A stretch of DNA of 38,805 nucleotides from the NCBI GenBank assembly GCA_016650215.1, contig JAENWF010000140.1:1-38805 (forward strand). The letters are read 5' to 3'. Positions within the stretch are counted from its first letter, which is position 1. Each line of letters opens with the position of its first letter. The position numbers were made by a program, and so were the translations under genes. Below the pieces are notes generated by a model. That model did no database searches. It was not told the origin of the DNA and saw only the letters and a list, made by a program, of their open reading frames with translations. Shown one piece after another: positions 1-38,805 of the stretch. This DNA comes from Thermoanaerobaculia bacterium. GTDB lineage: Bacteria; Acidobacteriota; Thermoanaerobaculia; Gp7-AA8.

Positions 1-8
1 ACTTGGGA

Positions 9-110
9 CGCACGAGGTTCTAGCCTCGACCCTTGCTAGACACATCAGAAGATCCTTCGCTTCGCTCAGGATGGGGGACGGTCGCTCCGCTCAGGATGGG
101 CGGGGGGTGC
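9..110. repeat. Family B repeat (right half) at window edge
   Basis: The stretch beginning GCACGAGGTTCT and ending in ATCAGAAGATCCTTCGCT followed by TCGCTCAGGAT matches, at both ends, the right half of the large inverted repeat after uvrA (36230-36292). It is followed by a degenerate second copy of the CGCTCAGGATGGG motif. It lies downstream of the minus-strand esterase gene. No coding capacity is evident; the small plus-strand ORF here is a shadow. Confidence 0.75.
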
Positions 111-125
111 GCTCGCGGCCCGGGG

Positions 126-833
126 CTACACGAATCGTCTCAGATGCTCGCGCCACCACGGCCAGTCATGGCCGAAAACCCCGCCCCAGAACTCTGAGTA
201 GTTCGGAATCCCCCTCGACCAGAGCAGATTCGAGAAATCGCGATTCTTCTGCACGATCGAATCATGCTCGCCGGTGGCGATGACCCAGTTGACCCTGGCC
301 AGGCGTCCGGCCCATTCACCGTTCATGTTCGCGATGTTTGCGACCGGACAGTGGAAGTAACAGTTCTCGTCCCAGTAGCCGTGGAGGAACGCGTAGATGT
401 CGTAGACGCCGGAGAAGCAGATCGCGCGGCTGACGATGTCGGGATAGCGCGACGCGAAGTTCGACGCGTGATAGGCGCCGAAACTCGCTCCGTACACAGT
501 GAGGTCACCGCGCTGCGCCCTGTTGAAGATGTACGGGACCATCTCATGGCGCAGATAGGCGTCGTACTGCACATGCCGCGCGACGCGCACTGCCGGGTGG
601 ATCGAGTCGTTGGACCAGCTCTCGTCGTTGACCGTGTCGACGAGCACGAGCTGGATCTCGCCGGCGTCGACTTTGTCGGCGAGTGAGGCCGTCAGCCCGA
701 AGTCGTCGTTCTCGTAGTAACGGCCGGCCGACGTTGGAAAGAGAATCACGGGCCGGCCGAACTTACCGAACCAGAAGAATTCCATCGTCTTGCCGAGGGA
801 AGGGCTCCACCACTGTCCATGTTCGCGGTACAT
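126..833 (-). CDS. Esterase-family alpha/beta hydrolase
   Basis: A 235-residue protein resembling the small bacterial esterase family of alpha/beta hydrolases (COG4947-like). The nucleophile elbow GASFGAYHA supplies Ser near residue 117. An acid candidate sits in ATGEHDSIV, and the C-terminal GHDWPWW supplies the His, so the triad looks complete. There is no signal peptide or membrane segment, so it is probably cytoplasmic. The ATG start has a TAGAAT box about 21 bases upstream on its own strand. The gene is divergent from an ATP-grasp ligase and shares a 58-base promoter gap with it. I infer that it hydrolyses an ester or amide linked to whatever the neighbouring ligases make. The substrate is unknown. 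Confidence 0.85.
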   Translation of the reverse strand: MYREHGQWWSPSLGKTMEFFWFGKFGRPVILFPTSAGRYYENDDFGLTASLADKVDAGEIQLVLVDTVNDESWSNDSIHPAVRVARHVQYDAYLRHEMVPYIFNRAQRGDLTVYGASFGAYHASNFASRYPDIVSRAICFSGVYDIYAFLHGYWDENCYFHCPVANIANMNGEWAGRLARVNWVIATGEHDSIVQKNRDFSNLLWSRGIPNYSEFWGGVFGHDWPWWREHLRRFV

Positions 834-891
834 AGTTTGTTTTTCTGCGCGAGGATTCTATACGATGCGCCCCTTCGGAGAGCTAGAGAGA
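834..891. promoter_or_regulatory. Divergent promoter between esterase and ATP-grasp genes
   Basis: Two -10-like boxes overlap back to back: TATACG at 859-864 reading right and TAGAAT at 860-855 reading left. Start codons lie 27 and 21 bases away. GGAGAG at about 876-881 is a plausible ribosome-binding site for the rightward gene. No good -35 hexamer is visible for either. Confidence 0.45.
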
Positions 892-1887
892 ATGGCTAAA
901 AAAAGAGTTGGCCTTCTGTTCGGGATGGAAGACACGTTTCCCTGGGCGCTGATCGATGCGATCAATCGCAAGGGAGGCGACCGTGTCGAGGCCTCACCGG
1001 TGGAGATGTCATACGTGAAGGACGATGGCGTCTTTCCGTATGACGTGATTCTCGACCGCATCAGCCACGAGATTCAGTTCTACCGCTCGTACCTCAAGTG
1101 CGCAATCGCGTCGGGAGTCCGCGTCGTCAACAATCCGATCTGGTGGTCAGCCGACGACAAGTTCTTCGACAACCTCGTCGCAACGGCCGCCGGGGTCGCA
1201 GTTCCGAAAACCGTTCTCCTTCCGCACAAGCAGTACCCGCCCAGCACCGAGGCGAAGTCGTTCCGCAACATGAAATGGGTGAACTGGGACGAGGTCTTCA
1301 GCTACCTCGGCTTCCCGATCTTCATGAAGCCGGCGTACGGCGGCGGCTGGAAGGACGTTTACAAGATCGACAACCCGAACGAGTTTTTCGCCGCCTATGA
1401 CCAGACGCGCGATCTCACGATGATGGCGCAGGAAGCGATCGAGTTCGAGCTCTACTACCGCTGCTACGTTCTCGGCCGCAAGCGCGTGCGCATCATGGCA
1501 TATGACCCGAAGCAACCGTTCCATCTGCGCTATGTCAAGAACCCGCCGCCGATGGAGCCGGCGTTCGAGGCGAAGATCAATCGCGACGCGCTGGCGCTCT
1601 GCGAGGGCCTGGGCTACGACATGAACACGGTCGAGTTCGCGGTCCGCGGAGGCATCCCGTATGCGATCGACTTCATGAACTGCGCGCCCGACGCCGACGT
1701 GAACTCGGTCGGCCAGGAAAACTTCGACTGGATGGTCGAGAACATGGCCGAAGTGCTGATCGAGATCGCGACGAAAAAGCGCCGCTTCGAGCTGACCGGC
1801 GCGTGGCCCACGATCATGAACCCGGAGAAGGCCGCAGGAGAGCCTGTGGTTCTGAACAAGAAGTACGAGCCCCAAGGTCAACCCTGA
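892..1887 (+). CDS. ATP-grasp (RimK-like) ligase
   Basis: The protein has 331 residues from ATG 892 (MAKKRVGLLFG). I prefer this start because GGAGAG precedes it and a -10-like box lies between it and the longer ORF start at 790. The ATP-grasp core is visible: the lysine/glycine-loop segment PIFMKPAYGGGWKDV (residues 142-156), an ATP-contact region AQEAIEFE, and late metal-binding residues in TVEFAV and AIDFMN. ATP-grasp enzymes join a carboxylate to an amine or thiol through an acylphosphate. With a GCS2-type ligase and an amidotransferase-like protein next door, I infer synthesis of a peptide-like or amidated small molecule. The final acceptor and donor cannot be read from sequence. Confidence 0.85.
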   Translation: MAKKRVGLLFGMEDTFPWALIDAINRKGGDRVEASPVEMSYVKDDGVFPYDVILDRISHEIQFYRSYLKCAIASGVRVVNNPIWWSADDKFFDNLVATAAGVAVPKTVLLPHKQYPPSTEAKSFRNMKWVNWDEVFSYLGFPIFMKPAYGGGWKDVYKIDNPNEFFAAYDQTRDLTMMAQEAIEFELYYRCYVLGRKRVRIMAYDPKQPFHLRYVKNPPPMEPAFEAKINRDALALCEGLGYDMNTVEFAVRGGIPYAIDFMNCAPDADVNSVGQENFDWMVENMAEVLIEIATKKRRFELTGAWPTIMNPEKAAGEPVVLNKKYEPQGQP

Positions 1888-1900
1888 GGTCAACGGCGGT

Positions 1901-2002
1901 TCTGTGTGGCGCCGCCGATCCGCGGCGGCGACCCTGAGTTATTGGGCGATACCTGTTCCGACGGCCGCAGAGCGCCGCCGCGGGTCGGCGGCGCCACACA
2001 GA
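1901..2002. repeat. Family C inverted repeat, 30-bp arms
   Basis: Arms 1901-1930 (TCTGTGTGGCGCCGCCGATC...) and 1973-2002 are reverse complements with one mismatch, separated by 42 bases. The transcript would form a very stable GC-rich hairpin between the ATP-grasp and GCS2 genes, which could attenuate read-through. A relative occurs at 15861-15905. Both copies are followed by the identical 20-bp tag CCGTCTTCGCGGCTCAGGAT (here 2023-2042). Confidence 0.85.
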
Positions 2003-2053
2003 GGCCGAAGACTCGGAGCGAACCGTCTTCGCGGCTCAGGATGAGAGTTGCCA

Positions 2054-2059
2054 TACACT
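2054..2059 (+). promoter_or_regulatory. -10-like box for the GCS2-type ligase
   Basis: TACACT ends 6 bases before ATG 2066 and no Shine-Dalgarno lies between them. This is the spacing expected when transcription starts at or beside the start codon. Confidence 0.45.
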
Positions 2060-2065
2060 ACTGCC

Positions 2066-3172
2066 ATGCCACCAAAACCCTCCTTCACTCTCGGAATCGA
2101 GGAAGAGTTTCAGGTCGTCGATCCGGCTACCCGTGAGCTGAAGTCGCACATCGCCGAGATGTTTGCGGAGGGCGAGAAGCGTCTCAAGGACGAGATCAAA
2201 CGCGAGATGCACGACGCGGTGATCGAAGTTGGTACGCCGATCTGCACCGATGTCGCGCATGCGCGGCGTGAAGTCACACGGCTGCGCGGCGAGATCTCGC
2301 GACTGACGAGGGAAAGCGGGCTTCGCATCGCATCAGCCGGCACGCATCCCATCTCGCACTGGGCGAACGTTGCGATCACGCCAGTCGCCCGCTACGACAA
2401 GATCATCTACGACCTCCAGATGATCGCGCGCGCGAATCTCGTCTTCGGGCTTCACGTGCACGTCGCGATCGAAGACAACGAGACCCGCATTCAGGTCATG
2501 AACGCGGCACGCTACTTCCTGCCGCACATCTTCGCGCTCTCCGTCAACTCCCCGTTCTGGTGCGGTCACAACACGGGTTGGAAGAGCTATCGCACAAAAG
2601 TCTTCGAGCGCTTTCCGCGCACCGGCCTTCCCGACTTCTTCCGCGGCTGGAGTGAGTTCGAGGAGCAGGTCAGCCTGCTGGTGCGGACGAACTGCATCGA
2701 CAACGCAAAAAAAATCTGGTGGGACGTCCGCCCGCATCCGTTCTTTCCGACGCTCGAGTACCGCATATGCGACGTGCCGATGCGAATCGACGAGACGATC
2801 TGCTTCGCTGCGATCTTCCAGGCCGTCACGGTCAAGCTCTGGAAGATCTACAACTCGAACATGAGCTGGCGCATCTACCGCCGCTCTCTCATCAACGAGA
2901 ACAAGCAGCGGGCCGCGCGCTTCGGCGTCGAAGGAATGCTCATCGACTTCGGCAAAGGCGCGGAGGTGCCGTTCGAACAACTCCTCGACGAGTTGCTCGA
3001 GTTCATCGACGACGTCGTCGACGAGCTGGGCTCGCGGAAAGAGGTCTACTACGCCCGTGAGATCCTCAAGCATCGCACCGGCGCCGATCGACAGCTCGCC
3101 GCCTACGAGAAGCGAAAGGATCTGCGCGATGTCGTCGACTACATCATTCAGGAAACCGAAATTGGACTCTGA
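2066..3172 (+). CDS. Carboxylate-amine ligase, GCS2/YbdK family
   Basis: The 368-residue protein starts at ATG 2066; the ORF track's TTG at 2048 lies across the promoter box. It belongs to the GCS2 family (COG2170, YbdK type). The hallmark LGIEEEF is at residues 9-15, GLHVHVAI forms the central nucleotide/metal strand, and DVRPHPFFPTLEYRICD is the conserved block ahead of the C-terminal helices. Length is normal for YbdK proteins. YbdK shows weak glutamate-cysteine ligase activity in vitro, but its true substrates are generally unknown. Followed 18 bases later by the amidotransferase-like gene, it is probably co-transcribed with it and with yvcK-glmU. It likely catalyses one of two ATP-dependent amide-bond steps in this cassette, the ATP-grasp protein doing the other. 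Confidence 0.9.
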   Translation: MPPKPSFTLGIEEEFQVVDPATRELKSHIAEMFAEGEKRLKDEIKREMHDAVIEVGTPICTDVAHARREVTRLRGEISRLTRESGLRIASAGTHPISHWANVAITPVARYDKIIYDLQMIARANLVFGLHVHVAIEDNETRIQVMNAARYFLPHIFALSVNSPFWCGHNTGWKSYRTKVFERFPRTGLPDFFRGWSEFEEQVSLLVRTNCIDNAKKIWWDVRPHPFFPTLEYRICDVPMRIDETICFAAIFQAVTVKLWKIYNSNMSWRIYRRSLINENKQRAARFGVEGMLIDFGKGAEVPFEQLLDELLEFIDDVVDELGSRKEVYYAREILKHRTGADRQLAAYEKRKDLRDVVDYIIQETEIGL

Positions 3173-3190
3173 CGTGAGGCGGCACGCTCC

Positions 3191-4180
3191 TTGATCACGC
3201 CCACCCCGGTGAAACGCAGAAACATCCACGAAGCGTCCGAGTTCTTCGAGTACGTCCGCCTCGGCGACGGCTCCGTTCCTGCCGCAGACCCGAAGAAGAT
3301 CGACGTCGCGGTCCTCGACATGAATCATTCCTGGCCGAACATCGGCCACGACGCGATCATCCACGCAATCCAGGACGCCACGGAAGAGCATCAGGAACGG
3401 CTCCGCACCACCGGCAAGATACTCCGCGTGCTCTCGTACGACGTCCGCCGCCGCCTCATGCTCCCCGAGGTGCCGAACGGACGCTTCCTGCTCTACGTCG
3501 GCACAGGTGGCCCCGGACATCTCGATCCACGCCAGAACGACGGGATGGAACCGTGGTCGCAGGGCATCCGCGAGACGGCCGAATGGGAAGCGCCGCTTTT
3601 CAATCTGTTCGACCGCGTTCTTGCAAAGGAGGAGGCAGCGCTCATCGCTGTCTGCCATTCGTTCGGTCTCGTCTGCCGATGGACCGGCGTCGCAAGGCCA
3701 CAGCAGCGCGAGGAGAAGAGCACCGGCATGCCGACCAACGTGCTGAGCGAAGAAGCGACGGCGCATCCGTGGTTCTCACGTTTCTCGGCGCAGCTTCCCG
3801 ACCGCCGCCACTATCGCGTCATCGACAACCGACTCTTTGATCTCGTGCTCGAGTCGCCGGGAAAGAGCCGCCCGCTCGCATTCGAATCGGACGACAGCTC
3901 GACGGTGACGATGGTCGAGATCGAGCGCGAGCGCGAGTCGGGCATGCCTCGCGTCTTCGGCGCGAACCACCACCCGGAAATCATTGACCGCGACAAAGTC
4001 ATGGCGGTCCTCGACGCGAAGCGCGCACATGGCGAAGTGAGCGAGCTGTGGTACCGCGAGCGCGAGCATCTGATGACCGATCTCTTCCGCGGCGAGAGCG
4101 AGCGCCAGAGCCGTATCACCTCCGAGTTCACGTTTCTCGGGCTGCTCCGCCACCATGTCGGGCGGCTCGCGAACCGTTAG
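3191..4180 (+). CDS. Class I glutamine amidotransferase-like protein
   Basis: A 329-residue protein with a class I GATase-like layout. A nucleophile elbow ALIAVCHSFGLVCRW places Cys at residue 155, and GANHHPE (residues 257-263) gives the usual His-Pro-Glu, so a Cys155-His261-Glu263 triad can be proposed. The elbow is CHSFG rather than the usual G-x-C-x-G, and the region between elbow and HPE is longer than in stand-alone GATases. It may therefore hydrolyse a gamma-glutamyl or other amide rather than free glutamine. The start is TTG 3191, with GAGG about 11 bases upstream; GTG 3209 is an alternative. It sits between the GCS2 ligase and yvcK, with 18 and 11 bases of spacing. Confidence 0.75.
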   Translation: MITPTPVKRRNIHEASEFFEYVRLGDGSVPAADPKKIDVAVLDMNHSWPNIGHDAIIHAIQDATEEHQERLRTTGKILRVLSYDVRRRLMLPEVPNGRFLLYVGTGGPGHLDPRQNDGMEPWSQGIRETAEWEAPLFNLFDRVLAKEEAALIAVCHSFGLVCRWTGVARPQQREEKSTGMPTNVLSEEATAHPWFSRFSAQLPDRRHYRVIDNRLFDLVLESPGKSRPLAFESDDSSTVTMVEIERERESGMPRVFGANHHPEIIDRDKVMAVLDAKRAHGEVSELWYREREHLMTDLFRGESERQSRITSEFTFLGLLRHHVGRLANR

Positions 4181-4191
4181 ACTGAGCGGAG

Positions 4192-5238
4192 ATGCACCAC
4201 CACGGCCTGAACATCGTCGCGATCGGCGGCGGCACCGGCCTCTCGACCCTGCTCCGCGGCCTCAAGACGTTCGTCGGCTCGGAGGGAGCGTGGTCGATCG
4301 GCCATCTCGCCGCGATCGTGACGGTGACCGATGAAGGCGGAAGCTCGGGAGTGCTCCGAAAGGAGTTCGGCATGCTGCCGCCGGGCGACATCCGCAACTG
4401 CATCGTCGCGCTCGCCGATCAGGAGCAACTCCTCTCGCAACTCTTCAACTACCGCTTCGATCAGGATTCGGCACTGAAAGGACACTCGCTCGGCAACCTG
4501 CTGCTCACCGCGATGACCTCGATCACGGGCGGATTCGACAACGCGATTCTCGCTGCGTCGGAGGTTCTCGCGATCCGCGGCGAGATCATTCCATCGACGC
4601 TCGACGACATCCGCCTTCGCGCCACACTCGCCGACGGCACCGAGCTCGTCGGCGAGGTGTCGATCAGCGGATCGATCATCGGAGAGAAACCGCAAAACAA
4701 GGGGCGGCACGCGCGGATCGTGCACCTCGGGCTCGAGCCGACCGATCCGACACCACCCGACCGTGCGCTTCGGGCGATCGCCGGGGCGGACATGATCGTG
4801 ATCGGACCTGGCTCGCTCTACACGTCGGTTCTTCCGAATCTCGCGATCAAACAGATCGCGCACGCGCTGCGGAACACGAAGGCCCTTAGGGTCTACATCT
4901 GCAATGTCATGACGCAGCCCGGCGAGACCGACAGCTACACGGCCGAGGAACATCTGAGCGCCATCATCGAGCACGCGGGACTGGTCGTCGACGTGATGAT
5001 CATCAACGGACGACGCCCCTCGGACACGATTCTGCAGAGTTACGCCGCTGAGAATCAGGAGCCCGTGCAGTTCGACATCACCGCGGTGCGCGACCTCGGC
5101 GTCACGCCATTCTTCGGCGACATCATCGCAGAGGGGAACTTGGTAAGGCATGACTCGGCCGCTCTCGCCGATACGATCTTCCGGCTCTACGACCGGTACG
5201 GGCGGACGCTCGAGAGAATGCGCAGAAGCGAAGGCTGA
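4192..5238 (+). CDS. yvcK: YvcK/GlmR (CofD-like) family protein
   Basis: The 348-residue protein begins MHHHGLNIVAIGGGTGLSTLL; the glycine-rich nucleotide-binding loop and TDEGGSSG are signatures of the YvcK/CofD-like (UPF0052) family. In Bacillus subtilis the homologue, renamed GlmR, binds UDP-GlcNAc and stimulates GlmS, which directs carbon into cell-wall precursors. It is needed for growth on gluconeogenic carbon. Here glmU follows after 16 bases, so regulator and pathway enzyme are probably co-transcribed. The ATG has a GCGGAG sequence close upstream. This is a family-level assignment. Whether it controls GlmS here is inference. Confidence 0.92.
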   Translation: MHHHGLNIVAIGGGTGLSTLLRGLKTFVGSEGAWSIGHLAAIVTVTDEGGSSGVLRKEFGMLPPGDIRNCIVALADQEQLLSQLFNYRFDQDSALKGHSLGNLLLTAMTSITGGFDNAILAASEVLAIRGEIIPSTLDDIRLRATLADGTELVGEVSISGSIIGEKPQNKGRHARIVHLGLEPTDPTPPDRALRAIAGADMIVIGPGSLYTSVLPNLAIKQIAHALRNTKALRVYICNVMTQPGETDSYTAEEHLSAIIEHAGLVVDVMIINGRRPSDTILQSYAAENQEPVQFDITAVRDLGVTPFFGDIIAEGNLVRHDSAALADTIFRLYDRYGRTLERMRRSEG

Positions 5239-5254
5239 AGGCGGAATGGGCTGA

Positions 5255-6652
5255 ATGACAAAGAACCTCGAAGTGATCATCCTCGCGGCGGGCCTCGGGA
5301 CCCGCATGAAGTCGTCCACGATCAAGATTCTTCATCGTGCGGCCGGACGACCGATCGTCGACTACGTGCTCGACCTCGCCGCGCGTCTGTCCGACACACC
5401 GCCGGTCATGATCATCGGCCACCAGCGCGAGACCGTGCAGGAGAGCGTCGGCTCGCGCGCGCGATACGCCATTCAGGAGAAGCAGCTCGGGACCGGGCAC
5501 GCCGTGCTGCAGGCCGCGTCCATCCTCGAAAGCGCCGGCCTCGCCGGGAAGCGGGTGCTGATTCTTTCGGCCGACGTGCCGCTCACCCGCCCCGAAACGC
5601 TGCAGCAACTGATCGATGAACATGAACGCTCGAAGAATGCTCTGACGCTTCTGACCATGAAGCTTGCAGAACCGGCGATGTACGGCCGGATCGTGCGCGG
5701 CCCGGATGGCTCAGTGACCAGAATCGTGGAAGCGAAGGACGCCTCCGCCGACGAGATGATGATCGACGAGGTCAATGCCGGGATCTACGTCTTCAACGGC
5801 GAGAATCTCTTCGATAACCTGCGCAATCTCTCGAACAGCAATGCGCAGGGTGAGTACTACCTGACCGACCTCCTGGCGACGTTACGGCAGTCGGGTCAGC
5901 GCGTCGGCGCGGTCATCGCCGGCGACCCCGTCGAAGCTCTCGGCGTGAACTCGCGCGCGGACCTCGCCGCGGTCGATACGGAGATTCAGCGGCGCGTCGT
6001 CGAGAAGCTGATGAAAGAGGGAGTGACGTTCCGCAACCCGTCGACCGTCGTCATCGATTCGACCGTGACCATCGGAAACGACACGGTCATCTATCCCTTC
6101 GTGACGCTCGAAGGGAACACGCGCATCGGTCACGGCTGCGTGATCGAGCCTGGATCGCATCTCATTAATGTCGACGTCGCGGATAACGTTCACATCAAGA
6201 CCGGGACCGTTGCCGAAGACGCGGAGATCGGTGAAGGAGCCGCGGTGGGGCCGTATGCGCATCTGCGCCCCGGCACGAAGCTCGGCCGCGACGTGAAGAT
6301 CGGCAACTTCGTCGAGACGAAGAAGGCGGTCTTCGGCGCCGGCTCGAAGGCCTCGCACCTTTCGTACATCGGCGACGCGGAAATCGGGGCCGACGTGAAC
6401 ATCGGCGCCGGCACGATCACCTGCAACTACGACGGCGTGAATAAGCACAAGACCGTGCTCGAGGACGGCGCCTTCATCGGATCCGACTCGCAGCTCGTCG
6501 CCCCTGTCCGCGTCGGGCGCGGCGCCTACGTCGGCGCTGGCTCCACGATCACGAAAGATGTACCGCCCGATTCCCTCGCGCTCAGCCGCACCCCGCAACG
6601 AAACATCGAAGGATGGGCGGCGAAGAAAAGAGAAGAGCGGAAGAAGAAGTAG
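5255..6652 (+). CDS. glmU: Bifunctional GlmU
   Basis: The 465-residue protein has the standard two-domain order. The N-terminal uridyltransferase domain (about 1-230) carries LAAGLGTRMK and the QLGTGHAV uridine-binding segment. The C-terminal left-handed beta-helix acetyltransferase domain shows hexapeptide repeats and SHLSYIGDAEIG, with the catalytic His, plus NIGAGTITCNYDG. It makes UDP-N-acetylglucosamine from glucosamine-1-phosphate, acetyl-CoA and UTP for peptidoglycan and other glycans. Length is normal and the C-terminus ends in a lysine/arginine-rich tail. The last gene of the probable 2066-6652 run, it is followed immediately by a family A palindromic element. Confidence 0.96.
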   Translation: MTKNLEVIILAAGLGTRMKSSTIKILHRAAGRPIVDYVLDLAARLSDTPPVMIIGHQRETVQESVGSRARYAIQEKQLGTGHAVLQAASILESAGLAGKRVLILSADVPLTRPETLQQLIDEHERSKNALTLLTMKLAEPAMYGRIVRGPDGSVTRIVEAKDASADEMMIDEVNAGIYVFNGENLFDNLRNLSNSNAQGEYYLTDLLATLRQSGQRVGAVIAGDPVEALGVNSRADLAAVDTEIQRRVVEKLMKEGVTFRNPSTVVIDSTVTIGNDTVIYPFVTLEGNTRIGHGCVIEPGSHLINVDVADNVHIKTGTVAEDAEIGEGAAVGPYAHLRPGTKLGRDVKIGNFVETKKAVFGAGSKASHLSYIGDAEIGADVNIGAGTITCNYDGVNKHKTVLEDGAFIGSDSQLVAPVRVGRGAYVGAGSTITKDVPPDSLALSRTPQRNIEGWAAKKREERKKK

Positions 6653-6757
6653 AGGGCACGAAAAGCCGCCGGCTGAAGCCGGCGCCACGTCCAGCATGGC
6701 TCGTGGCAGAATTCGCGGGTGACGTAGCGCCGGCTTCAGCCGGTGTCTTTCGTTACC
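6653..6757. repeat. Family A palindromic element, copy 1
   Basis: Two inverted GC-rich arms, AAGCCGCCGGCTGAAGCCGG and the later GCGCCGGCTTCAGCCGG, flank the centre AGCATGGCTCGTGGCAGAAT. Nearly the same centre occurs in copy 3. The element fills the gap between the convergent genes glmU and the aspartyl-protease-like gene. In RNA either strand would fold into stems, so it may serve as a bidirectional terminator or mRNA 3-prime stabiliser. Confidence 0.85.
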
Positions 6758-6770
6758 TCTTGTCTCAGAC

Positions 6771-8087
6771 CTACCACCGCTTCAGGTCGAGGCGCATCCG
6801 GCCGAAGTCGAGCACGACATCGAACTGCTTGAGAAAGTTCTCACCGACGATTCCGACCGAACGCTCATGCTCCTCGGCGGCATACATCGGGATCGTGCGG
6901 AACGAGCCTGCCCACTTGTCGACGCCGATCTCGACCTTCTCGACTTTCGATCCCCGCTTCTTCGAGCCGCCCAGGCCTTGAAGCGTCGCACTGTGGACGC
7001 GCGGCGTGAAGCTGTTGATCGGCAGCCCGGCGATGCGCGTCTGGTTCAGATACGTGATTTCGGAACCGGTATCGAGAACAAACAGATACCAGCCATGCTT
7101 GTTGATCGTCGCCCGGACATTCGGACGAAAGTTCTCGAAGAAGAGATTCTGATTCTGGGCCGGATGACGATCGCTCGCATTGAGTCTCGTGAAGCTGACG
7201 CGGTTGCGCGAGAAGGTCAGATCGATGCGGAACTCCTTGAGCAGATTCGCGCCAAGGAGGAAGTCGATACGAAACTCGCGCTTGCCGGCCACGACGAAAC
7301 GCATCTTCTCGTCCGGCATGATCGCGATCGGAACGTTCTCGACGACCACGGCACCGATCTCGAGCGAGTCGACGACGCCGAACTGCACCGGGATCGGCTC
7401 GTTGAGCAGTCCATAGAATGTGCCGTTGGAAACGCGGAGCCGTCGGACCGAAAGCGATGACGCCATCCGCTCCGACATGATCGAGAGGACCGCTCCGGAG
7501 TCGATCACCGCGGTGACCGGTGTGGCCGAGCGGTTCACGCGCACGTCCACCCGCGGCACATCCGGGCGCCCGATCTTCAGCGGCATCTCATCGCTCGGCA
7601 GACCGCTGAAGCGGTAAACCGGGATCGTTGCGAGCTCCTCGAGATACTGCAGATGCCACGGCAGAATTGCGATGCCGTTGTCGACCGCGGTGCGCGCCCA
7701 TTCGAGACTGGTCTCGAAGCTGTTGCTCATGTACTCGACTTGCGAGAGATGCCATGCGGCCTCGCCGTAGGTCGACCGGAAGGGCTGCAGCTCGATTGCT
7801 GCTCGAAGGTGCTTGCGCGCGGAGTCATAACGTCCTGCGGCGAGCTCCGCGTGGCCGAGGCTGACAAGATCGGCGGCGTTCTTCCGGATCCGGCCGTCGA
7901 TCGGAACCGCCATCTCGAGGGCACGAAGGTAGTCAGCCTTTTTCACCATCGACTGCACATCGGAGCCGCGGTCCAGCTTCGCGGGCGCAACCACGAGAGG
8001 GCCGATCGACACGTCGGAGTAGAGCGCGCAGCGCGTCAGTCCGAGAAGCACGAGGGCTGCGACGGCGATGCGCTGGAAAGGGGTCAT
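6771..8087 (-). CDS. Exported two-lobed aspartyl-protease-like protein with TPRs
   Basis: The 438-residue protein has an N-terminal hydrophobic export signal (residues 8-20). The Cys at 20 follows Arg, so this is not a classical lipobox. TPR-like helices occupy about 50-150. Two retropepsin-like lobes follow, with AVIDSGAV (Asp196) and FVLDTGSE (Asp339). Each lobe ends in a hydrophobic-Gly motif (DFLLGANLL and GIVGENFL). Both lobes keep a D-[ST]-G triplet, so a single-chain, pepsin-like active site is possible. Most bacterial relatives have one lobe and would work as dimers. TACAAT at 8106-8101 lies 13 bases before the ATG. It is downstream of the sigma-54 activator on the same strand. The substrate is unknown, probably periplasmic. 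Confidence 0.8.
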   Translation of the reverse strand: MTPFQRIAVAALVLLGLTRCALYSDVSIGPLVVAPAKLDRGSDVQSMVKKADYLRALEMAVPIDGRIRKNAADLVSLGHAELAAGRYDSARKHLRAAIELQPFRSTYGEAAWHLSQVEYMSNSFETSLEWARTAVDNGIAILPWHLQYLEELATIPVYRFSGLPSDEMPLKIGRPDVPRVDVRVNRSATPVTAVIDSGAVLSIMSERMASSLSVRRLRVSNGTFYGLLNEPIPVQFGVVDSLEIGAVVVENVPIAIMPDEKMRFVVAGKREFRIDFLLGANLLKEFRIDLTFSRNRVSFTRLNASDRHPAQNQNLFFENFRPNVRATINKHGWYLFVLDTGSEITYLNQTRIAGLPINSFTPRVHSATLQGLGGSKKRGSKVEKVEIGVDKWAGSFRTIPMYAAEEHERSVGIVGENFLKQFDVVLDFGRMRLDLKRW

Positions 8088-8100
8088 AGGCGGTCCGAGG

Positions 8101-8106
8101 ATTGTA
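8101..8106 (-). promoter_or_regulatory. -10-like box for the aspartyl-protease-like gene
   Basis: On the minus strand TACAAT ends 13 bases before the ATG at 8087. No Shine-Dalgarno is apparent. I see no TGGC-N8-TTGC sigma-54 motif in this gap despite the sigma-54 activator next door. Confidence 0.4.
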
Positions 8107-8189
8107 CGGGGGATGCGCTGCGCATGTGACCGAATGGCGAAGATCAGCTACAACGCGTTGTCGATCTGTGACACGGAGTCATTCCTCGC

Positions 8190-11100
8190 TCATGCTCGGA
8201 ATGATTTGACGAGGATTCCGAGCTCGCGGATCTGGTATGCGAGAGCCTGGCGCGACATATTGAGTATCTCGGCGGCGCGATTCTGATTGCCTGAAGCCGC
8301 GTTCAGCGATTTCTCGATCAGATCACGCCGGAAGCGGGTGACCGCGTCCTGATACGAGCCGGCGACGGCACGCGCGGGAGTCGCGGCCCGCACCCGCTCA
8401 GGAAGGTGCTGCATTTCGATCTCGCGTACGTCGCCTGCGATCGCGTGTGCTGCGCGGATCGTGTTCTGCAGCTCGCGCACGTTTCCCGGCCAGCGATGGG
8501 CTCGTAGAAGCGTCTCGACTTCGGATGAAAAGGCGGAGGGGCCGCTTCGATGGCGGCTGCTTTCCCCGTCGACGAAGTGCCGCGCCAGCAACAGCACGTC
8601 GTTTCCCCGATCGCGAAGTGGAGGAAGCGCAATCTCGACGCCGCGGATCCGGTAGTAGAGATCCTCGCGGAAGCGCCCCTCCTCGACTGCAGTCTCGAGC
8701 TTGCGGTTGGTGGCGCTGACGACGCGCACGTCGGCGATGCGATTCGTCGTCTCGCCGACTCGACGAAAATCACCATCCTGGAGAAAACGGAGAAGCTTTG
8801 CCTGAGCGGTCAGCGGCATCTCTCCGATCTCGTCGAGGAAGATCGTGCCGCCTTCGCTCGACTCGATGAGCCCCGCGCGGTCGCGGTCCGCACCGGTAAA
8901 TGCGCCGCGGACGTGTCCGAACAGCTCGCTCTCGATGAGGTTTTCGGGTAGCGCGGCGCAGTTGATCGGAGTGAACGGCTTCTGCCGCCGCGCCGATGCG
9001 CGATGAATCGCACTGGCGACAAGCTCCTTGCCGGTGCCCGACTCGCCGAGAACACAAACGGCGACATCGCGCCGCGCGACGCGCTCGATCAGATCGAAGA
9101 CCGCGCGGATCGCCGGTGACTCGCCGACGATTCCGTGCGTTCCCTGCATGCGAGACGGCGTCTGCTCCGCCGGGTCGACGAGTCTGCGAAGGCGGTGATT
9201 CTCTGCGCGCGTACGGAAGAGGGCGAAGATCGCGCTGCGGGACTCCACGCTCCACGAGCCGGCACCTTCGATCATGAGAATCTCGCGATCGCTGCAGCGA
9301 ATCACATCGCCTTCATCACCCGCCGCGTCCAGTTCCGCCGGCGTGACTTCTGCGGGCCCGTCACTGGACCAGTGTCCCAGGCGATTGCGCGAGGCAAAGT
9401 ACCAGCGGATTGGACCGAATGCGTCGTGCGCGAATGGATACTCAGTGACGGCAGCAGCCCGAAGAATCTCGACATCCGTCCCGTCTCTCCTCGCCACCAC
9501 TGGAGTGTCGATCCGCAGTCTCGCGGCAAGTTGCGCGGCGAGCTCCTGACGTCCATGCGCGACCGCCGAGCGGTAGAGCGCGAGTTTGTTCGACGCCGAA
9601 GGGGAGAGTGGCGTCGGCCCGGCACGGCCACCCATCTCCCACTCCGACAGGTCACGATGAAACTCACTGGAAAGCGGCAGAGGCGATCCTCGTCTGCAAC
9701 TCAATAGGCGATGGCGGTCGTCGAGCTCACGATTTCCGCTGCGACCTTTCGAGCGCAGTGGATTCTGGCTGCCGCTCATCCAATCGACCTCGTCGGCGAT
9801 CAGCGCTGCCGCCTCGCGAATCTGCGCGATGAGTGAGGGGCGATCGAGAATCCTCAGCGCGATTCGGTGGGCCGAGGCGAACCGGCCGCGCGAGAACTCG
9901 AGATGCGCATCGAGAAGGTCCAGCTCGAAGGTGCGCGCCGCGTCGTCGGAGGCGTGATGATCGCGCAGGCGCTCGATCATGTGCGCCGCCGTCTCCCACC
10001 GCCCGCTGTCTGCCGCGAGATACGCGAGCGTGTAGAGGATGCCGGCCGCTCCGCGGTCACCCTGCGCTTCGTCGATTGCCGTCAGTGCCTCGATCGCGAG
10101 CGCACGTGTTTCCTCCCACCGGCCGGCCGAGAATGACGCAAAGATCCGGTCGAGCCATGCGTCGATCCGTTCGATCGTCGAGCGTGCCTGCACAACCGCA
10201 AGCGACGCGGCGTTAGCAGCAGACTCGCAGTCACCGGTGGCGAGCGCGGCGTACGTCTGCAGACGCAGGCCCAGGTAGTGATCGTTCGGAACGCTGTCGC
10301 TGGCGACAGATGAACCGCGATCGATCGCGAGGACCGCGAGCTCGTACGATTGCTGGATTCGCTCCTCGGGAGTCGAAGGAGCCGCGCCGGCAAACTCCAC
10401 CCGCGCGTCGTCGTACCGCTCATCGAGTCTCAGCAGCTCGCCTCTCAGCATGGCCGCGCGGAAGTCACGCACCGTCATCCGCCCGAGCCGCGCGAGAGCA
10501 GTCGCGTAGTCACCTTCACGGCGCTCGACGAGGGCCATGAGGAGCTCGACCTCGGTCCCCTCCAGCATCGGAGCGAGCTCGCGCGCATCGGCGTATCGCG
10601 CACTCTCGGCGAGCGCACGCGCAAGCACGAGTGCGAGTGGAGGCGTGAGACTCGCACGCGAAACGCGCGTCAAAGCTTCGACTGCTTCATCCGCCGATTC
10701 CCACTCGACGCGCTCGAGTAGCGCGAGACCCTGGGAGACCTCGCCGCACTCGATCAGAAGAAACGCTGCCTGCGATCCGGCAGATACCGAGGCTGCGGCA
10801 CTGCAGAGCGCCGGACGCGACGCGTGCGGAATGTGACGCGCGCAATGTTCGCGAATCTCCTCGGACGCGAAGAGCAGCTCGTCTCCCGACAGCGAGGTGA
10901 CACCCGGCACGACGAGAGACTCGAGCGGATGATCGAAGAGAAAATCGCGCAGGAACCCGCGAGCGAGGTCGACCGGTACTCTCTGTCCGAGCAGCGCGAG
11001 AGCCGCAACGTAGGAGCGACGCGGCTCGCCCAAAGCCGCGAACGCGCTCTTCTCGACTGGCAGCGACCCCGTCTGCAGAAAGCGGGCGTAGTCATCCGAT

Positions 11101-12116
11101 CGAACGAACGCATCGAGCCACGCGGGTGGATCTGATTGCGTCGCGAGACGATTCTGCAGAGATTCGACGGCAGCGAGTCGCGACGACACCGCGAAGTAAC
11201 GGCTGGACGGGAGCTGTGGCGCATCGCCGCCGAGCTCGAGCCAGGTTGCGGAGGTCAACGTGGCCGCTGACTCCAGGACTCGCTTCGACGCACCATCGAG
11301 CAGATCGCGATCTTTCGTGACGATGACATGCTTCCGGCCCGAGAGAAGAGTGGCGACGCACTCGGCCAGTTCAGACTCTGTGCGCGTCGAACCTGCAAGA
11401 GCGGGATCGAATGCAGCGAGTGCCCCGTAACGCTGGAGCGGCGCCGGCTCGATCACGACCACGCGCACCGAGGGATCGAGCGCCGCCATAAAGCTCAACG
11501 AGAGAACGCCGCGAGCGCCTGGCAACAGATGAACGCCACCTGCTTCGTGCCACAGCTCGCGCAATGCCTCCGCGCCGGGAGAGGCGACCTCCCCCGCCGC
11601 CGCGCCGCGCATTGACGTACGGTCAGCTCCGATGTCGCGCGACAGCCTCGCCTCGATCTCGCAGTAAAGCGTCTCCGCGCGCAACCACGGACGTCGCAAC
11701 GCATCGACCGCTGGAGCGTCGATCGCGGAAGCGAACCGCTGGAAAAGCGTCAGAAGCGGCGGCGACGATTCGGCATCGACACCGCGTGCCGCGATCCGCA
11801 CGAGCCGCGGGTCGATTCCTCGCTTCCGCATGATCATCCACTCGGCCGGATCGAGCTCCGCGTCCGCGATCCCCGCGAACTGGAGAAATGCCTGGTGCCC
11901 TGCAAACTGCGCCAGCAGCGAGAGCCGGTCGCGCGGTCCTAGCCCGCGCGCCGAGTCGAGCGCCGACAACTGCATCGAGATCTCCAGAGACGCGCCGGCG
12001 CACCACGGAAGCGATGCGTGGTGCAACGTCGCGGTCGTCGCCGCGTCCCAGGCGAAGCTCCGCAACGACACCACCGTCGCGTCCGACGTACGGCGTGAGG
12101 CACCTCGCATTGACAT
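8190..12116 (-). CDS. Giant sigma-54-dependent activator with TPR and degenerate NTPase front
   Basis: A 1308-residue regulator. The C-terminal third is a complete sigma-54 activator. Walker A GESGTGKE is at about residue 1024, GAFTGA (the sigma-54 contact loop) at 1071-1076, and Walker [10 protein letters not shown] near 1090. The arginine-finger region [10 protein letters not shown] and [10 protein letters not shown] follow. The Fis-type helix-turn-helix ([18 protein letters not shown]) is at the very end. Residues about 400-850 are alanine-rich helical hairpins of TPR type. Residues about 190-310 ([12 protein letters not shown], then [15 protein letters not shown]) look like a P-loop NTPase of STAND style that has lost the GK[ST] residues. 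No receiver, PAS or GAF sensor is obvious, so the TPR/NTPase-like part presumably senses the signal. It is divergent from the IMPase gene across GGGAAA-type repeats. Confidence 0.9.
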
Positions 12117-12186
12117 GGGATTTCCCGGCTATGGTGAGTCTGAATGACTCCATTTCCCTACCGCCAATTTGGGAAACTCCTACAAT
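12117..12186. promoter_or_regulatory. Shared control region with TTTCCC/GGGAAA dyads
   Basis: GGGATTTCCC abuts the regulator start (12117-12126). TTTCCC-N12-GGGAAA spans 12153-12176. TACAAT at 12181-12186 is a good -10 for the IMPase gene, 10 bases before its ATG. Two more GGGAAA hexamers lie just inside the IMPase gene (12260 and 12271, 11 bases apart). The dyads could be the binding site of the regulator's Fis-type DNA-binding domain or of another factor. Confidence 0.45.
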
Positions 12187-12196
12187 AGCGCCGCCC

Positions 12197-13021
12197 ATGA
12201 ACGACATCGAGATCGCCACCGAAGCTGCCCGCCGCGGGGCCGCCATTCTCATGAAGTATTGGGAAACGCTGGGGAAAGACGACGCCGACTTGAAGTCGCG
12301 CAACGACTGGGTCTCCGCCGCCGATCGCGAGAGCGAGAAGGCGATCGTCGACTGCATCCATGAGCTCTCGGCGGGCGACTCCATCCTCGGCGAGGAGAGC
12401 GGCGCGACCGCTGGCTCGAGCGACCGAACGTGGGTCATCGATCCACTCGACGGCACCTCGAACTACCTCCAGCACTTTCCCTTCTGGTCCATCTCGATCG
12501 CGGTGCGAAAAAACAACGAGACGATTGCAGGACTCGTCTACGAGCCGCTGCGCGATCTCTTCTTCACCGCTGAGAAGGGATCGGGCGCATTTCGCAATGG
12601 CCGGCGCATCAGCGTCTCGAATCACGCGGCAGTCGAGGGATCGTTCCTTGCGACCGGATTCCCGTTTCGCGCCCAGGAGTACGTGGGCGTCTACACGGCG
12701 ATTTTTCAGGACGTGATCCGGATCGCGAAGGGAGTGCGGCGCGCGGGCTCGGCGGCGCTCGATCTCGCATACACGGCGGCGGGTGTGTTCGACGGATTCT
12801 TCGAGATACATCTCGCGCCGTGGGACGTAGCGGCCGGATCACTGCTGGTGACGGAGGCGGGAGGGATCGTCACCGATTTCTCGCGCGGCGACCGCTGGCT
12901 CGAGCGCGGCAACATCGTCGGCGCAACGCCGCGAGTTCACGACGAGCTGATGAAGCTGATCAACCGGCACGTCAGCGAAGAGCAGCTCGATCACCGGCGC
13001 AATTCGAGATCGAGTCTGTGA
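12197..13021 (+). CDS. suhB: Inositol-monophosphatase family phosphatase
   Basis: The protein has 274 residues from ATG 12197; the ORF track's 11888 start lies inside the opposite gene. IMPase metal sites are all present: GEESG, WVIDPLDGTSNY, and the late APWDVAAGSLLVTEAGG. The family dephosphorylates inositol-1-phosphate or related sugar and nucleotide phosphates with two or three Mg2+ ions. SuhB is the closest named relative. The true substrate here is uncertain. No Shine-Dalgarno precedes the ATG, but TACAAT lies 10 bases upstream. The stop overlaps the GTG start of the glycosylase gene (GTGA), which implies translational coupling. Confidence 0.9.
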   Translation: MNDIEIATEAARRGAAILMKYWETLGKDDADLKSRNDWVSAADRESEKAIVDCIHELSAGDSILGEESGATAGSSDRTWVIDPLDGTSNYLQHFPFWSISIAVRKNNETIAGLVYEPLRDLFFTAEKGSGAFRNGRRISVSNHAAVEGSFLATGFPFRAQEYVGVYTAIFQDVIRIAKGVRRAGSAALDLAYTAAGVFDGFFEIHLAPWDVAAGSLLVTEAGGIVTDFSRGDRWLERGNIVGATPRVHDELMKLINRHVSEEQLDHRRNSRSSL

Positions 13022-13635
13022 GTCCTGCGAAGCTTCCGCACGAGTTCTACCTGCAAGACACCGTGACGGTCGCGCACGCGCTCCTCGGCTGCGTGCTCTG
13101 GCGCAGGATCGGCCGCAAACTCCTCGCCGCCCGCATCGTCGAGAGCGAGGCGTACCTCGGGGCGAACGATTCCGCCAGCCACGCGCGTCGCGGTCTTCGC
13201 TCCGAGCGAAACGAGTCGATGTACCTCGAAGGGGGACACGCCTACGTCTACTTCACGTACGGAATGCACTGGTGCATGAATGTCGTGACGCAGGAGGCTG
13301 GAACCGCGGAAGCGGTGCTCGTTCGTGGCGCGCAGCCGCTGCGCGGAATCGAGTTGATGCGCGAGAACCGGCCGAAGGCGAAGCGCGATTTCGATCTGAT
13401 GAACGGGCCGGGAAAGATCTGTAAGGCGATGAGCATCGACCGCACGTTCGACGGCGAGTCGCTCGCAGGCAGCAGGCTCTATCTCACCGGGCGCGACAGC
13501 GAAGTGCCGGACGACTCGATCGGCGTGACTCCGCGAATCGGCATCGACGGAGCGGGCGACGCGAAGCTCTGGCCCCTGCGCTTCATCATTCGTGGGAACC
13601 GCTACGTGACGCCGAGCTCCCACAATGCCGCCTGA
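13018..13635 (+). CDS. 3-methyladenine DNA glycosylase (AAG/Mpg family)
   Basis: The 205-residue protein starts at GTG 13018, overlapping the previous stop by 4 bases; longer starts would run deep into the IMPase gene. ARIVESEAYLGANDSASHA carries the catalytic Glu that activates water. YVYFTYGMHWCMNVV matches the minor-groove intercalating-Tyr segment of human AAG. MNGPGKICKAMSI and the WPLRFIIRGN end are also family features. It excises alkylated purines, hypoxanthine and etheno-adducts in base-excision repair. Length is typical of bacterial members. Confidence 0.94.
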   Translation: MSPAKLPHEFYLQDTVTVAHALLGCVLWRRIGRKLLAARIVESEAYLGANDSASHARRGLRSERNESMYLEGGHAYVYFTYGMHWCMNVVTQEAGTAEAVLVRGAQPLRGIELMRENRPKAKRDFDLMNGPGKICKAMSIDRTFDGESLAGSRLYLTGRDSEVPDDSIGVTPRIGIDGAGDAKLWPLRFIIRGNRYVTPSSHNAA

Positions 13636-14224
13636 TCACTACCGCACTCTCGCGCAGACGGCTGAGTCGCGGCAGAAGATCGAACGGTCCGATTTTCGCG
13701 CCATCGCGTTTCATACGACGAGCGATGACGACTTTTTCGCGCATTTGCACGCGATCGAGAAACGTCACTTCGATGCCACACATCACTGCTGGGCCTTCCG
13801 CCTCTTCGCCGATGGCGAGACTCGCCAGCGCAGCTCCGACGCGGGTGAGCCGTCCGGCAGCGCCGGCAAGCCGATCCTTTCGGCAATCGAGAGCGCTGAC
13901 CTCTTCGACCTCGGCGTAGTCGTCGTGCGGTGGTACGGCGGCGTGAAACTCGGGACTGGCGGGCTCGCACGCGCGTATCGCGAGACCGCGAACGAGGCAT
14001 TGCGCGATGCACCGCTCCTCGATCGCTACCTCTATGACCGCTTCGTCGTCATCGTGCCTTTCGAAATGTTGAACGCGGCGTATCGCCTGATCGCGCCGCC
14101 CAACATACTTCTCACGGCTGAGGACTTTGGCGATGAGAATCGCTTCACGTTCGACGTACGGCGGTCGATCGCGGGCGCATTCGAGCGGACGCTCGCCGAG
14201 AAACGATTTCAATTCACGCGTTGA
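13625..14224 (+). CDS. yigZ: YigZ/IMPACT family protein
   Basis: The 199-residue protein overlaps the glycosylase gene by 11 bases. The N-terminal UPF0029 domain has SSDAGEPSGSAGKPIL and VVVRWYGGVKLGTGGLARAY, the family signatures. A ferredoxin-like C-terminal domain (DUF1949 type) follows. Bacterial YigZ resembles yeast Yih1 and mammalian IMPACT and may bind nucleic acid or ribosome-associated factors. The exact role is not established. It is the last gene of this three-gene unit and converges with the RDD gene after 6 bases. Confidence 0.92.
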   Translation: MPPDHYRTLAQTAESRQKIERSDFRAIAFHTTSDDDFFAHLHAIEKRHFDATHHCWAFRLFADGETRQRSSDAGEPSGSAGKPILSAIESADLFDLGVVVVRWYGGVKLGTGGLARAYRETANEALRDAPLLDRYLYDRFVVIVPFEMLNAAYRLIAPPNILLTAEDFGDENRFTFDVRRSIAGAFERTLAEKRFQFTR

Positions 14225-14230
14225 GCGTGA

Positions 14231-14632
14231 TCACTCCTTCGTGACGGTCGTTCTTGCGATTCTGTCGCCGGTGCGCGGCTTGCCGGCGAGCACAAGCGCC
14301 ACCTCGACCACATTCCATATCGGAACGATGAGCGGGATGTTGCGTACGACCGATCGGCCATAGCCGCAGTGCTCGCCTCGCGGCGTAAGCATGCGCAGGC
14401 CGAGGATCTGTTTGCCGAGTGAACGCCCGCGAAAGCCGTCGCGGATGAGGAGCGCAATTACGATGATGCCGAGGGCGACCCACCAGACGAGCTGGATCAC
14501 CTTCACTGAGCCGCCGATCCAGGCCATTGCGTAACTCACGAGCGAGGCGGGCAGAACGAGGACGATCGAGATCGACAAGGCGTCGACCAGGAAGGCTGCG
14601 ATCCTCAAAAGCGTGGTTTGTGACGTTTCCAT
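14231..14632 (-). CDS. RDD-family membrane protein
   Basis: A 133-residue integral membrane protein. The N-terminal LLRIAAFLVDAL and the central IRDGFRGRSLGKQILGL supply the Arg and Asp residues that name the RDD family. Three hydrophobic segments are visible: about 10-38, 45-62 and 100-118. Some RDD proteins exchange ions such as Na+ and H+, but most have no assigned role. It is divergent from the DUF4097 lipoprotein gene, with a 57-base gap. Confidence 0.85.
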   Translation of the reverse strand: METSQTTLLRIAAFLVDALSISIVLVLPASLVSYAMAWIGGSVKVIQLVWWVALGIIVIALLIRDGFRGRSLGKQILGLRMLTPRGEHCGYGRSVVRNIPLIVPIWNVVEVALVLAGKPRTGDRIARTTVTKE

Positions 14633-14689
14633 CTCTGGTGCTCTGAAACCTGGGGAGAAGGCTACCGTATCAGGTGAGTGGTGACGACC

Positions 14690-15514
14690 ATGAACCGGCT
14701 CAGACCTTGTGTTTATTTACTCGCTGCGACGCTGCTCTCCGCGTGCGCCGTGGGAGAAAAGCACGAGGTCACGGTCGAGCGCAACTGGCAGGCGGCCGGA
14801 ATCCGGACCGTGAAGGTGGACGGGGTCAACGGCAGCCTCTCGGTTCAGGCAGGACCGGGCGACAGAGTCGAGCTCGTCGCGCGCGTTAAATCGCGCGGAG
14901 TCTCCCCATCGAAGGACAAACCCAACTTCGGCTTTTTCGAGTCGATCGTCGAAGGTGACACGCTGCGCATCGCGCAGAAGAGGAGCCGGGTAACGGTTTC
15001 CATTCCGTTCTTCCGGTCGGACGAGCTCCAGATCGACTACGACCTGATGGTCCCTCCCTCCGCCGCGATCGACCTCAAGACAGTCAACGGGCGCATCGCG
15101 GCACGGGGAATCTCGGGCGAAGCAACGATGACGACCGTCAATGGAACGATCGACGCAGAGATCGGCGGCGAGCACGAAGTTTCCGCAAAGTCGGTCAACG
15201 GCCGCATCCGCGCGAAATTCGTCACCGGCTTCGCGGGTGCACGTCTCAAGACCGTGAATGGCGGAGTCGAGGCGATTCTTCCGCAATCGGCGTCATTCAC
15301 CTGCAATCTCTCGCAGGTCAACGGCGACTTCGAGGCCACATTCCCCCTCAGCATTCACTCGAATCCCGGCGGCCGGCGCGTCTCCGGCGAAGTCAACGGC
15401 GGCCGCTATCAACTTCAGATCACGACTGTGAACGGCGACGTCGAAGTGCAGCACATTCCGCCACCGCCACCGCCGCCGGCACCGCCGGCGTTGCCCCCCG
15501 CACCGACGAGCTGA
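14690..15514 (+). CDS. DUF4097-type lipoprotein with VNG repeat solenoid
   Basis: The 274-residue protein starts at ATG 14690 (GTG 14678 is possible). A lipobox LLSAC makes Cys19 the lipidation site. The body has at least eight repeats centred on V-N-G (DGVNGSLSV, KTVNGRIAA, TTVNGTIDA, KSVNGRIRA, KTVNGGVEA and others) about 18-30 residues apart, as expected for a beta-solenoid of the DUF4097 adhesin-like family. The C-terminus is a proline-rich tail (IPPPPPPPAPPALPPAP). It is probably anchored in the outer or inner membrane and faces the periplasm or surface. The ligand is unknown. Confidence 0.85.
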   Translation: MNRLRPCVYLLAATLLSACAVGEKHEVTVERNWQAAGIRTVKVDGVNGSLSVQAGPGDRVELVARVKSRGVSPSKDKPNFGFFESIVEGDTLRIAQKRSRVTVSIPFFRSDELQIDYDLMVPPSAAIDLKTVNGRIAARGISGEATMTTVNGTIDAEIGGEHEVSAKSVNGRIRAKFVTGFAGARLKTVNGGVEAILPQSASFTCNLSQVNGDFEATFPLSIHSNPGGRRVSGEVNGGRYQLQITTVNGDVEVQHIPPPPPPPAPPALPPAPTS

Positions 15515-15591
15515 GGGCGCGGTGGCGGACGGGCGACGGGTGGATCCTTCGCTTCGCTTCTAACGAACCTACTCGTGCGATCAGGGCGACA

Positions 15592-15790
15592 GAGGACGGA
15601 AAGCCGCCGGCTTGAGAGCCGGCGCCACATCGCTCGCGAATGCTGAATACCAGGCATGCCGGATGCGGCAGAACTCGAGCGCAGGGGACGAAAGACCGCC
15701 AGCTGAAGCCGGCGCCACGTCGCGTACGAATGATGCCATGAGCCGTGCTGGATGTGGCGCCGGCTCTCAAGCCGGCGGTCTTCCGTCCCC
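15592..15790. repeat. Family A palindromic element, copy 2 (one half plus one full)
   Basis: A half element (15592-15630, GAGGACGGAAAGCCGCCGGC) is followed by a full one (15684-15790) whose ends GGGGACGAAAGACCGCC and GGCGGTCTTCCGTCCCC are inverted. Read on the minus strand, the centre CCAGCACGGCTCATGGCATC matches the centres of copies 1 and 3, so the full element sits here in the opposite orientation. Confidence 0.85.
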
Positions 15791-15860
15791 TCCAGGTTCA
15801 TCAACTCTTCCATGGCGCCTCGCGCCACTCCCGAGCTCAGGATGACCGTGAAGAGATCCG

Positions 15861-15905
15861 GCCTCTGTGTGGCGGCGCCGCGGGTCGGCGGGCGCCACAC
15901 AGAAC
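15861..15905. repeat. Family C hairpin, copy 2
   Basis: CTCTGTGTGGCGGCGCCGCG pairs imperfectly with the following GGGCGCCACACAGA as a compact hairpin. It matches the outer arms of the 1901-2002 repeat. The same 20-bp tag CCGTCTTCGCGGCTCAGGAT follows at 15983-16002. Confidence 0.75.
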
Positions 15906-15966
15906 CGCCGCGTTTTGCTAGCTCAGCGGCGTCAAGAAATCGCAGAAGGCGCGACCGACCCGGTGC

Positions 15967-16010
15967 CACCCCCCATCCTTCGCCGTCTTCGCGGCTCAGG
16001 ATGGGGGGTG
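15967..16010 (-). terminator. Stem-loop after the 100-residue gene
   Basis: CACCCCCCATCC (15967-15978) and GGATGGGGGGTG (15999-16010) form a perfect 12-bp stem around the family C tag, starting 7 bases after the minus-strand stop. There is no T-run, so it may be a structural 3-prime end rather than a classical intrinsic terminator. Confidence 0.45.
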
Positions 16011-16017
16011 AAGACCC

Positions 16018-16320
16018 CTAGTTGACCAGTTCGCTGCCGCGCGAGTATCGCAACTCCTCCGAGGGCCAGCGCTCCTGTAGAACGCGCTCGAAGTGAGGAA
16101 GGACGATGATTTCGTAGCGGTCGCCGAAATCCGGATCGAGCTCGAGGATCGCCTTCTTGGCGCAGGCAACGAGCGATCGCGCTTCCCGGTGCGAGACGGT
16201 CCGGTCGCTGCTGATGAGGTTGATCGTCAGATCCACGATCATCCGGACACGACGAAACCGCTTGCGTTCGACAAACGCTGAGCGCACCTCGGAGAAGTTC
16301 TCGGTCTCGAATTTCGGCAT
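16018..16320 (-). CDS. Small hypothetical protein
   Basis: I do not recognise this 100-residue protein. I start it at ATG 16320 (MPKFETENFSEV), since the extra 14 residues of the longer ORF (from 16362) look unlike coding sequence. It is soluble, charged and mixed alpha/beta in character, with ...MIVDLTINLIS, a helix with KKAILELDPDFGDRYEI, and a short strand IIVLPHFE. No cysteine cluster, signal peptide or membrane segment is present. It follows the EcsC-like gene on the same strand by 68 bases and may share its transcript. Confidence 0.55.
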   Translation of the reverse strand: MPKFETENFSEVRSAFVERKRFRRVRMIVDLTINLISSDRTVSHREARSLVACAKKAILELDPDFGDRYEIIVLPHFERVLQERWPSEELRYSRGSELVN

Positions 16321-16388
16321 CGTGATGTCACTGGCCGGAAACGCCCGACCAGGGGCCTGCATTCCGGGTTTGCAGTTACATCTGATCG

Positions 16389-17027
16389 CTACGCGTGGTC
16401 GCGGTCGCCTTCGGCCCAGATCTCATCGGCGAGGATCGGATCGACACGCGACTCGTAGTAGCGGATCGCCGAACGCGACACCGCGTGGACGGCTGCATAG
16501 TTCAGGGCGCCGCCAGAAATGATCCCCACGAACGGGACTATCCGCGCAAAGCGCTCGCGTACAAACCGCGTTCCGATGCGCTCCGCCAACATGCCGCCTT
16601 CGGTGGCGGCTCCGAGGACCGTAGCAAGACCCTGCTTGCCGACACCGACGCCGCCGGAGAATGCCAGACACGACAGCGCTTCGGTGAAGCGTTCGCGCGA
16701 CGACGGCTCGTGACCGTAGATCGTCGCGATGCCGAGGATCATGCGGAACTGCTGGTACACGAGATACGCGAGATCGGCTCCGAGCGTACCGATCGCGAGC
16801 GGGCCGATCGCGGGGATTCCGGTCACCGCCCCGGCAGCAGCGCAACGGATTGCCGTCCGACGGGCGAGCGTGCGCGCGTGTTCGTTCGCCGCGAACTCAG
16901 GCGCGCCCAGCTTCAGCTTCGCGATCTCCGCGCGGAGCTTGTCCGTGTCGATCTCCTCGAAGAGTGCACGAAATACATCCTCGAGAATCGAGTCGGCGCG
17001 CCGCTTGAAGTTTCGTACGTTGATCAT
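16389..17027 (-). CDS. EcsC-family protein
   Basis: A 212-residue protein matching the EcsC-like family. An N-terminal helical part (about 1-50, with FEEIDTDKLRAEIAKL) leads to glycine-rich hydrophobic segments (AAAGAVTGIPAIGPLAIGTL, ALSCLAFSGGVGVGKQG and FVGIISGGALNYAAV) that probably associate with the membrane. EcsC is encoded with an ABC exporter in Bacillus, but no transporter is present here, so the role is unknown. TAGAAT on the minus strand (17049-17044) lies 16 bases before the ATG. Confidence 0.8.
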   Translation of the reverse strand: MINVRNFKRRADSILEDVFRALFEEIDTDKLRAEIAKLKLGAPEFAANEHARTLARRTAIRCAAAGAVTGIPAIGPLAIGTLGADLAYLVYQQFRMILGIATIYGHEPSSRERFTEALSCLAFSGGVGVGKQGLATVLGAATEGGMLAERIGTRFVRERFARIVPFVGIISGGALNYAAVHAVSRSAIRYYESRVDPILADEIWAEGDRDHA

Positions 17028-17043
17028 GACCTTGACCGGAACA

Positions 17044-17049
17044 ATTCTA
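17044..17049 (-). promoter_or_regulatory. -10-like box for the EcsC-family gene
   Basis: On the minus strand TAGAAT ends 16 bases before ATG 17027. Just upstream on the minus strand are two GAGCTC palindromes 5 bases apart (17052-17057 and 17063-17068), a possible operator. Confidence 0.35.
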
Positions 17050-17104
17050 CGGAGCTCGCCGTGAGCTCATCGCCCGCATGACGCGAATTTTGTGTGAACT
17101 GACG

Positions 17105-17434
17105 TCAATCGCTTTTCTTCGCTGTTGACGGCGAGTCGGACGACGCCTTCGTCCCCGCCGGCGATTCTGACTTTGTTTCCGACTTTGATTCGGACTTCGA
17201 ATCGGACTTTGTTTCGGACTTTGATTCGGAGCTTGATTCGGACTTCGATTCTGACTTCGAGCCGTAGTCCGTCTTGTAGAAACCTGAGCCCTTGAACTGG
17301 ATCGCTGGCGAGGAGAAGAGCTTCTTCATCTCGCCTCCGCACTTTGTGCAATGGCTCGGCGGCGCATCGGAGAGTTTCTGGATGAGCTCGACCCGCTCGC
17401 TGCACTGCCGGCATTCGTACTCAAAGAGAGGCAT
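17105..17434 (-). CDS. FmdB-family zinc ribbon with Ser/Glu/Lys repeat tail
   Basis: A 109-residue protein. The N-terminal FmdB-type zinc ribbon (MPLFEYECRQC...) has CxxC pairs at Cys8/Cys11 and Cys29/Cys32, followed by KKLFSSPAIQFKGSGFYKTDY, the usual family end. Beyond residue 58 is a low-complexity tail of KSES-type tetrapeptides (SKSESKSESSSESKSETKSD...) of about 33 residues, then a Ser/Thr/Ala-rich end. FmdB proteins are thought to be small regulators. The tail is highly charged and surely disordered. It is encoded by imperfect 12-base DNA repeats, so its length may vary between strains. Confidence 0.9.
   Translation of the reverse strand: MPLFEYECRQCSERVELIQKLSDAPPSHCTKCGGEMKKLFSSPAIQFKGSGFYKTDYGSKSESKSESSSESKSETKSDSKSESKSETKSESPAGTKASSDSPSTAKKSD
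17168..17262 (-). repeat. Imperfect 12-base tandem repeat inside the FmdB-family gene
   Basis: On the plus strand the units read like GACTTTGATTCG and GACTTCGAATCG, about seven or eight in a row with substitutions. The 12-base period keeps the reading frame, so unit loss or gain changes only the length of the KSES tail. Confidence 0.8.
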
Positions 17435-17488
17435 GGCACTGCGAACAACCCGAAGCTGAGGTCGATTTCAGGGGATCGACTGGAACGA

Positions 17489-18085
17489 CTACAGGCCGAC
17501 CTTGGCGTCCGAGCTTTCCTCGGCAGCAAAGACCTGGCCGTTGCGGAAGTAGACGCCGGCGACGTTGCCGCTGCTGGTGCGGTAGTACCACGCCTCGATT
17601 GTCCCGCCGCGGCGGCTTTGCCGGCTCGTCCATCCCGGAATCGGCTTTCCGAGGACCTTGGCTACCTCACGCTGCGACATCCCCTTCTCGAGCTGGAGGA
17701 GTTTGTCGCGCGAGACGGCAAGACGATCGATCGCGAGAGTGAGACCCTGATGCGCCCGGTAGTTTTTGGCGTCATGATTCAACACGGAGCGATAGAAGCG
17801 GATCGCATCCTGATGACGCCCGAGCGCAGTCAGCTCGTCGGCGAATTCGAGTTGGATCCGGTGGTAGACCTCGCGAGCGCGGCTATGGTCGGGATGCCGG
17901 CGGACGAACGCCGCGATCGAGTCGGCATAGACCTGTTTCTGCATCGACGACGCCTGATTCGAGACTGCGGCCTTCTTGTGCTCGAGGACGTCGCGCCACT
18001 CGGCCTGCCGATCGACACCGTCGTTTTTCGAATCGCAGCCGAGGAGTGCGATTCCGAGGGTGAGGATGGTGATCACACGCCGCAC
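17489..18085 (-). CDS. Lipoprotein with TPR-like helices and BamE/SmpA-like C-terminus
   Basis: The protein has 198 residues if started at GTG 18085, which gives a textbook lipoprotein signal (RRVITILTLGIALLGC, Cys17). The ORF-track start at 18115 adds 10 less plausible residues. After a charged spacer, helices about 60-130 resemble TPRs (RHPDHSRAREVYHRIQ and the following pair). The C-terminal part LEKGMSQREVAKVLGKP...EAWYYRTSSGNVAGVYFRNGQV has the SmpA/OmlA-like pattern found in BamE. It is probably an envelope lipoprotein. A true BamE role is doubtful because the architecture is longer. It is divergent from the GAF-like gene. Confidence 0.75.
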   Translation of the reverse strand: MRRVITILTLGIALLGCDSKNDGVDRQAEWRDVLEHKKAAVSNQASSMQKQVYADSIAAFVRRHPDHSRAREVYHRIQLEFADELTALGRHQDAIRFYRSVLNHDAKNYRAHQGLTLAIDRLAVSRDKLLQLEKGMSQREVAKVLGKPIPGWTSRQSRRGGTIEAWYYRTSSGNVAGVYFRNGQVFAAEESSDAKVGL

Positions 18086-18130
18086 GAGGCAAAGGTAGCA
18101 CACGAACGGTGGCACCGCGAGGGAGTGTTC

Positions 18131-18192
18131 TATAATCGCCCAGCTTTGGGCCGCCTTTCTACGAGGCGTGGCAAGCTACAGCAACCGGAGGG
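18131..18192 (+). promoter_or_regulatory. Promoter, structured leader and ribosome-binding site for the GAF-like gene
   Basis: A consensus -10 TATAAT (18131-18136) is followed by a leader that can fold (AGCTT near 18142 with AAGCT near 18173, and GCCGCCT with AGGCGTGGC inside). A strong GGAGGG (18187-18192) lies 3 bases before ATG 18196. No -35 match is apparent. This contrasts with the near-leaderless starts elsewhere in the window. Confidence 0.5.
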
Positions 18193-18195
18193 TTT

Positions 18196-19503
18196 ATGGC
18201 TGTGAGGGGCGAGGAAGTCGCGAGCTCGATCGACTCGCATGTGAAGGAAACGATCGTGCGGATGGTGGCAGAGATTCGCTCTTCCATCGAAGATGTGCGT
18301 GCAGCGGTCGACTCGCAGCTCAACGCGGCGCTTCAGAGCCTGCAGGCTGATGTCAATGCGATCACCTTCCTGCCTCACCTCAAGAAGGTGATCGGCGAGA
18401 TGGCGGCAGCAGCACCGCCGCCCCCACCGCCGGTGGCAGCGCCGTCGGGATCCGATGCACGCAAACTGAAGAAAGCACTCCAGTCAGTGGAGCGCGGCAA
18501 GTCGCAGGTCGATGTACTCAATGCGCTGCTCGAGCAGAGCCTCGAGTTTGGATCGCGCGCCGCGCTTCTCATCCTTCGCGGAGAAACATTCAGCGGATGG
18601 AAGGGCGCGGGATTCTCCTCGCATGGCGGCAACGACGAATCGATCAAGCGCTTCAACGCCGCGCCTGGGTTGATCGCCGAGCTCGATCAGGTGCTGCGGC
18701 AGGAGCGCGTCGTCGACTGGAACGGTGAGAACCTCGCCAGCCGCTTCGGCGTCGGACCATCGGCGCGCGCGATCCTCGTGCCGATGGTCATCAAAGACAA
18801 GGTTGCAGCGGCGGTCTACGTCGATGCGGTCGAAGGGGAGACGTCGAAGCTCGACCGCGCGTCGATCGAGATTCTCGTCTTCACGACCGGCCTGCTGGTC
18901 GACACGCTCGCGATCCGCAAGAAGATTCCTTCGCCCGCGTTGAGCGGTGAGTCGGCGGCGGCGATGTCGGCTCCTTCTCATCCGCCGGCTGCTCCGCGTC
19001 CGGCTTTCGCGCCGGCTCCGATGTCGTTCGGCCCGTCGCCCCCGAACTCGGAATCGACCGTTGCCTTCAACGCGGTTCAGATGCGCGATCTCGTTGCCGC
19101 GGCAACTCCGGCGGCCGTGCCGAAACCGGCAGCCCCGCCTCCCCCTGCGGCACCAAAGCCGGTCGCGCACGAAGAGAGGGTATCGACGCAGTACGTTCCA
19201 CCCTCGGGCATCGGCCGGCCGAGCGCCGCGTCGGGGCAGGGAAGCGAAGACTCGAAGAAGCACGACGAGGCGCGCCGGTTCGCCCGCCTTCTCGTCTCCG
19301 AGATCAAGCTCTACAACGAGCCGAAGGTCGAACAGGGCCGCAGGAGCCGCGACCTCTACCAGCGAATGAAGGAAGACATCGACCGAAGCCGGCAGATGTA
19401 CGACGAGCGGATCGGCGAGGACGTCCGGAAGGGCTCGAACTACTTCTACGACGAGCTCGTTCGCATCCTCGCAGACGGAAACGCCGACTCACTGGGGTTG
19501 TAA
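18196..19503 (+). CDS. GAF-like protein with proline-rich linkers and conserved C-terminal helix domain
   Basis: A 435-residue cytoplasmic protein. Residues 1-70 are helical. A PPPPPPV linker leads to a GAF-like domain (about 90-240: SQVDVLNALLEQSLEFGSRAALLILRG, and ARAILVPMVIKDKVAAAVYVD). A long Ala/Pro-rich linker (about 250-350) follows. The charged C-terminal helical domain reads EARRFARLLVSEIKLYNEPKV and DLYQRMKEDIDRSRQMYDERI, ending in YFYDELVRILADGNADSLG. I recall similar C-termini in other multidomain bacterial proteins, but I know no function for them. No output enzyme is attached. The lytic transglycosylase gene begins 15 bases downstream, so the two are probably co-expressed. Confidence 0.75.
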   Translation: MAVRGEEVASSIDSHVKETIVRMVAEIRSSIEDVRAAVDSQLNAALQSLQADVNAITFLPHLKKVIGEMAAAAPPPPPPVAAPSGSDARKLKKALQSVERGKSQVDVLNALLEQSLEFGSRAALLILRGETFSGWKGAGFSSHGGNDESIKRFNAAPGLIAELDQVLRQERVVDWNGENLASRFGVGPSARAILVPMVIKDKVAAAVYVDAVEGETSKLDRASIEILVFTTGLLVDTLAIRKKIPSPALSGESAAAMSAPSHPPAAPRPAFAPAPMSFGPSPPNSESTVAFNAVQMRDLVAAATPAAVPKPAAPPPPAAPKPVAHEERVSTQYVPPSGIGRPSAASGQGSEDSKKHDEARRFARLLVSEIKLYNEPKVEQGRRSRDLYQRMKEDIDRSRQMYDERIGEDVRKGSNYFYDELVRILADGNADSLGL

Positions 19504-19518
19504 TTTCGCAGCCCTGGC

Positions 19519-21834
19519 TTGCCATTCGCACCCATCACGACTGTGGTCGAAACACGCAAGCGCCGCCGCTGGCTGATCTTCGCGATCGTCTTCGTGATCG
19601 TGGCTGCGCTGGCGGGAGCGGGAGCATGGTTCTACTCGCGCGAATCGAAGCTGATGCTCGTCGAAGCGCCGGCGAAGCCTGCGGCGCCACCCGATCTCGA
19701 GAAGCTGCGCCCGGCATTCGTTGCCGGCCTCGCGGCGGTGGAGCGAGGCGACGGCGACGAAGCGGTCAAGCAACTCGCGAGCTTCAACTTCGGCCCGCGC
19801 GCGGTCGAGGAGTACCGCCTCTACTACCTCGGCAACGCCCAGCAGATGCAGGGCCGTCGCGATGCTGCCCGTTCGACCCTCGCGCGGCTCTGGCGCGGGG
19901 AGCCGCAGCTCGTCTACGCCGCTGACTCCGCGTTCACGCTGGCGGATCTCCACTACTCGGCCGGCGACTGGAGCGGTGCGGCCACGATCTATCGTCGCAT
20001 CGCGCGAATGACCGCGACTCCCGCGATCGCTGGCACGGCGCGCTGGCAGGAGGTCGAGACCAGCCTCGCGGCGGGCGATCTCCCGGGGGCCATTCGCGCC
20101 GCGCGGCTCATCGCCATCCACTCGCCGCGATCCCCTCATGCGGCCGGCGCGCTCACGTTGCTGCGCGCCGTCTCCGCCGTCGCCGACGAGCAGCCGCTCG
20201 ACTTCAGTCACGCCGAGCGCTTCGAGCGGGCGGTGTCGCTGCAGCGCGACCGCGATGTTCGCAACGCGCTCGCCGAGCTGACTGCACTCGCCCCCGCGGC
20301 TCCAACGCATCTCGAGCTGCCGATCCAGCTTCAGCGAGGCATCGCACTGCATCAGCTCCGTCGCTTCGAAGAGTCGAATCGCATGCTCGAACCGCTCACA
20401 TCCGGCTATTTCAAGTACGCGGTTCCCGCGCTTCTCCATCTGTCGAGAAACTACCGCCTCCTCTCAGCGTCGATCGACGCGACCGTGACAAAGACAATCG
20501 TCGAGAAGAAGAGGGTCGGCACGGTCAAAGTGCGCGTGGGTCAAGGGAAGAGTCGCCGACTCGTCAACCGGCCGAAGATGGCGAACGTGAAACGCAGTGT
20601 GAAGCTCGTCGATCTGGTGAAGAAGGCGAAGAAGGACGAGTACGAGCGGCTCGCATCGGTTCGTCTGCGGGACATCCTCCAGTTGCCGCTCGATCGCGGC
20701 GTCCATCTCGAAGTCCTCAACACGCTGATCGTCGCCGCGCAAACGAAAAACCAGGATGACTACGTGCGTGAGCTCGTGACTCAGGTAGTGAAGATCGATG
20801 CGCAGGCCGATCCCGCGCTGCAGTATCTCTGGGACAAGGCGTGGGGGGCGTACACGAGCGGCGACCTGGCGTCCGCGCGTCCGGAGTTCCGCTACATCGC
20901 CGACACCTACGCGAGTCCGAATGTCCGCCGACAGTCGGAGTACTGGCTGGCGCGCACCGTTGAACGGGCCGGGGAGAAGGAAGAGGCCGCGGCGATTTAC
21001 CGGAAGCTTGCGGCCGCACCCTACGCGGACATCTACGCAATCCACGCGGTCTCACGCGGCGCAAAGCGAGAGGAGAACCGCGATAACCCGCTGAACAAGA
21101 AGGAAACCGACTGGCGCGAGATCGCTGAGAAGCAGATGCCGAAGGAGCTCCGCCTCGCGTATGAGCTCACCGCGCTTTCCGACTATCGCAACGCACGGCT
21201 CGAGATTCAGGCGAACATTCGTCCCGAGAATGCGCGTTTCGGAGACGCGATCCTCGCCGACATCTACCACAGCATCGGAAATCCGGTCCTGATGTACCTC
21301 TCGATCCGGCGCGCCTGGCCGCAGCTCGCGACCGCAGAGCAGGACTCGGTGCCCGCGTACTTTCTCAAGATGTATTACCCGGTGAAGTACGACGAGCCGA
21401 TTCGAAAATACTCCGAGCGGCACGGTGTCGACCCCAATCTCGTGCGAGGGCTGATCCTGCAGGAGAGCTACTTCGACCCGCGCGCGAAGTCGCGGGTCGG
21501 TGCGACGGGATTGATGCAGATCATGCCGCCGACCGGCAAAGAGCTCGCGCGGAAACTGCGCGTTCCATTCGGCGAATCACGGCTCGACAATCCGGAAGTA
21601 AACGTCCAACTCGGCACCCGCCATCTCAGAGGCCTCATCGACATGTTCGGTGGCAGCGCGTACCTCGCCGTCGCGTCGTACAACGCGGGTCAGGGAAACG
21701 TGTTGAAGTGGCGGCGCGCGGCGAAAACGAAACCGCTCGACGAGTTCCTCGAGTCGATCCCGTTCCCGGAAACGCGGAACTACGTGAAGCGGGTCACGAT
21801 GCTTCGTTCGGCATACTCGCGGATCGCGCAGTAG
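19519..21834 (+). CDS. Slt-type lytic transglycosylase
   Basis: The protein has 771 residues from TTG 19519 (GTG 19543 is an alternative; no ATG precedes the membrane segment). A single N-terminal transmembrane anchor (RRRWLIFAIVFVIVAALAGA) is followed by a long TPR-like superhelix resembling the U-domain of Slt70. The C-terminal SLT domain carries LILQESYFDPRA (catalytic Glu near 649), GATGLMQIMPPTGKELA, and AVASYNAGQGNVLKW. It cleaves peptidoglycan glycan strands to 1,6-anhydro ends in the periplasm. An odd basic insert lies near residues 315-375 (TIVEKKRVGTVKVRVGQGKS and following). It is followed at once by a family A element. Confidence 0.9.
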   Translation: MPFAPITTVVETRKRRRWLIFAIVFVIVAALAGAGAWFYSRESKLMLVEAPAKPAAPPDLEKLRPAFVAGLAAVERGDGDEAVKQLASFNFGPRAVEEYRLYYLGNAQQMQGRRDAARSTLARLWRGEPQLVYAADSAFTLADLHYSAGDWSGAATIYRRIARMTATPAIAGTARWQEVETSLAAGDLPGAIRAARLIAIHSPRSPHAAGALTLLRAVSAVADEQPLDFSHAERFERAVSLQRDRDVRNALAELTALAPAAPTHLELPIQLQRGIALHQLRRFEESNRMLEPLTSGYFKYAVPALLHLSRNYRLLSASIDATVTKTIVEKKRVGTVKVRVGQGKSRRLVNRPKMANVKRSVKLVDLVKKAKKDEYERLASVRLRDILQLPLDRGVHLEVLNTLIVAAQTKNQDDYVRELVTQVVKIDAQADPALQYLWDKAWGAYTSGDLASARPEFRYIADTYASPNVRRQSEYWLARTVERAGEKEEAAAIYRKLAAAPYADIYAIHAVSRGAKREENRDNPLNKKETDWREIAEKQMPKELRLAYELTALSDYRNARLEIQANIRPENARFGDAILADIYHSIGNPVLMYLSIRRAWPQLATAEQDSVPAYFLKMYYPVKYDEPIRKYSERHGVDPNLVRGLILQESYFDPRAKSRVGATGLMQIMPPTGKELARKLRVPFGESRLDNPEVNVQLGTRHLRGLIDMFGGSAYLAVASYNAGQGNVLKWRRAAKTKPLDEFLESIPFPETRNYVKRVTMLRSAYSRIAQ

Positions 21835-21950
21835 AAACAGGGACGAAAAGCCGCCGGCTTGAGAGCCGGCGCCACATCGAGCATGGCTCGTGGCAGCATT
21901 CGCGAACGACGTGGCGCCGGCTTCAGCCGGCGGTCTTACGTCCCCTGTTT
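21835..21950. repeat. Family A palindromic element, copy 3
   Basis: The ends AAACAGGGACG and CGTCCCCTGTTT are inverted apart from one extra base. The arms CCGCCGGCTTGAGAGCCGGC and GCGCCGGCTTCAGCCGGCGG flank the centre AGCATGGCTCGTGGCAGCAT, nearly identical to copy 1. The element starts directly after the transglycosylase stop and ends 4 bases before the VWA gene stop, exactly filling the convergent gap. Confidence 0.9.
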
Positions 21951-21954
21951 TGAA

Positions 21955-23748
21955 CTAAGGGATGTACCCGCGGATCGTCCTCACCCGTGCATCCGCGCGA
22001 TTCACTTTCACTTCGATCGTCCGGTACTTCTGATCCTTTCGGCTGCTCTCGGTGTGATAGCTGATCAGATACTGCGAGCGAAGATCCGCCTCGAGCTGTT
22101 TGTACGCCTCGCCGAGCTTCTTTGCGTTGCGAACAAAGTACGCCACACCTCCGGTCTCCGCCGCGAGCGACTTCATCTTCGAGGTTCCTCCGACATCCAT
22201 GAACCCCAGACCGATGCCGACGAAGTAGAGAGGCACGCGTGCGGCACGCGCGTACGTCAGCATTTTGTCGTACGAGAGGCGCGAGCTCGTGTCCTCGCCG
22301 TCGGTTATCACGATCAACGCCTTACGCCCCTGCAGCGAACGGAATCGATATAGCCCGGTGATGATCGCGTCGTAGAGCGCGGTGCCCCCTGCGGCGTCGG
22401 GACTTCCGTTCACCTGCGACTCGATGAGCGACGCATCAGTGACGAACGGAGCGAGATGCCTGGAGTCGAACGCGAACGCACCGAAGAACGCCCGATCTCC
22501 CGGCTTCATGATCTCCTTGAAGAACTCGACGGCGGCCGCCTTCGCGTCTTTGATGCGCGGCTGCATGCTCCCCGAGTGGTCGAGCAGCACGCCGACCGAG
22601 ATCGGGAGATTCGTCGCGAACGCGAAGGATGAGAGCTTCTGCGGTTTTCCGTTCTCCAGAACGGTGAAGCTCTCCTGCTTCAAATCGACCATCGGCGCGC
22701 CCGTCGCGTCGCTCACGCTGACCGGCAGCTCCACGACATTCACTTCGATCTCTTCGAACACACGGTCGCCGTTGAGAAAAAGCAGGTCGGCCGCCTCGTA
22801 ACCGCTCGAGTCGACGACCGAGGCGCGCACGAACTCGACGCCCTGCAGCCGCGCCACCGGAACATCGAGCGCGTACGGAGGCTGCTTCCACTCGTGAAAT
22901 TTCTTTTGTCCCGCGTAGAGGACCACGCTCTTGATCTCGTTGTTCTTTGGATTCTGGATGCTCAGCTTGAAGTGAGCGATGCCGTCGGGAGTCATCGTGC
23001 GTGTGATCTTGACTTCCATCGGAGTGTCGCGCTCGTTGACGACGAACGCATCCGCGTCGACGTAACGCCCCTGCGCGTCGTAGCCGATCGCGCGCACTTC
23101 AACACGCTTGGGAAGTTTGCCGAGGTCGAGCTCGGCGCGGTACGGCGGCGCGCTGCGCGCCATGATCTTCTTTCCTTCGACCCAGAACTCGACCCGCTTG
23201 ACCGGCGGTTTGACGTCAACATCGACGATGAAGAGGTTTGGCGCGACGTCGCGGCGCGGGTTCCGGATCTTCACCGACCCGGCTGCCTCCGGCACCGCTC
23301 CTTCCGCAAGAATCCCCTCGGCGCCGTCATCCGCGGCCGCGATGTATGGCTTGCCGGTTGCGGCAATCGCGACCGTGAGCGAGGTCTTGCCGACCATGAC
23401 CGGCGCCTGCTCTTCGAGCGGAATCATCAGTCGCGCCTCAATCTGCATCTCAGCCGCGGGAAGTACCTGCGTCGTCTTCACCACACCTTCTGAATCGGGA
23501 GGGACCGGCAGTCGAAAGTTGCGAAGAACCTCGCCTGCCCGAAGGATCGAGCCCTGAATCACGAGCGGCACGCCAGGCGGCACGTCCTGCGGCACCGCGA
23601 AGCGGAACGTGATGCGGGAGACGATGCCCTGCTCGGTGTCGCCGAGCGGCTCGACGGCGATCGTGAGGTTGCCGCGGTTCTCCGTATCCTGCGCGGCTGC
23701 AAACGTTGCGAAGAGAGTCAGCAGAATGGCGGTACCGAGACGTTGCAT
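21955..23748 (-). CDS. Secreted VWA-domain protein
   Basis: The 597-residue protein starts with a signal peptide (MQRLGTAILLTLFATFAAA, cleavage near residue 19). Several Ig-like beta domains (about 30-330) lead to a VWA domain (about 340-597). That domain has an intact metal-ion-dependent adhesion site: LLDHSGSM, GGTALYDAI and VITDGEDTSS. The layout fits the VWFA-related Acidobacterial family (TIGR03436-like). These proteins are abundant in Acidobacteria and presumably mediate extracellular or periplasmic protein contacts. No specific partner is known. A TATCCT box lies about 14 bases before the ATG on the minus strand. Confidence 0.88.
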   Translation of the reverse strand: MQRLGTAILLTLFATFAAAQDTENRGNLTIAVEPLGDTEQGIVSRITFRFAVPQDVPPGVPLVIQGSILRAGEVLRNFRLPVPPDSEGVVKTTQVLPAAEMQIEARLMIPLEEQAPVMVGKTSLTVAIAATGKPYIAAADDGAEGILAEGAVPEAAGSVKIRNPRRDVAPNLFIVDVDVKPPVKRVEFWVEGKKIMARSAPPYRAELDLGKLPKRVEVRAIGYDAQGRYVDADAFVVNERDTPMEVKITRTMTPDGIAHFKLSIQNPKNNEIKSVVLYAGQKKFHEWKQPPYALDVPVARLQGVEFVRASVVDSSGYEAADLLFLNGDRVFEEIEVNVVELPVSVSDATGAPMVDLKQESFTVLENGKPQKLSSFAFATNLPISVGVLLDHSGSMQPRIKDAKAAAVEFFKEIMKPGDRAFFGAFAFDSRHLAPFVTDASLIESQVNGSPDAAGGTALYDAIITGLYRFRSLQGRKALIVITDGEDTSSRLSYDKMLTYARAARVPLYFVGIGLGFMDVGGTSKMKSLAAETGGVAYFVRNAKKLGEAYKQLEADLRSQYLISYHTESSRKDQKYRTIEVKVNRADARVRTIRGYIP

Positions 23749-23866
23749 GCCGAAGTGAAGCGAGGATATCTCCCGAACATTTCGGGCCGGGTGTCAAAAC
23801 GCGAAACGCGCGGGCCGTATACGATGGAATCGCCAGCCAGCGCGTCACGCGCGGTTTGCTCGAAAC
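23749..23866. promoter_or_regulatory. Divergent control region of VWA gene and mobB-ser operon
   Basis: CCCGAA-CAT-TTCGGG (23772-23786) is a perfect 6-bp dyad and may be an operator. TATACG at 23818-23823 is a weak -10 candidate for the rightward operon. It is the same motif that precedes the ATP-grasp gene. The sequence is otherwise unremarkable. Confidence 0.35.
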
Positions 23867-24277
23867 ATGAAGAAGGTTGCGGTCATCGCTGGTTACTCCG
23901 GCGCGGGCAAGACGACTGCGATCGAATCGCTGATCCGGCACTACGCCTCCGCGGGAGTCGCTGTCGGTGTCATCAAACACACGCACCATCCGCTCAACGA
24001 AGAGAACAAAGGCGACACGGCGCGCTTCCTCGCGGCAGGGGCCGGGCCGGTGATCCTGGCGGGCGACGGTGAAGCTGTGATCTTTCGCCACAACGAGCCG
24101 CCGGCGCGCATGACCTTCGACGCTCCCGCCGATCTTCTCGAGCCGATGACAGGTGAAATCGTTCTGATCGAAGGCTTCAAGCATCAGCCCGCCTGGCCTC
24201 GGGTGGAACTGACGCGCAACGAATGGCGCACGGCCGCCGAGCTCGTCGCAATTCTCGATAGAATCTGGCGCTCATGA
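23867..24277 (+). CDS. mobB: MobB-family molybdopterin-guanine dinucleotide GTPase
   Basis: The 136-residue protein has Walker A GYSGAGKTT at residues 9-17. VIKHTHHPLNEENKGDTARFLAAGA is the MobB switch region, and IVLIEGFKHQPAWPRVEL is the usual strand-loop near the end. MobB helps MobA attach GMP to molybdopterin, making the cofactor of DMSO-reductase-family enzymes. It is somewhat shorter than most MobB proteins. No other molybdenum cofactor gene is nearby. It overlaps gph by ATGA (24274-24277) and leads the serine operon, perhaps only for expression reasons. Confidence 0.9.
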   Translation: MKKVAVIAGYSGAGKTTAIESLIRHYASAGVAVGVIKHTHHPLNEENKGDTARFLAAGAGPVILAGDGEAVIFRHNEPPARMTFDAPADLLEPMTGEIVLIEGFKHQPAWPRVELTRNEWRTAAELVAILDRIWRS

Positions 24278-24936
24278 CCCTGCCCTACCGCTCCGTCCTG
24301 TTCGATCTGGACGGAACGCTGGTCGACTCGTATGCGGCGCTGGCTGAGGCGGTCAATTTCGCGCGGCGCGAGCACGGCTACGACGAGCTGGGCGAAAACA
24401 CGATCCGCCGTTACGTCGGCGAAGGACTCGAGCGACTCCTGCAACGGGCGTTCACGATCGACGACGTACCGAAGAGCGTTCGCGAGTCGTTCGAGCGCCG
24501 CTACGATCAGATCTGCTGCGAGCAATCGCGCATTCTCGACGACGTAGAGGTGACGCTCGCGGAGCTTTCGGCTGCGGGGATCGTCATGGCGGTCTGCACG
24601 AACAAGCCGACGGCCTTCTCCCGGAAGATCCTCGACTTCCTGAAGCTCGCGCCGTACTTCCGCGCAATCGTTGGACCCGATCTCGCCGGAGCGCGGAAAC
24701 CAGACGGGCAGCATGTCCTCCGCACGCTCGAGCACGCACGCTGCGAGGCTGACGGCACACTGTTCGTCGGCGACATGCCGATCGACGTGCAGGCCGCGCG
24801 CAACGGAGGCGTAGACGTCGCTGTCGTCGCGACCGGCTCCGCGTCGCACGAAGAGCTCGTCCGTGCGCAGCCCGATCACATGCTCGACCGCTTCTCCGAC
24901 CTCCTTCGCCTGGTCGGCAGCGGGGCCGCCGTTTGA
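24274..24936 (+). CDS. gph: HAD-family phosphatase, phosphoglycolate phosphatase type
   Basis: The 220-residue HAD hydrolase has motif I LFDLDGTLVDS (nucleophile Asp11), an alpha-helical cap (about 20-85), motif II AVCTNKP, the conserved Lys in GARKPDG, and motif IV FVGDMPIDVQAARNGG. It resembles Gph, which removes phosphate from 2-phosphoglycolate, but related enzymes are promiscuous. It overlaps mobB by ATGA and serB by TTGA. In this operon it might also clear serine-pathway side products. That is inference. Confidence 0.85.
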   Translation: MTLPYRSVLFDLDGTLVDSYAALAEAVNFARREHGYDELGENTIRRYVGEGLERLLQRAFTIDDVPKSVRESFERRYDQICCEQSRILDDVEVTLAELSAAGIVMAVCTNKPTAFSRKILDFLKLAPYFRAIVGPDLAGARKPDGQHVLRTLEHARCEADGTLFVGDMPIDVQAARNGGVDVAVVATGSASHEELVRAQPDHMLDRFSDLLRLVGSGAAV

Positions 24937-25583
24937 CGCCGCGATTCGCAATCGTCTTCTTCGATGTCGACTCGACACTCGTCACGATCGAGGGAATCGA
25001 CGTGCTGGCGAAAGGCAACCCGGAGATCGTGCGCCTCACCGAGGCGGCGATGAACGGCGAGATCTCAGTCGATGAGGTCTACGGAAAGCGGTTGGCGATC
25101 ATTCAACCCTCGCGCGAGGAAGTCGACGCGCTCGGCCGGCGGTATGTCGAATCGCTCGTCGCCGGCGCGGAGGAGACGATCGCGACGCTGCATCGCGCAG
25201 GCGTATCGGTGCACCTCGTCACCGCGGGCCTCGCGCAGGCGATCGCGCCGCTTGCGACGCACCTCGGCATTGAGGCGCGACGCGTCCACGCGGTGCCCGT
25301 CCGCTTCGCACCGGACGGCTCATACCGCGACTTCGAGCGCTCGCCGCTGACACGAAGCGGCGGCAAAGAGCTCGTCGTCCGTGACATCCGCGCGCGCACT
25401 CACGGAAAGGCTGCCTTCGTCGGCGACGGCGTCACCGATCTCGAGACAAAGCCCGCCGTCGATCTCTTCATCGGCTTCGGGGGAGTTCACACGCGACCGC
25501 GCGTCAGAGACAATGCGGCGGTGTTCGTGCAGGACTCGAACCTCACCGCTGTCCTGCCCCACCTGATGAGCGACCAACCATGA
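24933..25583 (+). CDS. serB: Phosphoserine phosphatase
   Basis: The protein has 216 residues from TTG 24933, which overlaps the gph stop (TTGA). The HAD motif I is FFDVDSTLV rather than the common DFDGT. Together with GIDVLAKG, AIIQPSREEV and LFIGFGGVHTRPRVRDNA, this resembles the animal PSPH subfamily more than Escherichia coli SerB. Other motifs include LVTAG, SGGKELVV and GDGVTDLET. It performs the last step of serine synthesis, phosphoserine to serine. It lacks the N-terminal regulatory domain of E. coli SerB. Confidence 0.92.
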   Translation: MTPRFAIVFFDVDSTLVTIEGIDVLAKGNPEIVRLTEAAMNGEISVDEVYGKRLAIIQPSREEVDALGRRYVESLVAGAEETIATLHRAGVSVHLVTAGLAQAIAPLATHLGIEARRVHAVPVRFAPDGSYRDFERSPLTRSGGKELVVRDIRARTHGKAAFVGDGVTDLETKPAVDLFIGFGGVHTRPRVRDNAAVFVQDSNLTAVLPHLMSDQP

Positions 25584-26656
25584 CCAATGAATGCAGGTTC
25601 TTCGTCCCCGGGCCCACGTGGGTCCGCCCCGAGCTTCTTCAGGAATTGACCCGGCCAATGATCGGCCACCGCAGCGCCGAGTTCAAAGAGCTGTTCCGCG
25701 GCATCAACGCAAACCTCAAGACGCTCTTTTCGACGAAGCAGGACACGTTTGTCGTCACTTCGTCGGGAACGGGCGTCATGCAGGCGGCGCTCGAGAACTG
25801 CGTGAAGCGCCGCGTGCTCGTGACAACGTGCGGCGCGTTTTCAGAGAGGTGGTTCAACATCGCGCAGTCGCTCGGCTACGAGGCGGACCGTCTCGATGCC
25901 GGCTGGGGTAATGCGATCGACATCGACGCGCTCGCCGATCATCTGCTGACGCGCCGCGGACACTACGACGCGGTCACGATCACGCACAACGAGACCTCGA
26001 CCGGCGTCACCAACGACGTTGCGGCGCTCGCTGCCGTCATCCGCGAGGAGTCGCCCGACACGATGATCCTCGTCGACGCCGTCTCATCCCTCGGCGGCAT
26101 GCCGGTGCTCTTCGATGAGTGGGACCTCGACGTCTGCCTCGCCAGCGTGCAGAAGGGTCTCGCGCTTCCACCCGGCATCACCGTCACGGCGGTTTCCAGC
26201 CGCGCGCTCGAGCAGGCAAAGAAGCATCCGTACCGCGGGACGTACTTTGACTTCCTCGAGTACAAGAAGCAGGCGGATGGCAACAGCGTGCCGTCAACTC
26301 CCTCGATCCCGCACTTTTACGCGCTGGCGAAACAGCTCGACCACATCGTGCGCGAGGAGACGCTGCCGGTTCGGTATGAACGGCATCGCCGCATGCTCGA
26401 CCTCTCGATCGAACGAACGGCACATTTCGCAAAGCGCACAGGAGATCCCGCACACGCATCGGTGACCGTCAGCGCGTTCGAGCCGGCGATCAATCCTGAG
26501 ACACTCCGCAACCGCATGAAGGAGCGCGGCTACACGCTCGGCGGCGGTTATGGCGAATGGAAGGACACGACCTTCCGCATCGGACATATGGGCGACATCC
26601 CGATCGACGCGCTCGAGTCGATGCTTGATGTCCTGAGCGAGGTTTCCAAGGGATGA
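25580..26656 (+). CDS. Class-V aminotransferase in the SerC position
   Basis: A 358-residue PLP enzyme of the alanine-glyoxylate/serine-pyruvate aminotransferase group. VPGPTWVRPELL opens the fold, THNETSTG and LVDAVSSLGG (Asp166 for the pyridine nitrogen) are present, and the Schiff-base Lys is K192 in ASVQKGLALPPG. It is not a canonical SerC sequence. Its place between serB and serA, with ATGA overlaps on both sides, strongly suggests that it converts 3-phosphohydroxypyruvate to phosphoserine. Serine-glyoxylate transamination is the alternative. Confidence 0.88.
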   Translation: MTNECRFFVPGPTWVRPELLQELTRPMIGHRSAEFKELFRGINANLKTLFSTKQDTFVVTSSGTGVMQAALENCVKRRVLVTTCGAFSERWFNIAQSLGYEADRLDAGWGNAIDIDALADHLLTRRGHYDAVTITHNETSTGVTNDVAALAAVIREESPDTMILVDAVSSLGGMPVLFDEWDLDVCLASVQKGLALPPGITVTAVSSRALEQAKKHPYRGTYFDFLEYKKQADGNSVPSTPSIPHFYALAKQLDHIVREETLPVRYERHRRMLDLSIERTAHFAKRTGDPAHASVTVSAFEPAINPETLRNRMKERGYTLGGGYGEWKDTTFRIGHMGDIPIDALESMLDVLSEVSKG

Positions 26657-28239
26657 CGAACCACAAAGTCCTCGTAACTGACACTCTGGCCGACTCGGGC
26701 CTCGACATTCTTCGCGCGGCGAAAGACGTCGATCTCGACTATCGCGCCGGACTCAAAGGCGCCGATCTGCTGAAAGCGGTCACCGAAAGCGACGCGCTCA
26801 TCACGCGCAGCGGCACCGCCGTGACGTATGAACTCGTCAACGCGGGCAAGCGTCTGCGGATCGTCGGCCGAGCAGGAGTCGGACTCGACAACGTCGACGT
26901 CGACGCCTGCACAGCGCGCGGAATCCTCGTCATCAACGCGCCGACCGCGAACATCATGTCGGCGACCGAGCACACGATGGCGATGCTGCTCGCACTCTGC
27001 CGCAACATCCCCGAGGCTCATGCATCGACGAAGCGAGGCGAGTGGACGCGCGCGAAGTTCATGGGCATCGAGCTGAATGGCAAGACCCTCGGCGTCATCG
27101 GCCTCGGGCGCATCGGCAGCCGGGTGACCGTGCGCGCGAAGGCGTTCGGCATGCGCGTCATCGCGTACGACCCGTACATCGCCGCGACAGCGTTCGAGCG
27201 CGTTGGCGCGGAGCAGATGGATCTCGACCAGCTTCTGCGCGAGGCGGACATCATCACCGTCCATACGCCGGCCACCGATGAGACGCGCGGAATGATCGGC
27301 GCTGCCGAGATCGCGAAGGCGAAGGACGGTGTGATCTTCGTCAACTGCGCGCGCGGCGGGATTTACGACGAGAAGGCGTTGGCCGACGCCCTCAACAGCG
27401 GAAAGGCGTCAGGCGCCGCGATCGACGTCTACGAAGAGGAGCCTCCGGGAAAAGATCATCCTCTGCTCAATGCGAAGAACATCATTCTCTCGCCGCACAT
27501 CGGCGCGAATACTGTGGAGGCGCAGGATCGTGTTGCGGTGCAGACGGCCGAAATGGTCATCGAAGCGCTGCGCGGCTCGATCTTCGTGTCAGCGGTGAAT
27601 CTTCCGTTCGAGGGACTCTCGGATGGCGATGCGGCACCCATGATTCAGCTCGCGGAGAAGCTCGGCCTCTTCGCCGCGCAGACGATCAGCGGTCCGGTAA
27701 ATCGCGCGGCGATCGAGTTATGGGGGATTGAAGAGCGTCTCACACGCATCCTCTCCGTCGCCGCGCTCAAGGGTCTGCTCACGCCGTTCATGGCCGAGTC
27801 GGTGAACTTCGTGAATGCCGAATCGATCGCCGAGAATCGCGGCATCGCGCTCAGCTCGACGACGCATCCGACGCCGCACAACTACACGAACCTCATCACC
27901 TTCCGGGCGAGCTCCGGCGCCGACGAAATCTGCGTTTCAGGAACTCTCTTCAGTGAGAAAAACCAGCGGATCGTGTCGGTCAACGCGTTTCACGTCGAGT
28001 TCAAGCCGGAAGGTCATCTCATCTACATCATCAACAAAGACGTGCCGGGCGTCGTCGGCAAAGTCGGCACGCTGCTGGGCGATCGCGAGATCAACATTGC
28101 CGAATACAACCTCGCGCGCAGCGGGAGCGGCGGCAAAGCGATGGCGATCATCACCGTCGACTCCCCCCTCGACGCCGAGACCCTCGGCTTCCTCCGTTCG
28201 TATCGCGAGATGGAGGAAGTGAAGCAGGTGAAGCTGTAA
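26653..28239 (+). CDS. serA: D-3-phosphoglycerate dehydrogenase
   Basis: The 528-residue long-form SerA has a Rossmann motif VIGLGRIGSRV (from about 148), NCARGGIYDEKAL (Arg234) and SPHIGANT (His282) for catalysis. An intervening allosteric substrate-binding domain (about 320-450) precedes a C-terminal ACT domain (HLIYIINKDVPGVVGKVG). It oxidises 3-phosphoglycerate with NAD+, the first step of serine synthesis. The ACT domain implies feedback control, probably by serine. It is the last gene of the operon and converges with the next gene after only 3 bases, leaving no room for a separate terminator. Confidence 0.96.
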   Translation: MTNHKVLVTDTLADSGLDILRAAKDVDLDYRAGLKGADLLKAVTESDALITRSGTAVTYELVNAGKRLRIVGRAGVGLDNVDVDACTARGILVINAPTANIMSATEHTMAMLLALCRNIPEAHASTKRGEWTRAKFMGIELNGKTLGVIGLGRIGSRVTVRAKAFGMRVIAYDPYIAATAFERVGAEQMDLDQLLREADIITVHTPATDETRGMIGAAEIAKAKDGVIFVNCARGGIYDEKALADALNSGKASGAAIDVYEEEPPGKDHPLLNAKNIILSPHIGANTVEAQDRVAVQTAEMVIEALRGSIFVSAVNLPFEGLSDGDAAPMIQLAEKLGLFAAQTISGPVNRAAIELWGIEERLTRILSVAALKGLLTPFMAESVNFVNAESIAENRGIALSSTTHPTPHNYTNLITFRASSGADEICVSGTLFSEKNQRIVSVNAFHVEFKPEGHLIYIINKDVPGVVGKVGTLLGDREINIAEYNLARSGSGGKAMAIITVDSPLDAETLGFLRSYREMEEVKQVKL

Positions 28240-28242
28240 GTT

Positions 28243-31200
28243 CTAAGGCGAAAGAGCGGCCTGTTTCAGAACGCGAGCGATCGCCATTGACACGACTTCA
28301 CTTCCCTCGACCTTGAGGAAGTCGCCCGGTTGACGGAACACGGTCACGATGCCAAAGACCTCGCCGTACTCATTGAGCAGCGGACTTCCGTAAAAGTGCG
28401 TCATGTCGACGTTTTCATCGAGCCTTACCTGGGCGTCCCATTCCCCGGCTTCGGTCACTTTCCCCGGGTACACGTGCTGAACACAGGGCGACGACTTTAC
28501 GCGGCAGCCAATCAGATAGGCGCGGTCGCCGGTCCGCGGCGACTGCGTTGGCGGCCTGAGCGGCGTTACCGGAAGAGTTTTCGCCGCAGCCTTCACGTTT
28601 GCCAGAACTTGCCGCTGACGGCCACCCTCTTCGCGCCCCGTCAGAGGTACGAGAGAGGTGACCATCAACGGAGCCTTTGGTGCGGAAGGCGCCGTCATCA
28701 CCCATGTCTTCATCGTCTCTTGCACCCGTGCGATAGGAATCGCGTACCTGAACATGAAGTGCTTCGGGTTTGGACCCTTCACTTCATCGAGAACCGTGAG
28801 CGCACTCGCGGCCACGACGCCCTCTGAGGTCTGCATCAGAAAACTGATGAAGCCTGACCTGACGGTTCCGTCTTTGAATACGATCGAGTTCTCTAGAATC
28901 AGCGCGGGCCACTTGCCGGCAGGCTTATCGATCCAATCTGTTTTCGCAGGTCCGCGGCGGAGGCCCGTGACCGGATCGGGGAGGCGCGTCTCGCTTCCGC
29001 TGGAACCGGCCGGTATCTTTGGAGGCTCGAGAGCCCATCTGTGGGCATTGTTGTAATCGTTGAAACTCCACACTGAGCTCATTGCTGGAAACCAACCAGT
29101 TTCAGGCCGGGCGAACAGTTCGGCTGCCACCGGGCGATCACCCATCGCCCGCGCCATATGGGCAAAACGGTGGTAGCTACTGATTCCCTTTGGCCAGATT
29201 CGAATCAGATCCCGGAAGCCCCGTTGCATCCGTGGCCAGCTGAAGCCAACCTTCTTGAAGTCGTCCACGCCTTCCAAGGTCAGTACATCCCACGCCAGAA
29301 AGGCGTACAGAGCGTCGCTCCATTCAGCACTGGTCGCCTCGGCGGCTTGTTCGGTAAAACGTCGAAGAGCCTCGTGACTTCCGCACCACCGGGGCTGATG
29401 ACCAGCGATCGCGGAACGATAGACGTCCCAGTCAAGGATTCGCTGGGCGATGATCGATCGCGCTACGCCGTCAACGTCGTTGCAACGAACTGTCGCCAAC
29501 TGGGCGCGAAGAGCCCACCAACGTGAGTCATTCGGTGGATCAGGATGCGAGCTCAGCGCTTCGGAGGCGGCCCTCAAATGCTCGTCAACCTGGCGCCAGC
29601 CGCTCTCAGAGACGGTGTCGGCAAAACCTGTTCCCCGCTCACGCCAGGCAATCTGCGAGTGCGCCTGGGCTAGAGCAGTCGCAGCGGTGATCGAGTCAGG
29701 TTTCTTCGACCGCCACTTGTTGATCAACGCGATATGTTGCGCATCTGATATCTGTGGGTCTACCCGGAAGGAGTCGTAGAAGCGCGTGAGCTTGAGGTAT
29801 CCGTTGACGTACGCGTCTCCCGACTTTCGCAGCTCTGCCGCCAACTTGTCGAGATCATCGAACTTTTCATCCCGCAGCAGACTACGCACGCGGTCCAGGA
29901 GCTCCACTTGCTCATCCGCCATCTGCTCGTACACGAGTTCGCTTGGCGACTTTTTCTCCTCTACTTTCGGAGCATCGCGCTCGAACAGTTTCGGACAATC
30001 GTCCACTCGCTCCATTTTGGCGGTCTGAGTTACGGCGACGAAGGGAGCGCCTTTGACCGAGCCACTTCTGACATCAATGGAGAAACTGGCGATTGATTCA
30101 AATGGCTGGAGGACGGCTTCCGTGCGTGTCGATGCGAAGCATGAGGCTGCAGCGCGCGGATCCAGAAGCGCACGTTGAACGTACACCTTTTCTTCGGACA
30201 TGAAAGCGATCAGGGTGCTCTTGCGATCGTGAGCGAGTGCAAGGCTCAGGCGGGACGTATCAACCCGCACGGACAACGTTGTTTGCCAGGCCTCGGTTCC
30301 CTTCGTGTCTATCGCAATCAGTTGAAGAGAGTAAGGGTGCGTCAGAATGGCCGCCGCTGACAAAACCACGAGCCCATCGGAAAGAATGAATAGATCTGAC
30401 GCCCTCGAGTACGCAGGAGCCGTCACCACCCTCTGCCACAGCACCTCGCCCTCGAGGGACACGCGCGCGACCCAGGAGTAGTTACCCGAGACGCTCATGT
30501 TGCCCGCTACAACATAGGCGCCATGCGCCAGAACCAGATCGTGCGCGGTTCCGTTTGAAAAGAAGATTTGTTGCCAACGGATAGAACCATCCACGCGTAA
30601 GGCTGCAATCCACGGGCGGTCTTGCACAGACCCAGCGACAACGAGTTCTCCGTTCTTCGCCGGCAGGATCGCGGTGATCGCATCTTCGCCGCTGCCGTCA
30701 TAGGTGTGCTGCCACAGCAACTCTCCGCGTGCGTCCAACTTCACCGCGATCGCTCGATTACCCTCCGCACCTGCCAGCCAGAAACCGCCGTCGCTGCTCA
30801 CCGCGGCCGCAACCAGGACAACCTTGGACGGAGCGTCGAAACGACGGGCCCAGAGGACACGGCCGTTGACGTCCATGCGGATTGCGTAGGAGTCGTCGTC
30901 GCTTGGATCGGAGGCAGGACCGAACAGGAGGAAACCGGCTCCACCTCCAATCGCGATGATTTCACCCGCAACTGACTGCGGGACACAAACGGATCGCGGC
31001 TCACTTTTGGCGGCCTCGTCAAACAGCAGTACGCATGGCTGGCCAGCGATAATCGCGCTGACCACGACTCGCGCGCCGTCAACCGAAACGTTGCCGATCA
31101 TCGTATTCGGATTCGTGGTCGCAGCTGACGGCTTGACCACGTAGCCTCTCGACCAGACGTCGCTAGCATCAGCGGCAACCGGACTGATCGAGATCAGCAA

Positions 31201-31245
31201 AGGAAGCAAGAGCGCGAGAGGAAAGCGCGGCGTGGCAACGTTCAT
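28243..31245 (-). CDS. Secreted propeller/DUF4034/trypsin-fold protein
   Basis: The protein has 1000 residues from ATG 31245, where a signal peptide begins (MNVATPRFPLALLLPLLISI). The ORF-track start adds 33 implausible residues. Residues about 30-400 contain repeated blade-like segments (DVNGRVLWARRF, DARGELLWQHTY, RVDGSIRWQQIF, SLEGEVLWQRVV), a beta-propeller. Residues about 440-750 resemble DUF4034 (DEKFDDLDKLAAELRKSG, AWRERGTGFADTVSE). The C-terminal part looks like a trypsin fold: RSGFISFLMQTSEGVVAASA, then THFYGSPLLNEYGEVFGIVT with a candidate Ser. No His is seen where HVV is usual, so protease activity is doubtful. Base and codon use look less GC-biased than in neighbours, which suggests transfer. 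Confidence 0.75.
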   Translation of the reverse strand: MNVATPRFPLALLLPLLISISPVAADASDVWSRGYVVKPSAATTNPNTMIGNVSVDGARVVVSAIIAGQPCVLLFDEAAKSEPRSVCVPQSVAGEIIAIGGGAGFLLFGPASDPSDDDSYAIRMDVNGRVLWARRFDAPSKVVLVAAAVSSDGGFWLAGAEGNRAIAVKLDARGELLWQHTYDGSGEDAITAILPAKNGELVVAGSVQDRPWIAALRVDGSIRWQQIFFSNGTAHDLVLAHGAYVVAGNMSVSGNYSWVARVSLEGEVLWQRVVTAPAYSRASDLFILSDGLVVLSAAAILTHPYSLQLIAIDTKGTEAWQTTLSVRVDTSRLSLALAHDRKSTLIAFMSEEKVYVQRALLDPRAAASCFASTRTEAVLQPFESIASFSIDVRSGSVKGAPFVAVTQTAKMERVDDCPKLFERDAPKVEEKKSPSELVYEQMADEQVELLDRVRSLLRDEKFDDLDKLAAELRKSGDAYVNGYLKLTRFYDSFRVDPQISDAQHIALINKWRSKKPDSITAATALAQAHSQIAWRERGTGFADTVSESGWRQVDEHLRAASEALSSHPDPPNDSRWWALRAQLATVRCNDVDGVARSIIAQRILDWDVYRSAIAGHQPRWCGSHEALRRFTEQAAEATSAEWSDALYAFLAWDVLTLEGVDDFKKVGFSWPRMQRGFRDLIRIWPKGISSYHRFAHMARAMGDRPVAAELFARPETGWFPAMSSVWSFNDYNNAHRWALEPPKIPAGSSGSETRLPDPVTGLRRGPAKTDWIDKPAGKWPALILENSIVFKDGTVRSGFISFLMQTSEGVVAASALTVLDEVKGPNPKHFMFRYAIPIARVQETMKTWVMTAPSAPKAPLMVTSLVPLTGREEGGRQRQVLANVKAAAKTLPVTPLRPPTQSPRTGDRAYLIGCRVKSSPCVQHVYPGKVTEAGEWDAQVRLDENVDMTHFYGSPLLNEYGEVFGIVTVFRQPGDFLKVEGSEVVSMAIARVLKQAALSP

Positions 31246-31349
31246 GTCGATCACGAGCCGTGCAAGTGGCGGGCCCTGCCATGGAGGCGGCTCGATCCAC
31301 AGCGCATCGGTCCGCGAACCGATCATCCGTATTCGTCCTGTCACACGGT

Positions 31350-31357
31350 GGTATACC
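31350..31357 (+). promoter_or_regulatory. Palindromic -10/operator of the toxin-antitoxin pair
   Basis: GGTATACC is a perfect 8-bp palindrome containing a TATACC -10-like box, 8 bases before ATG 31366. Ribbon-helix-helix antitoxins commonly repress their own operon at such short palindromes, so it may be both promoter and operator. Confidence 0.4.
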
Positions 31358-31365
31358 TTTGCGCA

Positions 31366-31587
31366 ATGAAGACGAAGCTTACGATCACCATCGATAAGGA
31401 GTTGCTGCCTCGGGCAAAAGCCTACGCACGCGAGAGCGGGATCTCGTTGTCGGAAGTCATCGAGACTGCGTTGCGCGAGCTCAGCTCTGAGACGCAGAAC
31501 AGTTTCTCAAGCCGCTGGCGCGGGGCGCTCGAGCTTTCAGGCGGCGGTGACGAACGTCGCCGTCGTCTGCTCAAAAAGTACTCTTGA
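31366..31587 (+). CDS. VapB-like ribbon-helix-helix antitoxin
   Basis: The protein has 73 residues from ATG 31366. An N-terminal ribbon-helix-helix (KTKLTITIDKELLPRAKAYARESGISLSEVIETALREL) of the DUF6364 type would bind operator DNA as a dimer. The C-terminal half (RWRGALELSGGGDERRRRLLKKY) would wrap the toxin. The stop overlaps the toxin start by 4 bases (TTGA), typical of toxin-antitoxin coupling. Confidence 0.85.
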   Translation: MKTKLTITIDKELLPRAKAYARESGISLSEVIETALRELSSETQNSFSSRWRGALELSGGGDERRRRLLKKYS

Positions 31588-31985
31588 TCGTCATTCTCGA
31601 TGCCGACGTTCTTCTCGACATCGCACTGAATCGAGAGACGCACGCAGATTCGTCGACTCAGGTTCCGGGTCATTGCGAGAGGAGAGCGATTCGCGGGTTT
31701 GTGTTATGGCACTCGCTCTCGAACTTCTATTACATCGTGGGCAGTGAGCCTGAGGCGCGCCGGTTCCTGCAGGAGCTGGTTGGTTTCGTGGAGGTTGCCC
31801 CGACCAGCACCGAAGATTTTCGCTACGCAGCCAGGCTCGCGGTGAAAGATCTCGAGGACGCAATGCAGGTGGCGGCTGCCGCCGCGTGTGGCGCCGATCT
31901 GATTGTGACTCGCAATGTCCGCGACTACACCCGCTCGCCGATCCGAGCGATCTCCCCCGCAACTCTGTTGCGCGAGCTTGCTTAG
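31584..31985 (+). CDS. VapC-like PIN-domain toxin
   Basis: The 133-residue PIN-domain protein starts at TTG 31584. The acidic residues that hold the metal are visible: ILDADVLLD at the start, DLEDAMQ in the middle and TRNVRDY late. PIN toxins cut RNA, often tRNA or rRNA. The active-site acids are intact, so the gene looks functional. It ends 4 bases into the convergent nucleotidyltransferase remnant. Confidence 0.88.
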   Translation: MIVILDADVLLDIALNRETHADSSTQVPGHCERRAIRGFVLWHSLSNFYYIVGSEPEARRFLQELVGFVEVAPTSTEDFRYAARLAVKDLEDAMQVAAAAACGADLIVTRNVRDYTRSPIRAISPATLLRELA

Positions 31986-32077
31986 ACCCGCGGCTTCGAG
32001 GACGCGTGGCCGCCGATCAGCGCATACGAAGCGCCGATCGATTCGATAAAACGGCAAACCAGTTCAGCTCTTTTCAT
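31982..32077 (-). pseudogene. Stump of a nucleotidyltransferase-like gene
   Basis: The 31-residue ORF MKRAELVCRFIESIGASYAL... continues IGGHASSKPRV and then stops. The start looks like the first helix and strand of small nucleotidyltransferases (pattern ...YALIGGHA..., normally followed by a D-x-D motif). The catalytic part is absent: the reading frame runs into the 3-prime end of the PIN gene. It overlaps the upstream 72-residue gene by 14 bases, as an intact downstream partner would. Confidence 0.6.
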
Positions 32078-32282
32078 CCGCGCAGGCCGACGGTCTCCGG
32101 CCGATACGCCGCGAGCGACGGATCGCCTTGAGTGCAGATTCGCGATCCAGATGATTGGCGGACATGAACGCGGCGAGAGCCTCCTCACCCAGCCGCTCGC
32201 TGAGGGCGACCCGCTCACTCACGGTCATCTTTGCGAACCGCTCGAGCTGTTCGCGGCTCAAGTCATCGGCGACACTTGCCAT
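32064..32282 (-). CDS. 72-residue protein of a putative antitoxin-nucleotidyltransferase pair
   Basis: The 72-residue helical protein starts at ATG 32282 (MASVADDLSREQLERFAKMT) and contains VSERVALSERLGEEALAAFM and ESALKAIRRSRRIGRRPS. I recall similar short proteins next to small nucleotidyltransferases in environmental genomes, but I know no experimental role. TATACT on the minus strand lies 7 bases before the ATG. Its partner is truncated, so it may be a relic still being expressed. Confidence 0.65.
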   Translation of the reverse strand: MASVADDLSREQLERFAKMTVSERVALSERLGEEALAAFMSANHLDRESALKAIRRSRRIGRRPSACADEKS

Positions 32283-32289
32283 GTGGTCG

Positions 32290-32351
32290 AGTATAGCGCC
32301 GGCCGACGCACCGACGATGCGGCTCCATCCCGGACGCTTCGCCGCTACACT
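32290..32351. promoter_or_regulatory. Divergent -10 boxes (72-residue gene and aldo/keto reductase)
   Basis: On the minus strand TATACT (32295-32290) ends 7 bases before ATG 32282. On the plus strand TACACT (32346-32351) ends 10 bases before ATG 32362. Neither gene has a Shine-Dalgarno. Confidence 0.4.
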
Positions 32352-32361
32352 TGTATCCTGC

Positions 32362-33348
32362 ATGCAGCTTCGTGATCTCGGCAGAACTGGTCTCAAGGTC
32401 AGCGAAATCGGCTTTGGCGCGTGGGCGATCGGCGGGAGCGCTGATGCGTCGGGCGCGCCGCTGGGCTGGGGACGCGCGAACGATGATGAGTCGCTCGCGG
32501 CGATCCGGCGTGCGCGCGACCTCGGAGTCAACTTCTTCGACACATCCGACAGCTACGGCTTCGGCCGCAGCGAGTCGCTCCTCGGCATCGTATTGTCTCG
32601 CAAGCGCGAGGACGTGATCATCGCCACGAAGACCGGAGTCGTCCGCAATTCCGCCGGCGAGCTGCGCAAGGATTTCTCGAAGCAGCACATCTTTCTCGCG
32701 GTCGATGGATCCCTCAAACGCCTGCGCACCGACTACATCGACCTCTACCAGATTCACAATCCAACGCTCGCCGATCTCGCGAAGGAAGCGATTCAGGAAG
32801 CGATGGATCACCTTCAGGACGTTGGAAAGATCCGCTACTGGGGCGTGTCGATCACGACGCCCGAGGAGGGGATCGAGATCATCAATCGCAAATGGGGCTA
32901 CACGCTTCAGGTGCTCTACAACGTGCTGAACCAGGCGCCCGCCCGCGAGCTTTTCCCACTCGCTAAGCAGAAGGGCTACGGGATCATCGCGCGCGTTCCG
33001 CTCGCGTCGGGACTGCTCACCGGGAAGTACCGGCAGGATACGGTCTTCGCGAGCGATGACGTCCGGCAGAACTTCCTCACACCTCGCCGGCTCGAGGAGG
33101 TGACGGCGCGCGTCGATGAAGTGAAGTCGATCATCGGCGGCGCAGCGCGGAACATCGCTGAGGGATCGCTCCGCTTCGTTCTTGCGGATCCGGCGGTTTC
33201 TACGACGATTCCCGGCGCGCGTACCGCGCGGCAGGTCGAGGCGAATGTGGCCGCCGCCGAGGGGACGCTGCCGGCTGATGTCGCCGAGAAGCTTCGCGTG
33301 CGCCTGGGCGACTACAACTTCTACCATCGCCACAGCATCCGCATCTGA
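32362..33348 (+). CDS. Aldo/keto reductase
   Basis: The protein has 328 residues from ATG 32362 ([19 protein letters not shown]). The AKR active-site tetrad is visible: [12 protein letters not shown] (Asp and Tyr), ATKTGV (Lys) and DLYQIHNP (His). The C-terminal NADPH-binding stretch is [16 protein letters not shown]. It reduces aldehydes, ketones or sugars with NADPH; the substrate is unknown. The ORF-track start at 32155 runs over the neighbouring gene. A 39-base gap separates it from uvrA. Confidence 0.92.
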
Positions 33349-33387
33349 CGCGGAACATTGCCCGGGTCTGTTGCGTTTTCCGAACGA

Positions 33388-36135
33388 ATGGCCACCCGCA
33401 CGATCGCCATACGCGGCGCTCGCACACACAATCTCAAGAACGTCTCGGTCGACATTCCGCAGCGCCAGCTGACGGTTGTCACCGGTCCGTCCGGCTCGGG
33501 AAAGTCGTCGCTCGCGTTCAATACTCTCTATGCCGAGGGGCAGAGGCGCTTCGTCGAATCGATGTCGACGTATGTGCGGCAGTTTCTCGAGAGGATCGAC
33601 CGGCCCGACGTCGATGAGATCGACGGAATCCTGCCGGCGATCGCCATCGAGCAAAAGAACTCGGTCAAGAACGCGCGCTCGACGGTCGCGACCGCGACCG
33701 AGCTCGCCGATCACATCCGCCTCTTCATGACCTACGGCGGCGAGACATGGTGCCCCGACTGCGGGATCCGCGTGACGAAAGAGACGCCGGAGTCGATCGC
33801 GAAAGCGATCACCGAGACACTCGCGGGAAAGAAAGCGGTCGTGCTCGCCCCCGTCTTCTTCGATCCGGCCAATCGCGACGAAGTCCTCATCCAACTGGTC
33901 AAGGCCGGGTTCTATCGCGCGTGGATCGACGGCGAGGTGCGCGATCTTCATTCGACCGATACGAGCGCGTTCAGCTCGCTCGAGCTGGTGATCACGCGGC
34001 TTCGGATCAATCCCGAGAAACCCTCGCAGGTCACCGAAGCGGTCGAGCAGGCGTTCGAGCTCTCGAAAGGAAACGTCAACATCCTCGAGGAGAGCGAGAA
34101 GGGATGGCTCAGCCATCGCTTCACCTCACGCTTCGCGTGCAATCACTGCGGGACCGAGTTCATCGAGCCGTCGCCGCAGCTCTTCTCGTTCAACTCGCCG
34201 CTCGGTGCCTGCACGCAGTGCCAGGGCTACGGCCGGATCATCGGCATCGACATGGAGAAGGTGATTCCGAACCGCGGGCTGCGCCTCGACGAGCGGCCGA
34301 TCACTCCGTGGAACTCCGCGGGCTACGAGGACTGCTACGACGATCTCGACAAGGCGGCGAAAAAGTACAACATCCGCCTCGACGTGCCGATCAACGAGCT
34401 GAACACCGCCGAATGGGAGCTGCTCTACAACGGACGGAGCAAGTGGTACGGCATCAAAGGCTTCTTCGACTGGCTCGAAACTAAAAAGTACAAGATCCAC
34501 GTGCGCGTGAAACTCGCGAAGTATCGCAGCTACGAGCCGTGCCCGAACTGTAAGGGCTCGCGACTGAAGACCGCGGCGGCGAACGTGAAGTTCCGCGACC
34601 GGACAATCGGCGATCTCTTCGCGATGGACGTGAAGACGGCGCGCAAGTTCTGGGAGTACCTCGCGCTGTCGAAGCAGGAAGAGAAGAGCGCCGGACATCT
34701 GCGCCGCGAGATCCTGAATCGCCTCGTGTATCTCGATGAAGTCGGACTTTCGTACCTCACGCTCGATCGTCAGACACGCACGCTCTCGGGCGGTGAGGCG
34801 CAACGCATCAACCTCGCGGCGGCCCTCGGCAGCTCGCTCACCGAGACGATGTACGTCATCGACGAGCCGACGGTCGGTCTCCACGCGAGAGACAGCGAAC
34901 GGCTGCTGACTGTGCTCCGCCGCCTGAAGAATGCGGGGAACACGGTGATCGTCGTCGAACACGATCAGACGATCATCAACGGGGCCGATCACACGATCGA
35001 GCTCGGGCCAGGCGCTGGCGAGTACGGCGGCCAAATCACCTACGAAGGAAAACCGCGCAATACAGAACCTGCTCCCTCGACCCTCGACCCTCGACCCTCG
35101 ACCCCCGACCAGGGCTCGATCACGATCCGGAACGCGCGCGCGCACAACCTGCGCGGTATCGACGTCTCGATTCCGCTCGGGCAGTTCGTGGCGATCACCG
35201 GCGTGTCGGGATCGGGCAAGTCCACGCTGATCCGCAACTGCCTCTTCAACCGTTATCAGCGCGATGTGCGCGGCACGAGCGGACTCGACGCGGGGAAGAT
35301 CGATGCGCTGGAAGGGGTCGACGCGATCTACGACATGCAGTTCGTCGATCAGTCGCCGATCGGCAGGTCGACACGATCGAATCCTGCGACGTACGTGAAA
35401 GCGTGGGACGAGGTCCGCAAGATTCTCTCAGAGACGACGGCCGCGAGGCTCAATGGCGTGACCCCCGGGATGTTCTCGTTCAACACGACCGGCGGACGCT
35501 GCGATGAATGCGAAGGCGCGGGCACCGTCACGATCGACATGCAGTTCCTCGCGGACGTCGAAGTCGTCTGCGACAAGTGCGGCGGGAAACGCTTCAACGA
35601 GCAGGTGCTGAAGATCAAGTACAAAGGGAAGAACGTCGACGCGATCCTCGTTCTCACGGTCGATGAAGCGATGAAGTTCTTCGTCGACAAGCGCGCGATC
35701 CTTCGCAAACTCGATTCGCTCCGCTCGGTCGGCCTCGGCTATCTCCGACTCGGACAGTCGACCGAGTCACTTTCGGGCGGCGAAGCGCAGCGGCTCAAGC
35801 TCGCGTCGTTCCTATCGGAAACAGCGAAGAGCGATGTGAAGCGCCTCTTCCTCTTCGACGAGCCGACGACCGGCCTGCATCACACGGAGGTCGACCAGCT
35901 CATCCGCACCTTCCGCGATCTCATCGAGCGCGGCAACTCGGTCGTCGTCATCGAGCACAACCTCCAGCTCATCGCCTCCTCCGACTGGGTCATCGATCTC
36001 GGTCCCGATGGCGGCGATAAAGGCGGCGAGCTCGTGGCGGAGGGGACTCCGGCCGACGTTGCTGCGAACCCGCGGAGCGTGACTGGGATGTATCTCAAAG
36101 AGCGCGTCGGTAGCCCGATCTCGACGTCATCCTGA
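33388..36135 (+). CDS. uvrA: Excinuclease ABC subunit A
   Basis: The protein has 915 residues from ATG 33388. Two ABC modules carry Walker [10 protein letters not shown] and GVSGSGKST, signatures LSGGEAQRI and LSGGEAQRL, and Walker B with [10 protein letters not shown] and [10 protein letters not shown]. Zinc-finger cysteines are at CNHCG with CTQC, CPNC, and CDEC with CDKC. An extra CPDC lies in the UvrB-binding region. It recognises DNA damage and loads UvrB in nucleotide excision repair. Odd points: the linker between the halves ([14 protein letters not shown]) is encoded by a 7-bp tandem repeat, and the stop codon lies in a family B repeat. Confidence 0.95.
35074..35108 (+). repeat. 7-bp tandem repeat (CCCTCGA)x5 inside uvrA
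   Basis: Four perfect CCCTCGA units and a fifth CCCCCGA lie end to end. They encode the linker [12 protein letters not shown] between the two ABC halves. Seven is not a multiple of three, so gain or loss of one unit would shift the frame in the middle of uvrA. Confidence 0.9.
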
Positions 36136-36310
36136 GCGAAGCGAAGTTGCCCGTCTATCCTGAGCGAAGCGAAGGATCTACTGATAGCGCTGGGGATGCG
36201 TGAGGTTCTTGCCTTGGGCACGTAGAAATGCACGAGGTTCTTTCTTGACTGGTCCCCAGCGCTATCAGAAGATCCTTCGCTTCGCTCAGGATTGACCCAA
36301 GCACGCTTCG
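36130..36310. repeat. Family B inverted repeat with 40-bp arms
   Basis: Arms 36157-36196 and 36253-36292 (ATCCTGAGCGAAGCGAAGGA... and its complement) match at 39 of 40 positions around a 56-base centre. Extra single copies of the TCCTGAGCGAAGCGAA motif precede the left arm and a degenerate copy follows the right arm. The first motif copy contains the uvrA stop codon TGA (36133-36135). The element lies between uvrA and the OPT gene. Confidence 0.9.
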
Positions 36311-36330
36311 CTCAGGGTTGGTTTCTTCAC

Positions 36331-36357
36331 TAGAATGGCGCTTCACGTCAGAAGGAG
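36331..36357 (+). promoter_or_regulatory. Promoter box and ribosome-binding site of the OPT gene
   Basis: TAGAAT (36331-36336) is a good -10. AAGGAG (36352-36357) is a strong Shine-Dalgarno 5 bases before ATG 36363 and decides that start over the longer ORF. Confidence 0.55.
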
Positions 36358-36362
36358 ACTCG

Positions 36363-38720
36363 ATGAGTTCTACGCAGGACATGCCTGACCGGGTGGGTGC
36401 CCATCCGACGAATCCTACGTTCCAGCCGTACATCCCGGCCGAAACCAACCTTCGCGAGCTGACTCCTGTACCGATCATCGTCGGCACGCTGCTCGGGATG
36501 ATCTTCGGCGCCTCGTCGCTCTATCTCGTGCTGAAGGTCGGGTTGACGGTGAGCGCGTCGATTCCGGTCGCGGTCATCTCGATCACCCTCTTCCGGATCC
36601 TGGCGAAGATGGGCGCTCGCAACGCGACGATCCTCGAGCACAACATCGTGCAGACAGCCGGATCGGCCGGCGAGTCGATCGCGTTCGGCGTCGGTGTCAC
36701 GATGCCGGCGATTCTCATCCTCGGCTTCGATCTCGAGATCACGCGCGTGATGCTCGTCGCGGTGCTCGGCGGTTTGCTCGGCATTCTGATGATGATTCCG
36801 TTGCGACGCGCGCTGATCGTCGCGCAGCACGGCATCCTCAAGTACCCCGAGGGAACCGCGTGCGCTGAAGTGCTGAAAGCGGGCGCCTCGGCCGAGTCCC
36901 AGGCTGCGGCATCCGAGGCGGCGAAGCGGGAGCAGGAAGAGCTCGGCGGTGCGCAGATCGGCGCGAAAACGATCTTCACCGGCTTCGGCATCGGCCTCGT
37001 TTACAAGACCGCGATGGCTGCGTTCCGCGGTTGGAAAGACGTGCCGGAAAAGGTGTTCGGCGCGCCATTCACGGCCGGCTCGGTTGCGGCTGAGATCTCT
37101 CCGGAGCTTCTCGGCGTCGGCTACATCATCGGACCGCGCATCGCCGGCATCATGTGCGCCGGCGGCGTTCTCGCGTACCTCGTACTCATCCCGATGATCA
37201 AATACTTCGGCGCTGCGCTCGGAACGCCGCTCGCGCCGGAGACGACCGCGCTGATCCGCGACATGAGCCCCGGCCAGATCCGCAACGCGTACATCCTCTA
37301 CATCGGCGCGGGCGCGGTTGCCGCGGCAGGCATCATCAGCGTGTTCAAGTCGATGCCGCTCATCTGGCACGGAATCCGGGGCGGCATGAAGGACGTCGCA
37401 TCATCGCGCGCGGAAGAGACGCGAGCCGCAGTTCCGCGCACCGACCGCGACCTCTCGATCCGCTTCGTGCTCATCGGCATCATCGCGCTGATCGTAGTGA
37501 TCGCGTTCTCGAATCCGCTCTACATCGGCGGCACAGGACTCGGCACTCGGCTCGCCGCGGCTGTGCTCATCATCGTGTTCGGCTTCCTCTTCGTCACCGT
37601 GTCGTCGCGCCTGACGGGCGAGATCGGATCGACGTCGAATCCGATCTCAGGCATGACGGTCGCGACGCTGTTGCTCACGTGCCTCACCTTCGTGATTCTC
37701 GGATGGACCGGGAGTAACTACTACGTGACGGCGCTCTCGATCGGCGCGATCGTCTGCATCGCATCGTCGAACGGCGGCACGACCTCGCAAGATCTGAAAA
37801 CAGGCTTCCTCGTCGGCGGAACTCCGAAGTCGCAGCAGATTGCGATCCTCATCGGCGCGCTCGCCTCGGCGATCGTTCTCGGTCCGATTCTCCTCGGCCT
37901 CAATGAGGCTTCGTCGGTTTACGTCCCCGTCGGCGCGCAGATGCCTGCAGGCTTCACCGCCGGCAGCGCGAATCCGGGGCAGCAGGTCGATGTCACCGGA
38001 CTTCGGAAGCAGGGACTCACCGGGGCTCAAGGGAAAGAGGACACGAAGCAGTATCACGTGTGGTTCCACCATCCCGAGGGCGGCGGCAACGCCGAAAAGT
38101 ATCTGGTAGACGACAGCGGAAAGATCGCCTACTACGTCGATCCCGGCATCAACGGGACCTTCAAGAAGGATCCGAGCGGCCGCGAGGTCACGAAGTTCGA
38201 CGCTCCGAAGGCGACGCTCATGTCGTACATCATCAAAGGAATCCTCGGTGGTGAGCTGCCGTGGGGTCTCGTGATCCTCGGCGCGATGATCGCGGTCATG
38301 CTCGAAATCTCCGGCCTGCCGTCTCTCGCATTTGCGGTCGGCGTCTACCTCCCTCTCTCTTCAACGTCTCCGATCCTCATCGGCGGCATCATCCGCTGGG
38401 CGGTTGATCGCTGGATCCGCGGCACGAAGTTCAAGGGCCGTACGCTCAGCGAGGATCAACTCGTGGCGGAAGGCGACAAGAGCCCGGGCGTGCTGATGGC
38501 ATCGGGATACATCGCAGGTGGCGCAATCGCCGGAATCATCATCGCGTTCATGGCGGGCTTCATGGAGAACTTCAACAAGACCATCGAAGCGGTCGCAAAG
38601 AGAAACCCGTTCCACAGCGGAGCGAACGCGGATCTTCTTTCGCTGATCCCGTTCGCCGTGCTCATTGTGCTGCTGTACCTGACGGGACGCGAAGCGATCC
38701 TCGCGCATCGGAAGACGTAG
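36363..38720 (+). CDS. OPT-family oligopeptide transporter
   Basis: A 785-residue polytopic membrane protein. LRELTPVPIIVGTLLGMIFGASSLYLVLKVGLTVSASIP, EHNIVQTAGSAGESIAFGVG, GTACAEVLKAG and ASSNGGTTSQDLKTGFLVGGTP are recognisable OPT/YSL motifs. The family imports small peptides or metal chelates using the proton gradient. It is longer than many OPT proteins because of a soluble insert at about 520-620 (from VYVPVGAQMPAGFTAG to KFDAPKATLM), probably periplasmic. It has its own promoter and ribosome-binding site. Confidence 0.9.
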   Translation: MSSTQDMPDRVGAHPTNPTFQPYIPAETNLRELTPVPIIVGTLLGMIFGASSLYLVLKVGLTVSASIPVAVISITLFRILAKMGARNATILEHNIVQTAGSAGESIAFGVGVTMPAILILGFDLEITRVMLVAVLGGLLGILMMIPLRRALIVAQHGILKYPEGTACAEVLKAGASAESQAAASEAAKREQEELGGAQIGAKTIFTGFGIGLVYKTAMAAFRGWKDVPEKVFGAPFTAGSVAAEISPELLGVGYIIGPRIAGIMCAGGVLAYLVLIPMIKYFGAALGTPLAPETTALIRDMSPGQIRNAYILYIGAGAVAAAGIISVFKSMPLIWHGIRGGMKDVASSRAEETRAAVPRTDRDLSIRFVLIGIIALIVVIAFSNPLYIGGTGLGTRLAAAVLIIVFGFLFVTVSSRLTGEIGSTSNPISGMTVATLLLTCLTFVILGWTGSNYYVTALSIGAIVCIASSNGGTTSQDLKTGFLVGGTPKSQQIAILIGALASAIVLGPILLGLNEASSVYVPVGAQMPAGFTAGSANPGQQVDVTGLRKQGLTGAQGKEDTKQYHVWFHHPEGGGNAEKYLVDDSGKIAYYVDPGINGTFKKDPSGREVTKFDAPKATLMSYIIKGILGGELPWGLVILGAMIAVMLEISGLPSLAFAVGVYLPLSSTSPILIGGIIRWAVDRWIRGTKFKGRTLSEDQLVAEGDKSPGVLMASGYIAGGAIAGIIIAFMAGFMENFNKTIEAVAKRNPFHSGANADLLSLIPFAVLIVLLYLTGREAILAHRKT

Positions 38721-38767
38721 GAGACAACGAAGGGTGTCAATTTTCTTTGAGCGTCTAAAGAGCGATA

Positions 38768-38805
38768 GAGGACGGAAAGCCGCCGGCTGAAGCCGGCGCC
38801 ACGTC
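38768..38805. repeat. Family A palindromic element, copy 4 (cut by window end)
   Basis: GAGGACGGAAAGCCGCCGGC followed by TGAAGCCGGCGCCACGTC matches the left half of copies 1-3. It begins 47 bases after the OPT stop codon. The rest lies beyond the window. Confidence 0.85.

Follow-up and report, generated by a model that had tools for sequence, protein, structure and literature searches.

A conserved cassette of carboxylate-amine ligases and hydrolases in Acidobacteria and its possible role in gamma-glutamyl-type peptide or amide metabolism

Closest described systems and layout of the locus

The YbdK protein of Escherichia coli, a weak gamma-glutamyl:cysteine ligase, has been known as a stand-alone enzyme. 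Iyer and co-workers (2008; PMC2588565) described a family of ligases with the glutathione-synthetase fold beside a thiol peptidase resembling glutamine amidotransferases, and predicted glutathione-related peptides for it. In the parts of that paper that concern these neighbourhoods, the pairing of a carboxylate-amine ligase of this fold with a thiol peptidase of glutamine-amidotransferase fold provides a precedent for the locus analysed here. This locus lies in a stretch of 38,805 nucleotides of Thermoanaerobaculia DNA, referred to as the window throughout. All four open reading frames of the set were present in the window, with the following layout:

126 to 833, minus strand: EST, predicted alpha/beta-hydrolase of the PF00756 esterase family, 235 amino acids, triad Ser117-Asp191-His222
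892 to 1887, plus strand: GRASP1, predicted RimK/Ddl-like ATP-grasp carboxylate-amine ligase, about 331 amino acids
1888 to 2065, no strand assigned: palindromic genome-wide repeat, REPIN-like, inserted between GRASP1 and GCS2 (hairpin and count of half-sites in the genome)
2066 to 3172, plus strand: GCS2, predicted YbdK-type carboxylate-amine ligase (gamma-glutamyl-cysteine ligase superfamily) with a GIEEE signature
3191 to 4180, plus strand: GAT, putative Cys hydrolase of class-I glutamine-amidotransferase fold, triad Cys155-His261-Glu263

GCS2 is a full-length homologue of YbdK but stands here in a fixed multi-ligase cassette. The Pfam scan assigned it to the GCS2 family only and thus not to the second amidoligase family of PMC2588565; the amidoligase of those neighbourhoods is a separate family, and the parts of the paper devoted to them describe no EST, no GRASP1 and no counterpart of X, a fifth partner introduced below. 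No description of the five-gene set was found in the open literature searched; a 2009 amidoligase survey lay outside this search, and a prior prediction is possible. That survey, reportedly by the same group as the 2008 study, may have touched on the set. Our reading, held at slightly better than even confidence, is that the cassette constitutes most of a five-part pathway that makes and turns over a small gamma-glutamyl-type peptide or amide.

EST and GRASP1 are arranged head-to-head (833 and 892), with a gap of 58 nt. The most likely start of GRASP1 is ATG 892, which is the start used by relatives, rather than 790; GCS2 starts at ATG 2066 and GAT at TTG 3191 or GTG 3209. The gap of 178 nt between GRASP1 and GCS2 contains a very strong hairpin (z = -6.6) and consists of GTGTGGCGCCGCCGA(C/T)CCGCGGCGGCG in two inverted copies, the half-site of which occurs 24 times in the window genome and 0 times in the reversed control. 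This insert is a dispersed palindromic repeat and lies outside the enzymatic system. Elsewhere in the window, short repeats of TTCGCTTCGCTCAGGATG were observed at 56-98 and 36128-36293 (5 sites vs. 0.02 expected). A 438-aa protein (6771-8087, minus strand) begins with a repeat region, contains the motifs DSGA and DTGS, and resembles a retropepsin-like aspartyl protease in which the domain is present twice; a 1308-aa protein (8190-12116, minus strand) combines a repeat-like stretch, a sigma54-activator AAA+ domain and a C-terminal helix-turn-helix-like region.

Folds and catalytic residues of the encoded proteins

In the Pfam scan, EST matched PF00756 as a divergent member (E = 1.4e-10), and its Ser117, Asp191 and His222 are invariant in 72 homologues. 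GCS2 matched PF04107 over its full length (E = 3.2e-60, profile positions 1-288 of 291), scored 517 bits against NCBIfam NF010039, above the cut-off, and aligned with the YbdK structure 1r8g (E = 1e-45). Its GIEEE motif occupies residues 16-20, of which G16, E18, E19 and E20 are invariant in 78 sequences, in agreement with the GhExE signature of the family. GRASP1 gave no match in the Pfam scan; its profile matched structures of biotin carboxylase and D-Ala-D-Ala ligase (E down to 5e-6) as well as the NCBIfam rimK_fam model (1.7e-5). Lys146, Gly150-152, Gln180, Glu248, Asp260 and Asn263 of GRASP1 are invariant in 98 sequences and include the ATP-binding Lys, Gly-rich loop, Mg-binding acidic residues and Asn of ATP-grasp enzymes.

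GAT matched neither Pfam nor NCBIfam. Its AlphaFold2 model was confident (pLDDT 89.6, pTM 0.91), and the best matches in the PDB were proteins of class-I glutamine-amidotransferase fold, headed by Arabidopsis gamma-glutamyl peptidase 1 (9k7k, E = 1.6e-11) and followed closely by the TM1158 glutamine amidotransferase (1o1y). Both share the fold and the Cys/His/Glu triad with GAT, although identity is 13-15% and GAT has about 60 additional, helical residues at its C terminus. Cys155, His261 and Glu263 are invariant in 35 of 35 aligned homologues, so that GAT displays both the fold and the triad of class-I glutamine amidotransferases. Judged from these sequence features, EST, GRASP1, GCS2 and GAT all look like active enzymes. 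The earlier note had recognised two ligases of the ATP-grasp and GCS2 families, which the profile matches and PF04107 bear out; its residue numbers for GAT are right, and a lack of conservation of the Cys, His and Glu, which it had named as grounds for rejection, was not seen.

De novo clustering of neighbouring genes identified a fifth partner, X (about 400 aa), which normally sits after GAT or after an M29 metallopeptidase described below. The window genome encodes X on a different contig (G000:C190:5972-7171), where it follows dnaX, recR and MglA/B-like genes; the same setting was found in three related genomes, and one further related genome has X on a short separate contig. In the lineage of the window (L155, L156 and L158), X follows roadblock/MglB-like and MglA-like GTPase genes downstream of dnaX-ybaB-recR. 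The model of X (pLDDT 92.5) best matched human, plant and yeast glutathione synthetases (2hgs, 8fbz and 1m0w among them; E to 5e-14) and also a putative glutathionylspermidine synthase, suggesting that X is an ATP-grasp protein of glutathione-synthetase fold. The likeness to the eukaryotic enzymes is one of fold only: identity is 10-14%, X has no Pfam match at the cut-off, and the eukaryotic glutathione synthetase family model does not recognise it. X was rejected as a relative of GRASP1, to which it has no detectable similarity. GRASP1, GAT and X are thus three parts of the set without a family name. The similarities to solved structures are distant (8-17% identity, TM about 0.5-0.6) and therefore indicate fold rather than substrate. 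In Balneolia and in an Acidobacteriota genome of another family (G040), a CP_ATPgrasp_2 protein replaces X in the second-ligase position, followed by a GAT homologue in two of three such loci (hhalign E = 7e-24).

A ligase paired with a gamma-glutamyl hydrolase of glutamine-amidotransferase fold follows the logic of PuuD and BtrG-type enzymes, and the fold match of GAT to gamma-glutamyl peptidase points in the same direction. The cassette might accordingly be read as gamma-glutamylation for amine utilisation or protection (Puu pathway or butirosin-like), with GCS2 adding gamma-Glu, the ligases processing and GAT removing it. We consider this unlikely: catabolism leaves two further ATP-grasp ligases unexplained, and no recurrent amine oxidase, dehydrogenase or transporter appears among the most frequent neighbour families.

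Conservation of the cassette and exchange of its hydrolase

EST, GRASP1, GCS2 and GAT are contiguous in 13 members of the same family, the window included, with varying flanks. The yvcK-glmU genes downstream in the window adjoin the cassette in few relatives and were rejected as members of the system, since most relatives do not have them after the cassette. When genomes were scanned with an alignment of GRASP1, relatives turned up in at least 570 of them; among the matches listed, these are mostly Acidobacteriota and mostly beside EST and GCS2, and the others are titled Eremiobacterota/Vulcanimicrobiota, Armatimonadetes, Balneolia, Calditrichaeota, Ignavibacteria and Kapabacteria. No GRASP1 homologue was found in the plasmid collection searched. 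Among the best 80 of these more than 570 relatives, 45 loci from distant genomes had full flanks, and in them GRASP1 was accompanied by GCS2 (38/45), EST (34/45), X (33/45), M29 (33/45) and GAT (6/45).

Co-occurrence was consistent with these neighbourhoods and greatly exceeded what chance would give. In 61 relatives, 27 of which contain GAT, the counts for GAT and GRASP1 were 26/1/3/31 (Fisher p = 7e-13) and those for X and GRASP1 were 28/1/1/31 (p = 4e-15), both uncorrected for shared ancestry. In a 199-genome sample of the phylum, GRASP1 was present in 22 of the 23 genomes bearing X, compared with 59 of 199 overall (Fisher 1.6e-12, likewise ignoring shared ancestry). In one genus (G008 and G016), GRASP1, GCS2, GAT and X are jointly absent and EST is kept. 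In family f5, EST, GRASP1, X and GAT are kept at separate sites, with single-genome exceptions, and the neighbours of GAT there (gpsA, cinA and a metal ABC transporter) gave no functional clue.

Dispersal of GAT, X and GRASP1 in f5, together with evidence that comes mostly from within Acidobacteriota, would suit mere neighbours kept together by slow rearrangement without a common pathway. However, the cassette persists while its flanks differ, Eremiobacterota, Armatimonadota and Ignavibacteria have the set as well, and even dispersed copies are present or absent together (the one genus, the tight co-occurrence), which largely refutes this explanation; we assign very little probability to it. 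The cassette is almost certainly real and widely conserved in Acidobacteria and some other phyla.

Several irregular loci were also observed. In a draft genome (G005:C299, L041:12589-14639), GCS2 and GAT are each split into two overlapping frames, reflecting a frameshift or an assembly error. At G059:C13:113289-117533, in a genome that does not belong to the main lineage of the cassette, a GCS2 gene and a divergent homologue of GRASP1 (E = 9e-35) stand about 2.3 kb apart, which suggests an older and wider pairing. A MurF-like Mur ligase gene occurs downstream of GRASP1 in f5 genus g16 (L160:13807-15114, L161:9551-10858 and L061:11240-12424); being confined to one genus, it was rejected as part of the cassette. 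Another esterase-like gene was seen repeatedly in the vicinity of the cassette (L091:7665-8606 and L076:8764-9705): it matches PF00756 in one Balneolia locus, and 18 Terriglobia-type loci encode a protein of similar appearance.

In Terriglobia, the position held by GAT in Thermoanaerobaculia and Eremiobacterota is occupied by an M29 metallopeptidase. GAT and M29 occur together in 0 of the 45 full-flank loci, and among the 61 relatives only family f11, which is without GAT, gave strong M29 matches (E below 1e-150). Glu196, Glu268, His294, His314 and Asp316, which we take to be the metal ligands, are invariant in the M29 set. The protein matches the aminopeptidase AmpS (1zjc), with a similar conserved pattern of metal ligands, but is shorter (about 340 aa) and also has a distant match to 2,5-dihydroxypyridine dioxygenase (7cn3).

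This exchange bears on whether GAT is a true glutamine amidotransferase feeding ammonia to GRASP1, X or GCS2 for a terminal amide, as its class-I fold and triad and the annotation of TM1158 as a glutamine amidotransferase would allow. Ammonia delivery from glutamine is not expected of an M29 peptidase, and the replacement of GAT by this unrelated, mutually exclusive protein disfavours an ammonia-supplying GAT, which appears highly improbable. Two unrelated hydrolases sharing one slot would rather be expected to cleave a bond, and a hydrolytic role of GAT is thus more probable than one in supplying ammonia.

GCS2 was not found in 8 of 9 f5 genomes, all eight of which keep X and GAT and seven of which also keep GRASP1, and in Balneolia loci it is not beside GRASP1. 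A gamma-glutamyl bond made by GCS2 is therefore not obligatory; GCS2 is the least obligatory ligase, and this genuinely weakens any interpretation that is strictly gamma-glutamyl.

The conserved four-gene cassette proposed in the earlier note was confirmed by its contiguity in the 13 family members and its recurrence in distant loci, and the homologues did not prove to be rarely neighbours, the outcome that would have spoken against it (13 family members, 45 loci). The set is real, yet the proposal had missed X and the GAT/M29 exchange, and GCS2 is absent from most f5 genomes. Its view of the Cys protein as a hydrolase gained support from that exchange; with X as a fifth member, its two sequential ligations may become three.

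Proposed pathway and its product

The combined data make it likely that the cassette builds and turns over a small molecule held together by amide or peptide bonds, and a gamma-glutamyl character of this product is plausible, at odds a little above even. GCS2 would activate the gamma-carboxylate of glutamate, or of a similar acid, with ATP and join it to an amine, after which X and GRASP1 may each add one further amine or amino acid. GAT, or M29 in other lineages, would then cut the product at a peptide or isopeptide bond for trimming or recycling, in a cleavage likened to that of gamma-glutamyl peptidases, and EST may remove an ester or thioester group from the precursor or the product. Substrates, order of ligation, gamma-glutamyl nature of the bond and role of EST in this scheme are what we infer.

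The same enzymes could instead make a low-molecular-weight thiol resembling glutathione: GCS2 would form gamma-Glu-Cys, X would attach the third residue, GAT would serve recycling and EST would hydrolyse S-acyl adducts. The EST family (PF00756) includes esterase D/S-formylglutathione hydrolase, which offers a model for EST acting on such adducts, and GCS2 lies within the gamma-Glu-Cys ligase superfamily; the fold of X agrees with a thiol as well. Strong PF02955 (glutathione synthetase) matches were found in 15 of 61 relatives, and a strong canonical gshB in only 1 of 30 cassette genomes. A strong PF02955 match, sought as a sign of canonical glutathione synthesis, was not found in the window genome (88% complete), which gave a weak partial match (E = 3.9e-8, profile positions 61-137 of 175). 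However, the anticorrelation with gshB comes largely from a single clade (f8), and 52 of 61 relatives carry bshC, a gene for bacillithiol; the one cassette genome in which it was not found is an incomplete draft, so that a main thiol is already there. Acidobacteria have been predicted to make bacillithiol (PMC6282198). The near-universal bshC and the absence of GCS2 from most f5 genomes weaken a replacement of glutathione, and we regard the thiol explanation as rather unlikely. Because bshC occurs in nearly all these genomes, the main cell thiol is unlikely to be the product, and the cassette probably makes something additional.

For the gamma-glutamyl-type pathway that we favour, we tentatively suggest, with somewhat less than even confidence, that the product represents a widespread undescribed class of metabolites: gamma-glutamyl-containing peptides or amides, made by three ligases of different lineages (GCS2, a RimK-like ATP-grasp and a glutathione-synthetase-fold ATP-grasp) and turned over by interchangeable Cys- or metallo-peptidases, which soil Acidobacteria and several further phyla would make in addition to bacillithiol. 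The exchange between GAT and M29, together with the fold of X, directs the search towards peptides joined by gamma-glutamyl or other amide bonds, and culturable hosts such as Terriglobus, Edaphobacter and Bryocella should make the product findable by knockout metabolomics. If the reading is true, several hundred genomes, mostly of abundant soil Acidobacteria, would share an unrecognised small-molecule pathway.
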